A stretch of 64,000 nt of DNA from Lacrimispora xylanolytica (GTDB taxonomy: Bacteria > Bacillota > Clostridia > Lachnospirales > Lachnospiraceae), in NCBI RefSeq assembly GCF_026723765.1, contig NZ_CP113524.1, positions 1,845,001-1,909,000 on the forward strand. The letters are read 5' to 3'. Position numbers and translations under genes: made by a program. Positions 1-64,000 of this stretch are shown one piece after another. The notes below the pieces were generated by a model. The model worked only from the letters and a program-made list of their open reading frames with translations. It was not told the origin of the DNA and did not search any database. How positions within the stretch are numbered: the stretch's first letter is position 1; each line of letters begins with the position of its first letter.

Positions 1-945
1 ATTATAATATCCAGAATGGATTATCACTGGTATGGAAAGTTTGCAGTGTTTGCTTATGTGCTTTCCTACATACTTATGATTGCAGTTTCTCTTGTGGGTA
101 TTGAGGCAAACGGAAAAAAGAGGTGGCTTGGAGTCGGCTCTCTTTCCTTTCAGCCTACAGAGTTTGTAAAAATCGCTTTGATCGTTATGCTGGCTCTCAT
201 GATTGTACAGATGGGTAAAAATATCAATACAAGAAATGGAGTCATTCTGGTCATCATTACGACCGTTCCCATTGCAGGTATCGTTGCTGCAAATAACTTA
301 AGCTCCGGAATTATTATTTTGGGAATTGCTTTTGTCATGCTGTTTGTGGCATGTAAAAAGAAATGGCCGTTTTTTGCCTGTGGTTTAGGTGGAGTAGCAC
401 TTTTGGCTTTTGCAGGGCCTGTGGCTACCGTTCTTCAGAAAATGAACATCCTGCATGATTATCAGCTGGGCCGTATCTTAGTATGGCTGGAGCCGGAGGC
501 ATACCCGTCTACCGGTGGATATCAGGTATTACAGGGCTTATATGCCATTGGTTCCGGCGGCCTTGTCGGAAGAGGCCTGGGAGAGAGCATACAGAAGATG
601 GGATTTGTGCCTGAGGCGCAAAACGATATGATTTTTTCCATTATCTGCGAAGAGCTGGGGCTTTTTGGAGCGGTATCAGTCATTCTCATTTTTCTCTTCA
701 TGATATACCGTTTCATGCTGATTGCAGACAATGCACCGGATCTGTTTGGTGCGCTTCTTGTGGTTGGAGTCATGGGACATATTGCCATACAGGTTATCCT
801 TAACATTGCAGTAGTTACCAATACCATACCGAATACGGGTATTACCCTGCCGTTCATCAGTTATGGGGGTACCTCGGTCATGTTTCTTATGATGGAAATG
901 GGTATGGTTTTAAGCGTTTCCAACCAGATAAAGCTGGAAAAATGA
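1..945 (+). CDS. ftsW: FtsW/SpoVE-type peptidoglycan glycosyltransferase (5' partial)
   Basis: Integral membrane SEDS-family protein that polymerises lipid II into septal peptidoglycan together with a class B penicillin-binding protein. The frame is open from base 1, so the N-terminus lies outside the window; about 314 codons are present. Many hydrophobic segments are visible, and near the C-terminus is the SEDS signature N-T-G-I-T-L-P-F-I-S-Y-G-G-T. Early in the fragment is K-R-W-L-G with F-Q-P-T-E-F, also typical of the family. The neighbours murA, ftsQ and ftsZ favour FtsW over RodA; SpoVE is a close alternative. Confidence 0.88.
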   Translation: MIISRMDYHWYGKFAVFAYVLSYILMIAVSLVGIEANGKKRWLGVGSLSFQPTEFVKIALIVMLALMIVQMGKNINTRNGVILVIITTVPIAGIVAANNLSSGIIILGIAFVMLFVACKKKWPFFACGLGGVALLAFAGPVATVLQKMNILHDYQLGRILVWLEPEAYPSTGGYQVLQGLYAIGSGGLVGRGLGESIQKMGFVPEAQNDMIFSIICEELGLFGAVSVILIFLFMIYRFMLIADNAPDLFGALLVVGVMGHIAIQVILNIAVVTNTIPNTGITLPFISYGGTSVMFLMMEMGMVLSVSNQIKLEK

Positions 946-1013
946 TAAAATTTGATACCATTCTCTCACTTTTAACATAGGATAGTATATAAGAAGCCAT
1001 GGGAGGTACCGGA

Positions 1014-2264
1014 TTGTCAGTCATACAGGTCCAGGGGTTACGATCCTTAAAAGGTGAGATAAAGATTCAGGGTTCCAAAAATGCTGTTCTGCCCATGATG
1101 GCAGCGGCGGTTCTCCATAAAGGTACAACAGTGATTCATAACGTCCCCAGGATACAGGATGTGTTCTGTATGCTGGGGATACTTCAGCGTATTGGCTGTG
1201 ATTGCCGCTTGGACGGCAATACACTGATCGTAAACGCATCATCAATTACTCAGGCAGAGATTCCGGAAGAATATATAAAGAGCATGCGGTCGTCCATTAT
1301 TTTGTCCGGCCCCCTTCTTGGGAGAACAGGTCTTGCAGTTACAAGTTTTCCTGGCGGCTGTTCCATTGGACAGAGACCGATTGATCTTCATTTATCTGCA
1401 TTTCAGAAACTTGGGGCAGTGGTTGAAGAGAAGGTCGAAAAGCTTATTGTATCTGCAAGAACACTCACAGGTGCTGATATAGAACTTAAGTTTCCCAGTG
1501 TGGGAGCAACAGAGAATGCACTGCTTGCTTCCGTATTTGCCAAAGGAATCACTGTAATCCGGGGAGCGGCAAAAGAGCCGGAGATCACCACTCTTTGTGA
1601 ATTTTTAAACAATATGGGTGCGAAGATTGAAGGAGCCGGAACCTCAAAGCTGACGGTCATGGGTGTAAATAATCTCCACGATTCTGAATTTATTGTAGCA
1701 GGAGACCGGATCGTAGCAGGAACTTACTTAGCGGCAGTTATGGCCGCAGAAGGGAACATCTCTATAACGGGAATCCGGCCAGAGGAACTATCAGCGGCTC
1801 TCACACTTGCAGAACGCATGGGCGCAGAACTGAAAACCTACCGTGACGGATTAGAGGTGTCTATGAAGGGACGCCCTGACTGTCTCGATGTGGTGACTTC
1901 ACCCTATCCTGGATTTCCCACGGATCTTCAGTCTCAGATCATGGCAGTGATGGCATCGGGACATGGGACGGGAAGACTTACGGAAACTATTTTTGAAGGG
2001 CGGTTCGCAACTGCCAAAGAGCTAAAGAAGCTGGGAGCAGACGTTATCATAGATGGCAGGCACGCCATTGTACATGGTCTTTATCCCCTGTCAGGAAAAC
2101 GGGTAACAGCCCCCGACTTAAGAGGCGGTGCGGCACTGGTGGTGGCTGGTCTGGCATGCGAAGGCGTCACAGAGATTCATGAATGCTACCACATTGAACG
2201 GGGATACGAAGATATCTGCCGGGATCTTAGCAGTCTTGGTGCGGTAATCAGAGGGATGGAATGA
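1014..2264 (+). CDS. murA: UDP-N-acetylglucosamine 1-carboxyvinyltransferase (MurA)
   Basis: First committed cytoplasmic step of peptidoglycan synthesis: transfer of enolpyruvate from PEP to UDP-GlcNAc. I choose the TTG at 1014 (416 aa). GGGAGGT at 1001-1007 lies 6 nt upstream of it, and this start puts the conserved Lys-Asn pair at residues 22-23, as in E. coli MurA. The in-frame ATG at 999 would overlap the ribosome site. The active-site loop G-G-C-S-I-G-Q-R-P-I-D carries the PEP-reactive cysteine (about residue 116), the fosfomycin target. The gene overlaps ftsQ by 4 nt (ATGA), so the two are probably co-translated. Confidence 0.95.
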   Translation: MSVIQVQGLRSLKGEIKIQGSKNAVLPMMAAAVLHKGTTVIHNVPRIQDVFCMLGILQRIGCDCRLDGNTLIVNASSITQAEIPEEYIKSMRSSIILSGPLLGRTGLAVTSFPGGCSIGQRPIDLHLSAFQKLGAVVEEKVEKLIVSARTLTGADIELKFPSVGATENALLASVFAKGITVIRGAAKEPEITTLCEFLNNMGAKIEGAGTSKLTVMGVNNLHDSEFIVAGDRIVAGTYLAAVMAAEGNISITGIRPEELSAALTLAERMGAELKTYRDGLEVSMKGRPDCLDVVTSPYPGFPTDLQSQIMAVMASGHGTGRLTETIFEGRFATAKELKKLGADVIIDGRHAIVHGLYPLSGKRVTAPDLRGGAALVVAGLACEGVTEIHECYHIERGYEDICRDLSSLGAVIRGME

Positions 2265-2989
2265 GATATTTAAAAAGCAGCAGAGGAAAAGTTAAAATTG
2301 GAATTGCCGTGGCAGTGATCTTTTTGGTTGCCATTGCCTTTTTATCACTTCAAATCAAGGAGATTAAGGTGACCGGCAATAAAAAATATACTTCGGAACA
2401 GATCGAAAACCTTATTTTCAAGGGCAGCTGGGACCGGAATGCGATTTATTGTATCTACAAGGATCGTTTTCAGAAACACGAACAGATTCCGTTTGTAGAA
2501 GACTATAAAATCGTATTCCAAAGCCCGGTGAAGGTCGAGGTGATCGTCTATGAAAAAACCGTAGTAGGCTATATTTCTTACATGGGAAGCTATATGTATT
2601 TTGATAAGGACGGAATCATCGTGGAAAGCTCAAACGGGGAACTGCCTGGGATTCCGAAGATCGTCGGGCTTAAATATGGGCATATTGCCCTGCACCAGCC
2701 CCTTCCTGTGGAAAATGGCAGGATATTTAATGAAATACTGACCCTGACCCAGCTGTTATCCACTCATGGGATATTAGTAGATCAGATTCAATATGATACC
2801 AGAGGGGATGCCACCCTTATGATGGAAGGGATCAAGGTCTTTCTTGGAAGCAATGACCAGATGAATGGAAAGATCTCCGAGTTGAATGATCAGCTTCCAG
2901 TTTTAAAGGGGCTTAAGGGAACATTATATCTGGACACTTACGATGAGGCGGAAACTGTCACATCTTATCGATTTGTAAAGGATAAATGA
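2261..2989 (+). CDS. ftsQ: Cell-division protein FtsQ/DivIB
   Basis: Bitopic divisome protein linking FtsB/FtsL and the septal synthase. It is 242 aa: a short basic cytoplasmic tail, one membrane segment at about residues 10-29, then an extracellular POTRA-type domain beginning I-K-E-I-K-V-T-G-N-K-K-Y-T and a beta domain. FtsQ diverges fast in sequence, so the call rests on this architecture and on the position between murA and ftsZ. ftsA, often found next, is absent: a promoter and then ftsZ follow directly. Confidence 0.85.
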   Translation: MRYLKSSRGKVKIGIAVAVIFLVAIAFLSLQIKEIKVTGNKKYTSEQIENLIFKGSWDRNAIYCIYKDRFQKHEQIPFVEDYKIVFQSPVKVEVIVYEKTVVGYISYMGSYMYFDKDGIIVESSNGELPGIPKIVGLKYGHIALHQPLPVENGRIFNEILTLTQLLSTHGILVDQIQYDTRGDATLMMEGIKVFLGSNDQMNGKISELNDQLPVLKGLKGTLYLDTYDEAETVTSYRFVKDK

Positions 2990-3027
2990 ATTTACATAAT
3001 TTGCAAGCAATTTTGTTTAAAAAATAG

Positions 3028-3056
3028 TTGATATTTTTGTAAAAATCAAATATTAT
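3028..3056 (+). promoter_or_regulatory. Sigma-A promoter for ftsZ
   Basis: TTGATA (3028-3033), a 17-bp spacer and TATTAT (3051-3056) in the AT-rich 118-bp gap after ftsQ. It would give ftsZ its own transcript, separate from murA-ftsQ. Confidence 0.6.
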
Positions 3057-3107
3057 ATTAATTAGGTTTATATAGTAAGCTGTTTATGGTTAAAGGAGGA
3101 TATAATC

Positions 3108-4454
3108 TTGTTAGAGATTAAGATAAATGAGGCGGACAATGCCGCAAGAATTCTGGTTATCGGAGTAGGCGGTGCCGGAAACAATGCGGTGAACCGCATG
3201 ATCGATGAGAATATCGCTGGTGTGGAATTTCTTGGCATCAACACGGACAAGCAGGCGTTACAGTTTTGTAAGGCACCAACAGCTATGCAGATCGGAGAAA
3301 AACTGACCAAGGGACTTGGTGCAGGTGCAAAGCCGGAGATGGGTGAGAAGGCAGCAGAAGAGAATGCGGACGAGCTGGCTCAGGCCATGAAGGGCGCTGA
3401 TATGGTATTCGTAACCTGTGGTATGGGAGGCGGAACCGGAACCGGTGCAGCTCCTGTTGTTGCAAAAATCGCAAAAGACATGGGCATTCTTACGGTCGGC
3501 GTTGTTACAAAGCCTTTCCGTTTCGAAGCAAGAACTCGTATGACCAATGCTATTAACGGTATTGAGCGCTTAAAGGAAAGCGTTGATACCTTAATTGTGA
3601 TTCCAAATGACCGCCTTCTTGAAATCGTGGACAGACGCACAACCATGCCGGACGCATTAAGAAAGGCTGATGAGGTTCTTCAGCAGGCAGTACAGGGTAT
3701 TACTGACTTAATCAACGTACCAGGACTTATTAACTTGGACTTTGCTGATGTTCAGACCGTTATGACAGACAAGGGCATCGCCCATATCGGAATTGGACGT
3801 GCTAAGGGTGATGAGAAGGCCTTAGAAGCTGTTAAGCAGGCTGTATCAAGCCCTCTGCTTGAGACAACCATCGAAGGAGCTTCCCATGTAATCATTAACA
3901 TTTCCGGTGATATCAGCCTGATTGAGGCAAACGAAGCAGCCAGCTACGTTCAGGAGATGGCAGGAGATGATGCCAACATTATCTTTGGTGCTATGTACGA
4001 TGAGAACGCTCAGGACGAAGCAAGCATTACTGTTATCGCTACCGGACTTGATATGCAGTCAGAGACACCGGTATCCAAGGTCATGACGAATTTCTCCAAT
4101 CCAAACTTTAAACAGCCAAAGACAGCAGCACCTCAGAGCGGGGCTGGTAACCAGGAAGCAGCAGCTACAGCAGCAAATCCAGGATTTAATCCGAACTTCA
4201 ACCAGAACTATAACAATAATAACAATAACAGCAATTACACTGCTCCTAATTATAACAACAACCAGAACTATCAGAATGGCAATGGAAATTACGGCAACCA
4301 GAACTATGCGGGCAATAATTATCAGAAGCCAAACTACCAGCCACAGAACAACCCGCAGGGAGCTTCCCAGGGAAATAATGGACAGCCTTACCGTCCAACT
4401 GTGAACAAAGAAGTTCAGATCAACATACCAGATTTTTTAAGAAATAAACGATAA
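3108..4454 (+). CDS. ftsZ: Cell-division GTPase FtsZ
   Basis: Tubulin homologue that polymerises into the Z-ring. The TTG start at 3108 follows AAAGGAGGA at 3092-3100. The product is 448 aa. The GTP-binding signature [10 protein letters not shown] is at residues 107-116, with the T7 region N-L-D-F-A-D-V later. From about residue 340 there is a low-complexity linker rich in Asn, Gln and Tyr, then the conserved C-terminal peptide I-N-I-P-D-F-L-R that docks partners such as FtsA, SepF and ZapA. An intrinsic terminator follows. Confidence 0.98.
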
Positions 4455-4473
4455 AACATATTTTGTTACATAT

Positions 4474-4503
4474 CAGGCAGGTTCCGACGAACCTGCCTGT
4501 TTT
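4474..4503 (+). terminator. Rho-independent terminator after ftsZ
   Basis: An 11-bp perfect stem, CAGGCAGGTTC (4474-4484) with GAACCTGCCTG (4489-4499), a 4-nt loop and a short T-run. It lies 20 nt past the ftsZ stop. The T-run is only four bases, so read-through into the next gene is possible. Confidence 0.75.
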
Positions 4504-4519
4504 GGAAAGGAGTGACAGT

Positions 4520-4846
4520 ATGTCTGATAAATTGAATGATTGGGAAATTTCTGAGGACTATTATGACAGTCAGGAGAAGGGCAAGGAGATGTCTCTGGAG
4601 GATTTTATTCTGGAATCAGATCTTGATCATGGAGAGCTTTTGGCTCCCAGTCCTTCTGATGAGTTATTAAAAAAGACCATTGAGGACGTTCATCAGGTAC
4701 TGGCATTGGCTGGTGAGGGGAAAAATATAAAAGAAATCTCTGCACTTACCGGCCTTGAGGAAACATATGTATATAATATCCAGGTTTGTGCCCAGGGTTT
4801 CCACGAAGATGATGAAATAGCTGTGGCCCATCTGGTACTTGGATAG
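4520..4846 (+). CDS. Uncharacterised acidic protein, 108 aa
   Basis: Not recognised. The start is the ATG at 4520 behind AAAGGAG (4506-4512); an upstream in-frame ATG at 4463 would translate through the ftsZ terminator and is rejected. The N-terminal half is strongly acidic. Residues from about 60 on (E-G-K-N-I-K-E-I-S-A-L-T-G-L-E-E-T-Y-V) look like a helix-turn-helix of the sigma-factor-like or resolvase-like kind, so a DNA-binding or regulatory role is possible but unproven. It is followed directly by the zinc-ribbon membrane protein at 4860, probably in one transcript. Confidence 0.7.
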   Translation: MSDKLNDWEISEDYYDSQEKGKEMSLEDFILESDLDHGELLAPSPSDELLKKTIEDVHQVLALAGEGKNIKEISALTGLEETYVYNIQVCAQGFHEDDEIAVAHLVLG

Positions 4847-4859
4847 GGGGAAGACAAAA

Positions 4860-5951
4860 GTGAAAAGAAAGATATGCCCGGTTTGTGATCTTCCGGTCAA
4901 TGAGGCCAACTTCTGTGCCCGATGCAAAAAGATTATTCGCCGTCCCGTCATATGGGAAATGAATTATTATTTAAATGAAAAGCCGCCTGCAAAGGAAATT
5001 GCACCAATCGGCTCTCAATCGAATGGAACTGCTGAGCAGCCTAAGCTCACAATCTCCTCTCAGCCGGTCAGGACAGGGTCAGCTCAGCCAGCTAAAACCT
5101 TACAGCCAGCAAGAACCATGACACCACCGCGTACAGCGACACCTCCTATGGACGCCCAGCCGCCCAGGGATTACATACCGTCGGGCTCCTCAGTATCGCC
5201 CAAGAAAAAAGTGGGTAGGAGATTTCCTGTTTCCATAGCAGGAATTATTACCTTCCTTTTTATCATAGCTGGTTCTCTGCCTGATATTGCAAAAAAAGCG
5301 GACCGATTTCTGGATAAAGCGAAGGATTACGAAGTTTCATATCCATTTGATGATTCCGGTTTTAAGGACTTAAAGGAAGAGGATGTAAAGGCAGCCGGAA
5401 TTCCCTGCAATGGTTACAATCATTTTCCGGTATCAGGGAAAGAAATCATGGATTCCATGGGACAGTATATTGAGGCGAATTCCTATGGGTTTCTCCTAAA
5501 ACCCCAGGCAGTTTATTCCGATAATTATGAGATGAAAACAGATTCGGGTTCCATATCTTATTATGATACTGTGGAAGGCTATTATCTGGAGGACGAGGTG
5601 ACCAGTCAGCTGACTTCAAAAGATGAGGGATATGTATACCAGTATGTGGAGATCAATTATGACACTGCAACCGGGGAGATGCATGATTATATCTCTTCCA
5701 TAAAAGATAAAGAAGCATCCTTGGCTTATCTGGAGCAGTTTTTAAAGACAACAGAAACGTCCGCTCAGATTCCTTTGGAGGAGAGCAGTGTTCCAGTCAT
5801 TATGGAGCAGGTCAGGGGAGGACTGGAACGGGGAGAGGAAACTATTTTTACTGATGGAATTTTTTCCTTGTATGTATATGAAGAAGATGACACTCTTCAG
5901 GTAACGGTATCCTATAATACCTTACTTTCCACAGAACATGGGGAAACTTAA
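4860..5951 (+). CDS. Zinc-ribbon membrane protein of unknown function
   Basis: Not assigned to a named family. The GTG at 4860 follows AGGGGG (4845-4850); the longer frame from TTG 4839 overlaps the upstream stop codon and is less likely. The 363-aa product starts with a zinc-ribbon motif, C6-P-V-C9 and C19-A-R-C22. A Pro/Thr/Gln-rich linker follows (about 45-115), then one membrane segment (about 123-142) and an acidic C-terminal domain that would lie outside the cell. The layout suggests a cytoplasmic metal-binding head tethered to an extracellular domain. The gene sits between ftsZ and hflK; no function is inferred. Confidence 0.75.
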   Translation: MKRKICPVCDLPVNEANFCARCKKIIRRPVIWEMNYYLNEKPPAKEIAPIGSQSNGTAEQPKLTISSQPVRTGSAQPAKTLQPARTMTPPRTATPPMDAQPPRDYIPSGSSVSPKKKVGRRFPVSIAGIITFLFIIAGSLPDIAKKADRFLDKAKDYEVSYPFDDSGFKDLKEEDVKAAGIPCNGYNHFPVSGKEIMDSMGQYIEANSYGFLLKPQAVYSDNYEMKTDSGSISYYDTVEGYYLEDEVTSQLTSKDEGYVYQYVEINYDTATGEMHDYISSIKDKEASLAYLEQFLKTTETSAQIPLEESSVPVIMEQVRGGLERGEETIFTDGIFSLYVYEEDDTLQVTVSYNTLLSTEHGET

Positions 5952-5981
5952 TCCTTACCAGCAATATACTAAGGGTTTCAT

Positions 5982-6010
5982 TTGACACACAGCTATGGAT
6001 CTGATATAAT
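5982..6010 (+). promoter_or_regulatory. Consensus sigma-A promoter of the riboswitch-hflKC transcript
   Basis: TTGACA (5982-5987), a 17-bp spacer and TATAAT (6005-6010): a perfect consensus. It would start RNA near 6017, a few bases before the Mn2+ aptamer. Confidence 0.85.
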
Positions 6011-6020
6011 AGCTTCAATC

Positions 6021-6118
6021 GTAAAAGGGAGTAGCTGCCAGCATTTGCTGGATAAGATTGCGTCAGAACGGTAAAGTGATTTATCCGCATCCTTATGAAA
6101 TGTGCAAGACTTTTATTG
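6021..6118 (+). ncRNA. yybP-ykoY (manganese) riboswitch aptamer
   Basis: The two conserved strands of this class are present: AAAAGGGAGTAGC at 6023-6035 and GCAAGACTTTTAT at 6104-6116. In the family these read close to AAAGGGGAGUAGC and GCAAGACCUUU. They close the basal helix (6021-6027 with 6110-6116). Between them are a P2-like hairpin CAGC-ATTT-GCTG (6040-6051), an arm closed by GGATAA/TTATCC (6050-6055 and 6080-6085), and a weaker third arm. Other members sense Mn2+ and usually switch genes on. Here the 3' strand of the basal helix is shared with a terminator, which fits an ON switch. The next gene on this strand is hflK. Confidence 0.8.
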
Positions 6119-6150
6119 ATACCGTAAAGGTGTCAATAAAGGTCTTTTTT
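6108..6150 (+). terminator. Terminator of the Mn2+ riboswitch expression platform
   Basis: GACTTTTATTG (6108-6118) pairs over 11 bp (one G-U) with CAATAAAGGTC (6134-6144), followed by six T. Its 5' arm overlaps the 3' strand of the aptamer basal helix, so ligand-bound aptamer and terminator exclude each other. Confidence 0.8.
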
Positions 6151-6335
6151 ATTATATAGGGGGGTATACACCCCTATATAATAAAAAGCATTCCATGCAG
6201 GATGCACATGACGCTTAAGAGGAAGATGTCACTAAAGTGACAGCGCGTCAGTGCCAGAGTCTGACAAGTCAGACTCTTTCTTGTTTCCTTTACGAGAGCA
6301 TAAACATAGAGGGTAAGTAAAGAAAGGAGCACATT
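6144..6335 (+). promoter_or_regulatory. Structured leader segment between riboswitch and hflK
   Basis: The remainder of the 384-bp gap 5952-6335. It holds a near-perfect 18-bp palindrome at 6144-6188, whose left arm includes the T-run of the preceding terminator, centred on GGGG...CCCC. Next is a nested hairpin: GCAC/GTGC (6204-6207, 6251-6254) plus TGACGC/GCGTCA (6209-6214, 6245-6250), enclosing GTCACT-AA-AGTGAC (6228-6241). A 10-bp hairpin follows, AGAGTCTGAC (6256-6265) with GTCAGACTCT (6268-6277), with a T-rich tail resembling a second terminator. I recognise no family for it, and no convincing reading frame lies in it. Confidence 0.55.
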
Positions 6336-7313
6336 ATGGAAACGTTTGATCCTCAAAAAAGAGAGGTATGGAAAAGGATAAAGAAAATCCTTAAGAAGTC
6401 AGGTATCGCAGCCGTTTTATTGGTGGCAGTTCCAGTGATTGGTTTTGGTTCCATATACAACATCCAGGAACAGGAGCAGGCAGTCGTAACGACAATGGGC
6501 AGGCCAAGGGCGGTGACAGATCCGGGGCTTCATTTTAAAGTACCGTTTGTCCAGAAGGTAAAGAAAGTGAACACCACCATTCAGGGATTTGCCATTGGCT
6601 ATAATCCTGACGATAACGAAAGCAAGGAGGAGGATTCTCTGATGATCACCAAAGATTATAATTTCGTTAACGTAGACTTTTTTACAGAGTATAAGGTATC
6701 AGATCCAGTGAAGGCAGTCTATGGCTCAGAGGATCCCCTGAAGGTCTTACAGAGCATTACAAAAAGCTGCATTCGTACCGTGATTGGAAGCTATGATGTG
6801 GATGCCGTATTGACTACTGGAAAGAATGAAATTCAGACAAAGATTAAGCAGATGATCATGGAAAAGCTGGAAGGGCATGAAATAGGCCTTACAGTCGTAA
6901 ATGTGACCATTCAGGATTCTGAACCGCCGACCAAAGAGGTCATGGAAGCCTTTAAGGCAGTAGAAACTGCAAAGCAGGGAAAAGAGACTGCCATTAACAA
7001 TGCAAATAAATACCGCAACGAAAAGCTACCGGAGGCAACCGCTCAGACCGATAAGATATTACAGGATGCAGAATCAACAAAAGCGAAAAGAATCAATGAA
7101 GCCAATGCAGAAGTAGCAAAATTCAATGCGATGTTCATGGAATACGAAAAGAATCCGGAAGTTACGAAAAAGCGAATGTTCTATGAAACCATGGAAAAGG
7201 TACTTCCAAATATGAAAGTCATTATAGACGGAACTGATAAGACCAGCACAATCCTTCCTTTGGATAGCTTCACCGGTGGAGGAAACAGCCCAGAAAAGGA
7301 GAAAACAGAATGA
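6336..7313 (+). CDS. hflK: HflK, SPFH-domain protease modulator
   Basis: Membrane-anchored SPFH/band-7 protein that in other bacteria forms a cage with HflC around the FtsH protease and limits its access to membrane substrates. The 325-aa product has one membrane segment at about residues 23-42 and an SPFH domain starting I-Q-E-Q-E-Q-A-V-V-T-T. A coiled-coil, Ala/Glu/Lys-rich stretch follows (about 205-270). AAAGGAG precedes the ATG. The upstream Mn2+ riboswitch is the unusual part: the transcript must pass its terminator to reach this gene. It overlaps hflC by 4 nt. Confidence 0.9.
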   Translation: METFDPQKREVWKRIKKILKKSGIAAVLLVAVPVIGFGSIYNIQEQEQAVVTTMGRPRAVTDPGLHFKVPFVQKVKKVNTTIQGFAIGYNPDDNESKEEDSLMITKDYNFVNVDFFTEYKVSDPVKAVYGSEDPLKVLQSITKSCIRTVIGSYDVDAVLTTGKNEIQTKIKQMIMEKLEGHEIGLTVVNVTIQDSEPPTKEVMEAFKAVETAKQGKETAINNANKYRNEKLPEATAQTDKILQDAESTKAKRINEANAEVAKFNAMFMEYEKNPEVTKKRMFYETMEKVLPNMKVIIDGTDKTSTILPLDSFTGGGNSPEKEKTE

Positions 7314-8182
7314 AACAGAAACTAAAAAAAGCCGTCCTTGTATTTTTCGCTCTTTTAGCGGTCATCGTATTGTCTGGTTCCCTTGTCGTCACCAATGAAA
7401 ATGAATATAAATTAATACGTCAGTTCGGCCGTGTGGAACGGGTCATAAATACAGCTGGTGTTACTATGAAGATTCCCCTGATACAGACAGCAGATACGCT
7501 GCCAAGACAGATTTTAATTTACGATCTGGCAGCTTCTGATGTCATTACCATGGATAAGAAGACCATGTTAAGTGACAGCTATGTATTATGGAAGATTGAA
7601 GACCCCTTAAGGTTCGCCCAGTCCTTAAATTCTTCCATTGCCAATGCGGAAGGAAGAATTGATACGGTAGTTTATAACTCCGTAAAAAATGTCATCAGCA
7701 GTATGAGCCAGAACGATGTCATCAGCAGCAGAGATGAAGAGCTTTCTCAGGCGATCATGAAGAACGTGGGTGAGAATATGAGCCAGTACGGCATTAAGCT
7801 ACTGGCCGTTGAGACGAAACGTCTGGATCTTCCGGTAGATAACAAAGCAGCGGTGTACGAAAGAATGATATCAGAACGTGATAAAATAGCAGCTACTTAT
7901 ACCGCAGAAGGGCAGGCAGAAGCAAAGAAAATACAAAATACCACAGACAGAGAGATTGCTATCAGCATTTCCGATGCCCAGGCAACGGCTGCATCTGTTA
8001 CAGCTGAGGGAGAGGCAGAGTACATGAGAATCCTGGCGGAGGCTTACAGCAATCCCCAGAGAGCTGATTTTTATTCCTTTATCCGTTCTCTGGAAGCAGC
8101 AAAAACATCTCTTGCCGGCGAAAACAATACCCTGATTCTTCCAGGAAATTCACCGATCGCACAAATTTTTATGGGACGGTAA
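7310..8182 (+). CDS. hflC: HflC, SPFH-domain protease modulator
   Basis: Partner of HflK. The 290-aa product has an N-terminal membrane segment (about residues 8-26), an SPFH domain (E-N-E-Y-K-L-I-R-Q-F-G-R) and an Ala/Glu-rich helical region (about 190-250) with the Y-T-A-E-G-Q-A-E-A pattern typical of HflC. It starts inside the end of hflK (ATGA overlap), so the two are expected at matched levels. No ftsH gene is in this window. Confidence 0.9.
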   Translation: MKQKLKKAVLVFFALLAVIVLSGSLVVTNENEYKLIRQFGRVERVINTAGVTMKIPLIQTADTLPRQILIYDLAASDVITMDKKTMLSDSYVLWKIEDPLRFAQSLNSSIANAEGRIDTVVYNSVKNVISSMSQNDVISSRDEELSQAIMKNVGENMSQYGIKLLAVETKRLDLPVDNKAAVYERMISERDKIAATYTAEGQAEAKKIQNTTDREIAISISDAQATAASVTAEGEAEYMRILAEAYSNPQRADFYSFIRSLEAAKTSLAGENNTLILPGNSPIAQIFMGR

Positions 8183-8204
8183 TTGTTGCAGGAAACAATT
8201 TTTT
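8182..8204 (+). terminator. Weak terminator-like hairpin after hflC
   Basis: ATTGTT (8182-8187) and AACAAT (8194-8199) form a short AT-rich stem followed by six T. It is too weak to be sure of; some read-through into metF is likely. Confidence 0.4.
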
Positions 8205-8254
8205 GTGGTAAAGTGTTAAAAAGATAAAAAGACGAAAGATTGGAGACAGACAGC

Positions 8255-9112
8255 ATGAAGATTAAAGACATTTTGAGCCAGGGAAAGCCGACCTTGTCTT
8301 TTGAAGTTTTCCCCCCTAAGACAGAGGATAAATATGAATCTGTAGAGCGGGCGGCGGCAGAGATTGCGAAGTTAAACCCGGCTTTTATGAGTGTCACCTA
8401 TGGAGCAGGTGGAGGAACCAGCAAATATACGGTTGATATAGCCTCGGCACTGCATCATAATCATCATGTAACGGCACTTGCCCATTTAACCTGTGTATCT
8501 TCTACAAAAGAGAAGGTCCGGGAGGTTCTTCATGAATTAAAGGAGGCTGGCATTGAGAACGTGCTTGCTCTCAGAGGAGATATTCCTCAGGACGGAGCAG
8601 TTTCTAAAGAATACAGCTATGCTTCTGAGCTGATCCGCGAGATTAAGGAAGCAGGAGATTTTTGTATCGGCGCTGCCTGCTATCCGGAAGGTCATGTAGA
8701 GTCTGCCAGCAAAACCATTGATATGGATTATTTAAAACAAAAGGTAGAGGCAGGCTGTGATTTTGTAACCACTCAGATGTTTTTTGATAATAATATATTA
8801 TATAACTATTTATACCGCATACGGGAAAAAGGAATTACAGTCCCGGTCGTTGCAGGAATTATGCCTGTGACCAATGTAAGACAGATTATAAGAAGCTGTC
8901 AGCTCTCCGGAACCTATCTGCCCTCCAGGTTTAAGGCAATTGTAGACCGGTTCGGGGATAATCCGGCAGCCATGAAGCAGGCTGGAATCGCTTATGCGAC
9001 AGAGCAGATCATTGACCTCATCGCAAACGGAGTCAATGCCATTCATGTGTATTCTATGAATAAGCCGGATATTGCATATAAAATTAAGGAAAACTTATCA
9101 GAGATACTATAG
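8255..9112 (+). CDS. metF: Methylenetetrahydrofolate reductase
   Basis: Flavoprotein reducing 5,10-methylene-THF to 5-methyl-THF, the methyl donor for MetH. The ATG at 8255 follows TGGAGA (8241-8246); the longer TTG start at 8240 overlaps that site. The 285-aa product has the family hallmarks F-E-V-F-P-P-K near the N-terminus, S-V-T-Y-G-A-G-G, A-L-R-G-D-I-P and Q-M-F-F-D. In acetogenic and other clostridia MetF may act with partner subunits, but none is adjacent. It leads directly into the MetH-activation and metH genes. Confidence 0.95.
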   Translation: MKIKDILSQGKPTLSFEVFPPKTEDKYESVERAAAEIAKLNPAFMSVTYGAGGGTSKYTVDIASALHHNHHVTALAHLTCVSSTKEKVREVLHELKEAGIENVLALRGDIPQDGAVSKEYSYASELIREIKEAGDFCIGAACYPEGHVESASKTIDMDYLKQKVEAGCDFVTTQMFFDNNILYNYLYRIREKGITVPVVAGIMPVTNVRQIIRSCQLSGTYLPSRFKAIVDRFGDNPAAMKQAGIAYATEQIIDLIANGVNAIHVYSMNKPDIAYKIKENLSEIL

Positions 9113-9124
9113 TCATACCATTGA

Positions 9125-9154
9125 GGGTTCGGTGCCTGTTGCAGGACCGGACCC
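9125..9154 (+). repeat. Hairpin between metF and the MetH-activation gene
   Basis: GGGTTCGGT (9125-9133) pairs with ACCGGACCC (9146-9154) and CCTG with CAGG, giving 13 bp with one bulged G and a 4-nt loop (TTG-G). No T-run follows, so it may stabilise or process the message rather than terminate it. Confidence 0.5.
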
Positions 9155-9186
9155 ATTCTTTCACAGATTTATAAGGAGGAAGGCTC

Positions 9187-9831
9187 ATGGAAATCAGCCG
9201 TAAAGAAGTTCGCAGGTACTTGGGATATGGCATACAGGATGGGGATGATGCGGTAAACGGGCTGATTGAGGAATGTATTAAGGAGCTGACGGCTGCCGCC
9301 ACATGTAAGAGCGTCAGCCGCGCGTTCCCCTTAAAGCTCCTGCCTGAGGAAGAGATTGATTTTACTGTTTTTGAAACGAAAAGCAGGCATTTAAGTAAGA
9401 ATTTAAAAGACTGCAGTCAGGTCATATTGTTTGCAGCTACGCTGGGGACCGGTGTGGATGTTCTTTTGCATAAATATACAAAGCTTCAGATGAGTAAGGC
9501 TGTCACCATGCAGGCGGCAGCGGCAGCTATGATCGAGGAATTTTGTGACCAGGAAAATTTAAAGCTGAAACAGGAATATGAAGCCAGAGGCCTTTATTTA
9601 CGGCCAAGGTTCAGCCCCGGATACGGTGACTTTGCCTTAGAGTGCCAGAAGGATATTACAGCCGTTTTGGAAACCTCAAAGCGGGTAGGCATTATGCTGA
9701 CGGACAGTCTCTTAATGACACCGTCAAAATCAGTGACAGCAATTATGGGAGTCAGCGAGAAACCATACCGGTGTGAGGTCAAGGGATGCGAGTCCTGTGG
9801 AAAGACAGATTGCGCATACCGAAGAAATTAA
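9187..9831 (+). CDS. Methionine synthase activation-domain protein
   Basis: A 214-aa stand-alone version of the MetH C-terminal activation domain, which binds S-adenosylmethionine and supports reductive methylation of inactive cob(II)alamin. The R-x-S-P-G-Y-G-D motif (R-F-S-P-G-Y-G-D-F), typical of the SAM-binding site, is present. Near the C-terminus, P-S-K-S-V-T-A-I-M-G is followed by a Cys cluster (C-E-S-C-G-K-T-D-C). AAGGAGG precedes the ATG. The next gene, metH, lacks this domain, so the two proteins together make one methionine synthase. Confidence 0.88.
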   Translation: MEISRKEVRRYLGYGIQDGDDAVNGLIEECIKELTAAATCKSVSRAFPLKLLPEEEIDFTVFETKSRHLSKNLKDCSQVILFAATLGTGVDVLLHKYTKLQMSKAVTMQAAAAAMIEEFCDQENLKLKQEYEARGLYLRPRFSPGYGDFALECQKDITAVLETSKRVGIMLTDSLLMTPSKSVTAIMGVSEKPYRCEVKGCESCGKTDCAYRRN

Positions 9832-9857
9832 AGGGACAGATTTTAGTGGAGGAATAT

Positions 9858-12296
9858 ATGACAGGGATTTTAGAAGAGATCAGAAAAAGAATTGTATTTT
9901 TTGACGGAGGAACCGGAAGTCTTTTGCAGGCCAATGGTTTAAAACCGGGGGAGCTGCCAGAAACCTGGAATGTGGTACATCCGGATATTATTACAAAGCT
10001 TCACCGGGATTACCTGGAGGCTGGCGCGGATATTATAAAGACCAATACCTTTGGAGCCAATGGGCTAAAGTTTTATAAGGGAGCCGAATTCGATCTGGAT
10101 GAGGTAGTACGGGCAGCACTTCATAATGCCAGACAGGCAGTTAAAACAGCCAATTATCCCGAAGGGAAAAAGCGCGGCTACATTGCCCTGGATCTAGGAC
10201 CTACCGGAAAACTTTTAAAACCCCTGGGTGACCTTGATTTTGAGGACGCCTACAACATGTATTCCCAGGTGGTTAAAATCGGGGAAGAAGAGGGAGCGGA
10301 CCTGGTCCTCATTGAAACCATGAGCGACAGCTATGAAACAAAAGCGGCCGTGCTGGCAGCAAAGGAAAATTCCAGCCTTCCTGTATTCGTGACCATGATT
10401 TTTGATGAGAAAGGAAAGCTTCTGACAGGCGGTAATGTAGAATCCACTGTTGCATTACTAGAAGGACTGAGAGTAGATGCCCTTGGAATCAACTGTGGAT
10501 TAGGCCCCATTCAGATGAAAGACATTCTGGCGGACATTATGAAGGTGACCTCCATACCTGTCATCGTCAATCCCAATGCCGGACTTCCAAGAAGCGAAGG
10601 AGGCAAAACGGTTTACGATATTGATGCCGATGAGTTTGCCAGAGTTATGGCAGAGATCGTTTTAATGGGAGCATGCGTAATAGGAGGCTGCTGTGGCACC
10701 ACCCCGGAGCATATTGAAAAAACAGTGGCATTATGTAAGGATTTCCCTGTCAGGCTTCCGGATAAAAAGGACCGCACCGTAATTTCCTCCTATGCCCAGG
10801 CAGTTGTTTTGGACCGGGAGCCGGTTATTATTGGTGAAAGAATTAATCCCACCGGGAAATCAAAATTCAAGCAGGCTCTTCGGGACCACAACCTGGAATA
10901 CATTTTAAGAGAGGGTGTCTCCCAGCAGGACAATGGAGCTCATGTCCTTGATGTCAATGTAGGACTTCCGGGAATCGATGAAGCGTCTATGATGGTAGAG
11001 GTAATTAAGGAGATTCAAAGCATTATTGACCTGCCCTTACAGATTGACACTTCTGATATTGAAGCCATGGAACGGGCCATGAGAATTTATAACGGCAAAC
11101 CTCTTATTAACTCCGTAAACGGCAAACAGGAAGTGATGGAAGCTATCTTTCCTCTGGTCAAACGGTATGGAGGTGTGGTTGTTGCCCTGGCCCTTGATGA
11201 AGATGGAATTCCTGAGACCGCAGACGGCAGAATTGCAGTCGCAGAAAAAATCTATCAAAAAGCCATGGAGTATGGAATCGAAAAAAAGGACATCGTCATA
11301 GATGCCCTGTGCATGACGGTCAGCTCTGACAGCAAAGGCGCCTTAACCACTTTGGAAACCTTGAGAAAGGTAAGAGACGAGCTGAATGGAAAGACGATTC
11401 TTGGAGTATCCAACATTTCCTTTGGACTTCCTCAAAGAGAGATCATCAATGCTGCATTTTTTACCATGGCTCTTCAAAATGGTTTAAACGCTGCTATTAT
11501 TAATCCAAATTCAGAAGCAATGATGCGTTCTTATTTAAGCTATCTCACCCTTTCTGATTTAGATCCTCAGTGCAGCCGCTATATTCAGGTGTACAGCGGA
11601 CAGGTGGCTACTCTTGGCGATACCGTAAGGCCAGGGGAAGCATCCGGAGGAGGAAGCGGTGCAGGAAAAGAGCTTTCCTTATCAGAAAGCATTGAAAAAG
11701 GTCTTAAGGACAGAGCCCATGGGGCAGTTACAGAGCTGATTAAAGACAAGGAACCTCTTGTTATCATCAATGAGGAGATGATTCCTGCCCTGGACCGGGT
11801 AGGAAAAGGATTTGAAAAGGGGACGGTGTTCCTTCCCCAGCTGTTAATGAGTGCGGAGGCAGCGAAAGCAGCCTTTGAAGTCATAAAGGAACAGCTGGCC
11901 AAAAACGGTATGGAGGAAGGGAAAAAGGGAACGGTTATCCTTGCTACGGTACGGGGAGATATCCACGATATCGGGAAGAATATCGTGAAGGTCCTTCTTG
12001 AAAATTACAGCTACGATGTCATCGATCTGGGAAAAGATGTGCCGGTAGAGCTGATCGTAAAGACAGCGGTGGAAAAACAGGTTAAGCTGGTAGGCTTAAG
12101 CGCTCTGATGACCACAACAGTTCCAAGCATGGAGGAAACCATCAGACAGCTACGGAAGGAATCCCCCCAGACAAAAGTCATGGTAGGAGGTGCTGTTTTA
12201 ACGGCTGATTATGCTAAAACGATTGGCGCAGACCAGTACTGCCGGGATGCCATGGCCTCCGTAAATTATGCCGAAGGAGTATTTGAAGGAATATAA
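9858..12296 (+). CDS. metH: Cobalamin-dependent methionine synthase (no activation domain)
   Basis: Transfers methyl from 5-methyl-THF via cobalamin to homocysteine. The ATG at 9858 follows GGAGG (9848-9852); the longer frame overlaps the previous gene. The product is 812 aa against about 1,200 for full-length MetH. An N-terminal homocysteine domain (about 1-300) has zinc ligands Cys213, Cys278 and Cys279. A pterin-binding domain follows (about 310-570; [10 protein letters not shown]), then a B12 cap and a B12-binding domain with D-I-H-D-I-G-K-N at about 701-708, whose His is the lower cobalt ligand. The activation domain is encoded separately just upstream. The B12 genes at 50710 onward could supply its cofactor. 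Confidence 0.95.
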
Positions 12297-12305
12297 GGTG
12301 CCTCA

Positions 12306-12333
12306 TTGACAAATACGGAATGAATGGTACAAT
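12306..12333 (+). promoter_or_regulatory. Probable sigma-A promoter for trpS
   Basis: TTGACA (12306-12311), a 16-bp spacer and TACAAT (12328-12333), starting about 10 bases after the metH stop. The leader is too short for a T-box. Confidence 0.6.
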
Positions 12334-12364
12334 TAAACTTGATAATACAACTGGAGGTACAAAG

Positions 12365-13456
12365 ATGGGAAAGATTATATTAACGGGAGACCGGCCCACA
12401 GGAAAACTGCATATCGGCCACTACGTAGGTTCCTTAAGACGAAGAGTGGAGCTGCAGAATTCCGGCGAATTTGACGAGATTTATATTATGATTGCGGATG
12501 CCCAGGCATTGACGGACAATGCGGACAACCCCGAAAAGGTTCGTCAGAATATCATAGAGGTCGCGCTGGATTATCTTGCCTGCGGTCTGGACCCGAAGAA
12601 GTGTACCTTGTTCATCCAGTCCCAAATTGCGGAGCTGACTGAGCTGTCCTTTTACTATATGAACCTGGTGACTGTCTCAAGACTTCAGAGAAATCCAACG
12701 GTCAAGTCTGAGATCGCCATGAGGAATTTTGAAACCAGTATACCAGTAGGCTTCTTTACCTATCCCATCAGCCAGGCGGCTGACATTACGGCATTTAAGG
12801 CTACCACGGTTCCGGTGGGCGAGGATCAGGAGCCAATGATTGAGCAGACCAGAGAAATCGTAAGGAAATTCAACTCCGTTTATGGAGAAGCACTCATAGA
12901 GCCGGATATCCTTCTTCCTGATAACAAAGCCTGCTTAAGACTTCCAGGTACTGACGGTAAGGCGAAGATGAGCAAATCCCTGGGTAACTGTATCTATTTA
13001 TCGGATACAGAAGAGGAAGTAAAGAAAAAGGTAATGAGCATGTTCACAGATCCCAATCATTTACAGGTATCTGATCCGGGTGAAGTGGAAGGAAATACGG
13101 TATTTACCTATCTTGATGCATTCTGTAAGGAAGATGATTTTGAAAAATACTTACCGGAATACAAAAATCTTGATGAATTAAAGGACCACTATAGAAGAGG
13201 CGGTCTGGGTGATGTTAAGGTCAAGAGATTTTTAAACAGCATTCTACAGGCTGAGTTAGAGCCAATCAGAAAGAGAAGGAAGGAATATGAGGCAAACATC
13301 CCTTACGTATTCCAGATTTTAAAGGAAGGTTCTAAGAAGGCAGCGGACACAGCGGCTAAAACCTTAAAAGATGTAAAAGATGCCATGAAGATCAATTATT
13401 TTGATGATCTGGAGCTGATAGAAGAACAGGCGAAAAAGTACCAGAGCCAGGAATAA
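12365..13456 (+). CDS. trpS: Tryptophanyl-tRNA synthetase
   Basis: Class I aminoacyl-tRNA synthetase charging tRNA-Trp. The ATG at 12365 follows CTGGAGGT (12351-12358), giving 363 aa. The HIGH motif appears as L-H-I-G-H-Y near the N-terminus and KMSKS as A-K-M-S-K-S-L-G-N about 200 residues later. It appears to have its own promoter. Six bases after the stop a small RDAC-motif gene follows in the same transcript. Confidence 0.96.
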
Positions 13457-13461
13457 GGATT

Positions 13462-13707
13462 ATGAATATCATTTCCATAAAACAGATATTAGAATGCAAT
13501 GAGATGATAAAGGAAAAGGGATTAAGCTTCCGGATACACTTACGTGATGCCTGCGGGAGGCAGTCGTGCCGTATTGAGTCCCTCCGTGAAGAGAATGGAG
13601 AAGCTGAGTTTCAGGCTCTTTATAAAAGTTTGGACGAATATTTTTCAAGGTTTCGTTTTACATTGGAATATGGAGAAGACAAATTGAATTTTTGGATTCT
13701 TTCCTGA
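13462..13707 (+). CDS. Small RDAC-motif protein, 81 aa
   Basis: Function unknown. The product contains [10 protein letters not shown] at about residues 27-36. From memory, small proteins with this motif in Lachnospiraceae are annotated as RDAC family. It has no signal peptide or membrane segment. The ATG directly follows trpS (5-nt gap), preceded by AATAAGGA, and a strong terminator ends the pair, so co-transcription with trpS is likely. Confidence 0.7.
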
Positions 13708-13719
13708 CCAGAAAAAGGG

Positions 13720-13773
13720 ACGCCGGAAAAGCTACGGAGGAAACGGGTTCCTTTAAGCTTTTCCGGCGTTTTT
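13720..13773 (+). terminator. Rho-independent terminator after trpS operon
   Basis: ACGCCGGAAAAGCT (13720-13733) pairs with AGCTTTTCCGGCGT (13756-13769), followed by five T. Confidence 0.85.
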
Positions 13774-13781
13774 GATAAAAC

Positions 13782-13879
13782 AATAATTATTATCAATATC
13801 ATTATTGAACTTTTGGAAGATGTGTGCTAATATTAATACATGAATTAGTATTGACTAACTCATAAAAAGCATAGAAATA
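13782..13879 (+). promoter_or_regulatory. ahpC upstream region with operator-like repeats
   Basis: The region is very AT-rich. At 13782-13808 it has an interrupted palindrome of CAATAAT and ATTATTG type resembling a Fur/PerR box. TTGACT at 13851-13856 is a candidate -35, with a poor -10 near 13874. That -35 lies inside TTAGT-ATTG-ACTAA (13845-13858), a dyad suited to a repressor. Peroxide-type control of ahpC is plausible; the exact regulator is not determined. Confidence 0.35.
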
Positions 13880-13924
13880 TGCCATATTAAATTAGTATAG
13901 CGATTGCGAAAGGAGACAGATGGT

Positions 13925-14488
13925 ATGTCATTTATTGGAAAAGAAATCAGTGATTTTAAGGTTCAGAGTTTTATAAACGGAGAATTTAAGGAAGTGACTA
14001 AGAAGGATGTTCTGGGAAAATGGTCAGTATTCTTCTTCTATCCGGCAGATTTTACTTTTGTTTGTCCCACAGAGCTGGAAGAGCTTGCAGATAAATACGA
14101 AGATTTTAAGAAGATTGGTTGTGAAATTTACAGTGTATCCTGCGATACTCATTTTGTACACAAGGCATGGCACGATGTGTCAAAGACCATTAAGAAAATC
14201 AATTATCCCATGCTTGCGGATCCAACCGGAGCACTTGCAAGAGATTTTGATGTTATGATTGAAGAGTCTGGTTTGGCAGAGCGTGGAACCTTTGTGGTGA
14301 ATCCAGAAGGTAAGATTGTGGCTTATGAAGTCATTGCAGGAAATGTAGGAAGAAATGCGGAAGAATTATTCCGCCGGGTACAAGCTTCCCAGTTCGTTTC
14401 TGAACATGGAGATGAGGTTTGTCCTGCAAACTGGAAACCAGGTGAGAAAACATTAAAGCCCAGCCTTGATCTAGTTGGACTCTTGTAA
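13925..14488 (+). CDS. ahpC: Peroxiredoxin AhpC
   Basis: 2-Cys peroxiredoxin reducing hydrogen peroxide and organic hydroperoxides in the cytoplasm. The ATG at 13925 follows AAAGGAG (13909-13915). The product is 187 aa, the same length as E. coli AhpC. The peroxidatic Cys47 is in F-T-F-V-C-P-T-E and the resolving Cys166 in E-V-C-P-A-N-W. Its reductase is encoded 12 nt downstream. Confidence 0.96.
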   Translation: MSFIGKEISDFKVQSFINGEFKEVTKKDVLGKWSVFFFYPADFTFVCPTELEELADKYEDFKKIGCEIYSVSCDTHFVHKAWHDVSKTIKKINYPMLADPTGALARDFDVMIEESGLAERGTFVVNPEGKIVAYEVIAGNVGRNAEELFRRVQASQFVSEHGDEVCPANWKPGEKTLKPSLDLVGLL

Positions 14489-14500
14489 AGGTGGGATATT

Positions 14501-17456
<2,956 letters not shown>

Positions 17457-17469
17457 TCATAAACACATG

Positions 17470-17502
17470 CCTGTCAGGTCTTTAGATCTGGCAGGTTTTT
17501 TT
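17470..17502 (+). terminator. Rho-independent terminator after eno
   Basis: CCTGTCAGGTC (17470-17480) pairs with GATCTGGCAGG (17485-17495), followed by seven T. Confidence 0.88.
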
Positions 17503-17553
17503 GCTTTGTGGAATAGGCAGGTTTGGCCATCACCTCCTGTTTGAGAAAAAGAA

Positions 17554-17582
17554 TTGATGAAACTGCGGAAAAATGGTATGCT
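17554..17582 (+). promoter_or_regulatory. Candidate promoter for the GNAT-RibD gene
   Basis: TTGATG (17554-17559), 17-bp spacer, TATGCT (17577-17582). Confidence 0.45.
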
Positions 17583-17611
17583 TTAGGAAACGTATGATAC
17601 AGGAGAAGACT

Positions 17612-18673
17612 ATGGAATACAGAGAGTTAAAAGAATCCGAGTTAAATAAAGAGCTCTTTTGTCAGTTTAACCGCTATCAGGAAGTAAAGGAATGTATGAG
17701 AAAGATAAATGGAATCTGGTCAGCAGTAAAGAATCCATTTACAGAGCAGTGGAAGGACGAGGATTACGATGTGCTGATCCGTTGTCTTAAAATCACCATT
17801 CATACAGGAGGCGTTGTGTTTGGAGCCTTTCACCATGGAGAGCTAAAGGGGTTCGCTTCCGTGGAGGGGGTACCCATTGGAAAGCATAAGAATTATCTTG
17901 ATTTATCCAACATTCACGTATCCTTTGATGTGCGGGGAAAGCGGACAGGCCGCCGTCTGTTTCATATGGCCTCTGAGTGGGCCAGGCTTAAGGGTGCGGA
18001 AAAGCTTTACATCTCTGCCCACTCCTCTGTAGAGACTCAGGCGTTTTACAGGGCTATGGGCTGTGTAGAGGCAAAGGAATACGATGAGGATCACGTAACA
18101 AGAGAGCCTTATGACTGTCAGCTGGAATATGTTCTGGAACGAAAGGTCGTACTTTACATAGGAATCAGTCTGGATGGCTATATTGCCGATGCCGATGGTA
18201 AGGTGGATTGGCTTTTGGGACAGGATGAAACTTACACCGGAGATTATGGGTATGGAGCTTTCGAAAAACAGGTGGATGCCGTTTTAATGGGTTACCGTAC
18301 GTATCACCAGGTGGTTTCAGAGCTGTCACCTGATGAATGGGTGTATCCAGACAAAAAAACTTATGTAATAACCCATAAGGAGCTTGAGGATAAGGAAGGA
18401 ATTTATTTTACAAAAGAACCGTTGGAGCCTCTGGTTGGAAGGTTAAAAAAGGAGTGCAAAAAAGGAATCTGGGTATGTGGAGGTGCTGATCTAATCAGAC
18501 AGCTGATGGAAAAGAACCTGATTGATGAATACCATTTGACCATTATGCCCGTTCTTCTTGGAAAGGGAATTCCCCTGTTTCAGGGAGGAGAAAAGGAGCA
18601 GCTTTTAAAACTTGTCTCCCTTCAGTCAGAAAATGGAGTCATTGATTGTATTTACCGGAAAAGATCCCTTTAA
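17612..18673 (+). CDS. GNAT acetyltransferase fused to a RibD-C/DHFR-like domain
   Basis: The ATG at 17612 is chosen because AGGAGA (17601-17606) precedes it; a frame opening at 17573 lacks such a site. The product is 353 aa. Residues about 1-170 are a GNAT fold with a V-R-G-K-R-T-G-R-R-L acetyl-CoA loop and F-Y-R-A-M-G-C toward its end. Residues about 171-353 match RibD C-terminal/dihydrofolate-reductase-like proteins: Y-I-G-I-S-L-D-G-Y-I-A-D-A-D-G and later C-G-G-A-D-L-I. Both halves are usually separate proteins. Substrates are unknown. There is no sign of a frameshift joining them. Confidence 0.82.
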   Translation: MEYRELKESELNKELFCQFNRYQEVKECMRKINGIWSAVKNPFTEQWKDEDYDVLIRCLKITIHTGGVVFGAFHHGELKGFASVEGVPIGKHKNYLDLSNIHVSFDVRGKRTGRRLFHMASEWARLKGAEKLYISAHSSVETQAFYRAMGCVEAKEYDEDHVTREPYDCQLEYVLERKVVLYIGISLDGYIADADGKVDWLLGQDETYTGDYGYGAFEKQVDAVLMGYRTYHQVVSELSPDEWVYPDKKTYVITHKELEDKEGIYFTKEPLEPLVGRLKKECKKGIWVCGGADLIRQLMEKNLIDEYHLTIMPVLLGKGIPLFQGGEKEQLLKLVSLQSENGVIDCIYRKRSL

Positions 18674-18776
18674 AGGTGGAATAAGCAAGGCTTCCCTTCA
18701 ATACAATGAATAATAGCAGAGTGCCGCTTGGGGCGGGGGTATGTGAGATAAGAGGTATTGGAGAGAGGAAAAAGAG

Positions 18777-19424
18777 ATGGCAGTAATTGAACAAATCAGA
18801 TGCGGCTGTGTGAACAGCTATCTGATCGAAAACCAGGGAAGAGCCATCCTGGTGGATACAGGGAGGATGGGGGCAGAGAAAAAGATACTGGACATGTGCC
18901 AAAAGACAAAGGTGGAGCTGATCCTCCTGACTCATGGACATTTTGATCATGTGCAAAATACGGCATATCTGGCGGATGTTCTAAAGGTGCCGGTAGCAAT
19001 GCATCAGGCAGATATTCCCCTGTTAAAGGATAACCGTAAGGTTCCCATTTACCATCAGGGGCTTTTAGCGATGCTTGTGGCTGAGGTGGCGGAAAAAAAC
19101 TCGGAAAAGAACCGGATTCCGGAATTTGTTCCGGATATTTACCTTCATGATGGAGATCCCCTTCATGAATATGGAATTGATGCTAAGGTCATGGAACTTC
19201 CCGGACATACCAGTGGCTCCATTGGACTTGATATCGAAGAGCAGCATTTTATTGCCGGGGATGCCGTGATGAATCTTTTCTATCCAGGCTTGTCCATGAT
19301 TTATCAGGATAGAGAATTAATGGTAGAGAGTGCACAGAAAATCAGCGCTCTGGGTAAGAGAAAAATATATTTTGGTCATGGTAATCCGGTGGAAAACCGG
19401 GAATGGAGCAGGACCGGAATTTAA
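18777..19424 (+). CDS. MBL-fold metallo-hydrolase
   Basis: A 215-aa metallo-beta-lactamase-fold protein of the glyoxalase II-like group. The metal motif T-H-G-H-F-D-H is at about residues 58-64, with later ligands in L-P-G-H-T-S-G-S, I-A-G-D-A-V and F-G-H-G-N-P. Substrate unknown; cytoplasmic. It lies 16 nt upstream of the phosphopantetheinyl transferase, probably in one transcript. Confidence 0.85.
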   Translation: MAVIEQIRCGCVNSYLIENQGRAILVDTGRMGAEKKILDMCQKTKVELILLTHGHFDHVQNTAYLADVLKVPVAMHQADIPLLKDNRKVPIYHQGLLAMLVAEVAEKNSEKNRIPEFVPDIYLHDGDPLHEYGIDAKVMELPGHTSGSIGLDIEEQHFIAGDAVMNLFYPGLSMIYQDRELMVESAQKISALGKRKIYFGHGNPVENREWSRTGI

Positions 19425-19440
19425 ATGAGGATAAAAGAGA

Positions 19441-20034
19441 ATGATAGAAATCTACCTGTCGGAAAATGAAATACCAGAAGGTGTGAAAAAGCATGAATGG
19501 GAGCACCAGCTGGGGAGGAAACTTCTGATTTTGGGATTAAAGGAATTGTACGGAATAGAGGAACATGAACTGACTGACCTCCAGGTTACAACTGGAATTC
19601 ACGGAAAGCCGTGCTTAAAGGATTTCCCTCAGATTCACTATAACATCAGCCATACCGATGGTATGGTCATCTGCGGTTTTTCCGACAGGGAGATCGGAGT
19701 GGATGTGGAACGAATGCGTCCTTATGGAGATGGAATTCTTAGAAAGGTGTTGTCAGAATCAGAGAACCGCTTTATTTCAGGACTGCCCCAAAAGGAGCGT
19801 GAGGAGTACTTTTTTAAGATATGGACTTTAAAAGAAAGCTATGGGAAGGCAGTTGGATGCGGTATCGCCATGCCTCTATCCCAAATTTCTTTTACCCTGA
19901 CGGAAAAAGAAAATCCCCTTTGTTCTGTTCCTGGCTATTCCTTTTACCAGAAACGTCTCTCAGGGGGATATATTTTTTCTGCATGCAGGGAAGGAGACGA
20001 AACATTCCAGGTTACGTTTCAGCCTGTTTTTTAA
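19441..20034 (+). CDS. 4'-phosphopantetheinyl transferase, Sfp type
   Basis: Transfers phosphopantetheine from CoA to carrier-protein serines. The 197-aa product has the Sfp-family Mg/CoA motifs I-G-V-D-V-E (about residue 80) and W-T-L-K-E-S-Y-G-K (about 123-131). No polyketide or peptide synthetase is in view, so its partner may be the fatty-acid carrier protein or a cluster elsewhere. Its 3' end overlaps the convergent transporter gene by 23 bp. Confidence 0.85.
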   Translation: MIEIYLSENEIPEGVKKHEWEHQLGRKLLILGLKELYGIEEHELTDLQVTTGIHGKPCLKDFPQIHYNISHTDGMVICGFSDREIGVDVERMRPYGDGILRKVLSESENRFISGLPQKEREEYFFKIWTLKESYGKAVGCGIAMPLSQISFTLTEKENPLCSVPGYSFYQKRLSGGYIFSACREGDETFQVTFQPVF

Positions 20035-20911
20035 TTTTGCTCTCCGAGAGCATGAGCCCTGCCAGTGTCAGAAGGATTCCAAAGAAGGATTGCAAAGAAA
20101 GGGTCTCCTTTAGAAAAATCATGGAAGTAATAACGGTGATCACTGGTACTGCATAGATGTAAATGCTGGTTTTAACAGTACCCAGGACTTTAACACCGAA
20201 GTTCCAGGTGGCAAAGCACAGGGCGGAAGCACCCAGACCTAAAAACAGAATATTTAACAGGTTAGCAACATTGCTAAACCGGTGAAGCTCAAGTCGAATG
20301 GGAAGAACAGTCAACACTGGGATCATGAACAACAGGCCGTAGAAAAAGATACGTCTTGTTGTTTCCACGGTTCCGTGACCGTACTCCCCTATTTTTTTTG
20401 TGAATACAGAATATGCTGCCCAGGTAATGGCTGCAAACAGGGCAAGTAAGTCTCCTTTTGGATTTAACTCCAGCGTACTGTTTCCCTGAAAGCTGATCAG
20501 TCCGATTCCCACGATGGCCGTAATAAATCCAGCCATAAAACGGATTCCCGGTCTTTTTCCCTTTAAAAAGAACCAGTCAAATAAAGCGGTGATAAATGGG
20601 GCGGCTGCAATAATCGTGCTGACATTAGAAGTCAGGGTCATGGTCAGCGCAAAATTTTCCATCAGAAAATATAAGGTAACTCCGCATATGCCTGCACAGG
20701 CAAAGAGACTCTCTTCCTTTAAGCTTTTGGTCTTCATAAAATGGGGATAGGCGAGCCAAAGAGCGGCATAACCGATAATGAAACGAAAAACAAGGATTTC
20801 AAGAGGGGTAAATGACCGAAGCAGAACTTTGGTGGAAATAAAGGTGGTTCCCCATACAAAGATAGAGAAAGCGGAGGCGAGGTGCCCGTATAGATGATTT
20901 TGTTTGTTCAT
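20012..20911 (-). CDS. EamA/DMT-family membrane transporter
   Basis: A 299-aa drug/metabolite transporter-type exporter with about ten hydrophobic segments arranged as two EamA repeats; the first starts near A-S-A-F-S-I-F-V-W-G-T-T-F. AGGAG precedes the ATG on the minus strand. Substrate unknown. It is convergent and overlapping with the Sfp gene and divergent from cfa. Confidence 0.85.
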   Translation of the reverse strand: MNKQNHLYGHLASAFSIFVWGTTFISTKVLLRSFTPLEILVFRFIIGYAALWLAYPHFMKTKSLKEESLFACAGICGVTLYFLMENFALTMTLTSNVSTIIAAAPFITALFDWFFLKGKRPGIRFMAGFITAIVGIGLISFQGNSTLELNPKGDLLALFAAITWAAYSVFTKKIGEYGHGTVETTRRIFFYGLLFMIPVLTVLPIRLELHRFSNVANLLNILFLGLGASALCFATWNFGVKVLGTVKTSIYIYAVPVITVITSMIFLKETLSLQSFFGILLTLAGLMLSESKIKKQAET

Positions 20912-21050
20912 GATGTATGTACTCCTGTTAAAACGATAAATTAATGGATGGCTGTACTGATTTTATCACAGAAAATCTAAAATGTCTTATAAAACAGCTA
21001 AATTATGGCAAAAATCCTGGTATGACGAAATACGAACAGGAGGAAAAGCC

Positions 21051-22220
21051 ATGAAACTTATGACAGACAATTTTATAATATCCTTTCTTCAGAAATTTGA
21101 TGATCACCCCTTTGATGTAATCATCAATGGGAAAACACATCACATCGGAGAAGGAAATCCAACATTTCTGGTGAATCTAAAAGAAGACATCGGAAGTCAG
21201 GAGCTTATAACAAGCACGTCTCTTGCCTTAGGAGAAGCATATATGAAAGGGAATCTGGAGATAGAGGGAGATTTGTTTCAGGCTCTGGATCATTTTCTTG
21301 GTCAGATGGGAAAGTTTTCTGCAGACCATTCAAAGCTTAAGAAACTTATTTTCTCTTCTCAGTCCAGAAAGAATCAGGAGAAGGAAGTAACCTCACACTA
21401 CGATATCGGCAATGACTTTTACAGTCTCTGGCTTGACGATACCATGAGCTACTCCTGTGGATACTTTAAAACAGATGAAGACAGCTTATACGAAGCCCAG
21501 TGTAATAAGGTGGAACGGATTTTACAAAAGCTATGTCTGAAAAAAGATATGACCCTTCTTGACATAGGCTGTGGCTGGGGCTATTTACTCATACGGGCTG
21601 CTAAGGAGTATGGAGTGACCGGTGTGGGAATTACTCTCAGCAAAGAGCAGAAAAAGAAATTTGATGAGCGGATTGAGGCAGAGGGTTTGGTTGGAAAGGT
21701 ATCAGCGGAACTAATGGATTACCGGGATCTGGAAAAGTGGGGCAGGACCTTTGACCGGGTAGTCAGTGTTGGAATGGTGGAGCATGTGGGCAGAGAGCAT
21801 TATGAGCTGTTTATTAAAAATGCAGAAGCAGCCTTAAAACCGGGCGGTCTGTTCCTGCTGCATTATATCAGTGCTTTAAAGGAATATCCGGGAGACCCGT
21901 GGATGAAGAAATATATTTTTCCAGGAGGCATGGTTCCAAGTCTGAGAGAGATGATTCATATCTTAAGTGACCATCAGTTTTATACTCTGGACGTAGAAAG
22001 TCTTCGCAGGCACTATTATAAGACCCTGCGCTGCTGGGATATGAATTTTAATGAACACAGGCAGGAGATCCAGGAAAAGATGGGAAATGAATTTGTCCGG
22101 ATGTGGGATCTTTATCTTAATGGCTGTGCTGCCACCTTTCATAACGGAATCATTGACCTCCACCAGATTCTTGTTTCTAAGGGTGTGAATAATGAGATTC
22201 CAATGACTCGGTGGTATTAA
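21051..22220 (+). CDS. cfa: Cyclopropane-fatty-acyl-phospholipid synthase
   Basis: SAM-dependent enzyme converting unsaturated acyl chains in membrane phospholipids to cyclopropane chains. The ATG at 21051 follows AGGAGG (21038-21043), giving 389 aa. Motifs include H-Y-D-I-G-N-D-F-Y, M-S-Y-S-C-G-Y-F, the SAM site L-D-I-G-C-G-W-G and G-M-V-E-H-V-G. It lies divergent from the EamA gene. A hairpin at 22259-22304 lies downstream. Confidence 0.93.
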   Translation: MKLMTDNFIISFLQKFDDHPFDVIINGKTHHIGEGNPTFLVNLKEDIGSQELITSTSLALGEAYMKGNLEIEGDLFQALDHFLGQMGKFSADHSKLKKLIFSSQSRKNQEKEVTSHYDIGNDFYSLWLDDTMSYSCGYFKTDEDSLYEAQCNKVERILQKLCLKKDMTLLDIGCGWGYLLIRAAKEYGVTGVGITLSKEQKKKFDERIEAEGLVGKVSAELMDYRDLEKWGRTFDRVVSVGMVEHVGREHYELFIKNAEAALKPGGLFLLHYISALKEYPGDPWMKKYIFPGGMVPSLREMIHILSDHQFYTLDVESLRRHYYKTLRCWDMNFNEHRQEIQEKMGNEFVRMWDLYLNGCAATFHNGIIDLHQILVSKGVNNEIPMTRWY

Positions 22221-22258
22221 AGGTGTGGAATATGATTTGTAAATAAGGTTTCATAAAG

Positions 22259-22304
22259 AAGGTGTTGTACTCATGGCCGTTTAAAGCTATGGGTGCAGCA
22301 CCTT
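22259..22304 (+). repeat. 19-bp hairpin downstream of cfa
   Basis: AAGGTGTTGTACTCATGGC (22259-22277) pairs with GCTATGGGTGCAGCACCTT (22286-22304) without a mismatch if G-U pairs are allowed, with an 8-nt loop. Only three T follow. It may terminate or stabilise the cfa message. Confidence 0.5.
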
Positions 22305-22410
22305 TCCCGTTTGATGGGTTTCTTTTGCAATTCTTTAGTTGCCCTATTCTTCAATGCGTGATATGATTCCTTAGGAAATATGGAAAAGAAAAGGATTATC
22401 AAGAAATAAA

Positions 22411-23976
22411 ATGAATAAACGAAAGAAAAACAGCCTTCTGGTTTTGATTTATTCGGTGATGCTTTTCGTATGTTTTGGAATCGTTACCATAATTGGCAGA
22501 CTAAGTGCGCCATCTCCTGATAAAGTCCAGACTTCTGAACCCGTGACAATGGAAGTGACGGAAGGCGAAACGAAGGAAAGCGAAACAGAACCTTCTCTGC
22601 CGGATTTGGAATCTCAGACCACACAGGAAGAAATGAAAGAAAGCATGGCGGAATCAAAAGCAGAGATTCCAGCTGACCAAACAACAGAAACAGAGGAAGT
22701 ATACAAGCCTCCTTCCATTGTAATTGCAACGGATGTGCATTACTATTCCCCGGATCTTACAGATTACGGCCAGGCGTTTTGGACCATGGCAAAAGGGGAT
22801 GATGGCAAGGTAGTTCAATATATACCAGAACTTATGGATTCCTTTACCAGGGACATGGAAGAACTGAAGCCGTCTGCAGTAGTCTTAAGCGGAGATCTTA
22901 CCCTAAACGGGGAGAAGAGAGGGCATGAGGCACTGGCTAAGAAGCTGGAAGTTCTAGAGGAAAAAGGCGTTAAGGTCTTAGTCATACCTGGAAATCATGA
23001 TATTAATAATTATAATTCAGCATCCTATATGGGAAAAGAAAGAGAACCTTCAGACATTGTAACTCCAGAGGATTTTTACCGTATATATAGAAGCTTCGGT
23101 TATGATCAGGCAATCAGCCAGGATGAGGCTTCCTTTAGCTACGTATATGAGCTGGATGAGTACAACTGGCTCCTCATGCTGGATTCTGCCCAGTATGAGC
23201 CTGAGAATAAGGTGGGAGGACGGATCAGAGAGAAGACTCTGGCCTGGATGAAGACCCAGCTTTTAGAGGCAAAGAAGCGTTCGGTCAACGTAATTACCAT
23301 CGCCCATCATAATCTTTTAAAGGAAAGCATCCGCTATCCGGTGGATTGTACCCTGGAAAACAGCGAGGAAGTCATACAGCTTTTAGAGTCTTACCGGGTG
23401 CCTTTATACATAAGCGGCCATCTGCACTTACAAAGGACGAAAACCCATAAGCCAAGGCCCGGCGCCCCTATAGAAGGATATCATATCAGTGAGGTGGTGG
23501 CAGATTCCCTGGCCATTTCCCCTTTTCAATATGGAGTCTTAAAATGGACGGATAACAACGGACTTTTCTATACCTCAAAAGAGCTTGATGTAGGAAAGTG
23601 GGCCAAAGACCAGCAGGTAACCGATGATAATCTGCTCAAATTCAGGGAATATGGAGCTGATTTCTTAATGGAGGTTGTCAGCAGCCAGGTCTATGAAAAG
23701 CTTAAAAATCTGCCCGAAGAGCAGAGAAATAAGATGGCAGGGCTCTATTCAGATATTAACCGGGCGTACTGCGCTGGAATACCGGTGGATGCCGCCTGGG
23801 TCAAGTCGGAAGAGGCTTACCGACTATGGGAGCGAAATTTACCAGACAGCAGGCTTTTTGCTGAAATGAATGAAATGATACGAGATACGGGACACGATTA
23901 TAATACCTGGGAATGTGTCCTGGAATATGGGAGGAGAAATGACGGAATTGGAAATGACAGCAGTCCCCAATCTTAA
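22411..23976 (+). CDS. Membrane-anchored metallophosphoesterase
   Basis: A 521-aa calcineurin-like phosphoesterase with an N-terminal membrane segment (about residues 8-27) and a Glu/Thr-rich stretch (about 35-90) that would hold the catalytic domain outside the cell. Metal motifs are I-A-T-D-V-H-Y, V-L-S-G-D-L-T, I-P-G-N-H-D-I-N, and H-H-N and S-G-H-L-H later. Substrate unknown. The ribosome site (AAAAGG about 16 nt upstream) is weak. The 3' end overlaps the next gene by 38 nt. Confidence 0.85.
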   Translation: MNKRKKNSLLVLIYSVMLFVCFGIVTIIGRLSAPSPDKVQTSEPVTMEVTEGETKESETEPSLPDLESQTTQEEMKESMAESKAEIPADQTTETEEVYKPPSIVIATDVHYYSPDLTDYGQAFWTMAKGDDGKVVQYIPELMDSFTRDMEELKPSAVVLSGDLTLNGEKRGHEALAKKLEVLEEKGVKVLVIPGNHDINNYNSASYMGKEREPSDIVTPEDFYRIYRSFGYDQAISQDEASFSYVYELDEYNWLLMLDSAQYEPENKVGGRIREKTLAWMKTQLLEAKKRSVNVITIAHHNLLKESIRYPVDCTLENSEEVIQLLESYRVPLYISGHLHLQRTKTHKPRPGAPIEGYHISEVVADSLAISPFQYGVLKWTDNNGLFYTSKELDVGKWAKDQQVTDDNLLKFREYGADFLMEVVSSQVYEKLKNLPEEQRNKMAGLYSDINRAYCAGIPVDAAWVKSEEAYRLWERNLPDSRLFAEMNEMIRDTGHDYNTWECVLEYGRRNDGIGNDSSPQS

Positions 23977-24853
23977 AAAAGGCTGTATTTTAACCTTGTT
24001 CGGAGGAATTTTGTGGGGACTTTCAGGAACTTGTGGGCAGTATCTGATGCAGAGCAAAGGGCTTACCTCTGATTGGCTGATTCCCATACGCCTTCTATTG
24101 GCAGGAATGATTCTTCTGACCATATGCTTTATTAAGGATGGGAAGAAGGTATTTCAGATTTTTAAGAATCCAAAGGATGGGCTGGATGTTTTGATTTTCG
24201 GCATGTTTGGAATGTCCATGTGCCAATATACTTATTTTACAGCAATTAGCCAGTCAAACGCTGGGACAGCCACTGTGCTTCAATACATAGGCCCTGTTTT
24301 AATCGTCATTTATGTTTCCTTAAAGACGGGGAAAAGGCCGGATAAAATCGAAGTGTTTGCTGTTGGGCTTGCAATTGTGGGAACTGTATTGCTGGCTACT
24401 CATGGGAAGTTAAACAGCCTCGCCATATCCAATAAGGCATTGTTCTGGGGACTTTGTTCGGCAGTGGCTTTGGCAGTCTATACCGTACAGCCAGGAGCCA
24501 TATTAACAAAATATGGCTCCATGATTGTGACCGGCTGGGGAATGCTCATTGGCGGAATTATCCTTTGTCTGTTTTTTAGACCCTGGACCTTGGCAGTCAC
24601 CGTGGACGGAGGGGTAATCGGAGGACTTACCTATATCATCCTGTTTGGTACCATTGTTGCATTTGTGGCCTATTTGGAAGGGGTCAAATGGGTGGGACCA
24701 AAGAGGGGGAGCTTGTTTGCTTCCGTGGAGCCTGTGTCTGCTACGCTGTTTTCTGCCCTTCTTTTAAAGGTGGGATTTGGTCTCATGGATCTTCTTGGTT
24801 TTGCATGTATTATTTCCACCATCTTTTTACTTACCCTTGGGAAAAGAAGATAA
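23939..24853 (+). CDS. EamA/DMT-family membrane transporter
   Basis: A 304-aa exporter-type protein with two EamA repeats and roughly ten membrane segments. The ATG at 23939 lies just after GGAGG (23930-23934) and inside the end of the phosphoesterase gene, suggesting coupled translation. It differs clearly from the minus-strand EamA protein at 20012. Substrate unknown. Confidence 0.82.
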   Translation: MTELEMTAVPNLKKGCILTLFGGILWGLSGTCGQYLMQSKGLTSDWLIPIRLLLAGMILLTICFIKDGKKVFQIFKNPKDGLDVLIFGMFGMSMCQYTYFTAISQSNAGTATVLQYIGPVLIVIYVSLKTGKRPDKIEVFAVGLAIVGTVLLATHGKLNSLAISNKALFWGLCSAVALAVYTVQPGAILTKYGSMIVTGWGMLIGGIILCLFFRPWTLAVTVDGGVIGGLTYIILFGTIVAFVAYLEGVKWVGPKRGSLFASVEPVSATLFSALLLKVGFGLMDLLGFACIISTIFLLTLGKRR

Positions 24854-24857
24854 CCTC

Positions 24858-24887
24858 TTTACATTTTATTTCATATCATGATATAAT
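24858..24887 (+). promoter_or_regulatory. Promoter for the RpiR-family gene
   Basis: TTTACA (24858-24863), 18-bp spacer, TATAAT (24882-24887). Confidence 0.6.
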
Positions 24888-24921
24888 TGTGAAATAATGT
24901 TACATGAGAGGCAGGTTGCAT

Positions 24922-25776
24922 ATGCAGGAAAATATCAGCGTGTCAGGAGTACTCTGTTCGTCTTATGATTCCTTTTTTGAAGCGGAGAAAAAGATCGCAG
25001 ACTATATTCTGGCTCATAAAAGTGAAATGATCGATATGACGGTAGCGGAACTGGCTCTGGCAAGCGGAACCAGCGATGCAACCGTATCCAGATTCTGCAG
25101 AAGATGTGGTTTTAACGGTTTTCACCATTTAAAAATCAATCTGGCAAAAGAGATTGCTGAGGAGAGAGGAAATTCCACCCAGGTTTCCAATGAAATAAAC
25201 AGAGAGAACCTTTCTCAGTCTCTACAGAATATATTGGCAAACAAGGTGGCAGAGCTGACTCAGACCATTACCATGATGGATACAGAGGAGCTGGACCAGA
25301 TTTTAAAGATCATCGAGCATGCAAGAACAGTCCAGCTGGTAGCGGTAGGCAACACCATACCCGTAGCCATGGACGGATCATTTAAATTTAATCAGCTTGG
25401 TATCCGAGCGGTATCAGGCACCATCTGGGAGACTCAGATGGCTTTTACCTGTAATTTAACGAAAGAGGATGCGGTGATCATCATCTCTAATTCTGGTTTT
25501 TCCAAGCGTCTTATGACCCTGGCCGCGGTGGCAAAGGAGAATCATACGCCAATCATTGCGATTACGAACAATCCGTCATCGCCTTTGGGACAGGCCAGCC
25601 AGTATCATATCACGACGGCCACCAGAGAAAAGCTTTTGCTGGGTGAATTCTGTTTTTCCAGAGTTTCGGCAACTACAGTGATGGAGATTTTGTATTTATT
25701 CCTGTCAGTGAGCATGAAAGATTCTCATGACCACATCAGACGTCATGAGATTGCCATATCAGACGATAAAAAATAA
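24922..25776 (+). CDS. RpiR/MurR-family transcriptional regulator
   Basis: A 284-aa regulator with an N-terminal helix-turn-helix (about residues 20-75; T-V-A-E-L-A-L-A-S-G-T-S-D-A-T-V-S-R-F-C-R) and a C-terminal SIS sugar-phosphate-binding domain (about 120-260; V-I-I-S-N-S-G-F-S-K). I prefer the ATG at 24922, 7 nt after GAGAGGCAGG; 24904 is the alternative. It stands just upstream of fruK-fruA but is separated by a terminator and a promoter. Control of that operon, by fructose-1-phosphate or a related sugar phosphate, is inference. Confidence 0.85.
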   Translation: MQENISVSGVLCSSYDSFFEAEKKIADYILAHKSEMIDMTVAELALASGTSDATVSRFCRRCGFNGFHHLKINLAKEIAEERGNSTQVSNEINRENLSQSLQNILANKVAELTQTITMMDTEELDQILKIIEHARTVQLVAVGNTIPVAMDGSFKFNQLGIRAVSGTIWETQMAFTCNLTKEDAVIIISNSGFSKRLMTLAAVAKENHTPIIAITNNPSSPLGQASQYHITTATREKLLLGEFCFSRVSATTVMEILYLFLSVSMKDSHDHIRRHEIAISDDKK

Positions 25777-25790
25777 AGAAGTAACTATAA

Positions 25791-25845
25791 CTAAGAAACG
25801 AAGGGATGCATGCATGTCATGTATCCCTTCGTTTCTTAGTTTATT
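25791..25845 (+). terminator. Terminator after the RpiR-family gene
   Basis: A 17-bp perfect stem: CTAAGAAACGAAGGGAT (25791-25807) with ATCCCTTCGTTTCTTAG (25823-25839), then TTTATTTT. Together with the promoter at 25980 it accounts for most of the 281-bp gap before fruK. Confidence 0.75.
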
Positions 25846-25979
25846 TTATAAGTATGTTCCAAACTGGATAAAAACAGGTAAATACGCACAAAATAAATCA
25901 GTGTTACCTTCGACTGGTTGTAGAAAATTGTGCAAAGCGCCGAAAAGATTCAAGAAATATTATTTCTCATGGAATTATA

Positions 25980-26008
25980 TTGACGAAACAAAACAATCGT
26001 ATTATATT
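25980..26008 (+). promoter_or_regulatory. Promoter of the fruKA operon
   Basis: TTGACG (25980-25985), a 17-bp spacer and TATATT (26003-26008), about 50 bp before fruK. I see no clear operator dyad. Confidence 0.65.
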
Positions 26009-26057
26009 ATTAGTGAGGGATGAAATAAAATTTTACGCATAAAAGGAGAGGTGAAAT

Positions 26058-26975
26058 ATGATTTACACAGTTACGTTTAATCCTGCTTTGGATTATGTGG
26101 TAAAAGCTGATCACTTCACCCTGGGAACTGTTAACAGAGCTGATTGGGAAGGCATCTATTGCGGGGGAAAAGGACTGAATGTATCTACAGTTCTGGCAGC
26201 ATTAGGTTTTGGAAGTACTGCCCTTGGCTTTGTTGCAGGATTTACCGGCCATGAGATTTTAAAAAGAGTCATGAATATGGGATTTCGGTCGGATTTTATC
26301 CAGGTGGAAAAAGGCATGTCAAGAATCAATGTTAAGATAAAATCAAGTGAAGAGACTGAGTTAAATGGAATGGGCCCTGAAATAACGGGTGAGGATATAA
26401 AACTTCTGTTTGATAAGCTGGACTGCCTGACAGAGGGAGATGTCCTGGTATTATCCGGAAGCATTCCAAAGACCATTGATGATGATATTTATGAGCGGAT
26501 TATGGCCCGGTTAAAAGACAGGGGTATCCGCATTGCAGTAGATGCAACAAAGGATCTGCTGATTAACGTTCTTCCTTACCAGCCATTTTTAATTAAGCCC
26601 AATAACCATGAATTGGGTGAGATGTTCCATGTGACTCTAAGTAGTAAAGAGGAGATCATCGAATACGGAAAAAGGCTTCAGGAAATGGGAGCACAGAATG
26701 TTCTCATATCCATGGCTGGTGATGGTGCAATTTTAATCACAGCAGATCATGAAGTTTACCAGATGGGCGTTCCAAAGGGAATTGTAAAAAATTCCGTAGG
26801 AGCAGGAGATTCCATGGTAGCAGGTTTTCTTGCAGGATATTTAGAAAACGGCAGTTATGAACATGCCCTTAGGCTCGGCAGTGCAGCAGGAAGCGCCACC
26901 GCTTTTTCCGAAGGCCTTGCCACCAGGGATGAGATAATGATACTGTATGATGAATTGTCAAAGGAGGGGTTTTGA
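26058..26975 (+). CDS. fruK: 1-phosphofructokinase
   Basis: PfkB/ribokinase-family kinase phosphorylating fructose-1-phosphate to fructose-1,6-bisphosphate. The 305-aa product has N-P-A-L-D at the N-terminus, Y-C-G-G-K-G-L-N-V in the sugar site, and the C-terminal PfkB signature with catalytic Asp, N-S-V-G-A-G-D-S-M-V-A-G-F. AAGGAGAGGTG precedes the ATG. The stop overlaps the fruA start (TGATG). LacC-type tagatose kinases are related, but the linked fructose PTS settles the call. Confidence 0.93.
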   Translation: MIYTVTFNPALDYVVKADHFTLGTVNRADWEGIYCGGKGLNVSTVLAALGFGSTALGFVAGFTGHEILKRVMNMGFRSDFIQVEKGMSRINVKIKSSEETELNGMGPEITGEDIKLLFDKLDCLTEGDVLVLSGSIPKTIDDDIYERIMARLKDRGIRIAVDATKDLLINVLPYQPFLIKPNNHELGEMFHVTLSSKEEIIEYGKRLQEMGAQNVLISMAGDGAILITADHEVYQMGVPKGIVKNSVGAGDSMVAGFLAGYLENGSYEHALRLGSAAGSATAFSEGLATRDEIMILYDELSKEGF

Positions 26976-28873
26976 TGAAGATCACAGAGTTACTAAAAAA
27001 AGAAAGTGTAGAGCTTGATGTTAAGGTCTCAGGAAAAGAAGCAGCCATTGACCGGTTGGTAGACTTGATGGGACGGGGCGGCAGACTGCTTGATAAGGCC
27101 GCTTACAAAGAAGAAATATTAAAGAGAGAAGCACATGGAAGCACAGCTGTAGGCGAGGGAATTGCCATTCCTCACGGAAAGACGAAAGCCGTAAAGGAAG
27201 CAGGCCTTGCAGCGATAGTAGTGCCTGAGGGTGTGGATTATGAGGCGTTTGACGGAGCTCCTGTTAAGCTGATATTTATGATTGCCGCACCGGAGGGCGG
27301 AGCTGATTTACATTTAGAGGCGTTATCAAAGCTGTCCACTCTTCTTATGGACCCTGATTTCAGAGAAGGTCTGATGAATGCAACCTCAAAAGAAGAATTT
27401 TTAAAGGTAATCGATGACAAAGAGTCTGCAGGGAACCAGAAAAAAGAGACGAAGGAAGCCAAAGGTTATCGTGTCCTGGCGGTTACTGCATGTCCCACAG
27501 GAATTGCTCATACCTTTATGGCAGCGGAAAATCTGGAACAGAGCGGAAAGAAGCTGGGAATCGCTTTAAAGGCAGAGACCAATGGAGCCGAAGGAATCGG
27601 CAATGCGTTGACCAGAGAAGAAATTGAGGCCGCCGAGGGAATTATTATTGCCGCAGATAAAAATGTAGATATGGCCCGTTTTGATGGAAAGCGTGTGGTC
27701 ATGGCTACGGTTTCAGAAGGCATTCAAAAAGGCGAGGAACTGATTAAACGGGCAGTCAATAAGGAAACTCCGGTTTATCATTATTCCGGTTCTTCTTCCG
27801 GGGAAAGCAGCGAAAGCGGAAGTGTGGGTCATTCCATCTACAAGCATTTAATGAATGGTGTTTCTCACATGCTTCCCTTTGTTATCGGTGGTGGTATTTT
27901 AATTGCACTGGCATTCCTGTTTGATGATTATTCCATTGATCCTTCAAACTTTGGTAAAAATACACCCTTTGCAGCTTATATAAAGACCATTGGTGAGCAG
28001 GCCTTTGGTATGATGCTTCCTGTGTTAGCCGGATACATTGCAATGAGTATTGCAGACCGTCCCGGATTAGCTGTAGGTTTCGTAGCCGGACTCATTGCAA
28101 AGATGGGATCTACCTTTGCAAATCCTGCTGGAGGCGGAGTGAACTCTGGATTCTTAGGAGCTTTGTTAGCTGGTTTTATTGGCGGTTATATCGTGCTTCT
28201 GCTTAAGAAAGCTTTCAGCAAGCTTCCAAAATCCTTAGAGGGCATTAAGCCGGTGCTTTTATACCCATTAATCGGTATTCTCCTGGCGGCCGTGGCAACT
28301 ACCTTTATTAATCCATTTGTAGGAGCTATCAATGATGGAATTACCAGTTTGCTAAACAGCATGGGTGGCACCAGTAAAATTGTATTAGGAGCCGTTGTAG
28401 GCGGTATGATGTCAGTGGATATGGGCGGTCCTGTTAACAAGGCTGCATACGTATTTGGTACGGCTCAGCTTGCAGAAGGAAATTTTGATATCATGGCAGC
28501 AGTTATGGCAGGCGGTATGGTTCCTCCAATTGCCATTGCCCTTTGCACCACCTTCTTTAAGAAGAAATTTACCGATAAGGAACGTCAGTCCGGTCTGGTG
28601 AATTATATTATGGGACTTTCCTTTATTTCCGAAGGTGCCATTCCATTTGCAGCCGCTGACCCAATCCGTGTCATTCCTTCCTGTATGATAGGTTCTGCAG
28701 TGGCAGGCGCATTATCCATGGCATTTCAGTGTACCTTAAGAGCACCACATGGCGGTATTTTTGTACTTCCTACCATTGGTAACCCATTTGGGTATCTTGC
28801 AGCCATTGTGATTGGTTCTGTGGCTGGCTGTGGAGTCCTGGCTTTATTAAAGAAGAATCTGGACAGAGAATAA
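26975..28873 (+). CDS. fruA: Fructose PTS transporter EIIABC
   Basis: Imports fructose with phosphorylation to fructose-1-phosphate. The ATG at 26975 follows AAGGAGGGG. The 632-aa product has EIIA (about 1-145; active His in A-I-P-H-G-K), EIIB (about 165-265; Cys in V-T-A-C-P-T-G-I-A-H-T) and a multi-pass EIIC domain (about 285-632). The order A-B-C in one chain is common in Firmicutes. FruK handles the product. Confidence 0.95.
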   Translation: MKITELLKKESVELDVKVSGKEAAIDRLVDLMGRGGRLLDKAAYKEEILKREAHGSTAVGEGIAIPHGKTKAVKEAGLAAIVVPEGVDYEAFDGAPVKLIFMIAAPEGGADLHLEALSKLSTLLMDPDFREGLMNATSKEEFLKVIDDKESAGNQKKETKEAKGYRVLAVTACPTGIAHTFMAAENLEQSGKKLGIALKAETNGAEGIGNALTREEIEAAEGIIIAADKNVDMARFDGKRVVMATVSEGIQKGEELIKRAVNKETPVYHYSGSSSGESSESGSVGHSIYKHLMNGVSHMLPFVIGGGILIALAFLFDDYSIDPSNFGKNTPFAAYIKTIGEQAFGMMLPVLAGYIAMSIADRPGLAVGFVAGLIAKMGSTFANPAGGGVNSGFLGALLAGFIGGYIVLLLKKAFSKLPKSLEGIKPVLLYPLIGILLAAVATTFINPFVGAINDGITSLLNSMGGTSKIVLGAVVGGMMSVDMGGPVNKAAYVFGTAQLAEGNFDIMAAVMAGGMVPPIAIALCTTFFKKKFTDKERQSGLVNYIMGLSFISEGAIPFAAADPIRVIPSCMIGSAVAGALSMAFQCTLRAPHGGIFVLPTIGNPFGYLAAIVIGSVAGCGVLALLKKNLDRE

Positions 28874-28904
28874 AGATACAAGCAGAATGATTTATATATC
28901 ATGA

Positions 28905-28951
28905 AAAAACGCCTTGATCCGGAACAATGAAATTCCGTCAAGGCGTTTTTT
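28905..28951. terminator. Bidirectional terminator between fruA and 28964 gene
   Basis: AAAAACGCCTTGA pairs with TCAAGGCGTTTTT around a 21-nt loop, with A/T runs on both sides, so it can serve both convergent genes. Confidence 0.85.
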
Positions 28952-28963
28952 GTACGCTGTATT

Positions 28964-29689
28964 CTATTGCGTCAGTTTTTTTAATTCCTCTATTTGGGGC
29001 TTTCTATCGTTAATAATTTTCTGAGCCATGGTAACGACTTCATTATAATCGGTATATTCGAGTATTGAGGTGGAGAGATTTACGGCCAGCTGATCATACT
29101 GCATCAGGGCCTGAGAAAAGGCATGTTCCAAGCTGGAAGAGTCCGTTGTTCCTGCTTTTTCAAATTCCGCCACCAGTGCATTGAAATCGGTGAGATAAGC
29201 ATTTTCCATATCCTCGTTCTTGTGCTCCTCCCTGGCGTATTTATCCATTAATTCCTTCATGGTTTCGTTCTCTGCCTGGAGCCCTTTTTCCGTTTGCTGG
29301 GATAGGAGCTTAAATGTTTCATCATTGCCCCCAAAGGTTTTATAAGACTCTGAAAGGAGGGTGGTTGCTTCATTTAGTGAAACCATTGCTTTTACATAAT
29401 CCAGGGACCCATTTCCTGAGGCTTCCATAGGTTTTAGCTCCTTTAGTAAATTCGCTCTAAGCTCTTGCTCTCTGGTGAGATAGCGGTTTATGACATCCTC
29501 TGCGGAAACATTGTCCAGGTTCTTATTGGGTGGGATTGTCAGGGAATCGCTGACGCCATTTGTCGAGGCGTTCGGGTCTGTTGTTTTGCTTTTTCCGCGA
29601 TACCAGTTTGCTGTGGTAAAAGCGGCAATCAAAAGAAATGCAACTCCTATCATGGCTGCAATGATCCAGTATCTTCTATTTTCTTTCAT
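28964..29689 (-). CDS. Membrane-anchored helical protein of unknown function
   Basis: Not recognised. The 241-aa product has a basic N-terminus, one membrane segment (about residues 8-26), a Thr/Ser/Asn-rich linker and a mostly helical, Glu/Lys-rich extracellular region. GGGAG precedes the ATG. It is monocistronic, convergent with fruA and divergent from the HAD phosphatase gene. Confidence 0.72.
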   Translation of the reverse strand: MKENRRYWIIAAMIGVAFLLIAAFTTANWYRGKSKTTDPNASTNGVSDSLTIPPNKNLDNVSAEDVINRYLTREQELRANLLKELKPMEASGNGSLDYVKAMVSLNEATTLLSESYKTFGGNDETFKLLSQQTEKGLQAENETMKELMDKYAREEHKNEDMENAYLTDFNALVAEFEKAGTTDSSSLEHAFSQALMQYDQLAVNLSTSILEYTDYNEVVTMAQKIINDRKPQIEELKKLTQ

Positions 29690-29828
29690 ATCATTCTCCC
29701 TTATCTGTCATTTACAGACATGTTTATTATGGTCATAAATAAGTACCTTATGCAAAATCAGGGAATACTGGATTTTAAGTGCACCATGCCCTATAATGGA
29801 ACTATGATTTTACGTAAGGAGGAGAATT

Positions 29829-30482
29829 ATGTATAAATGCTGTATTTTTGATCTGGATGGAACTGTCCTTGATACCATTGCTTCCCTTTCTCATAGTGTC
29901 AGTTTAGCTATGGCACATTTTGGCTATGGACCAGTGGATGAGGAACATACGAAGAAATTTGTAGGAGACGGATATAAAAAGCTGGTGGAACGGGCCCTTA
30001 TTTATTCCGGAGATGAAGCTCTGGTGCATTATGAGGAGGCTCTTTCTGTATATGAAAAGATATTTGAGGAAAATTGCCTCTATGAGATAAAACCTTATGA
30101 TGGAATCCCGGAGCTCCTTCGGTTCTTAAAGGAAAAGGAAATTAAATTAGGGATACTGACGAACAAAAACCGGGTGAGAGCGGTGGAATGTGTGGAGACC
30201 TGCTTTGAACCGGGATATTTCGATCTGATTGTAGGGGATGGGGACGGAATTTCCTTAAAACCTGATCCAGCCGGTGCCTTATTTATGGCAGAAAGCTTTC
30301 ACGTAAAGCCTTCAGAATGCCTGTATTTCGGAGATACCAACACAGATATGAAGACTGGAATCCATGCAGGTATAGATACCGTTGGTGTCACTTGGGGATT
30401 TAGGGATCAGAAGGAACTTGAAACATTTCATCCCAGCTTCATCATCGATCACCCGGAAAAGATAAAACATATTTTTGCATAA
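29829..30482 (+). CDS. HAD-superfamily phosphatase, phosphoglycolate-phosphatase-like
   Basis: A 217-aa HAD hydrolase. Motif I is F-D-L-D-G-T-V-L-D near the N-terminus, motif II L-T-N-K-N (about residue 112), motif III K-P-D-P and motif IV Y-F-G-D-T-N-T-D. The helical cap between motifs I and II places it in the Gph/PGMB group. The substrate cannot be read from sequence. AAGGAGG precedes the ATG. Confidence 0.87.
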   Translation: MYKCCIFDLDGTVLDTIASLSHSVSLAMAHFGYGPVDEEHTKKFVGDGYKKLVERALIYSGDEALVHYEEALSVYEKIFEENCLYEIKPYDGIPELLRFLKEKEIKLGILTNKNRVRAVECVETCFEPGYFDLIVGDGDGISLKPDPAGALFMAESFHVKPSECLYFGDTNTDMKTGIHAGIDTVGVTWGFRDQKELETFHPSFIIDHPEKIKHIFA

Positions 30483-30543
30483 ATTTTAAAAATAAAGGGA
30501 AATTAAGGAGAGATAAGAATGCATTGTTAATCTGGGAGGAATC

Positions 30544-31566
30544 ATGGCTAATTACTTGAAATGGGGCTTTATTACGATTGCAGCCGTATGGGCGGCTATG
30601 ATAGGTACGATGGCAGGATTTGCATGGAATATAGCTCATATGCCGCAGAGGCTGCCGGAGATTGAGAGGCCCCCGGTTCAGAATACCAATATCAGTATAG
30701 AGACTCAGGAAAAGATGGAAGGCTATTGGACCGTTGCTGTCTTTGGTGTGGATTCCAGAGAAGGCAATTTAAAAAAGAGTACCAGGTCTGATATGCAAAT
30801 GGTCTTTAATATTAATCTAGGTACCGGAGAAATGAGAGTTGTTTCTGTATACCGCGATACTTACTTAAAGCTGGATAAAAAAGGACGGTATGGGAAAATC
30901 AACGATGCCTACTTCTTTGGAGGTCCTACACAGGCAGTCGATGCTCTGACAGAAAATCTTGATTTAAGTATAGATGACTATGCCGCATTTAGCTGGAAGG
31001 CGGTTGCAGAGGCTATTAATATTTTGGACGGAATTGATGTTGACATCAGTCATGAAGAATTTCGGTTAATCAATGGTTTTATCACGGAGACCGTGGAATC
31101 TACAGGCATTGGCTCCCATCATCTAAAGAAGGAAGGCTTAAATCATTTGGATGGGGTTCAGGCGGTGGCTTATGCCAGACTTCGTAAAACAGATACTGAT
31201 TTTAAGCGGACGGAAAGGCAGAGAGAGGTTGCAAATCTGGTGCTTAAGAAGGCCAGAGAAGCTGATCTGGCTACCTTAAACAGGCTGGCATCTACCGTTC
31301 TTCCCCAGATATCAACCAGCATTGGAATGAAGGATCTTCTGCCCCTGATAAAGAATGTGAGGCGGTTTCACATGACAGAATCGGAGGGATTTCCCTATAA
31401 AGTAAAAGACGCTGCCATTGGGAAAGTAAAGGACTACGTTGTGCCCGTTGATATGGTGGACAGTGTCAGGCATATGCATCAGTTTTTATTTGATGAAGAG
31501 GATTATGAGCCATCAGAGACGGTAAAGGAAATCGGGAAACTCATTAAGTCCAGAGTAAATAAATAA
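30544..31566 (+). CDS. LytR-CpsA-Psr family cell-wall polymer ligase
   Basis: Extracytoplasmic phosphotransferase family that attaches teichoic-acid-like or capsular polymers to peptidoglycan. The 340-aa product has one N-terminal membrane segment (about residues 7-27). The LCP domain (about 60-225) has F-G-V-D-S-R, R-S-D-M-Q-M, V-S-V-Y-R-D-T-Y-L and A-Y-A-R-L-R-K-T-D-T-D-F-K-R-T-E-R-Q. GGGAGG precedes the ATG. The C-terminal tail after about residue 280 has no motif I recognise. Confidence 0.9.
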   Translation: MANYLKWGFITIAAVWAAMIGTMAGFAWNIAHMPQRLPEIERPPVQNTNISIETQEKMEGYWTVAVFGVDSREGNLKKSTRSDMQMVFNINLGTGEMRVVSVYRDTYLKLDKKGRYGKINDAYFFGGPTQAVDALTENLDLSIDDYAAFSWKAVAEAINILDGIDVDISHEEFRLINGFITETVESTGIGSHHLKKEGLNHLDGVQAVAYARLRKTDTDFKRTERQREVANLVLKKAREADLATLNRLASTVLPQISTSIGMKDLLPLIKNVRRFHMTESEGFPYKVKDAAIGKVKDYVVPVDMVDSVRHMHQFLFDEEDYEPSETVKEIGKLIKSRVNK

Positions 31567-31694
31567 TGACAGGTATGCAATGATTTTTTGGAACCTGGCT
31601 ACAATCCGTGAAAGTGAGAATATTCTATATATAAAAGTATCTGATTCTCGAAGCTACTTAGAGATGGAGGCAAAAAAGGAAGGAGAGACCTCTT

Positions 31695-31880
31695 ATGCTG
31701 TTGTGGCTTTCCGCCAATGGATCAACAATTATTATTTCTCTGATTCTGATTTTTCTGGTGTATCGTGCCGGAAAAAAATTGACTAAGCAAAAGGGCAGCT
31801 GCTGCGGCAACTGTTCTGGATGCAGCGGATGCTGTTTTCACTGCTTTGATGAGCAGGAAAGGGAAAAGCAGGAACTGTAA
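31695..31880 (+). CDS. FeoB-associated Cys-rich membrane protein, 61 aa
   Basis: A small protein with one membrane segment (about residues 9-25), then a Cys cluster, C-C-G-N-C-S-G-C-S-G-C-C, followed by a charged tail. This is the layout of small Cys-rich proteins that usually accompany the ferrous-iron transporter FeoB. AAGGAAGGAGAG lies upstream of the ATG. No feoA or feoB is in the window, so the link to iron is by family only. A terminator follows. Confidence 0.75.
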   Translation: MLLWLSANGSTIIISLILIFLVYRAGKKLTKQKGSCCGNCSGCSGCCFHCFDEQEREKQEL

Positions 31881-31915
31881 AAGGCTTGTTACAAGCGCCC
31901 TGTGGAAAAAGGATA

Positions 31916-31965
31916 AAAAATATGCCTTGATCGGTCTTATAATTCCCGTTTCAAGGCGTATTTTT
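31916..31965. terminator. Bidirectional terminator after the Cys-rich gene
   Basis: AAAAATATGCCTTGA (31916-31930) pairs with TCAAGGCGTATTTTT (31951-31965). It lies between the convergent genes ending at 31880 and 32017. Confidence 0.8.
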
Positions 31966-32016
31966 ATGGCATTATAACTATGATATCATAAATTTATAAA
32001 TGAATAGAATCCGTGT

Positions 32017-32643
32017 TTATGAATGGAGCTGGCTTGTTTTTACCTTTATCTCTTCGTTATTGACCAGAATGGCCTCTTGGTTGCTGATGGGAGAGAGCTT
32101 TAAGGTAGAGGAATAAGTATCTATAATTTTCTTAGAGGCTACCTGAAAGGGTGGATTGTTATAGTGAGGGACAGGATAGAAATCTACAAGACCAAGCGCT
32201 TCAAAGCTTTCAAGGTTCGGTGCCTCATCAATAGAATCCATACCTTTTGCATATTCAATATCAGCCGATGCAACAATGGCTCCTGCCGATTCCCCGATAT
32301 AAAGTTTTCCTGAATTTACTTCCTCTTTTATTAACTGATCAGTACCGGTACGTTTCATTTCCTGAAGCAGGAAAAATGTGTTCCCTCCGGTCACGTAGAT
32401 ATAATCATTTTGCTTGAGTTTTGAAGTGATTTCTTCTGCTGATGCAGTGGAAATCTCCAGCTCATCAACCATAAGTCCCATATCCTCCAATGTTTTCCTA
32501 CCTGATTTCACATAAAAATTAACCGTTTCCACGATACTTGCGGTGGGAATAAAGGTAATTGTTTTCCCCTTTAAGTTTTTTTCAAAATCTGGAAGCAGGT
32601 CTGCCACATCCTGAAATGAGGATGCCAGAAATAGTTTTTTCAT
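32017..32643 (-). CDS. Peptidase E / S51-family hydrolase
   Basis: A 208-aa peptidase S51-like protein (type 1 glutamine-amidotransferase-like fold; family includes alpha-aspartyl dipeptidase). The nucleophile elbow is G-E-S-A-G-A (about residues 114-119), with Y-V-T-G-G-N-T-F-F-L-L before it and Y-P-V-P-H-Y later. AAAGGAG precedes the ATG. Cytoplasmic; the physiological peptide is unknown. Confidence 0.87.
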   Translation of the reverse strand: MKKLFLASSFQDVADLLPDFEKNLKGKTITFIPTASIVETVNFYVKSGRKTLEDMGLMVDELEISTASAEEITSKLKQNDYIYVTGGNTFFLLQEMKRTGTDQLIKEEVNSGKLYIGESAGAIVASADIEYAKGMDSIDEAPNLESFEALGLVDFYPVPHYNNPPFQVASKKIIDTYSSTLKLSPISNQEAILVNNEEIKVKTSQLHS

Positions 32644-32783
32644 AAGCTGTTAGCTCCTTTCTTTGCTGTCTTTATTATAGTATACCAGAAAAAGGTGTCA
32701 AAAAGTGATACCATTAAATTGGAATCATTGAATCAGCTGATAATTTTTGCAGATTATGCCGAAGAAAACAGGAGGCACTCTGC

Positions 32784-32812
32784 TTGACTTATGGTAAAGT
32801 TTGTGACACAAT
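32784..32812 (+). promoter_or_regulatory. Candidate promoter for the CobW-family pair
   Basis: TTGACT (32784-32789), 17-bp spacer, CACAAT (32807-32812), within the 222-bp gap 32644-32865. I see no convincing Zur box. Confidence 0.45.
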
Positions 32813-32865
32813 AAGTAGTTGTAGTTTCTTGTTAAACTCTGGAAAGAAAAGAGGTACGTACTGAC

Positions 32866-34095
32866 ATGACAAAGATTGATATTATCTCCGGCTTCCTTGG
32901 AGCTGGAAAGACGACTTTTATTAAGAAGTTATTACAGGAAGCCATTGCAGGTGAGCAGGTTGTCCTGATTGAAAATGAATTTGGTGAGATAGGAATTGAC
33001 GGTGGTTTCTTAAAGGATGCAGGCATTGAGATCCGTGAGATGAATTCTGGCTGTATTTGTTGTTCTCTTGTAGGCGATTTTGGAGAATCCTTAAAAGAAG
33101 TGCTAACAAAGTACCAGCCTGACCGTGTAATTATCGAGCCTTCTGGTGTAGGTAAGCTGTCTGACGTTATGAAGGCAGTTGTTGACGTTGCTTCCCAGCT
33201 TGATGTGGTTTTAAACAGCGCAGTGACCATTGTTGATGCTCAGAAGTGTAAAATGTACCGGAAGAATTTTGGTGAGTTCTTTAATAATCAGATAGAAAAT
33301 GCCGGAACCGTTGTTTTAAGCCGTACAGACATCGCGCCATCGGACAAGGTTGACCAGGCAGTTGAAATCATCAGGGAATTGAATCCAAAGGCTTCCGTAG
33401 TTACCACACCATTTGGGGAACTGAGCGGAAAACAGCTTATGGAAATCATTGAAAAGCCTGATACCATGGTTGAAGATCTTTTGGCTGAGGTCAAGTCCCA
33501 TCATCATGACCACGAAGGAGAATGTGGCTGCGGCCATGATCACGGCCATGAGCATCACCATCATGATCACGAGGGAGGCTGCGGCTGTGGTCATAATCAC
33601 GACCACGATCACGACCATGAGCATCATCACCATGATCACGAAGAAGGCTGTGGCTGCGGTCATAATCACGACCACGATCACGACCATGAGCATCATCACC
33701 ATGATCACGAAGAAGGCTGTGGCTGCGGCCACAATCACGACCATGACCATGAGCATCATCACCATCATCATGGTGAAGGCTGCGGCTGTGGTCATGACCA
33801 TGACCATCATGATGCAGATGAGGTATTCACCAGCTGGGGAGCAGAGAATGTTGCTTCTATCAGCAGGGAAGAGCTGGACAAGATCCTTGATGAGCTGGCA
33901 TACGGAGAAGGCTTTGGAGATGTTCTTCGGGCTAAGGGTATGATTCCAGGAGAAGAAAAGGGTCAGTGGCTTTACTTTGATCTTGTGCCGGAGCAGTACG
34001 AAATCCGTAATGGAGTTCCGGAATATACTGGCAAGGTATGTGTCATTGGAGCCAATTTAAAAGAAGAAGAGCTGAAAAAAGCGTTTAAGCGTTAA
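32866..34095 (+). CDS. COG0523 (CobW-like) metal-chaperone GTPase with His-rich repeats
   Basis: G3E-family GTPase of the CobW/YeiR/ZagA group, which deliver or manage Zn, Co or similar metals. The 409-aa product has a P-loop G-F-L-G-A-G-K-T-T (residues 9-17) and the metal-binding motif C63-I-C-C66. Residues about 211-323 hold five imperfect repeats rich in His, each with a C-G-C-G-H core. The CobW C-terminal domain follows (about 325-409). The His-rich insert suggests storage or chelation of a transition metal. The downstream gene, 17 nt away, encodes a second CobW-like protein. Confidence 0.9.
   Translation: MTKIDIISGFLGAGKTTFIKKLLQEAIAGEQVVLIENEFGEIGIDGGFLKDAGIEIREMNSGCICCSLVGDFGESLKEVLTKYQPDRVIIEPSGVGKLSDVMKAVVDVASQLDVVLNSAVTIVDAQKCKMYRKNFGEFFNNQIENAGTVVLSRTDIAPSDKVDQAVEIIRELNPKASVVTTPFGELSGKQLMEIIEKPDTMVEDLLAEVKSHHHDHEGECGCGHDHGHEHHHHDHEGGCGCGHNHDHDHDHEHHHHDHEEGCGCGHNHDHDHDHEHHHHDHEEGCGCGHNHDHDHEHHHHHHGEGCGCGHDHDHHDADEVFTSWGAENVASISREELDKILDELAYGEGFGDVLRAKGMIPGEEKGQWLYFDLVPEQYEIRNGVPEYTGKVCVIGANLKEEELKKAFKR
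33508..33812 (+). repeat. In-gene tandem repeats, about 69-bp unit
   Basis: Five copies of a unit encoding an acidic start, C-G-C-G-H and then a run of His/Asp/Glu. The two middle copies are 69 bp long and nearly identical; the outer copies are shorter. The near-identity of the middle copies suggests recent expansion by slippage or unequal recombination. Confidence 0.85.
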
Positions 34096-34112
34096 GTGGA
34101 ATGGAGGAAAAC

Positions 34113-35066
34113 ATGAGTAATACCGAAACAATGGAAGATGATTTTATGCCGGTATTCCTGATTAATGGATTTTTGGAATCAGGTAAGACCCAGTTCCTTC
34201 AGTTTACCATGGAACAGGATTATTTTAAGACAGACGGGAAGACACTGTTAATTGTCTGCGAAGAAGGTGAGACAGAATACGATTCAGAACTGCTTTCCCG
34301 TAATCATACAGAAGCTGTTTTCATTGATAGCTTAGAAGAGATGACACCAGACCGACTTCTGGAGCTGGAGCTTCTTCACAATCCGGAGCGTGTTCTGATT
34401 GAATGGAACGGAATGTGGAATTTAGATCAGTTAAAGCTTCCGGATGACTGGAACGTTTATCAGCAGATTACACTGATTGATATGTCCACCTTTGATTTAT
34501 ACTCAGCCAATATGAAGCCGCTTCTTTTTGCAATGGTCAAAAATTCCGAGATGATTATCTGCAACCGCTGCGATGGGATCGAGGATCTTTCCGGCTATCG
34601 CCGGACGCTTAAGTCCATGAGTCCCAAGGGAGAGATTGTGTTTGAAGATTCTGAGGGAGAGGTCAATGAGATTGCAGAAGAAGATCTGCCCTATGATATG
34701 AGCCAGGACGTAATACAGATATCGCCTAAGGCTTATGGAGTCTGGTATATTGACTGTATGGAGCGGAGAGACCGGTATGAAGGGAAAACCGTCGAATTTA
34801 CAGCTATGGTACTAAAAACTCCCGAGTTCCCAAGAAATTACTTTGTACCGGGACGTATGGCCATGACTTGCTGTGAAGATGATATGACCTTCTTAGGATT
34901 TGTAACAAAATCAAGAGAAGCCAATAACCTTGAGACAAAGCAGTGGGTCAAGGTAAAGGCTAAAATTGCCTATGAATACTGGAAAGATTATAACGGGGAA
35001 GGCCCGGTACTTTATGCAGAAACTGTATCTCCTGACCAGCCGATCAAAGGATTCGTAGAATTTTAA
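34113..35066 (+). CDS. CobW-like GTPase fused to a TIGR03943/YcgQ-like C-terminal domain
   Basis: The ATG at 34113 follows GGAGG (34103-34107), giving 317 aa. Residues 1-200 are a divergent CobW-type GTPase: P-loop G-F-L-E-S-G-K-T (19-26), but without an intact C-x-C-C motif. Residues about 205-317 (G-K-T-V-E-F-T-A-M-V, F-V-P-G-R-M-A-M-T-C-C-E-D-D, W-V-K-V-K-A-K-I) resemble the C-terminal domain of YcgQ/TIGR03943 proteins, normally partnered with a permease. The zinc link of those families is established knowledge; the role here is inferred. No permease gene is adjacent. Confidence 0.75.
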   Translation: MSNTETMEDDFMPVFLINGFLESGKTQFLQFTMEQDYFKTDGKTLLIVCEEGETEYDSELLSRNHTEAVFIDSLEEMTPDRLLELELLHNPERVLIEWNGMWNLDQLKLPDDWNVYQQITLIDMSTFDLYSANMKPLLFAMVKNSEMIICNRCDGIEDLSGYRRTLKSMSPKGEIVFEDSEGEVNEIAEEDLPYDMSQDVIQISPKAYGVWYIDCMERRDRYEGKTVEFTAMVLKTPEFPRNYFVPGRMAMTCCEDDMTFLGFVTKSREANNLETKQWVKVKAKIAYEYWKDYNGEGPVLYAETVSPDQPIKGFVEF

Positions 35067-35100
35067 TACATCGTTTAAGTATTTCACGTAGTTCATTATA

Positions 35101-35147
35101 AAAAAGGTATTTTGACTGGTGCTAAACCATGTCAAAATACCTTTTTA
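35101..35147. terminator. Bidirectional terminator
   Basis: AAAAAGGTATTTTGAC (35101-35116) pairs with GTCAAAATACCTTTTT (35131-35146), with an inner TGGT/ACCA pairing. It separates the CobW-like gene and the convergent deacetylase. Confidence 0.88.
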
Positions 35148-35228
35148 CTTATTTGCGTATTTATTTCTATCTTTCTATATTTCTAAAACAAATGAATTAT
35201 GAAACGTTCCCAGTTTAAGCATTGCTGC

Positions 35229-36614
35229 TTACATGGGAGGAACAGGGGTAGGTCTGTCCGGATCAAATACGTCAGGTACATTGAAAAGATCCTTTAAGCT
35301 GTCAGGATAATAATACATACGGTATCCGTCAAGGTTTCTTCTGGCCTGGCGGAAATAATCTGGTCCAAGCTGCATCCAGGTGGATTTGCTGGCATCTACA
35401 TTACAGAAATAGCGAAAGCCCTGTGATTGTAAATAAGTAAAACGTTCGTTGTCCTCCGTATAAGGCGTCCAGCTTCCAATGTCACTTCCAAAGGGAAAGA
35501 GAATAATGTCCGTTGGGCCGATTAAGGACCCCACGTTCTTTGCCCATTTATCCGAATCTATTTTAAAATGCTCCATGGAAATTCCGCCCATGTTGCGGTG
35601 GCCCCAGCTGTGAGAGGCCAGCTCCCATCCATGCTCCTTAAGATTCTGGGCTACGGCTGCCGCCTGTTTTTTGTCTTCTTCAAAATTAGGGTTGGTATCT
35701 TTATAAGCCTCGTCGGTGCGATACCCCAAGATTCCATTGTACCCGGTAAAAGCCAGGATTCCCCTTGCTCCTTTGTAGGAAAAACCAGGGTGCGTCTGAA
35801 TAAAATTTTCCAGAATAGGGACCAGGTCATAATCTCCAACGGAAACGCTGCCATCATCCATCTTCATCTCACAGGTGGGGTAGCCGTCTTTTCCAATGAC
35901 AAGCCTGGAAGCGAATCCGTCCCCATCCATATATTCGTAGTAACAAACATCATCCTGGGAAAGAACGAACGCTTTTTTTCCCTCTGGTAACATGATGTTG
36001 CCATATGTAAATTTAGGATTGCCGTTTTCATCCTTTGTCTCATATGCCAGATCGTGAATCTTGACAAGCACATAGCCCTTGTCGTACATAGACTGCATGA
36101 TCTTTAAGAATTCAGACTTGGTGGTCATCATCTGGTTATAGCCTGCCTGTTTCTTATCTCCATCAAAGGCCTTTTTGTTGTCCATAATCAGAGAATGAAA
36201 AAATACATGGGTCACATCCTGTGGATTAACAGGGACTAAAGCGCTTTTGGCAGTTTCATATCCGGCAATGGCTGATTTAAAATCCTCTCTGGCGGCCAGA
36301 TTGGTATCAGACTGTAAAAGGGCAATGGCTCCGTCATAATCGTACTGGATAGACAGTGCCTCAGCCTTTTCAAGAAGAGTTAAACCAGGATCCTTTTCTG
36401 GTTCACTGGCAGCAGTTGCTTCACTTTCAGAGGAGTGGTTTGCGACAGAAGAATCAGCAGGCAATGTGCCATGACCAAGCTTTTTATTTATGGCAATGCC
36501 ACAAAGTGCAAGAATTGCAATGATTAATAATCCAAAGAATGCAATTATAATAGTGCTTTGAATACGGTTTCGACCTCTGCCGAAATTTCGCTCACGGAAA
36601 TTATTAAAGTTCAT
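35229..36614 (-). CDS. Membrane-anchored polysaccharide deacetylase-family protein
   Basis: A 461-aa type II membrane protein: basic N-terminus, membrane segment (about residues 20-42), Ser/Glu-rich linker, then a NodB-like domain. Candidate metal motifs are L-S-Q-D-D-V (in place of T-F-D-D-G) and S-H-S-W-G-H. Near the end is F-P-F-G-S-D. The long insert between helices and the altered first motif mean the exact substrate (peptidoglycan or another surface glycan) is unclear. AAGGGG precedes the ATG. Confidence 0.82.
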   Translation of the reverse strand: MNFNNFRERNFGRGRNRIQSTIIIAFFGLLIIAILALCGIAINKKLGHGTLPADSSVANHSSESEATAASEPEKDPGLTLLEKAEALSIQYDYDGAIALLQSDTNLAAREDFKSAIAGYETAKSALVPVNPQDVTHVFFHSLIMDNKKAFDGDKKQAGYNQMMTTKSEFLKIMQSMYDKGYVLVKIHDLAYETKDENGNPKFTYGNIMLPEGKKAFVLSQDDVCYYEYMDGDGFASRLVIGKDGYPTCEMKMDDGSVSVGDYDLVPILENFIQTHPGFSYKGARGILAFTGYNGILGYRTDEAYKDTNPNFEEDKKQAAAVAQNLKEHGWELASHSWGHRNMGGISMEHFKIDSDKWAKNVGSLIGPTDIILFPFGSDIGSWTPYTEDNERFTYLQSQGFRYFCNVDASKSTWMQLGPDYFRQARRNLDGYRMYYYPDSLKDLFNVPDVFDPDRPTPVPPM

Positions 36615-36804
36615 AGTCTAACCCCTTAGCTTTTCAATATATTAGGTTGTTACCCAATGAGTGTAACATTTCCTGTACAAGTATATCATACTTTATGGGA
36701 AGATGAAACGATAAGCTGGGAATTTTTTTTGGAAAAATTGGCATAGGAATAGGATATGTCCCCATACAATGGTATAAAGTAATTTTCAGGGGATGGTATC
36801 TAGC

Positions 36805-38040
36805 ATGAGGAGAGTTACGGCATTTGTTTTAAGCTGTATCCTGCTTTGTTACAGTTTATGCATTCCGGCCGCAGGACAGGAGCCTGATATCGCGGTAGCC
36901 TCGGATATGATTGTACAGGCAGAACAGGCGAAGGAGGTTAATGCAGAGGGAGGCCCGGCGATCCAGGCCCCAAGTGCTATTTTAATGGAGGCTTCGACCG
37001 GTCAGGTCATCTATGAAAAAGATGCAGATGAAAAGAGAAGCCCAGCCAGTATTACAAAAATTATGACACTGATCCTTATTTTTGATGCGCTGGATTCCGG
37101 CAAAATTAAACTTACGGATGAGGTCGTTACCAGTGCCCATGCAAAATCAATGGGTGGCTCTCAGGTGTTCCTCGAAGAGGGAGAGGTTCAGACAGTGGAA
37201 ACCCTGATTAAGTGTATTGTGGTTGCCTCTGGAAATGATGCCTCTGTGGCCATGGCAGAATACATAGCAGGAACAGAAGATGAGTTTATAAAAATGATGA
37301 ATGAGAGGGCGGCAGCTCTTGGAATGACCAATACTCATTTTGAAGATTGCTGCGGACTTACAGAGTCCCCCACCCATGTGACAACTGCCAGGGATATTGC
37401 TATTATGTCCAGAGAGCTTATTAACAAATATCCTCAAATACATAATTATTCCACCATCTGGATGGAGAACATCACCCATGTAACAAAGCAGGGGACGAAA
37501 GAATTCGGTCTATCCAATACCAACAAGCTGTTAAAGATGGCCACGAACTTTAATGTAACTGGTTTGAAAACTGGTTCTACCTCTGTCGCCAAGTACTGTT
37601 TGTCAGCCACAGCAGAAAAAGATGGCGTCCGGCTCATTGCCTCCATTATGGCAGCACCGGATTATAAGGTTCGGTTTGCCGATGCCCAGACCTTGTTAAA
37701 CTACGGGTATGCCAACTGTAAGCTGTATGAAGATAAAGATATGATTCCTCTTCCGAACATGATCGTAGATAACGGTGTGGAAGAAGAGGTCCCCCTAAAA
37801 TATGGCGGTTCATTTTCATATCTGAGCTTAAAAGGGGAAGATTTTGCAGCCATTGAAAAGAAACTGGAACTGGTTCCTTCCCTTCCGGCACCCCTAGAAG
37901 AAGGCCAGCCGGCGGGTTCTCTCATCTATACCCTTGGTGGAAAGAAGATAGGAGAGGTTCCCATTCTTACTGCCCAGGCCGTCCGGGAAGCTAAATTCAT
38001 GGATTATTTGAAACGTCTATTAAAGGCATTTAATCTGTAA
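36805..38040 (+). CDS. D-alanyl-D-alanine carboxypeptidase (penicillin-binding protein, S11)
   Basis: Low-molecular-mass PBP trimming the terminal D-Ala of peptidoglycan stems, DacF-like. About 411 aa with a signal peptide at the N-terminus. Catalytic motifs: S-I-T-K (S82-K85), S-G-N and K-T-G (in G-L-K-T-G-S-T). The C-terminal part is the usual S11 beta domain. The start could also be the ATG at 36793, but GGGGA abuts that one, so I prefer 36805. A strong terminator follows. Confidence 0.9.
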   Translation: MRRVTAFVLSCILLCYSLCIPAAGQEPDIAVASDMIVQAEQAKEVNAEGGPAIQAPSAILMEASTGQVIYEKDADEKRSPASITKIMTLILIFDALDSGKIKLTDEVVTSAHAKSMGGSQVFLEEGEVQTVETLIKCIVVASGNDASVAMAEYIAGTEDEFIKMMNERAAALGMTNTHFEDCCGLTESPTHVTTARDIAIMSRELINKYPQIHNYSTIWMENITHVTKQGTKEFGLSNTNKLLKMATNFNVTGLKTGSTSVAKYCLSATAEKDGVRLIASIMAAPDYKVRFADAQTLLNYGYANCKLYEDKDMIPLPNMIVDNGVEEEVPLKYGGSFSYLSLKGEDFAAIEKKLELVPSLPAPLEEGQPAGSLIYTLGGKKIGEVPILTAQAVREAKFMDYLKRLLKAFNL

Positions 38041-38050
38041 TTACAAAAAA

Positions 38051-38092
38051 ACGCAGCCGCAAAAATTCTCGTTTTGCGGCTGTGTTTTTTTT
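38051..38092 (+). terminator. Rho-independent terminator after the carboxypeptidase
   Basis: ACGCAGCCGCAAAA (38051-38064) pairs with TTTTGCGGCTGTGT (38072-38085), followed by a run of T. Confidence 0.9.
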
Positions 38093-38107
38093 CTATATAC
38101 AATAATA

Positions 38108-38136
38108 TTGACAAAAAGTTTAAGGGAAGCTAAGAT
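38108..38136 (+). promoter_or_regulatory. Promoter of the two-component system
   Basis: TTGACA (38108-38113), 17-bp spacer, TAAGAT (38131-38136). Confidence 0.65.
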
Positions 38137-38187
38137 AAATTATGATTATTGCACAAAAACGACAAATGGGGATTGGGAGGAAAACAG

Positions 38188-39705
38188 GTGGGGAAACGGC
38201 TGCTTGCCCTTTGGTATCAGATGACACTAAAAAAGAAGCTGTACGTAATCATTGGCAGCGTAGGAATGATTATGGGTGCTTCTATTTTTATCAATTTAAA
38301 GGTGGTATACATATTCGTAGACGGTGCAAGAGTGATTATGGATGACAATCTGGCCTGCTATAAATTTCAGGAATCCATGGAAAAGGAGAGGGAGCAGTTT
38401 GCCCGCCTTCTTTCAAACAATACATCGGATAACCGGTCGGCATACCAGCTGGCCTGCAGGGAGACTAAAATTCATTTAGATGGACTTCCTTATGATTACG
38501 ATAAGATAGGGGAGGCCCGTTTTGGGGTGACCTGGAATATTATCAATGGATATGAGACCTATGAAAAGCAACGGGAAAAGGTAGTATCCATGAGCTCGGG
38601 AGATGATAACTACATCAAAGAGCTGTACAAGGTCTATAACATGCAGAAGTATCTGGAAATCTATGCCAACCGTCTCACGAAAATCGTGTTAATGGCGGGA
38701 AATGATTATTATGAAGTCCAGATTTCAGCGCTGAAGCGGATGCCCTATCTTTTGGTTATGATCAGCCTTACGGCCTTTGTGGTGCTTGTGATTCTTCTTC
38801 GGTTCATTACAGGGAGTATCGTTAAGGCGGTGGTACAGCTGGCCAATGTTTCCGGAAGAATTGAAAAGAATGATTTTTCTTCTCCTGATGTGCACTGGGA
38901 CGGAACCGATGAAATCGGACAGCTTGTGAATGCCTTTAATAAAATGAAATCCTCCACAGAAAATTATGTGATTGCAACAGAAGAGAAAAGACAGGTGGAA
39001 GAAAAGCTTTACCGCCATGAGCTTGAGAGGGCAGAGCTTGAAAAACGTTTCTCCATGGCTCAGCTTCAGCTGATTAAAAGTCAGCTGAACCCTCATTTCC
39101 TGTTTAACACCTTAAATATGATGACAAGGATGGCTCAGATGGAGGAAGCGCCGGTAACGGAAGAGATGCTGGTCGCCGTTGGAAATCTTCTTCGTTACAG
39201 TCTTAGGACCTCAAACGCCTTTGAGCCTCTGGAACAGGAGCTTAAGGTGGTGCGGGATTATATGTATATCCAGCAAATGCGTTTTAAGGACCGGTTTCAA
39301 TGGAATATCAATTGTGACAGCGCTTTGTATCAGGAGGAGGTTCCTGTTTTTCTTCTACAGCCTCTGGTGGAAAATGGGGTGATCCACGGCATATCGGAGA
39401 AAGAAATGGGGGGCGCCATCCAGATCGATATTAAAAAATCAGGGGAGAATTTATGGATATCCGTCTCGGACACCGGAAAAGGAATGGATCCGGAGAAGCT
39501 TAATGCCATACGAAATGCCATGGAAACAAAAGGGACCGGACTGGGGATCGGTCTTGGAAATATATACAGAAGAATTTCTGCTTATTATGAATATGGGAAG
39601 GTAACCATTCACAGCACAGAGAACAAGGGTACTGTAGTTGAAATTGAATTCGGTGGGAAAAAGGGGTATACGGGGAATGCAACGGTTGATGATAGTGGAA
39701 GATGA
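38188..39705 (+). CDS. Sensor histidine kinase, LytS/YesM type
   Basis: The GTG at 38188 lies 8 nt after GGGAGG (38174-38179), so I prefer it to the upstream frame; the product is 505 aa. Two membrane segments (about 20-42 and 192-216) flank an extracellular domain of about 150 residues. HAMP follows, then a HisKA_7TM-like/His_kinase domain with Q-L-N-P-H-F-L-F-N-T and a HATPase domain (N-G-V-I-H-G, G-K-G-M-D, G-T-G-L-G-I-G-L). It overlaps the response-regulator gene by 29 nt. The sugar ABC genes downstream suggest it responds to a sugar, possibly via a binding protein. Confidence 0.9.
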   Translation: MGKRLLALWYQMTLKKKLYVIIGSVGMIMGASIFINLKVVYIFVDGARVIMDDNLACYKFQESMEKEREQFARLLSNNTSDNRSAYQLACRETKIHLDGLPYDYDKIGEARFGVTWNIINGYETYEKQREKVVSMSSGDDNYIKELYKVYNMQKYLEIYANRLTKIVLMAGNDYYEVQISALKRMPYLLVMISLTAFVVLVILLRFITGSIVKAVVQLANVSGRIEKNDFSSPDVHWDGTDEIGQLVNAFNKMKSSTENYVIATEEKRQVEEKLYRHELERAELEKRFSMAQLQLIKSQLNPHFLFNTLNMMTRMAQMEEAPVTEEMLVAVGNLLRYSLRTSNAFEPLEQELKVVRDYMYIQQMRFKDRFQWNINCDSALYQEEVPVFLLQPLVENGVIHGISEKEMGGAIQIDIKKSGENLWISVSDTGKGMDPEKLNAIRNAMETKGTGLGIGLGNIYRRISAYYEYGKVTIHSTENKGTVVEIEFGGKKGYTGNATVDDSGR

Positions 39706-40474
39706 AATGATTGAGCGGATTGTGCTTAAGAAGATGATTCAAAAAAAGTTTGGGGACAGCTGTTTTGTGTTTGAGGCACAGAATGGAAAAGAAGCAGTGG
39801 ATGTCTTTCGGCGGGAGAAGATTCAGGTGGCTATTTTGGATATTGGAATGCCAGGTCTTAATGGAATCCAGGCTGCTGAAATTATGAGAAAGGAAGACCC
39901 GCATTGCTGCCTTATATTTTTAACGGCATATGACAGGTTTGATTATGCAAAGAAAGCCATATCCATAAAAGCCATGGAATATTTATTAAAGCCCTATTCC
40001 CAGAAGGAAATTATTAATGTAGTGGAAGAAGCTCTAAGGGTAAGCGGTGATGTTACCCCCCAGACCAAAAAAGAAAAGGATATGGCAACAGAAGCTGTCA
40101 ATAATATTTCAGAAAAAGAACCGGATTATAACAGCAGTCGGTTGTCGGTGATGACCTCTATGGTGGAGGAATACATTCGTTCTAATTTCATGAATGATAT
40201 TTCGATGAATGAAGTAGCTCGTTCCATCGGGTATTCAGAACCTTATTTTTGTAAAATGTTCAAGCAGCAGTTCGGTCAAAGCTTTACCTCTTACTTAATG
40301 GATTACAGGGTTGGCGAGGCAAAAAAGTTTCTGGAACAGCCCAATGTAATCGTGAAAGATGTTGGTGCAAGAGTGGGATATTTAGATTCCAATTATTTTA
40401 CAAAGGTTTTTAAACGTCTGGTTGGGATTAACCCGTCAGAGTATAGAATGAATCGACTGAATGAGCTTTCATAG
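39677..40474 (+). CDS. Response regulator, YesN type (REC + AraC HTH)
   Basis: The 265-aa product starts at the ATG at 39677, inside the kinase gene. The receiver domain (1-120) has D-E-M, phospho-acceptor D in L-D-I-G-M-P-G, and K-P-Y. The C-terminal AraC-type DNA-binding domain (about 165-262) has G-Y-S-E-P-Y-F-C-K-M-F-K and G-Y-L-D-S-N-Y-F-T-K-V-F-K. It probably activates the adjacent ABC operon, whose promoter has a TATAAT at 40582-40587 but no good -35. Confidence 0.92.
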   Translation: MQRLMIVEDEMIERIVLKKMIQKKFGDSCFVFEAQNGKEAVDVFRREKIQVAILDIGMPGLNGIQAAEIMRKEDPHCCLIFLTAYDRFDYAKKAISIKAMEYLLKPYSQKEIINVVEEALRVSGDVTPQTKKEKDMATEAVNNISEKEPDYNSSRLSVMTSMVEEYIRSNFMNDISMNEVARSIGYSEPYFCKMFKQQFGQSFTSYLMDYRVGEAKKFLEQPNVIVKDVGARVGYLDSNYFTKVFKRLVGINPSEYRMNRLNELS

Positions 40475-40478
40475 GGAC

Positions 40479-40507
40479 AGAGCCTGGTGATCCAGGCTCT
40501 TTTTTTC
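40479..40507 (+). terminator. Rho-independent terminator after the response regulator
   Basis: AGAGCCTGG (40479-40487) pairs with CCAGGCTCT (40492-40500), followed by seven T. Confidence 0.88.
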
Positions 40508-40633
40508 TTTGTTCGTAAAAAAAGATAAAATTATACTAGGGATGATAAAAACTTACGATAGAATCCGGTATAGGCAGCAGATATAATGAATGCAAGCACA
40601 GGAGGTGTGAACAAGCAGAGAGGAGGATGAGGG

Positions 40634-42178
40634 ATGGAACAGGAATTGTTTCGTATGGAAGGAATCAGCAAAAGCTTTCCCGGGGTCAAGGCTCTCGATA
40701 AAGTAAAACTGTCAGTAAATAAAGGAGAAGTATTAGGACTTGTAGGCGAAAACGGAGCTGGCAAATCCACTCTTATGAAGATTTTATCCGGAGTGTATCA
40801 GGCAGATGAAGGTGAAATCTTTATTGAGGGAGAAAAAGTAGTCATTGATTCGGTTGCCAAGGCACATGAGCTTGGGGTCAGCATTATTATGCAGGAACTT
40901 AACATGTGCGGGCATTTAAGCGTTGCGGATAATATATTTATTGGCAGGGCGCATAAAAAAGGTATCTTTATTGATGACAACAGGATGCACGAGGAAGCAA
41001 AAAAGATACTGGTCGACTTAGGTATTGAACTAAATACCTATGACCACGTAGGAAGCTTGAGCATTGCCCAGCAGCAGATGGTGGAAATAGCAAAAGCAAT
41101 CAGCTTTAATTCCAAGATACTGGTTCTTGATGAGCCAACGGCAACGCTGACAGAGAAGGAAATCGAGCAGCTGTTTGGAATTATCAGGCGTCTGAAGGAA
41201 AAAGGCGTTGGAATGGTATATATCTCCCATCGAATGGCAGAGCTGAACCAGATATGTGAACGAGTGACCATAATCCGGGATGGACAGTACATAGGAACCA
41301 GAAATTTAAATGAGATAACAATGGATGAACTGGTAAACATGATTGTAGGCCGTTCTCTGGAGGACAAATATCCAAAACATAAGCGTACCATTGGAGACAT
41401 TGTACTGGAAGCTAAAAATGTACGCCGTGGTACCAAGGTAAATGCGGATTATCTGTATGTAAGAAAAGGAGAAATCCTTGGAATTTCAGGTCTTGTGGGT
41501 GCTGGAAGAACAGAGCTTATGCGTTGTATCTTTGGTGCGGACCAGCCGGACTCCATGGAGCTTTTTATGGAGGGAAAGCCCATTAAGGTGACTTCCGTCA
41601 TTCAGGCCATTAAGCATGGAATTGGTTACGCCACAGAAGACCGAAAACGGGATGGACTGGCCCTTGGTCTGGATATTAAATACAACACCAATATGGCTCA
41701 TCTCCCAAGCATAACCCGTTTTGGCTTTATTAATGATAAGGCCGGACTTGAGAATGCAGAAAAATATGTAAAGCGTATGAGGACGAAGACACCCAGTGTC
41801 CATCAGCTTTGCAGAAATCTTTCCGGTGGAAATCAGCAGAAGGTGGTGCTTGCAAAGTGGCTGTGCAATGATGTTAAGGTGCTGATCGTCGATGAACCTA
41901 CCAGAGGAATTGATGTAGGAGCGAAGTACGAGGTATATGAGCTTTTCAACCAGCTTAGTGATCAGGGCGTATCCATTATCATGATTTCTTCAGAATTACC
42001 TGAAATCCTTGGTATGAGTGACAGGGTTGTTGTTATCCATCAGGGCGAGATTAATGGAGAACTGGATGCGAAAACCACGACCCAGGAAGAGATTTTATAT
42101 CTGGCAGCCGGTTATAACAAACTGGAAGGAAAAAAGGCGCCTGTTTTACCGGGCGGAGGAGATAGAAAAGGAGAATAA
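40634..42178 (+). CDS. Sugar ABC transporter ATP-binding protein (RbsA/MglA/XylG type)
   Basis: The 514-aa double ATPase energises uptake of a monosaccharide. The first nucleotide domain has an intact Walker A (G-E-N-G-A-G-K-S-T) and a Walker B ending in L-V-L-D-E-P-T. In the second the Walker A is degenerate (G-L-V-G-A-G-R-T-E), while the signature L-S-G-G-N-Q-Q-K is intact, as is usual in this family. GAGGAGGA lies upstream. The permease starts 2 nt after the stop. The sugar cannot be told from sequence. Confidence 0.93.
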   Translation: MEQELFRMEGISKSFPGVKALDKVKLSVNKGEVLGLVGENGAGKSTLMKILSGVYQADEGEIFIEGEKVVIDSVAKAHELGVSIIMQELNMCGHLSVADNIFIGRAHKKGIFIDDNRMHEEAKKILVDLGIELNTYDHVGSLSIAQQQMVEIAKAISFNSKILVLDEPTATLTEKEIEQLFGIIRRLKEKGVGMVYISHRMAELNQICERVTIIRDGQYIGTRNLNEITMDELVNMIVGRSLEDKYPKHKRTIGDIVLEAKNVRRGTKVNADYLYVRKGEILGISGLVGAGRTELMRCIFGADQPDSMELFMEGKPIKVTSVIQAIKHGIGYATEDRKRDGLALGLDIKYNTNMAHLPSITRFGFINDKAGLENAEKYVKRMRTKTPSVHQLCRNLSGGNQQKVVLAKWLCNDVKVLIVDEPTRGIDVGAKYEVYELFNQLSDQGVSIIMISSELPEILGMSDRVVVIHQGEINGELDAKTTTQEEILYLAAGYNKLEGKKAPVLPGGGDRKGE

Positions 42179-42180
42179 GG

Positions 42181-43230
42181 ATGGCAATTATAAAAGCAAA
42201 GGGGCAGGAAAAGAAGGGCGGCTCGTTTGGAAAGCTGGATGCGGCTACAAGGCGTGCAATCTATTCACTGGGGATCCTGATCGGATTGTTTGTACTGTTT
42301 TCAGTTCTTCAGCCGGCAAAATTTTTGGCTCCTGCTAATTTACAGAATCTTTTGCAGCAGATTGTAACGTATACGATTATTGGATGCGGTTTAACATTTT
42401 GTCTTGTCTGCGGTGGTAACGATTTATCCGCAGGTGCTTCCATGGCATTGTCAGGCATTATTATGGTAGCCCTTTTGATGATGGGACTTCCCCTTCCGGT
42501 ATGTATCATTTTATGCTTGATCATGGGCCTGCTTACGGGTGTCATGAACGGTTTCTTTATTGAGATTTTGGGAGTGGTACCTTTTGTAGCTACGTTAGCA
42601 ACCCAGTGGGTATACCGAGGCATGGCCAACGTTTTGGTAAACGGTGCTCCACTTTATACCACCAACATTCCTTCCGCAGAAGTTCAAAAGCAGTTTTACG
42701 TTCTTGGCGGAGGACGAATTGGAGGGGACGGGCTTCCATACAGCGTTATCATTACTCTTGTCTATGCATTGATTCTTGGAGTGGTTCTTGCAAAGATGCG
42801 GATCGGCCGCCAGATTTATGCCTGCGGTTCCAACTTAGAAGCAGCCAAGCTTTCCGGTATCAATGCAGTAAAAACACGTATGTTCGCTTACTGTATTTCC
42901 GGTCTGTCTGCGGCAATCTGTGGAATTTTAGTTGCCTCAAGATTATCCAGTGCCCAGCCTACCGCTGGTAACGGATATGAGATGGAAGCCATTGCAGCGT
43001 CTGTATTAGGCGGAATTTCCATTATGGGTGGAGAAGGTAAGATTTTAAATACGGTAATCGGTGCCTTAATGATGGGTGTTATTCGTAATGGACTGAATTT
43101 AAATGGGGTCAATTCATTCTGGCAGCAGGTAATTGTAGGCGTAATCCTGTTAATCGCAGTTGCATCTCAGACTGCGAAAAAGAGCGGTGATTTAGGGGCA
43201 ATCAAGCGGTTCTTTGGCTTGACAAAATAA
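42181..43230 (+). CDS. Sugar ABC transporter permease (RbsC type)
   Basis: A 349-aa polytopic membrane protein of the ribose/xylose/galactose permease family. Motifs include C-G-G-N-D-L-S-A-G-A-S-M-A-L and G-S-N-L-E-A-A-K-L-S-G-I, and near the end V-L-G-G-I-S-I-M-G-G-E-G. It sits in the order ATPase - permease - binding protein. Confidence 0.92.
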   Translation: MAIIKAKGQEKKGGSFGKLDAATRRAIYSLGILIGLFVLFSVLQPAKFLAPANLQNLLQQIVTYTIIGCGLTFCLVCGGNDLSAGASMALSGIIMVALLMMGLPLPVCIILCLIMGLLTGVMNGFFIEILGVVPFVATLATQWVYRGMANVLVNGAPLYTTNIPSAEVQKQFYVLGGGRIGGDGLPYSVIITLVYALILGVVLAKMRIGRQIYACGSNLEAAKLSGINAVKTRMFAYCISGLSAAICGILVASRLSSAQPTAGNGYEMEAIAASVLGGISIMGGEGKILNTVIGALMMGVIRNGLNLNGVNSFWQQVIVGVILLIAVASQTAKKSGDLGAIKRFFGLTK

Positions 43231-43257
43231 AACTATATAATTCCAGGAGGAGAAGAA

Positions 43258-44343
43258 ATGAGAAAAGTAACGGCAGTATTGTTGGCGGCAGCCATGGCAG
43301 TTACCGGTTTGGTTGGCTGTTCCAGCAAACCTACAGGAGGCGCAGCAGCGACCACTGCAGCGGAGGGCAGCAAGGAAACATCAGCACCGGAGAAGGCAGA
43401 GAGTACCAAAGCTGAAGCAAAGACCGAACAAAAAGCAGGGGGTAAGACCATCTACGTAATCGTAAAGGTGTTGGGAAATCAGTACTGGAGCGTTTTACAG
43501 GCAGGTGCAGAGCAGGCAGGCAGAGAGCTGGGCTGCAATGTAGTAGTCGTTGGAACTGCTTTGGAATCTGATATTGAAGGACAGCTTACCCTTCTTCAGA
43601 ATGCAGTATCTGCTCAGGCAGATGGAATTGTTATTGCTCCCCTTGACAGTGTATCCCTTGACGCACCCATAACAGAAGCTAATAATTCTGGTATTCCGGT
43701 TGTTTTAGTAGATACAGTCATTAAGAGTGATAATTACAGCGCAGCTCTTCTTACAAACAATGTAGAGGCTGGAAAAACTGCTGCAGAAGAGATGATCCGC
43801 AGATTAAAAGACAGAGGAATCAGTGAAACAGAAGAGGCTCAAATTGCCATTCAGGTTGGTTCCACAGGCTCCCAGACCATCAATGACCGTGTAAAAGGCT
43901 TTAACGAGTACTGGGATTTAAATGCTCCAAAGAGCTGGAAGGTTTTAAATAACGACATCAAGGTAAATGATGGTGATATCAGCAAGGCAGTAGGCTTCTG
44001 CCAGGATTTCATTACCACCTATCCTAACTTAAAAGCAGTCTTTGGACCGAACAATGGTTCTACCGTAGGATTTGTAACTGGTATTACAGAATCCGGACGT
44101 GACGATATTTCCATGGTTGGCTTTGATTTCTCTGCTGAGATTGAGACCATGATCCGCAGTGAGAAGTACGATGTAGCTTCTGTGGTACAGCGTCAGTTCT
44201 ATATGGGCTATGATGGGGTTAAGACAGCCCTTGAACTTGCCGATGGTAATGGTGTAAAAGAAAAAACCGTGGATACTGGTGTTATTCTGGTAGATAAGAC
44301 CAATGTGGATGATCCTAAGGTTCAGAGTATAATTAATCCATAA
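43258..44343 (+). CDS. Sugar ABC transporter substrate-binding lipoprotein
   Basis: A 361-aa lipoprotein: signal peptide with lipobox L-V-G-C (Cys at about residue 21), an Ala/Glu/Lys/Thr-rich linker (about 25-60), then a type I periplasmic-binding fold (Peripla_BP_4). It contains G-N-Q-Y-W, I-A-P-L-D-S, and D-T-V-I-K-S-D-N. CCAGGAGGAG lies before the ATG. The ligand is probably a monosaccharide; identity unknown. Confidence 0.92.
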   Translation: MRKVTAVLLAAAMAVTGLVGCSSKPTGGAAATTAAEGSKETSAPEKAESTKAEAKTEQKAGGKTIYVIVKVLGNQYWSVLQAGAEQAGRELGCNVVVVGTALESDIEGQLTLLQNAVSAQADGIVIAPLDSVSLDAPITEANNSGIPVVLVDTVIKSDNYSAALLTNNVEAGKTAAEEMIRRLKDRGISETEEAQIAIQVGSTGSQTINDRVKGFNEYWDLNAPKSWKVLNNDIKVNDGDISKAVGFCQDFITTYPNLKAVFGPNNGSTVGFVTGITESGRDDISMVGFDFSAEIETMIRSEKYDVASVVQRQFYMGYDGVKTALELADGNGVKEKTVDTGVILVDKTNVDDPKVQSIINP

Positions 44344-44369
44344 ACAAATAAACTATAAGTAAGATTAAG

Positions 44370-44400
44370 ACGCTTCCTCTGTGCCCAGAGGAGGCGTTTT
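44370..44400 (+). terminator. Terminator between the binding lipoprotein and DctP-like gene
   Basis: ACGCTTCCTCT (44370-44380) pairs with AGAGGAGGCGT (44387-44397) with one G-U; only four T follow, so it may be leaky and tune the level of the next gene, which starts 13 nt later. Confidence 0.7.
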
Positions 44401-44412
44401 GGGGTGAAGGAA

Positions 44413-45453
44413 ATGAAAAAAAGAATAGCAAAAGCCAGCATTTATGCGGCAGTATTAACATTGACTGCTTTGGGGACAGTCTTTTTTTGGAATTTAAGGC
44501 ACAGGGGAGAGCTCCCTGTTTTTCCGGGGCTTAAAACAACGCCACAATATGTATTTACCTATGCGGATAACCAGCCGGATGATTATCCCACCACTCAGGG
44601 TGCAAAAAAATTTGCACAGCTGGTCTTTGAAAGAACGGAAGGAAGGATAAAAATCAACGTTTTTTCCGGTGGAGAGATGGGAGACGAGGATCAGATTACC
44701 GAGCAGCTTCAATACGGGGGAATTGATTTTGCCAGAGTGTCGGTGATGATGCTTACGGATATCAGGCCAAAGTTCAATGTGCTCCAGCTTCCCTATGTCT
44801 ACCGGGATGAGGACCACATGTGGAAGGTGCTTGATGGAGAAATTGGGGAGGAATTTAAAAAAGAATTAGACGGCAGCGGAATGGTGGCCCTATCCTGGTT
44901 TGATGCAGGAGCCAGAAATTTTTATAATTCGTCCCATCCCATTGAGCGGGTGGAAGATTTAAAGAAAATGCGCATCCGGGTAGCAAAATCAGACATGATG
45001 GCGGCCATGGTAGAGGCTCTTGGAGCAAAAGCAGTGCCTATGGCTTATTCCGAGGTTTACGCGGCACTGGAAACGAGCCATATTGACGGTGCGGAAAATA
45101 ATTGGCCTTCCTATGATACCATGCGCCACTATGAGGTTGCTAAATACGTCACTCTCGATGCTCACAGCAGAATTCCGGAACTTCAGCTGGCTTCCCAGTC
45201 TACCTGGGATCGGTTAAGTGAGGAGGATCAGGAAACTATCCGGGCCTGCGGAGAAGAATCCGCCCTTTATGAAAGAGAGCTGTGGAAAATCAGGGAGCAG
45301 AATGCCAGGGAGCGTTTAACAAAAGCTGGCTGCGTGGTGACAGAGTTAAAGCCAAATGAGCAGGTTCGTTTCCGGTCTGCCGTCATGAGCGTTTATCAGA
45401 CGTATTGCAGTGACTATATAGATGTTGTCAACCGGATTGCCCAGGAGAGATAA
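44413..45453 (+). CDS. TRAP-type (DctP-like) solute-binding protein, solitary
   Basis: 346 aa from the ATG at 44413 (GTG 44404 is an alternative). An N-terminal hydrophobic segment (about residues 10-27) would anchor or secrete it; there is no lipobox. The DctP-family fold is clear: M-R-I-R-V (the conserved ligand-binding Arg), G-A-E-N-N-W, and A-L-S-W-F-D-A-G-A-R-N-F. No DctQ/DctM membrane partners are in view, and it follows a sugar ABC operon. It may be an extracellular sensor subunit for the kinase at 38188; this is inference. Confidence 0.82.
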   Translation: MKKRIAKASIYAAVLTLTALGTVFFWNLRHRGELPVFPGLKTTPQYVFTYADNQPDDYPTTQGAKKFAQLVFERTEGRIKINVFSGGEMGDEDQITEQLQYGGIDFARVSVMMLTDIRPKFNVLQLPYVYRDEDHMWKVLDGEIGEEFKKELDGSGMVALSWFDAGARNFYNSSHPIERVEDLKKMRIRVAKSDMMAAMVEALGAKAVPMAYSEVYAALETSHIDGAENNWPSYDTMRHYEVAKYVTLDAHSRIPELQLASQSTWDRLSEEDQETIRACGEESALYERELWKIREQNARERLTKAGCVVTELKPNEQVRFRSAVMSVYQTYCSDYIDVVNRIAQER

Positions 45454-45481
45454 GGTCAGGTCGCAATTAACAGAAAACGTG

Positions 45482-45511
45482 GGATACAGTTTGGGTGGAG
45501 TGTGTTATAAT
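45482..45511 (+). promoter_or_regulatory. MocR gene promoter with GGATACAGT motif
   Basis: TATAAT at 45506-45511, with GGATACAGT at 45482-45490 where a -35 would lie. The same 9-mer occurs before the gene at 47092. Confidence 0.55.
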
Positions 45512-45540
45512 TCAGGACAAAGCGGTGAGGAGGGAAAAAT

Positions 45541-46953
45541 ATGCTCTACATTGATCGTGATAGTAAGACACCCATATATCAGCAGATATATGAACAGTTA
45601 AAAAGGGACATCCTGACTGGTAACATACCTGTTAACGCCCGTATCATCTCCACAAGGGCCCTTGCCAGAGAATTGCAGGTTGGCAGAAACTCAGTAGAAA
45701 ATGCTTATGATCAGCTTAGGCTGGAGGGGTATATTACCAGTAAGCCAGGAGCGGGATACATCGTAAACAAATTAGAGTTTGATCTTATGGAGAAACCGGC
45801 CGAAGCGTATCGGCAAAATGAATCCCAATTTAAGCGTCTTTCTCCATTTGACCATAAGATAAAATACAGCTTTCAATATGGGGAGCTTGATGAATCCAGT
45901 TTTCCAAAGAAACTCTGGCGGACATATACGGCTCATGTTTTGGATGGACCTCTGTCTAATTCGTGGAACGGAAGTTCCGATGGAAAGGGAGACTTTGGAC
46001 TGCGCCAACAGATCAAGCAATACCTCTATGTCAGCCGCGGAGTGAAGTGCGAAACAGAGCAGGTCATTCTTTGCAGCGGGACTCAGTCTGCACTGGAAAT
46101 CGTGGTACGAATTTTCTCAGGCGAGAAAACAATCGCAATGGAAGAACCTTGTTATGAAGGCGCAAGGGCCGTATTTCAATGCAACGGGTTTCAAATACAG
46201 CCTGTTCCGGTCGGGGAAGACGGAATTGATTTACTTAGGCTTTCGTCGGAAACGGTGCCAATGGTTTATCTAACCCCCTCCCATCAGTTTCCAAAAGGTG
46301 CTGTTATGCCCATCCACAACCGCTTGGAGATATTAAACCATGCACGAAAGCGTGATATGATAATCATAGAAGATGACTATGACAGTGAGTTTCGCTACAA
46401 AGGAAGACCCATTCCGTCACTGCAATCCATAGATCAGGCTGGACGTGTGATTTATATTGGCACATTTTCAAAGGCATTGTCACCAGGCCTTCGGATGTCC
46501 TACCTGGTTTTGCCTGCCTGGCTGTTAGCTGCTTATGATGAGAAATATAATGGGTATGAATGTACAATTCCTCTGATGGAGCAAAAGATACTTTATCATT
46601 TTATGAAAGACGGACATTGGGAAAAGCATCTCCGCCGGGTATGCTCAAGCCAGAAAAGAAAGCATGATGCCTTGATTGCTGCCATTGGAAAGGTCATGGG
46701 TGACAGGGTCAATGTTTACGGTCATCATGCCGGACTGCATCTGTTACTGGAATTTAAGAATGGGGAGCAAGAGGATGTTCTTGTGAAAGAGGCTTTGAAG
46801 TATGGGGTTTTCGTTAGCCCTGTTTCTCCTTCCTGGCTGGAAAAGAGTAATTATAAAACTCACTGTGTCATTCTTGGATATGGAGGGATAAAAGAGGAAG
46901 ATATTCTGCCTGCCGTAGAGGGTTTGAACAAAGCATGGTTTGAACATGAATGA
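45541..46953 (+). CDS. MocR/PdxR-family transcriptional regulator
   Basis: A 470-aa regulator: GntR winged helix (about 1-75; P-I-Y-Q-Q-I-Y-E-Q-L-K, S-T-R-A-L-A-R-E-L) joined to a fold-type I aminotransferase domain (about 105-465). The PLP lysine is in G-T-F-S-K-A-L-S-P-G-L-R, and E-D-D-Y-D-S-E-F is conserved. Such proteins sense PLP or amino compounds and often control vitamin B6 genes. The next gene encodes a PNPOx-fold protein and shares a promoter motif with this one. Confidence 0.92.
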   Translation: MLYIDRDSKTPIYQQIYEQLKRDILTGNIPVNARIISTRALARELQVGRNSVENAYDQLRLEGYITSKPGAGYIVNKLEFDLMEKPAEAYRQNESQFKRLSPFDHKIKYSFQYGELDESSFPKKLWRTYTAHVLDGPLSNSWNGSSDGKGDFGLRQQIKQYLYVSRGVKCETEQVILCSGTQSALEIVVRIFSGEKTIAMEEPCYEGARAVFQCNGFQIQPVPVGEDGIDLLRLSSETVPMVYLTPSHQFPKGAVMPIHNRLEILNHARKRDMIIIEDDYDSEFRYKGRPIPSLQSIDQAGRVIYIGTFSKALSPGLRMSYLVLPAWLLAAYDEKYNGYECTIPLMEQKILYHFMKDGHWEKHLRRVCSSQKRKHDALIAAIGKVMGDRVNVYGHHAGLHLLLEFKNGEQEDVLVKEALKYGVFVSPVSPSWLEKSNYKTHCVILGYGGIKEEDILPAVEGLNKAWFEHE

Positions 46954-47014
46954 ACTGTATCCTATAAAAATGTTAAAACTGTCCCTTATCAAGGATACAG
47001 TGTTTCGGTATAAT
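46954..47014 (+). promoter_or_regulatory. Promoter and likely MocR operator before the PNPOx-fold gene
   Basis: Candidate -35 TTATCA (46986-46991), 17-bp spacer, TATAAT (47009-47014). ACTGTATCC (46954-46962) and its inverse GGATACAGT (46993-47001) flank the -35, and ACTGTCCC at 46978-46985 is a partial direct repeat. Mixed direct and inverted repeats fit MocR-family operators. Confidence 0.6.
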
Positions 47015-47091
47015 GAGCATAATCGATGGAACTTTCTCTTCGTATTATAATAACGTTAAGATCAATAAGCGTCTCACAGGAGGAAAATGAT

Positions 47092-47565
47092 ATGCAGTAC
47101 AGAATGAAGACTCATCCGTTATCAGACGATCGGCTGAATGATTTATTGAACCGGATAGAAACTGGCAGTCTGGCAACCATGAACGAAGATGGCACCCCAT
47201 ATAATACTCCGGTTCACTTTGTTTATATCAATAGTAGTATTTATGTACATGGTTTACCAAAAGGACAAAAGATTGACAATATCATTCGTAATAGTAAAGT
47301 GGGATTTACTGCATATGATATGCAGGCGCTTTTGCTCGATGAGAACGGTAAGCCCTGTGATACAAATACAAAATATGAGAGTGCAATTGCAACAGGGAAT
47401 GCGGCTTTGGTCACGGACATAGAAGAGAAGAGGAAAGTGCTTCAAAACATAGTGGCAAAATATACCCCACAACTGGCCCATATAACTCTTCCTGACAATA
47501 TGGTAAAGGGAACTGCTGTCATACGTATCATTGTGGAAGAACTCACCGGCAAGTACTATGAATAA
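47092..47565 (+). CDS. Pyridoxamine-5'-phosphate-oxidase-fold flavoprotein
   Basis: The ATG at 47092 follows AGGAGG (47079-47084), giving 157 aa. It has the split-barrel FMN-binding fold of the PNPOx/NimA-like group: G-S-L-A-T-M-N-E-D-G-T-P-Y near the N-terminus, then P-V-H-F-V and I-Y-V-H-G, G-Q-K-I-D-N-I. Whether it oxidises a B6 vitamer or reduces something else is not settled. The pairing with a MocR regulator favours a B6-related or PLP-responsive role. Confidence 0.85.
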   Translation: MQYRMKTHPLSDDRLNDLLNRIETGSLATMNEDGTPYNTPVHFVYINSSIYVHGLPKGQKIDNIIRNSKVGFTAYDMQALLLDENGKPCDTNTKYESAIATGNAALVTDIEEKRKVLQNIVAKYTPQLAHITLPDNMVKGTAVIRIIVEELTGKYYE

Positions 47566-47598
47566 AGGATTTATAAAACATTAAATATATAATAGAAG

Positions 47599-47643
47599 CG
47601 AAACATCAGACCAAAACGAATGATCTGATGTTTCGTTTTTTTT
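47599..47643 (+). terminator. Rho-independent terminator
   Basis: CGAAACATCAGA (47599-47610) pairs with TCTGATGTTTCG (47624-47635), followed by eight T. Confidence 0.88.
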
Positions 47644-47693
47644 TACAGAAATTATCTACAGTTAAAAAGTGATGATAAATGTATAAATAATTG

Positions 47694-47746
47694 TTGACAA
47701 ACAATATTATACCTCATATAATATATACTATACAACATATAATATA
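47694..47746 (+). promoter_or_regulatory. Promoter and PadR-type operator of the PspC operon
   Basis: A perfect promoter: TTGACA (47694-47699), 17-bp spacer, TATAAT (47717-47722). CATATAATATA occurs at 47715-47725 and again at 47736-47746. The copies are 21 bp apart, two helical turns, and cover the -10 and start site. That suits a repressor such as the PadR protein encoded downstream. Confidence 0.65.
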
Positions 47747-47804
47747 GGGTAAGGCATAATATTATAGTTATTCATACTAAAAAAGAGAAAGGAAGGTGAC
47801 AATC

Positions 47805-48044
47805 GTGGAGCCAAAGCGTTTGTACCGTTCTGTAAAGAATAAAGTGTTATGCGGAGTTTGCGGTGGGATCGGAGAGTACTTTCAGATAGATCCGGTAATG
47901 ATAAGACTAATATGGATATTTCTAATGATGTTTCAAACATGGCGTAATTTATTCCATTGGTTTACGGGATTATCTCTCGTAGGCGGCAGTCTGATTCTTT
48001 ATATCATTGCAGCAGCAATTATCCCCAAAGCACCAGAAAATTAA
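47805..48044 (+). CDS. PspC-domain membrane protein
   Basis: 79 aa from the GTG at 47805, 6 nt after GGAAGGTG (47791-47798). A PspC domain is clear: R-L-Y-R-S-V, C-G-V-C-G-G-I-G-E-Y-F and a hydrophobic segment at the C-terminus ending in I-I-A-A-A-I-I-P-K. PspC proteins act in envelope-stress responses and sit in the inner membrane. A second, shorter PspC protein closes the same cluster (50099). Confidence 0.87.
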   Translation: MEPKRLYRSVKNKVLCGVCGGIGEYFQIDPVMIRLIWIFLMMFQTWRNLFHWFTGLSLVGGSLILYIIAAAIIPKAPEN

Positions 48045-48086
48045 TGCAGACGATCGTTTCCTGCATGGAGAGATAGGAGTGGACAT

Positions 48087-48407
48087 ATGGTTTTTAACAC
48101 GGGAGCAGCATTACTGGACGCCATTGTCCTGGCGATAGTGTCAAGAGATCAGGAAGGTACTTATGGATATAAGATCACCCAGGATGTGAGAAATGTAATA
48201 GAAATATCGGAATCAACCCTGTACCCTGTTCTACGGAGATTACAGAAGGAAGAATGTCTTGAAGTGTACGATCTGGCTTTTGATGGCAGAAATCGTAGAT
48301 ATTACAAAATTACGGAAAAAGGACGTATTCAGTTAAACCTGTACAAAGGTGAATGGATTGGTTATTCCAGAAAAATATCCCAAATATTTGAGGAGGCACA
48401 TGTATGA
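48087..48407 (+). CDS. PadR-family transcriptional regulator
   Basis: A 106-aa winged-helix repressor: Y-G-Y-K-I-T-Q-D-V, S-E-S-T-L-Y-P-V-L-R-R-L-Q-K and R-R-Y-Y-K-I-T-E-K-G-R are family hallmarks. The C-terminal dimerisation helix is short. It overlaps the HAAS gene by 4 nt, the standard layout of PadR-HAAS pairs, and probably represses its own operon. Confidence 0.92.
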   Translation: MVFNTGAALLDAIVLAIVSRDQEGTYGYKITQDVRNVIEISESTLYPVLRRLQKEECLEVYDLAFDGRNRRYYKITEKGRIQLNLYKGEWIGYSRKISQIFEEAHV

Positions 48408-49144
48408 GTAAGGATGAGTTTATGAAAAGTCTGGAATATCTGTTGTCGGATATACCGGATGAAGATAAGGCAGATGCCATCGGATATTACAGGGATTATC
48501 TGGAAGAAGCCGGACCGGACAAGGAAGAACAGGTCATTCGTGACTTTGGGAGTCCGGAACGAATCGCCTCCATCATACGTTCTGAAATATCCGGTCACCT
48601 TTCAGATGGCGGGGAATTTACAGAAAACGGCTATGAAGATGAACGGTTTAAGGACCCCAACTATCAGATGGCAAAACGGTATGATCTCCCGGATGTGAGA
48701 GAGGAAGAAAGCCGTGGAGAACAAAGAACCGAAGAAGTTTATGGCGAAAAAAAGCGTGACCAGTCTAACCGAACGGTAAAGCTTATCCTTTGGGCCATTC
48801 TTCTTATTGCAGCCTCTCCCTTAATTCTGGGAATCGGAGGCGGATTTATGGGGCTTTTAGGGGGACTTTTTGGCATTCTGGCGGCAGCGGTCGTAGGGCT
48901 TGGGGCAATCACACTTGCCCTCCTTGTAAGCGGCTTTGCAGTTATCATAGCAGGCTTTGTATCAGTAGCAGTTCATCCCCTGGGAGGTTTCCTGGTTTTG
49001 GGAATCGGAGTTGCTCTGCTTGGACTAGGGCTTCTTGGCCTTGCAGTGTGTGCAGCATTTTACGGAAAGTTTCTTCCGTACCTTTTTAGAGGGATTGTTA
49101 ATGCAATCCAGACCTTATTAAATAGAAGGAGGAGCCGTCTATGA
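48404..49144 (+). CDS. HAAS/DUF1700-domain membrane protein
   Basis: 246 aa. The N-terminal HAAS domain (about 1-65; M-S-K-D-E-F-M-K-S-L-E, Y-Y-R-D-Y-L-E-E-A-G) pairs with PadR regulators in Firmicutes. A charged linker follows, then four or so hydrophobic Gly/Leu/Ala-rich segments (about 125-235). Role in sensing or in the envelope is inferred. It overlaps the next gene by 4 nt. Confidence 0.85.
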   Translation: MSKDEFMKSLEYLLSDIPDEDKADAIGYYRDYLEEAGPDKEEQVIRDFGSPERIASIIRSEISGHLSDGGEFTENGYEDERFKDPNYQMAKRYDLPDVREEESRGEQRTEEVYGEKKRDQSNRTVKLILWAILLIAASPLILGIGGGFMGLLGGLFGILAAAVVGLGAITLALLVSGFAVIIAGFVSVAVHPLGGFLVLGIGVALLGLGLLGLAVCAAFYGKFLPYLFRGIVNAIQTLLNRRRSRL

Positions 49145-50076
49145 ACAAATTTATAAAAAGCTGCATCATAGCCGGTGTTGTGTGCGTACTGGCAGGCGGT
49201 GGAATTACGGCGGCAGCTGTAGCAATGGGAGGAACCGTGATTGATGCAATTCCGCTGCGTTTAAAGCAGTGGGGGTTCGAGCTGGGACAAATTGCTGAAG
49301 AAGATTTTTGGAATAATAGTGATTTTTCTTTTGAAGATGGGGAATTTAACAATGACGACCTTCTTCTTGGAGAGCAAACCATTCATACTACCGGACAGGG
49401 AAGTCAGATATATTCGGCTACCGGTATTAAGAATTTAAGAGCAGACATCAAAGCAGGCGGATTACGGATTGTGGAAGATTCACAGGGAGATGAAATCACC
49501 ATCTTCTGCAACAAGGATGAATCTTTTTACGAGATAGAAGAGAATGAGGGGGAGTTGATTCTTCAAACACATTCAAAAAAAGCAAATTATAAAAACCCTA
49601 AGCTGCTTTTTACCATTCATGTACCAAAGGATTACAAGTTTACCAGTGTGGATATCCAAGTAGAACCAGAACGTGTACGTTATGAGAATGAGGATTCAAG
49701 CGTTTATCTTGTGGCAGATGGCCTTATAGCTGATGAATGTAACCTGGATATAAAGGCAGGAACAGCAAAGATAAGGAAAGGTAACATTGACACATTAAAC
49801 ATTTATTCAGAAGCGGGAGCTGTGAATTATTCAGGCAGTGTATTAAACCAAATCTCTTTAAATTGTGAGGCCAGTGCTGTGAAGTTTCAGCTGGAAGGCA
49901 AAAAAGAAGATTTCAGCTATGATGTCAGTGCCAGTCTGGGAGCTGTGAAACTTGAAAATAAAAGTTTATTTGCTTTTGATAAGACCATAACACAAAATCC
50001 TGATGCACTAAAATCCATAATCTTAAACTGTGAAGTGAGTGCGGTTCAAATAACATTTAAAAATCAGGAATCATAA
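49141..50076 (+). CDS. DUF4097-domain surface protein
   Basis: 311 aa with an N-terminal hydrophobic segment (about residues 7-28) and a DUF4097-like beta-helical region (about 100-308), in which short strands such as L-D-I-K-A-G-T-A-K-I recur. Such proteins accompany PadR-HAAS-PspC clusters and are thought to be exposed outside the membrane. Exact function unknown. Confidence 0.82.
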   Translation: MNKFIKSCIIAGVVCVLAGGGITAAAVAMGGTVIDAIPLRLKQWGFELGQIAEEDFWNNSDFSFEDGEFNNDDLLLGEQTIHTTGQGSQIYSATGIKNLRADIKAGGLRIVEDSQGDEITIFCNKDESFYEIEENEGELILQTHSKKANYKNPKLLFTIHVPKDYKFTSVDIQVEPERVRYENEDSSVYLVADGLIADECNLDIKAGTAKIRKGNIDTLNIYSEAGAVNYSGSVLNQISLNCEASAVKFQLEGKKEDFSYDVSASLGAVKLENKSLFAFDKTITQNPDALKSIILNCEVSAVQITFKNQES

Positions 50077-50098
50077 GTCGTAGGAAGGAGAAATACAA

Positions 50099-50287
50099 AT
50101 GGGAGACAATCAAAAAAGGTTATACCGCTCTGAAACGGATAAAATGCTTTGTGGTGTATGCGGAGGAATTGGTGAATATTTTGAAATTGATCCGACGATC
50201 GTGCGCCTTTTATGGGTACTGTTAACTTGTTCAGGACCTGGAATCATTGCTTATATCATTGCGGCAGTTATCATTCCAAGAAGATAA
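50099..50287 (+). CDS. Short PspC-domain protein
   Basis: 62 aa. R-L-Y-R-S-E-T-D-K-M-L-C-G-V-C-G-G-I-G-E-Y-F mirrors the first PspC protein of the cluster, followed by one membrane segment ending I-I-P-R-R. GGAAGGAG precedes the ATG. A terminator-like hairpin lies downstream. Confidence 0.85.
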   Translation: MGDNQKRLYRSETDKMLCGVCGGIGEYFEIDPTIVRLLWVLLTCSGPGIIAYIIAAVIIPRR

Positions 50288-50307
50288 GGACAGAAATAAG
50301 TTTTTTA

Positions 50308-50345
50308 GACAGGAGCTGTGAATCCCATCATAGCCCCTGTTTTTT
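50308..50345 (+). terminator. Terminator of the PspC/PadR cluster
   Basis: ACAGGAGCT (50308-50316) pairs with AGCCCCTGT (50331-50339) with one A-C mismatch, followed by seven T. Confidence 0.7.
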
Positions 50346-50358
50346 TGTATGGCACTAC

Positions 50359-50386
50359 GTTTAAACCTTTCTTTAGCGGGTATACT
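50359..50386 (+). promoter_or_regulatory. Possible forespore (sigma F/G) promoter
   Basis: GTTTA at 50359-50363 and GGGTATACT at 50378-50386 match the shape of forespore promoters (GYWTA and GGNNANANT), but the 14-nt spacing is about two short. It lies before a spore-protein gene. Confidence 0.4.
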
Positions 50387-50418
50387 CTCACTAGATTTAA
50401 GAAAGGAGATGGAAAAAA

Positions 50419-50640
50419 GTGTCAAAAGTAAAAAATAATGAACCATTTGATCCTCACAATTTAAAACCGGAAGAAGTACTTAAGTTTGAAATAGCCACCG
50501 AACTCGGGCTTGGCGATAAAGTAATAAGAGGCGGATGGCGCAGCCTGACTGCTAAAGAGAGCGGCCGAATCGGCGGATTGATTACGAAACGAAAAAGAGA
50601 ATTAAAAAGAGAAGCTTTGGAAAAAGAAGAGGAAGCATAG
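50419..50640 (+). CDS. Alpha/beta-type small acid-soluble spore protein
   Basis: 73 aa from a GTG preceded by GAAAGGAG. The core L-K-F-E-I-A-T-E-L-G-L-G-D-K-V, G-G-W-R-S-L-T-A-K-E-S-G-R-I-G-G resembles alpha/beta SASPs, which coat spore DNA; the E-I-A germination-protease-site region is partly kept. The sequence is divergent, with a basic/acidic tail, so it is probably a minor SASP. It implies the host sporulates. Confidence 0.78.
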   Translation: MSKVKNNEPFDPHNLKPEEVLKFEIATELGLGDKVIRGGWRSLTAKESGRIGGLITKRKRELKREALEKEEEA

Positions 50641-50659
50641 GAAAAAGCTAGGAATTCCC

Positions 50660-50688
50660 TTGCGCCATAAGCAAAAATCTTTTATAAT
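50660..50688 (+). promoter_or_regulatory. Promoter of the cobalamin operon
   Basis: TTGCGC (50660-50665), 17-bp spacer, TATAAT (50683-50688). It leaves a leader of only about 15 nt before cbiD, so no B12 riboswitch can fit downstream of it. Confidence 0.6.
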
Positions 50689-50709
50689 GTACATCAAAGA
50701 GGATAAAAA

Positions 50710-51888
50710 ATGGAAAAATACCAACTAAGAAGCGGATTTACCACTGGCACATGTGCCGCTGTTGCGGCAAAGGCAGCAGCAGCCATGTTGCTTACGGGAA
50801 ATCCTTTACAACATATGAAGCTTGTGACACCAAAGGGGACGGAAGCCGATCTGCCCCTTTTTCGCGTTGTCCTAAATGATCAGGAAGCAGCCTGTGGAGT
50901 ACAAAAGGATGCAGGAGATGATCCGGATGTGACCCATCAGGCATTTGTTTTTGCAAGTGTGGGTCATTTTTATGGGGATGAAAAGGAAGCTCTTAAGACC
51001 TGTTACCGATACGATTTAGAGAATGGAAGCCCCCTGTTTCTGACCGCAGGGGAAGGAATCGGCTGGGTGACGAAGCCAGGTCTGTCCTGTCCCATTGGCT
51101 TACCTGCCGTTAATCCCGTTCCCAGAGCCATGATTTTTCAGGGAGTGGAAGAGGCCAGAAGAGAAGCCGGATTTGAGGGACCTCTTATAATAACCATTTC
51201 CATGCCGGAAGGAAAAAAGTTGGCAGAGAAGACCTTTAATTCAAAGCTTGGTATCGTGGGAGGGCTGTCTATCCTGGGAACCACGGGAATCGTTAACCCC
51301 ATGAGTGAAGAAGCACTCACTGCCACCATACGCCTGGAGCTTCATATGAAGGCTGTGGCAGGGGAAAGAAAGGTCATACTCACTCCTGGGAATTATGGAG
51401 AAGCATTCATTAAGGAAGCTTTATGCCTTTCCATGTCAGAAGGAGTCACCTGCAGTAATTTTATTGGGGAAGCTTTTACCATGGCAAGAGAGGACCGCTT
51501 TAAAGAGATTTTGTTCGTTGGCCACATCGGAAAGCTGATAAAGGTAGCAGGAGGGGTATACAACACCCACTCCAAGCATGGAGACCGGCGCATGGAAATC
51601 CTATGGGATTGTGTTAGCAGCGTAATTCCGGATTCTCAAAGGCTTGAGAAAGAGATATTAAGTGCCAATACCATGGAAGAGGCTTCTAAGATTCTAAAGG
51701 AATATAATATTCTTGAGCCGGTAATGAAAGAAGTCGTACATAGAATACAAGCTCATGTGTCTCGCTGGAGCGGAGGGATCCATGTGGAAGTCGTAACCTT
51801 TTCCACCACATACGGAATCCTCGGTATGAGTGAGGGCGCACAGGAGATGATAAGTCATTTTGCAACACGAGAAGAGGACAGGGAATAG
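50710..51888 (+). CDS. cbiD: Cobalt-precorrin-5B C1-methyltransferase
   Basis: Methylates C1 of the corrin ring in anaerobic (early-cobalt) B12 synthesis. The 392-aa product has R-S-G-F-T-T-G-T-C-A-A-A-like start (here T-T-G-T-C-A-A-V-A-A-K-A), and T-P-G-N-Y-G-E later. AGAGGA precedes the ATG. First gene of a long run of cbi genes on this strand with gaps or overlaps of a few bases. Confidence 0.94.
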   Translation: MEKYQLRSGFTTGTCAAVAAKAAAAMLLTGNPLQHMKLVTPKGTEADLPLFRVVLNDQEAACGVQKDAGDDPDVTHQAFVFASVGHFYGDEKEALKTCYRYDLENGSPLFLTAGEGIGWVTKPGLSCPIGLPAVNPVPRAMIFQGVEEARREAGFEGPLIITISMPEGKKLAEKTFNSKLGIVGGLSILGTTGIVNPMSEEALTATIRLELHMKAVAGERKVILTPGNYGEAFIKEALCLSMSEGVTCSNFIGEAFTMAREDRFKEILFVGHIGKLIKVAGGVYNTHSKHGDRRMEILWDCVSSVIPDSQRLEKEILSANTMEEASKILKEYNILEPVMKEVVHRIQAHVSRWSGGIHVEVVTFSTTYGILGMSEGAQEMISHFATREEDRE

Positions 51889-51903
51889 ACAGGAGGATAA
51901 AAC

Positions 51904-52581
51904 ATGGCAGGGATCATGTATGGAATTGGAGTCGGACCAGGGGATCCTGAGCTGATGACGATAAAAGCAGTAAAAAGAATCAGAGAATTAAAGGTAATTG
52001 CAATCCCCCATAAGGATAGGGAAAAGTGCACTTCCTATGAGATTGCCAGACAGGCGGTGCCTGAAATTACAGAGAAGGAATGTCTTTGCCTTCATATGCC
52101 TATGACAAAGGATGAGGAGGCGCTGAAAAGAAGTCATGACGAGGCCGCAGAGGCTGTGATGGAGCGGCTTAAGCAGGGAGAGGACGTGGGCTTTCTCACT
52201 CTTGGAGATGTGAGCATCTATTCTACCTTTGCCTATCTGGCAGAGCGTGTCATAAGCGAAGGCTATGAGATACAGCTGGTCAGCGGAATTCCTTCTTTTT
52301 GTGCAGCGTCAGCAAGACTGAATCTACCCCTGGTGACTGGGTCAGAGGAACTTCATATCATACCGGCTTCCTATCAGATTTCCCATGCCTTAAAACTGCC
52401 TGGGGTAAAGGTATTGATGAAAGCAGGCAGGCAGATGAGCGCAGTGAAGGAAGAAATAAAAAACAGCGGCTTGACCGCAGTCATGGTGGAAAATTGCGGT
52501 ATGGAAGAGGAACGGATTTATCTAAACCTGGATGAAATACCGGAAACGGCTGGTTACTATTCATTGCTGATTGTGAGGTAA
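51904..52581 (+). CDS. cbiL: Precorrin-2 C20-methyltransferase
   Basis: SAM-dependent tetrapyrrole methylase of 225 aa. Family motifs: G-I-G-V-G-P-G-D-P-E-L-M-T near the start, L-T-L-G-D-V-S-I-Y-S-T and V-S-G-I-P-S-F-C-A-A-S-A-R. AGGAGG precedes the ATG. The CbiL form uses the cobalt-containing substrate; this fits the rest of the operon. Confidence 0.92.
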   Translation: MAGIMYGIGVGPGDPELMTIKAVKRIRELKVIAIPHKDREKCTSYEIARQAVPEITEKECLCLHMPMTKDEEALKRSHDEAAEAVMERLKQGEDVGFLTLGDVSIYSTFAYLAERVISEGYEIQLVSGIPSFCAASARLNLPLVTGSEELHIIPASYQISHALKLPGVKVLMKAGRQMSAVKEEIKNSGLTAVMVENCGMEEERIYLNLDEIPETAGYYSLLIVR

Positions 52582-52583
52582 AT

Positions 52584-53351
52584 ATGGTACATATTGTTGG
52601 AGCAGGTCCGGGAGCACCGGATCTTATTACAGTAAGAGGGAAAGAACTCCTTTCCAAAGCGGATATAATTATTTATGCAGGTTCACTCGTAAATCCCCTT
52701 CTTTTAGATTACAGAAAAGAAACGTGTCAGGTCTATGACAGTGCCAGGATGACTCTGGAAGAGGTGATCTCTGTGATAGAAAAGGGAGAAGCCGAAGGAA
52801 AGATGATGGTAAGGCTTCATACAGGAGACCCCAGTCTTTACGGAGCCATCAGAGAACAGATGGACGAGCTTGATGTCAGAGGGATTTCTTATGAGATCTG
52901 TCCTGGTGTCAGCTCTTTTTGCGGTGCTGCAGCAGCTCTACAGATGGAATATACCCTTCCTCAAATAAGCCAAAGTGTAGTGATTACCCGTATGGCAGGC
53001 AGGACACCGGTGCCAGAAAGGGAATCCATCGCTTCCTTTGCTTCTCACGGTGCCACTATGGTCATATTTTTAAGCACAGGAATGCTTACGGCTTTATCAG
53101 AAGAGCTGATCAAAGGGGGATATGCTCCTGAAACACCGGCTGCCATCGTTTATAAAGCTACCTGGGAGGATGAAAAGACCGTTGTTTGTACGGTTGCCAC
53201 TCTGGAAGAGAATGCCAGAAGGTGGGGCATTAAAAAAACGGCTCTCATTATAGTAGGAGATGCAGTGGCTCAGACAGGCTATGAGCGGTCTAAGCTTTAC
53301 GATCCTGAATTCACCACAGAGTACCGGAAAGGAACCGGTGAAAATTCATGA
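52584..53351 (+). CDS. cbiF: Cobalt-precorrin-4 C11-methyltransferase
   Basis: 255-aa methylase: V-G-A-G-P-G-A-P-D-L-I-T-V-R-G at the N-terminus, H-T-G-D-P-S-L-Y-G-A and C-P-G-V-S-S-F-C-G-A-A-A. It starts 2 nt after cbiL and overlaps cbiG by 4 nt. Confidence 0.94.
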   Translation: MVHIVGAGPGAPDLITVRGKELLSKADIIIYAGSLVNPLLLDYRKETCQVYDSARMTLEEVISVIEKGEAEGKMMVRLHTGDPSLYGAIREQMDELDVRGISYEICPGVSSFCGAAAALQMEYTLPQISQSVVITRMAGRTPVPERESIASFASHGATMVIFLSTGMLTALSEELIKGGYAPETPAAIVYKATWEDEKTVVCTVATLEENARRWGIKKTALIIVGDAVAQTGYERSKLYDPEFTTEYRKGTGENS

Positions 53352-54385
53352 AAATTTCCCTTGTCTGCTTTACCAGGGCTGGAGCCGGATTGTGTGTAAG
53401 GCTTATGGAGGGATTGTCAAAATCCGGAGATGTCTGCGAAGGATTTGGACCAGAGGGAAGCCCTCTTTTGCCAATGAATGCGCCTTTAAAGGATTGGACA
53501 GGGGATCAGTTTGAGCGGAAAGAGGGAATTGTCTTTATCGGGGCAACAGGAATTGCAGTCCGTGCCATCGCTCCATATTTAAAAGGGAAAGATAAAGATC
53601 CTGCTGTGGTGGTGTTAGACGACTTAGGCCGCTTCTCGATCTCGCTGCTATCCGGTCACTTAGGAGGCGCCAACGAGCTGGCGGCCCGGGCAGCCAGTAT
53701 TTCAGGAGGACAGGCAGTGATTACGACAGCAACGGACAATCATGGCAGATTTGCGGTGGATCTGTTTGCAAAAGAACATGGTCTTTTTATCTCCCGACTG
53801 GATGGGATTAAGGATATATCATCTTCTCTGCTAAATGGACATGATGTTGGATTTTTCAGTGATTTCCCCATAGAAGGAAAGCTCCCAAAAGGACTTTGCA
53901 AAGACGGGCCATTCTCTCCGTCAGTCTATATCAGTATAAAGGATCGCCTTGAGGGAGAATGGAAAGATTCTCTGCTCCTGGTTCCTAAGATAGCAGTACT
54001 TGGAATCGGATGCAGAAAAGGAGTTTCTTTTAATGCCATAAAATCTGCTGTGGATCAGGTGCTTTTTGATTGGAATATAAAGAAAGAAAGTCTGGCTGTA
54101 TGTGCCAGCATTGATATAAAGAAAGAAGAACCGGGAATCTGCCAATTGGCAGCCTTTTATGGAATTCCGTTTGTTACGTACCCGGCGGAAGTTCTATCAA
54201 AGGCAAAAGGAGAGTTTTCTTCCTCATCTTTTGTAAAACAGATAACTGGTGTTGATAATGTATGCGAACGGGCAGCCATAACCTGCGTAGAAGAAATGGG
54301 TGGAGGTAAGCTTCTGATTAAGAAACAGCCCCACCATGGTGTAACAGTGGCATTGGCAGTCCGGGATTGGAAGGTAGAGATATGA
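53348..54385 (+). CDS. cbiG: Cobalt-precorrin-5A hydrolase
   Basis: Opens the delta-lactone of cobalt-precorrin-5A, releasing acetaldehyde. The 345-aa product has F-I-G-A-T-G-I-A-V-R-A-I-A-P and L-S-G-H-L-G-G-A-N-E-L-A in the N-terminal half, and the CbiG C-terminal domain with L-G-I-G-C-R-K-G. It overlaps both neighbours. Confidence 0.93.
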   Translation: MKISLVCFTRAGAGLCVRLMEGLSKSGDVCEGFGPEGSPLLPMNAPLKDWTGDQFERKEGIVFIGATGIAVRAIAPYLKGKDKDPAVVVLDDLGRFSISLLSGHLGGANELAARAASISGGQAVITTATDNHGRFAVDLFAKEHGLFISRLDGIKDISSSLLNGHDVGFFSDFPIEGKLPKGLCKDGPFSPSVYISIKDRLEGEWKDSLLLVPKIAVLGIGCRKGVSFNAIKSAVDQVLFDWNIKKESLAVCASIDIKKEEPGICQLAAFYGIPFVTYPAEVLSKAKGEFSSSSFVKQITGVDNVCERAAITCVEEMGGGKLLIKKQPHHGVTVALAVRDWKVEI

Positions 54386-55116
54386 AAAAAACAGGTAAGC
54401 TTTATGTTGTGGGAATCGGCCCAGGTTCCTATGAGGACATGACAGTCAGGGCGATCAATATATTAAAGGAATGTGAACTCATTGTTGGGTATACTGTATA
54501 CATAGATCTCATTCGAGATCATTTCCCGGATAAGGAAACTCTTACAACTCCAATGCGTCAGGAGAAAGAACGGTGTCAGATGGCTCTTGATGAAGCAAAA
54601 AAAGGGAAGACAGTTGCCATGGTATGCAGTGGAGATTCCGGCGTATATGGAATGAGCGGATTAATTCTGGAGCTTTCAGATGGAAGCGTTGATGTTGAGA
54701 TGGTTCCTGGTGTAACGGCCGCATTAAGTGGAGGAGCCCTTCTTGGAGCCCCTCTTGGACATGATTTTGCAGTCATCAGTTTAAGCGATCTGCTTACCCC
54801 CATGGAACTGATTGAAGACAGATTAAGAATGTCTGCAAAAGCGGATATGGTAATCTGCTTGTACAATCCTTCCAGCAAGAAGCGGTCAGATTATTTAAAG
54901 AAGGCCTGTGAAATTGTGATGGAGTACCGGGATCCTAAAACTGTCTGCGGAATCGCAAGAAATATAGGAAGAAGCGAGGAAGAGAAGAGTGTCTTAAGTC
55001 TGGAAGAATTAAGGGATACCCAGGTAGATATGTTTACCACCGTGTACATAGGAAATTCCATGACAAAAGAAATAGATGGAAACATGGTAACGCCGAGAGG
55101 ATACCGGCATGTGTAG
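54382..55116 (+). CDS. cbiH: Cobalt-precorrin-3 C17-methyltransferase
   Basis: Ring-contracting methylase. The ATG at 54382 overlaps the cbiG stop (ATGA) and has GGAAGGTAGAG before it, giving 244 aa. Motifs: V-V-G-I-G-P-G-S-Y-E-D-M-T, C-S-G-D-S-G-V-Y-G-M and N-P-S-S-K-K-R-S-D. Confidence 0.92.
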   Translation: MKKTGKLYVVGIGPGSYEDMTVRAINILKECELIVGYTVYIDLIRDHFPDKETLTTPMRQEKERCQMALDEAKKGKTVAMVCSGDSGVYGMSGLILELSDGSVDVEMVPGVTAALSGGALLGAPLGHDFAVISLSDLLTPMELIEDRLRMSAKADMVICLYNPSSKKRSDYLKKACEIVMEYRDPKTVCGIARNIGRSEEEKSVLSLEELRDTQVDMFTTVYIGNSMTKEIDGNMVTPRGYRHV

Positions 55117-56566
55117 GATTCTGATTTTCGGAGGAACAACGGAAGGACGTCTTCTTTCTGAGTACTGCCACCAGCAAAAAAAGAAAGTTTGGGTCAGCGT
55201 TGCCACTGGTTACGGCAAAATGGTCCTTCCGGAAAGTCCCTATCTTTTCGTTCATGAAACCCCAATGAATGAAGAGGAGATGGAAGGGTTTATCAGACGC
55301 AACAAGATTACCCTTGTGTTCGATGCGACCCACCCCTATGCAGCAGTGGTGAGTAAAAACATTGCCTCCTCCTGTGAAAAAACTGGGACTAGAAGAATTC
55401 GTGTGATACGGGAATCCTTAACCAGCGTGGAGGATTTAGGAGCAGGGGATCATGTTGTCTGGGTCGATTCTGTAGAAGAGGCAGTTAAGTATCTGGAGGA
55501 AGAGACTGGAAATATTCTTGTTACCACAGGCAGCAAGGAGCTTGTCCGCTTTACTCGCTTAGACTCCTTTGAGGAGCGCGTCTACGCCAGGGTACTTCCT
55601 ACGGTTGGTGTTATTTCTGCCTGTGAGGAAATCGGCATAAAAGGAAAGCGCTTAATCGGGATGCAGGGTCCGTTTTCGCAGGAACTGAACGAAGCCATGA
55701 TCCGGCAGTATGATATTCGCTATCTGGTGACCAAGGAGGCAGGATCTGCCGGAGGTTTTCAGGAAAAAATAAATGCAACAGAAGCCTGTCAGATAAAAGC
55801 TGTGGTTGTGGGCCGTCCCGTTGTCGAATCGGGTATGACCTTAACAGAAGCAAAAGAGTTTCTTTCTGAGTATGAAGCAGAAGAAGAGGAAGAGGATGAT
55901 AAAAAATCACCTTCTGAGGCATTTGGAATCAGAAACGTATCCCTCATTGGAATCGGCATGGGCGGACCGGAACAGATGACCGGACAGGCTGTCAAAGCAT
56001 TAAAAGAGAGTCAGGTGGTATTTGGAGCAGAAAGAATGCTTAAAAGCATAGGAGATTTGATTCCAGGCGTAAATCTGATTCCATGGTATTTAAGCCATGA
56101 CATTCTCCCCTGGCTGAATGAACATAAGGAATACAAGAAGATAGCCATTCTTTATTCTGGAGATACCGGATTTTACAGCGGTGCAAAAAAGATGATAGAA
56201 GCATTTCAGACTGAAACAAAGGAAAACCAGTATGAAATAGAGGTTCTACCCGGTATTTCTTCGGTATCTTACCTGTGTGCCAGGTTAAGCACCGGATGGG
56301 AGGATGCCAGACTCATAAGCCTTCATGGAAGAGACGGAGATGTGGCCCGGGAGCTTTTAAAATTCCATAAGGTATTTGCACTTTTAGACGGAACCAATAC
56401 CGTAAACCAGGTATGTGGCCGGCTTATAGAAGAAGGGTTTGGACATGTTTCTCTCTCTGTTGGTGAGAGGCTTTCCTATCCGGATGAGCGAATTACTACT
56501 GGTACGCCGGAAACCTTGAAAGATGGTTCTTTTGATGTGCTGTCAGCAATATGGATTGAGAGGTAG
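55109..56566 (+). CDS. cbiJE: Fused precorrin-6A reductase / precorrin-6Y C5,15-methyltransferase
   Basis: 485 aa carrying two enzymes. Residues about 1-255 are CbiJ (F-G-G-T-T-E-G-R, D-A-T-H-P-Y-A, N-I-L-V-T-T-G-S-K-E-L), the reductase. An acidic linker (about 255-270) follows. Residues about 272-485 are CbiE (L-I-G-I-G-M-G-G-P-E-Q-M-T, L-Y-S-G-D-T-G-F-Y-S-G). Its decarboxylating partner CbiT is encoded next. The ATG at 55109 follows GAGAGG and overlaps cbiH by 8 nt. Confidence 0.92.
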   Translation: MCRILIFGGTTEGRLLSEYCHQQKKKVWVSVATGYGKMVLPESPYLFVHETPMNEEEMEGFIRRNKITLVFDATHPYAAVVSKNIASSCEKTGTRRIRVIRESLTSVEDLGAGDHVVWVDSVEEAVKYLEEETGNILVTTGSKELVRFTRLDSFEERVYARVLPTVGVISACEEIGIKGKRLIGMQGPFSQELNEAMIRQYDIRYLVTKEAGSAGGFQEKINATEACQIKAVVVGRPVVESGMTLTEAKEFLSEYEAEEEEEDDKKSPSEAFGIRNVSLIGIGMGGPEQMTGQAVKALKESQVVFGAERMLKSIGDLIPGVNLIPWYLSHDILPWLNEHKEYKKIAILYSGDTGFYSGAKKMIEAFQTETKENQYEIEVLPGISSVSYLCARLSTGWEDARLISLHGRDGDVARELLKFHKVFALLDGTNTVNQVCGRLIEEGFGHVSLSVGERLSYPDERITTGTPETLKDGSFDVLSAIWIER

Positions 56567-56569
56567 GAT

Positions 56570-57142
56570 ATGAGAGATGAAGTCTTTATCAGAGGAGCTG
56601 TGCCCATGACCAAAAGTGAGGTCAGGGCTGTTTCTCTTTCTAAACTGGAGCTAAGACAGGATTCCATTCTATATGATGTAGGTGCAGGCACCGGCTCCGT
56701 TTCCATAGAAGCGGCTTTCGCTCTTTCTAAAGGACGGGTCTACGCCATAGAAAAAAAGCCAGAAGCCATTGAACTGATTCAGGCAAATAAGGAAAAATTT
56801 TCTGCGGAAAACGTAACTGTAATCGAAGGCATAGCGCCTCATGCTCTTTCTGATTTAGAGGCACCTACCCATGTGTTTATTGGTGGCACCTCCGGGGCCA
56901 TGGGAGAGGTTTTAGATACCGTCCTTAAGAAAAATCCAAAGGCAAGGATCGTTATAAATGTGCTTGCCCTGGAATCCATAGCAGAAGTACTTGACTGGCT
57001 AAAAGCTCATTGTGTAGAAGCGGAAATGGTACAGGTACAGGTTTCCAAAGGGAAAACGGCAGGCAGCTATCATATGATGATGGGACAAAATCCGGTGTAT
57101 GTGATTTCCTTCGGGGGAGAAGGAGGTGTGCCGGTTGCGTGA
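56570..57142 (+). CDS. cbiT: Precorrin-6Y C15-methyltransferase (decarboxylating)
   Basis: 190-aa Rossmann-type methyltransferase: P-M-T-K-S-E-V-R near the start, D-V-G-A-G-T-G-S-V-S-I-E as the SAM site, and G-G-T-S-G-A-M later. It works with the CbiE half of the previous gene. Confidence 0.93.
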   Translation: MRDEVFIRGAVPMTKSEVRAVSLSKLELRQDSILYDVGAGTGSVSIEAAFALSKGRVYAIEKKPEAIELIQANKEKFSAENVTVIEGIAPHALSDLEAPTHVFIGGTSGAMGEVLDTVLKKNPKARIVINVLALESIAEVLDWLKAHCVEAEMVQVQVSKGKTAGSYHMMMGQNPVYVISFGGEGGVPVA

Positions 57143-58547
57143 TTCTTTTCATAGACTCCTTCTTGGTGCTCCTAAAAGTGGCAGCGGAAAGACCATGATT
57201 ACCTGTGGGCTGTTAACCGCATTTCAATTACGAGACATTTCCTGCCGCTCCTTTAAATGCGGCCCCGACTTCATTGACCCCATGTTCCATAAACATGTGC
57301 TGGGCATAGAAGGCGGAAATTTAGATACATATTTTCTGGAAAAAGAAAGAGTAAGGGACCAGTTCATGGCAAGGGCATTAGGTGCGGATGTGTCTGTCAT
57401 AGAAGGGGTTATGGGGTATTACGATGGAGTGGGAGGCAATACCACCCAGGCAAGCTCCTACGAAGTAGCCTGCGCCATAGATGCCCCTGTAGTCCTGATT
57501 ATAGATTGCAAGGGTGCCAGCCTTTCTCTGGCGGCTGTGGCAAAGGGGTTCCTGGAGTATAAGGCTGACAGCCATATTGCCGGTGTTATCCTAAATCGTA
57601 CCTCAAAGGCCATGGCAGAACGACTGAAACCAGAGATAGAGGCACTGGGAGTAAAGGTTTACGGATATCTGCCGGAATGCGAGGAAGGGAGACTAGACAG
57701 CCGTCATCTTGGCCTGGTTCTGCCGGGTGAGATCGGGGGGCTGAAAGAAAAGCTGAAACAATTGGCTGAGACTATGGAAGCTACCATAGATATTCAAGGG
57801 CTGTTAGAGCTGGCAAGGAGTGCAAGTCCTCTTTTAACGTCTGATTCTTTTGTTGAAGAGAATGTACCTATAGGTGAAGAACAAGAACAGGTGTCCATCG
57901 GAATTGCAATGGATGATGCTTTTTGCTTTTATTACCAGGAAAATCTGGAACTTTTAAAATCCATGGGAGCAAGGCTGGTTCCATTTAGTCCGTGTAAGGA
58001 CCATAAGCTGCCGGAAGGAATCTTAGGGATTCTCCTTGGGGGCGGTTATCCTGAGCTATATGCAAAAGAATTGTCTGAGAACACCTCCATGCTTTCAGAC
58101 GTGAACCAAGCGTTTCATTCCTCCCTGCCCATATTGGCTGAATGCGGTGGTTTTATGTATCTTCATGAAGAGCTTACCACTGATGAGGGTACTTATCCCA
58201 TGGCTGGGGTAATTAAAGGGAAGGTATTTCCCACCAAACGGCTGGGACGATTCGGTTATATTGAGGTCCATCCCAAGGAAGACCTTTCATTTCTGAAAAA
58301 AGGAGAATCCATACGAGGCCACGAATTTCACTATTGGGACAGCGAAAATAATGGTGACCATATGGAAGCGGTAAAGCCGGGACAAAACAGAAGCTGGGAC
58401 TGTGTTCATGGGAAGAATCATCTGATGGCAGGCTTTCCTCATTTTTATTATCCTTCTAACCCATCCTTGCCCCGCCGCTTTTTGGAAGCCTGTAGAAACT
58501 ATAAGTCACAAGAATGCAGTGAAATGCCTGTGACGGGAAAGGGCTGA
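57135..58547 (+). CDS. cbiA: Cobyrinate a,c-diamide synthase
   Basis: Amidates carboxylates a and c of cobyrinate using glutamine and ATP. I prefer the TTG at 57135, 8 nt after GGAGG (57122-57126), over the GTG at 57126 that overlaps that site; 470 aa. The N-terminal ATPase half has G-A-P-K-S-G-S-G-K-T, and F-K-C-G-P-D-F-I-D-P; the C-terminal glutaminase half has nucleophile Cys in L-A-E-C-G-G-F-M-Y. Confidence 0.93.
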   Translation: MRDSFHRLLLGAPKSGSGKTMITCGLLTAFQLRDISCRSFKCGPDFIDPMFHKHVLGIEGGNLDTYFLEKERVRDQFMARALGADVSVIEGVMGYYDGVGGNTTQASSYEVACAIDAPVVLIIDCKGASLSLAAVAKGFLEYKADSHIAGVILNRTSKAMAERLKPEIEALGVKVYGYLPECEEGRLDSRHLGLVLPGEIGGLKEKLKQLAETMEATIDIQGLLELARSASPLLTSDSFVEENVPIGEEQEQVSIGIAMDDAFCFYYQENLELLKSMGARLVPFSPCKDHKLPEGILGILLGGGYPELYAKELSENTSMLSDVNQAFHSSLPILAECGGFMYLHEELTTDEGTYPMAGVIKGKVFPTKRLGRFGYIEVHPKEDLSFLKKGESIRGHEFHYWDSENNGDHMEAVKPGQNRSWDCVHGKNHLMAGFPHFYYPSNPSLPRRFLEACRNYKSQECSEMPVTGKG

Positions 58548-58551
58548 TGAT

Positions 58552-59631
58552 ATGACAGAGGAATTAAAGGAATCTTTACTTAAAATCGCTCCACTGGATG
58601 AAGAAGCCATGGAGATGTCCAAAATTCGATGGAGCCGGGTTGCAAAACCGCTCTACAGCCTTGGGGCCCTGGAAGAGGACATCATTAAAATAGCAGGAAT
58701 CAGCCAAAATCCCAGAGTCCATATGGATAAAAAAGCACTGATCATTATGTGTGGGGATAATGGAATTGTGGAAGAAGGGGTTACACAGACTGGGCAGGAA
58801 GTAACTGCGGTTGTAACTGAAAATATGACCCATGGGAACAGCAGCGTCTGTATTATGGCAGAGCGGGCAGAAGTGGACGTATTTCCTGTCGATATAGGTG
58901 TTTCCAGAGATTTAGAATCCGGGGACCGTTACCCCCTCATACGTAAAAAACTGGCTTATGGAACGAAAAACTTCTGCAAGGAGCCTGCAATGACAAGGCA
59001 GGAGACCATAAAAGCAATTGAAACCGGTATGGAACTTGTAAAAGTTCTGGCAGAGAGAGGCTACCGTCTGATTGCCACGGGAGAGATGGGAATTGGAAAC
59101 ACCACCACCAGCAGTGCGGTAACCTCCATGCTGTTAAGTATGGAGCCTGGCCTATTGACAGGCAGAGGTGCGGGGTTAAGCGATGAGGGACTGGACCGGA
59201 AGCGTAGGGTCATTGAGGAAGCCGTAAGAACCTACGGGCCTTCCTGCAAGGACGGGATCGATGTTCTTTCCAAGGTAGGTGGGTTTGATCTGGCTGGCCT
59301 TACGGGAGTTTTTCTGGGAGGTGCCATTTACCGGATCCCCATTCTTTTGGATGGATTTATTTCAGGAGCAGCCGCTCTGGCTGCGGAAAAGATCCATCCT
59401 GGCTGCCGTGATTTTATGCTAGCGTCCCATGTTTCGGCAGAACCAGCAGGAAAGCTGCTCCTTGATGAGCTTAAGCTGACTCCTCTCATTCAGGCAGGTC
59501 TTTGCCTTGGAGAAGGAAGCGGAGCCGTGGCTGCCATTCCCCTCCTTACTATGGCGGCTGATATTTATGAGAAGATGAGCTCCTTTGAAGATATAAAGAT
59601 TGAAGAGTATAAGCCTTTGGGAGGTAAATGA
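58552..59631 (+). CDS. cobT: Nicotinate-nucleotide-dimethylbenzimidazole phosphoribosyltransferase
   Basis: Activates the lower-ligand base as its alpha-riboside phosphate. The 359-aa product has M-C-G-D-N-G-I-V-E-E-G-V and G-E-M-G-I-G-N-T-T-T-S-S-A. The stop overlaps the cobU start. Anaerobes may use bases other than dimethylbenzimidazole. Confidence 0.94.
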   Translation: MTEELKESLLKIAPLDEEAMEMSKIRWSRVAKPLYSLGALEEDIIKIAGISQNPRVHMDKKALIIMCGDNGIVEEGVTQTGQEVTAVVTENMTHGNSSVCIMAERAEVDVFPVDIGVSRDLESGDRYPLIRKKLAYGTKNFCKEPAMTRQETIKAIETGMELVKVLAERGYRLIATGEMGIGNTTTSSAVTSMLLSMEPGLLTGRGAGLSDEGLDRKRRVIEEAVRTYGPSCKDGIDVLSKVGGFDLAGLTGVFLGGAIYRIPILLDGFISGAAALAAEKIHPGCRDFMLASHVSAEPAGKLLLDELKLTPLIQAGLCLGEGSGAVAAIPLLTMAADIYEKMSSFEDIKIEEYKPLGGK

Positions 59632-60179
59632 TGATAACCCTGATCATCGGAGGAAGCGGAAGCGGAAAATCAGAATATGCAGAAAACATGATTACCAGCC
59701 GGTCCAAGGGAAGGTGTATCTATATCGCTACCATGAAGCCCTGGGATGAGGAATGTGAAAAGCGGATTCAGAGGCACCGACTCATGAGGGCTGAAAAAGG
59801 ATTCGAGACGGTGGAATGCTACCGGGATTTAAAAGAAGTCCATTTCTCACAACAGGAGGCGGTTTTGGAGGTCCTTCTGGAATGCATGTCAAATCTGGTA
59901 TCCAACGAGCTTTTTGGCCTTTTGGAACAGGGGGAAGTCTTACTGACGCCCCATGAGGCAGTGACGGAAATTTTAGAAGGCATCAGCCGTATCCACCTTC
60001 AGACAGGTAATCTTACCATAGTGACCAATGAAGTCTTTTCCGACGGAGACAGCTATAGCATTCAGACCAATGAATACCGGGAGGCCCTGGCAAGAATCAA
60101 TCAGGAGATTGCCCGTATTTCAGATCGCGTGATAGAAGTGACAGCAGGAATCCCGATAATCGTAAAAGGAATTAATTGA
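59628..60179 (+). CDS. cobU: Adenosylcobinamide kinase / guanylyltransferase
   Basis: 183-aa bifunctional enzyme phosphorylating and then guanylylating adenosylcobinamide. P-loop G-G-S-G-S-G-K-S-E-Y-A-E, Y-I-A-T-M-K-P-W-D-E-E and R-I-Q-R-H-R-L. The start can be either ATG at 59628 or 59631; GGGAGG is at 59620-59625. After this gene the run of cobalamin genes is broken by a promoter and the hydrogenase set. Confidence 0.92.
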   Translation: MMITLIIGGSGSGKSEYAENMITSRSKGRCIYIATMKPWDEECEKRIQRHRLMRAEKGFETVECYRDLKEVHFSQQEAVLEVLLECMSNLVSNELFGLLEQGEVLLTPHEAVTEILEGISRIHLQTGNLTIVTNEVFSDGDSYSIQTNEYREALARINQEIARISDRVIEVTAGIPIIVKGIN

Positions 60180-60204
60180 AAAAAATCCTCAAGTATGATA
60201 TTAT
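60176..60204 (+). promoter_or_regulatory. Promoter of the hydrogenase-maturation operon
   Basis: TTGAAA (60176-60181), 17-bp spacer, TATTAT (60199-60204). It overlaps the cobU stop codon. Confidence 0.6.
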
Positions 60205-60306
60205 CTTAACATAGCAGTATCCTGACACCAAAAACGTTGTTTGAGGTAGAAGGTTCGGCATTTGGGGAATGTTATGTTTGCCGCACCTTTTTGGTGCGGT
60301 TTTTTG
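60205..60306 (+). promoter_or_regulatory. Leader with terminator/antiterminator before the hyd operon
   Basis: CCGCACC (60281-60287) pairs with GGTGCGG (60293-60299), then six T (60300-60305): an intrinsic terminator inside the leader. GGTTCGGCA (60252-60260) can pair in 8 of 9 positions with TGCCGCACC (60279-60287), the terminator's 5' arm, forming an antiterminator. AACATA/TATGTT (60208-60213 with 60273-60278) and CATT/AATG could form further helices. No known riboswitch class recognised. Confidence 0.6.
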
Positions 60307-60353
60307 CATGTTAAAAGAACCGTATCAGGTGTGATGAAGATGGAGGAACAGAC

Positions 60354-60605
60354 ATGGAAACTAGAATTGCTGTTATCGGAATCGTGGTGGAGGAAGAGGA
60401 GTCTGTAGAGCTGCTTAATGATATCCTTCATGACTACCGCAATATTATCATTGGGCGCATGGGAATCCCATATCCTCAAAAAGGAGTCTGCATCATAAGC
60501 ATAGCGGTTGACGGACCGCAGACCGCCATTTCTGCGCTGACGGGAAAGATCGGGAAGCTGAAAGGAATCAGCTCCAAGACAGCTTACCAGGGAGTAAGCG
60601 GTTGA
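60354..60605 (+). CDS. TM1266-family iron-only hydrogenase system regulator
   Basis: 83 aa; a small ferredoxin-like-fold (ACT/NikR-like) protein of the TM1266 family, usually found with [FeFe]-hydrogenase genes. Features: T-R-I-A-V-I-G-I-V-V-E, I-I-I-G-R-M-G-I-P-Y and a G-K-I-G-K-L-K-G-I-S-S-K end. GGAGG precedes the ATG. A regulatory role is presumed from family context. Confidence 0.85.
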   Translation: METRIAVIGIVVEEEESVELLNDILHDYRNIIIGRMGIPYPQKGVCIISIAVDGPQTAISALTGKIGKLKGISSKTAYQGVSG

Positions 60606-60705
60606 TAAAAAGCCGGAAATAATTTCAAAAGACCAAGGTCTTATGAAGTAATATACCACTGACGGAGAAGCAAAAAGCTGACCCTAAAGAAAGGAAGTAA
60701 CATTT

Positions 60706-62121
60706 ATGTATGATCCTAAATCGCTGAAGGCGGAAGAATTCATTTCACACGAAGAAATTCTTGAAACACTTGATTATGCGGAAAGAAACAAAGACAATGT
60801 AGAGCTGATCGACCAGATTATTGAAAAGGCACGCAGCTTAAAGGGACTGACACACCGGGAGGCTTCTGTGCTTCTGGCCTGTGATATCCCGGAGAAGATT
60901 AAAGAGCTTTATGATCTGGCGGAGCAGATTAAAAAAGACTTTTACGGAAACCGTATCGTTATGTTCGCTCCATTGTATCTGTCCAATTACTGTGTAAACG
61001 GCTGTACTTATTGTCCTTACCATTTAAAGAACAAACACATAGCAAGAAAGAAACTGACTCAGGAAGAGGTAAGGAAAGAAGTGATTGCACTTCAGGATAT
61101 GGGGCACAAGCGCCTTGCTATAGAGGCCGGCGAGGACCCGGTAAACAATCCCATCGAGTATATATTAGAATGTATTGATACCATTTACTCCATCAAGCAT
61201 AAGAACGGCGAGATACGAAGGGTCAATGTCAATATAGCGGCAACCACAGTGGAGAATTACCGTAAGCTAAAGGATGCAGGAATCGGAACCTACATTCTTT
61301 TTCAGGAAACATATCATAAAGAGAGCTACGAAGAGCTTCACCCAACAGGTCCAAAGCATGATTATGCCTACCATACCGAGGCCATGGACCGTGCCATGGA
61401 TGGGGGGATTGATGATGTGGGCTTAGGCGTGCTTTTTGGTCTGGAACGTTATAAATATGAATTTGCAGGTCTTTTGATGCATGCGGAGCATTTAGAGGCA
61501 GCAAAAGGGGTAGGTCCTCATACCATCAGTGTTCCCCGTATTAAGGCTGCGGATGATATTGACCCGTCAGCATTTGCCAATGGAATTGATGATGAGATAT
61601 TTGCCAAATTATGTGCTCTGATCCGGGTTTCTGTGCCTTATACAGGAATGATCATTTCTACCAGAGAAAGTCAGGCGGTAAGGGAAAAAGTGCTTCGTCT
61701 TGGCGTGTCTCAGGTGAGCGGTGGTTCCAGAACAAGCGTCGGCGGATATCAGGAAGAGGAACGTCCTACAGATACCGAGCAGTTTGATGTATCGGATCAG
61801 CGTTCCCTTGATGAGGTGGTTCGCTGGCTCATGGATATGGGATATATTCCTTCCTTTTGTACTGCCTGCTACCGGGAGGGAAGGACCGGAGACCGTTTTA
61901 TGAAGCTGTTAAAGAGCGGCCAGATTCATAATTGCTGCCAGCCCAATGCACTTATGACTTTAAAGGAATATTTAATGGATTACGCCTCAGAAGAGACCCA
62001 TCAAGTGGGACAGGCGCTGATTGAAGCCGAATTAGACCGTATTCCCAAAGAAAAGGTACGGCTGATTTGTGAAGATCATTTAAAGAAGATAGAAGAAGGC
62101 ATCAGGGATTTCCGTTTCTAG
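60706..62121 (+). CDS. hydG: [FeFe]-hydrogenase maturase HydG
   Basis: Radical-SAM tyrosine lyase making the CO and CN ligands of the H-cluster. The 471-aa product has the radical-SAM cysteines C96-x3-C100-x2-C103 in N-Y-C-V-N-G-C-T-Y-C, and a second cluster site near the C-terminus (C-T-A-C-Y with a later N-C-C). AAAGGAAG precedes the ATG. It is followed by hydF; hydE is not in the window. Confidence 0.95.
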   Translation: MYDPKSLKAEEFISHEEILETLDYAERNKDNVELIDQIIEKARSLKGLTHREASVLLACDIPEKIKELYDLAEQIKKDFYGNRIVMFAPLYLSNYCVNGCTYCPYHLKNKHIARKKLTQEEVRKEVIALQDMGHKRLAIEAGEDPVNNPIEYILECIDTIYSIKHKNGEIRRVNVNIAATTVENYRKLKDAGIGTYILFQETYHKESYEELHPTGPKHDYAYHTEAMDRAMDGGIDDVGLGVLFGLERYKYEFAGLLMHAEHLEAAKGVGPHTISVPRIKAADDIDPSAFANGIDDEIFAKLCALIRVSVPYTGMIISTRESQAVREKVLRLGVSQVSGGSRTSVGGYQEEERPTDTEQFDVSDQRSLDEVVRWLMDMGYIPSFCTACYREGRTGDRFMKLLKSGQIHNCCQPNALMTLKEYLMDYASEETHQVGQALIEAELDRIPKEKVRLICEDHLKKIEEGIRDFRF

Positions 62122-62152
62122 TAGTAGCACATACGAATAATGAGGTGAAAGC

Positions 62153-63349
62153 ATGGGACTTAACGAGACACCGTCATCTGAACGGGTACACATCGGCTTT
62201 TTCGGCCGCCGCAATGCAGGCAAATCCAGCGTAGTCAATGCAGTGACAGGACAGGAACTGTCCGTAGTATCTGATGTAAAAGGCACCACCACCGATCCTG
62301 TTTACAAGTCCATGGAGCTTCTTCCCATGGGTCCGGTAGTCATCATAGATACCCCAGGTTTTGATGATGAGGGAGCCTTGGGGGAAATGAGAGTCAGAAA
62401 GACAAAGCAGATACTTAACCGGGCAGACTGTGCTGTTTTAGTGGTTGACGGCACCCTTGGTAAGACTGAGATGGATGAAGAACTCATCGGCCTGTTTCAA
62501 GAAAAAAAAATACCTTATGTAGTCGCTTATAATAAATGTGACCAGACAGGCAGTCAGGAGTATTCAGACGGTTTGGCTGTCAGTGCAACCGAAGGGCTGT
62601 TTATCCATGAATTAAAGGAGAGAATCGGAGCCCTTGTAAATACCGGGGATGCCAAGATGAAGATTGTCGGAGATTTATTAAAGCCTCTGGATCTGATTGT
62701 TCTCGTAATCCCAATTGACACGGCAGCACCCAAAGGACGTCTCATACTGCCGCAGCAGCAGACCATAAGGGATATTCTGGAAGCAGGGGCCGTAGCCATT
62801 TCCGTTCGTGACACGGAACTTAAGGATACTCTTCATCGGCTAGGGACAAAGCCTGCTCTTGTGATTACCGACAGCCAGGCGTTTGAACAGGTAAATAAGG
62901 ATACGCCGGAAGATATTTTACTTATCTCTTTTTCCATTCTCATGGCCAGATACAAGGGCTTTCTGGCTGATGCGGTGAAAGGCGTTTCCGTAATTCCAGA
63001 GTTAAAGGATGGGGATAAGGTTCTTATTTCTGAAGGCTGTACCCACCACCGGCAGTGCGATGACATCGGCACGGTAAAGCTGCCCCGCTGGCTGAAGGAG
63101 TCTACGGGAAAGGAGCTTGTAATAGAAACCACATCCGGCAGAGAATTCCCCGATGATATTTCTTCCTACCGCCTGATTATCCACTGCGGAGGCTGTATGC
63201 TGAATGAAAGAGAGATGGAGTACCGCAGAAAATGCGCGGCAGATGCCGGTGTGGCATTTACCAATTATGGAACAGCCATTGCATTTATGAAAGGGATTTT
63301 AAAGAGAAGTCTCATGGTACTTCCGGATTTGGAACATTTGATACCATAA
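62153..63349 (+). CDS. hydF: [FeFe]-hydrogenase maturation GTPase HydF
   Basis: GTPase scaffold that carries the H-cluster precursor and delivers it to the hydrogenase. The 398-aa product has G-R-R-N-A-G-K-S-S (18-26), D-T-P-G-F-D and N-K-C-D of the GTPase, and the C-terminal iron-sulfur site C-T-H-H-R-Q-C with H-C-G-G-C. GAGGTG precedes the ATG. A terminator follows, closing the hyd operon. Confidence 0.95.
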   Translation: MGLNETPSSERVHIGFFGRRNAGKSSVVNAVTGQELSVVSDVKGTTTDPVYKSMELLPMGPVVIIDTPGFDDEGALGEMRVRKTKQILNRADCAVLVVDGTLGKTEMDEELIGLFQEKKIPYVVAYNKCDQTGSQEYSDGLAVSATEGLFIHELKERIGALVNTGDAKMKIVGDLLKPLDLIVLVIPIDTAAPKGRLILPQQQTIRDILEAGAVAISVRDTELKDTLHRLGTKPALVITDSQAFEQVNKDTPEDILLISFSILMARYKGFLADAVKGVSVIPELKDGDKVLISEGCTHHRQCDDIGTVKLPRWLKESTGKELVIETTSGREFPDDISSYRLIIHCGGCMLNEREMEYRRKCAADAGVAFTNYGTAIAFMKGILKRSLMVLPDLEHLIP

Positions 63350-63364
63350 TAGAATCACAGTATA

Positions 63365-63417
63365 AATAAAAGACAAGGCCAGTATCTGTAACCGAAGATA
63401 CTGCTTTGTCTTTTATT
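63365..63417. terminator. Terminator after hydF
   Basis: AATAAAAGACAA pairs with TTGTCTTTTATT and AGTATC with GATACT, with a small internal loop. A/T runs on both flanks. Confidence 0.85.
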
Positions 63418-63499
63418 GTTACTATATTGATGCTATAAAATAAATCACTCTATGGGGGTGAAATCTCAATTAAAATCACCACAGGTATCTGGAATACAA

Positions 63500-63578
63500 A
63501 TGACAATTTCCTGATTGTGTGGTATGATATTTTATGTCTAAAAATGGAAAAGTAATTTCATCGTTTGTAATTTAGACA
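63500..63578 (+). promoter_or_regulatory. Promoter and leader hairpin before cobS
   Basis: ATGACA (63500-63505), 17-bp spacer, TATGAT (63523-63528). The leader contains TGTCTAAA (63535-63542) inverted at TTTAGACA (63571-63578). It is too short for a cobalamin riboswitch. The rest of the gap 63350-63606 shows nothing else. Confidence 0.5.
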
Positions 63579-63606
63579 GGCTATGGCAGAGGCAGGTATA
63601 AAAATA

Positions 63607-64000
63607 ATGATAAATTTAATGGGAAGCTTTGTAATCGCATTTTCCATGTATTCCCGGATCCCCATGCCTCAGGTGGAATGGACCAGGGAACGGATGAAAT
63701 ATGCCATGTGCTTTTTTCCTCTCATTGGAGCGGTGATTGGAGTATTACAGCTATTGGTTTATTGGGCCTGTAATCGGTTTGGTTTTTCTTATTTTGGCAA
63801 ATTATTTCCTGTGATTCTCCCGATTCTTATTACAGGGGGAATTCACATGGATGGACTTTTAGATGTGATAGATGCAAGGTCCTCTCATATGGAGACAGAA
63901 AGGAAACTGGAAATTTTAAAGGATCCCCATACGGGAGCATTTGCCATCATAGGATGCGGCGTTTACCTGCTTTTATATGCGGCTGTATTTGGAGAGCTGA
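63607..64000 (+). CDS. cobS: Adenosylcobinamide-GDP ribazoletransferase (CobS), 3' partial
   Basis: Membrane enzyme joining adenosylcobinamide-GDP and alpha-ribazole, the last assembly step of adenosylcobalamin. The frame runs to the window end with no stop; 131 codons are visible. The CobS motif G-G-I-H-M-D-G-L-L-D-V-I-D-A and K-D-P-H-T-G-A-F-A are present with flanking membrane segments. The ATG at 63607 is chosen; an in-frame ATG at 63583 is the alternative. It is separated from cobU by the hyd genes. Confidence 0.9.
   Translation, partial: MINLMGSFVIAFSMYSRIPMPQVEWTRERMKYAMCFFPLIGAVIGVLQLLVYWACNRFGFSYFGKLFPVILPILITGGIHMDGLLDVIDARSSHMETERKLEILKDPHTGAFAIIGCGVYLLLYAAVFGEL

Follow-up and report, generated by a model that had tools for sequence, protein, structure and literature searches.

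Does a riboswitch of the yybP-ykoY class control hflK and hflC in Lacrimispora xylanolytica? The targets described for Mn2+ riboswitches are mainly metal transporters, and HflKC modulates the membrane protease FtsH. The window considered here (the whole stretch of DNA that was analyzed, 64,000 nucleotides) contains a leader (Table 1) that we interpret, with a probability of about 0.8, as a transcriptional yybP-ykoY-class Mn2+ riboswitch controlling the hflK-hflC operon. The riboswitch class is already known; the hflKC target is new, and the core of the element is divergent.

Table 1. Features of the hflK-hflC leader and operon (window coordinates)
Feature	Position	Strand	Basis
Promoter TTGACA-N17-TATAAT with extended TG	5982..6010	+	12/12 consensus matches
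Divergent yybP-ykoY (Mn2+-type) riboswitch aptamer, three-way junction without P4	6018..6120	+	Model R1, 37.6 bits over 6019-6117; fold
Switch helix P1.1, 5' strand (partner, 6110-6120)	6018..6027	+	Fold, pair count
Loop L1, 5' strand GGGAGUA	6027..6033	+	Sequence; A6030 is the counterpart of A10
Loop L3, GUCAGAAC	6062..6069	+	Sequence; A6065 is the counterpart of the invariable Mn-contacting adenosine
P1.1, 3' strand, also the terminator 5' arm	6110..6120	+	Folds
Intrinsic terminator (18-pair stem, 6106-6146, followed by T run)	6106..6150	+	Fold, terminator scan
Repeat insertion between riboswitch and hflK (~130 bp, copies elsewhere in genome)	6152..6284 (approximate)	+	Genome search; L001 vs L003
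Terminator-like hairpin within repeat	6256..6277	+	Terminator scan
Segment complementary to P1.1 5' strand and L1 start (6019-6022, 6024-6030), third competing strand	6285..6295	+	-11.2 kcal/mol; in whole-leader MFE
hflK, 325 aa, regulated gene	6336..7313	+	TIGR01933, 238.3 bits (cutoff, 159.4); Band_7
hflC, 290 aa, overlaps hflK end	7310..8182	+	TIGR01932, 170.4 bits (cutoff, 134.4)

An earlier note on this DNA had described a perfect consensus promoter, the two conserved strands of the yybP-ykoY aptamer, and a terminator that uses the 3' strand of the basal helix as its 5' arm, with hflK next on the strand and then hflC, and all of these elements are present as described; both genes score above the cutoffs of their family models. 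The class to which the note assigned the element and its connection with hflK-hflC are likewise upheld. The promoter has its -35 hexamer, TTGACA, at 5982-5987 and its -10 hexamer, TATAAT, at 6005-6010, with a spacer of 17 nt. In a promoter scan it was the only 12/12 promoter within 4500-9000, and no promoter-like site with at least 9 of 12 matches was found on the plus strand between 6010 and the hflK start at 6336. The same promoter, with 12/12 matches and the TG, is present at 17/17 hflK-linked sites of the genus. Loop L1 has a GGGGAGUA-type 5' strand at 6027-6033 and the (A/G)AGAC-type 3' strand at 6106-6110 (AAGAC), as in other members of the class, and C6086 also belongs to L3.

The minimum-free-energy structure of 6018-6120 alone contains the basal helix (6018-6027/6110-6120) together with the P2 and P3 stems. 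With downstream bases added, strand 6110-6120 moves into the terminator at 6106-6146, the fold of which (-43.5 kcal/mol; z = -4.65) was as low in none of 200 shuffles. P1.1 and the terminator are mutually exclusive helices, and the location of the P1.1 3' strand inside the terminator is a trait of the transcriptional members of the class. The two helices have a common strand in 32/32 hflK-linked sites, all 32 of which have terminator arms of the AAGACTTTT...GTCTTTT type. The four-way junction with P4 that is characteristic of the crystal structures is absent, as only the 7 nt GAAAUGU (6097-6103) separate P3 from P1.2. Since P4 is also missing in the exporter-linked training sites L017 and L029, it was treated as a variable rather than a defining trait.

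Recognition by a covariance model, which the earlier note expected of RF00080, was obtained with a purpose-built model and not with the Rfam one. RF00080 gave no match at its gathering cutoff (45 bits) in the whole window, none at E ≤ 10 on 5900-6400 or on 6015-6125, and none in the L. xylanolytica genome. This miss is not decisive, because 0/196 genomes of the order pass the cutoff, though sub-threshold sites precede MntP and cation ATPase genes. Sites with an E value of ≤0.001 were found in 22 of the 196 genomes; on 14 control genomes, the model detected sites in 3 to 5 and exceeded the cutoff in 2. All 26 sub-threshold sites of the order precede cation exporter genes (GDT1/UPF0016, 10; P-type ATPase, 7; Na/Ca exchanger, 6; MntP, 3). 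Model R1 was built from these 26 sites, none of which is from the family of the window, and it matches the window at 6019-6117 (37.6 bits; E = 1.5e-6), with an E value of 1.1e-4 for the same element in the 4.5-Mb genome. R1 also detects 16/16 genus loci previously retrieved by DNA match and links the element by homology to sites that precede Mn/cation exporters. As a yardstick, it gives the Escherichia coli mntP riboswitch a similar score (34.4 bits) and alx a weak one (17.2 bits). Unlike the element described here, the mntP riboswitch has been described as translational and linked to Rho-dependent termination (PMC11647493), and model R2, of the hflK type, does not recognize it. A riboswitch subtype that is frequent in the Lachnospiraceae falls below the current Rfam cutoff, and its targets are probably undercounted.

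The failure of RF00080 is one of two observations that would fit an unrelated terminator with a few matching motifs and no riboswitch, the other being that the 103-nt aptamer (6018-6120), folded alone, has an energy no better than that of shuffles (z = -0.56). However, such a chance resemblance is extremely improbable and is already contradicted by the genome-wide R1 score, by the conserved loops, by recurrence of the element upstream of hflK in sense orientation (24 of 80 named hflK loci by R1), and by covariation across genera. Among 87 family sites, in an alignment fitted to the model structure, 95.8% of cells pair and the covariation score is 0.381 versus 0.161 in shuffles, with 0/500 as high; in the same model-fitted alignment, 9 pairs changed on both sides versus 7.1 in shuffles, with 33/500 as high. 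Within the genus, covariation is thin: P1.1 is without any two-sided change, one P1.1 pair is broken in 8/13 distinct rows, and the two terminator pairs with two-sided changes were equaled by 308/500 shuffles. Matches to MIR1120, Srn266, and similar Rfam models at relaxed thresholds were regarded as random matches to a strong hairpin, and weak R1 matches in L143/L209 (17.2 bits) and L126 (14.7 bits) were inspected and rejected.

The identity of the ligand can be approached through the residues of the core. In solved structures, A10 of L1 docks onto P3.1, and the Mn-contacting adenosine is invariable (A41 in Lactococcus lactis and A48 in Xanthomonas oryzae; PMC6754395). L3 of the window element has this adenosine at A6065, and its counterpart is A in 27/27 hflK-linked rows (23 distinct sites, as four are contained twice) and in 85/87 family rows. 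Positions G9-G16 and C87-C92 of L1 are invariant across 22 hflK-linked rows. The core pair adjoining L3 is more variable. It is U.G in 26/26 training sites and G-C in the window element; in the 22-row hflK alignment, it is G-C in 14, A.C in 6, C-G in 1, U.U in 1, and U.G in none, with a further hflK row (L323) having U.G in a model-fitted alignment. In KUP-linked rows, U.G is replaced in 7/7.

These replacements, together with the failure of RF00080, could point to a variant with the same fold and switch that responds to another divalent ion (Mg2+, Ca2+, Fe2+, or Co2+) and is tied to hflK, KUP, and OadB rather than to Mn export. Published accounts leave room for this: one review considers yybP variants with altered specificity likely, which would account for genes at odds with Mn2+ (PMC7266159), another describes loose specificity with binding of Co2+, Cd2+, and Ni2+ (PMC11477304), and a streptococcal aptamer is reported to bind Ca2+ more tightly than Mn2+ (PMC9495176). 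However, the Mn-contacting adenosine and L1 are kept at the hflK-linked sites, and the loss of U.G is not special to hflK, as U.G is found in only 13/33 ATPase-linked and 4/11 exchanger-linked family rows of a model-fitted alignment, counts that are incomplete because alignment A4 leaves some canonical rows gapped at the core pair (17/67 ATPase rows over A4 and A5). Because the remaining 20/33 and 7/11 rows are also without it, U.G does not define the class. A separate ligand class for hflK and KUP based on its loss (26/26 versus 0/22) was considered and is weakened by this variation among exporter-linked sites of the same family. Furthermore, the L3 sequence GUCAGNAC and a core without U.G are also found before P-type ATPases of the same family (L253, G-C; L243, U.U), so the ligand is probably common to hflK-linked and exporter-linked sites. 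A change of specificity thus seems unlikely, and judged from these residues, the ligand is very probably Mn2+.

The association with hflK is conserved among close relatives, in line with the pairing that the earlier note proposed to look for. In a DNA search, the leader turned up in 16 of 61 relatives; each of the 16 belongs to the genus and carries it before hflK. The gene is present in 20 of 25 genus genomes; all 17 close orthologues (≥77% identity) have the element, and the 3 divergent ones (51 to 53%) do not. The pairing recurs in Hungatella and other Lachnospiraceae, and carriers among the named loci include Lacrimispora xylanisolvens, L. amygdalina, Hungatella hathewayi, and H. effluvii. 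An intact site is absent from the other 56 of the 80 named loci, which include 2 with decayed aptamers (L148 and L165), 1 terminator-only relic, and 5 that are cut within 480 nt upstream. Among 200 sampled family genomes, 68 have hflK, with an R2 site directly upstream in 8 (by coordinates, G000, G258, G262, G279, G311, G358, G363, and G392) and none in 60; the stricter filters of the genome-wide R2 scan can lose weak sites, and the R1 search of hflK neighborhoods covered 29 of the 67 genomes other than that of the window, with the remainder resting on the R2 scan. A site at a contig end makes G328 a possible ninth. Because 56/80 named loci and 60/68 hflK-bearing family genomes are without an intact site, HflKC does not generally depend on it.

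On a tree of 102 hflK rows (the 80 named ones and 22 others chosen by the analyst), presence of the riboswitch requires 8 changes when scored on 97 rows (31 with and 66 without it; decayed copies scored as present and the 5 cut loci set aside), compared with 25 to 29 in the first five of 200 label shuffles. At L143, about 1890-1950, the terminator of an hflK leader remains without promoter and aptamer directly after the upstream gene, which could be either a decay relic or an assembly artifact. L148, L165, and L143 look like loss in progress. Just upstream of the leader in the window, positions 4839-5951 encode a protein with CxxC motifs near its N terminus and with no Pfam or NCBIfam match; homologues (E ≤ 1e-5) are encoded upstream of the hflK leader in 15/16 genus loci.

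The strain of the window carries a repeat insertion between the terminator and hflK. The end of the repeat is palindromic, and a genome search gave 14 matches, a number that counts the query and its own palindrome as well. By spacer length, the repeat is present at 3 of 17 genus sites (L001, L002, and L083). It may dampen read-through, and the hairpin within it (6256-6277) is a possible unconditional attenuator in this strain. The repeat therefore bears on a further explanation, namely, that the riboswitch is real but hflKC is expressed mostly by constitutive read-through or from another start, with little effect of Mn2+ in this strain; the terminator without promoter and aptamer at L143 and the decayed aptamers at L148 and L165 also fit it. 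We consider this doubtful, as there is no promoter-like site from 6010 to hflK, the end of the aptamer lies only 81 to 92 nt from the hflK start in 12/17 genus sites, and promoter and switch are conserved at all 17.

Control of hflKC by the switch may involve more than the two exclusive helices. The segment that follows the repeat (6285-6295) pairs more strongly with the P1.1 5' strand and the start of L1 than the P1.1 partner does as an isolated duplex (-11.2 versus -5.0 kcal/mol). A partner of this kind is located between the terminator and the hflK start in 19 of 32 hflK-linked sites, at a strength reached by ≤2/200 shuffles that preserve base composition only; it is clearly missing in L004, L140, L214, and L323, and the region taken for the test was cut short in L083. 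Matching changes are seen on the two sides (UCGU/ACGA, UCGC/GCGA, and UCAC/GUGA; AAAAG/CUUUU and AAGAG/CUCUU), while the P1.1 3' strand remains CUUUUA, so that C.A or G.U pairs result. When whole regions were re-dealt among 26 distinct sites, 0/5000 permutations were as low as the observed arrangement (-292.5 versus a mean of -230.5; standard deviation, 7.9; relatedness uncorrected). This test replaces an earlier swap test that was biased because each segment had been picked for its own 5' strand.

The complement is most frequent in hflK leaders. With a 120-nt region and the same threshold, it was found in 13/19 hflK leaders and in 8/62 ATPase, 2/14 OadB, 1/19 exchanger, and 1/12 unnamed-protein leaders, with 0/14 for MntP, 0/9 for GDT1, 0/4 for KUP, 0/3 for CNNM, 0/2 for flotillin, and 0/1 for Band_7. 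ATPase leaders with a similar complement include L087, L096, and L106. Since 6285-6295 is transcribed after the termination decision, the third strand cannot affect it. Our guess is that it has a role in the read-through mRNA, closing the 5' end or serving as a later Mn-dependent control step.

The same switch precedes a range of other genes. R1 finds four sites at E ≤ 10 in the L. xylanolytica genome: two before P-type ATPases, one before the potassium transporter KUP, and one before hflK. Over the genus, it finds 80 sites in 24 of 25 genomes, and the 77 that were typed precede genes for P-type ATPase (29), hflK (17), MntP (14), KUP (7), OadB-like proteins (7), and Na/Ca exchanger (3); the others are L048 and L105, which were not parsed, and L082, with a spurious open reading frame. 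R2 sites are present in 89 of 200 family genomes. The 87 family loci, counted besides the two of the genome of the window and the L231 site and leaving out sites with an E value of ≥2.6e-6, precede P-type ATPase (34), an unnamed small protein (14), Na/Ca exchanger (13), OadB-like protein (8), hflK (6), CNNM (3), flotillin-like protein (2), and one each of another Band_7 protein, Na/Pi cotransporter, YccF, AI-2E, CitMHS, and an unnamed protein, with 1 untyped (L239, at a contig end). Genes were typed by the first downstream open reading frame of ≥100 aa (first residue set to M), BLAST clusters, and Pfam naming of representatives; for L306, L297, L298, L244, L242, and L290, tblastn or visual inspection was used.

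Three SPFH types are found behind the switch: HflKC, flotillin-like proteins (L267 and L299), and another Band_7 protein (L308). The flotillin-like protein of L299 scores 257 bits against the FloT model, below the cutoff of 700, and the L267 protein shares 50% identity with it.

Several of the other associations are with genes outside metal export. The KUP-linked Mn-type riboswitch of the L. xylanolytica genome is at L045 1501-1617 (C1:4324153-4324269), and the 7 KUP-linked sites of the genus have a G-C core pair and AUCA in L3. OadB-like genes, for a Na+-decarboxylase beta subunit, follow the switch at 7 genus and 8 family sites (L062, L066, L074, L076-L079, L249, L251, L271, L274, L284, L294, L307, and L311). 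The small protein, of ~140 to 180 aa, is encoded behind 14/87 family sites (L245, L260, L268, L280, L287, L291, L292, L295, L297, L306, L309, L316, L318, and L322); neither Pfam nor NCBIfam gave a match for a representative, L280, and the small protein is a candidate for a new Mn-response protein family.

Compared with the RF00080/L. lactis yoaB type, a transcriptional on-switch, the window element is alike in L1 (GGGAGUA/AAGAC), in the invariable adenosine of L3, and in the strand common to P1.1 and the terminator. It differs in the absence of P4, in a G-C rather than U.G core pair, in falling below Rfam detection, in having hflKC rather than an exporter as its target, and in the extra segment complementary to P1.1 beyond the terminator. 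Bacillus subtilis ykoY (meeY) is likewise a Mn-riboswitch gene, for which genetics and copurification provide a link to FtsH and flotillins (PMC10550928); however, the riboswitch of B. subtilis controls a TerC protein, whereas the one described here precedes the SPFH partners of FtsH themselves. A literature search found no work joining yybP-ykoY with hflK or a Mn2+ riboswitch with HflC, nor any placing the switch before HflKC and flotillin-like genes, although Dambach 2015, Price 2015, and Martin 2019 may mention hflK.

The direction of the switch can be proposed from known members. Mn2+ stabilizes P1.1 and prevents termination (PMC6754395, PMC11087558), and the L. lactis riboswitch has been called a "Mn2+-specific genetic ON-switch" (PMC9190785); a review names Mn2+ riboswitches "OFF" switches (PMC11477304). 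Since the anatomy found here is that of the PMC6754395/PMC11087558 type, we infer an on-switch that acts by antitermination. RNA polymerase would start near 6017. At high free Mn2+, the ion would bind between L1 and L3, with an expected contact at A6065, and would stabilize P1.1 (6018-6027/6110-6120), so that 6110-6120 would be unavailable to the terminator (6106-6146) and transcription would proceed into hflKC. At low Mn2+, the terminator would form and transcription would stop near 6150. In the read-through RNA, 6285-6295 could displace the P1.1 partner at the 5' strand; coming too late to influence termination, this pairing more probably serves to close the mRNA 5' end or to provide a later layer of control.

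Physiologically, Mn2+ overload would lead to more HflKC and an adjustment of FtsH, by which mismetalated, jammed, or surplus membrane proteins would be cleared. Reports from other bacteria provide a setting for this proposal. In B. subtilis, FtsH is described as essential in the absence of both TerC proteins MeeF and MeeY, the latter encoded by a gene with a Mn riboswitch, and the copurifying proteins listed include FtsH, FloT, and FloA (PMC10550928). YqgP and FtsH degrade MgtE, with cleavage increasing when Mg is low and Mn or Zn is high (PMC7231995), and overexpression of MntP is toxic to E. coli, which the authors attribute to membrane effects (PMC11647493). A joint rise of HflKC and exporters would be consistent with a protective effect on the membrane under Mn stress. 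A broader proposal is that the Mn2+ regulon of the Lachnospiraceae has, besides exporters, a membrane-proteostasis arm made up of HflKC, flotillin-like proteins, and another Band_7 protein, with the third strand as a second control step on the hflK read-through mRNA; for this proposal as a whole, we see the odds as evenly balanced.

If it is true, bacteria of this family meet Mn2+ overload both by export and by a quality control, linked to FtsH, that covers membrane and secreted proteins; KUP, OadB-like proteins, and the unnamed small protein family would be further nonexporter arms of the response. A switch that is conserved upstream of HflKC and also stands, in other members of the family, upstream of flotillin-like genes would put membrane-protein quality control inside the Mn response. 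It would also make it testable why FtsH of B. subtilis becomes essential when delivery of Mn to exported proteins fails.
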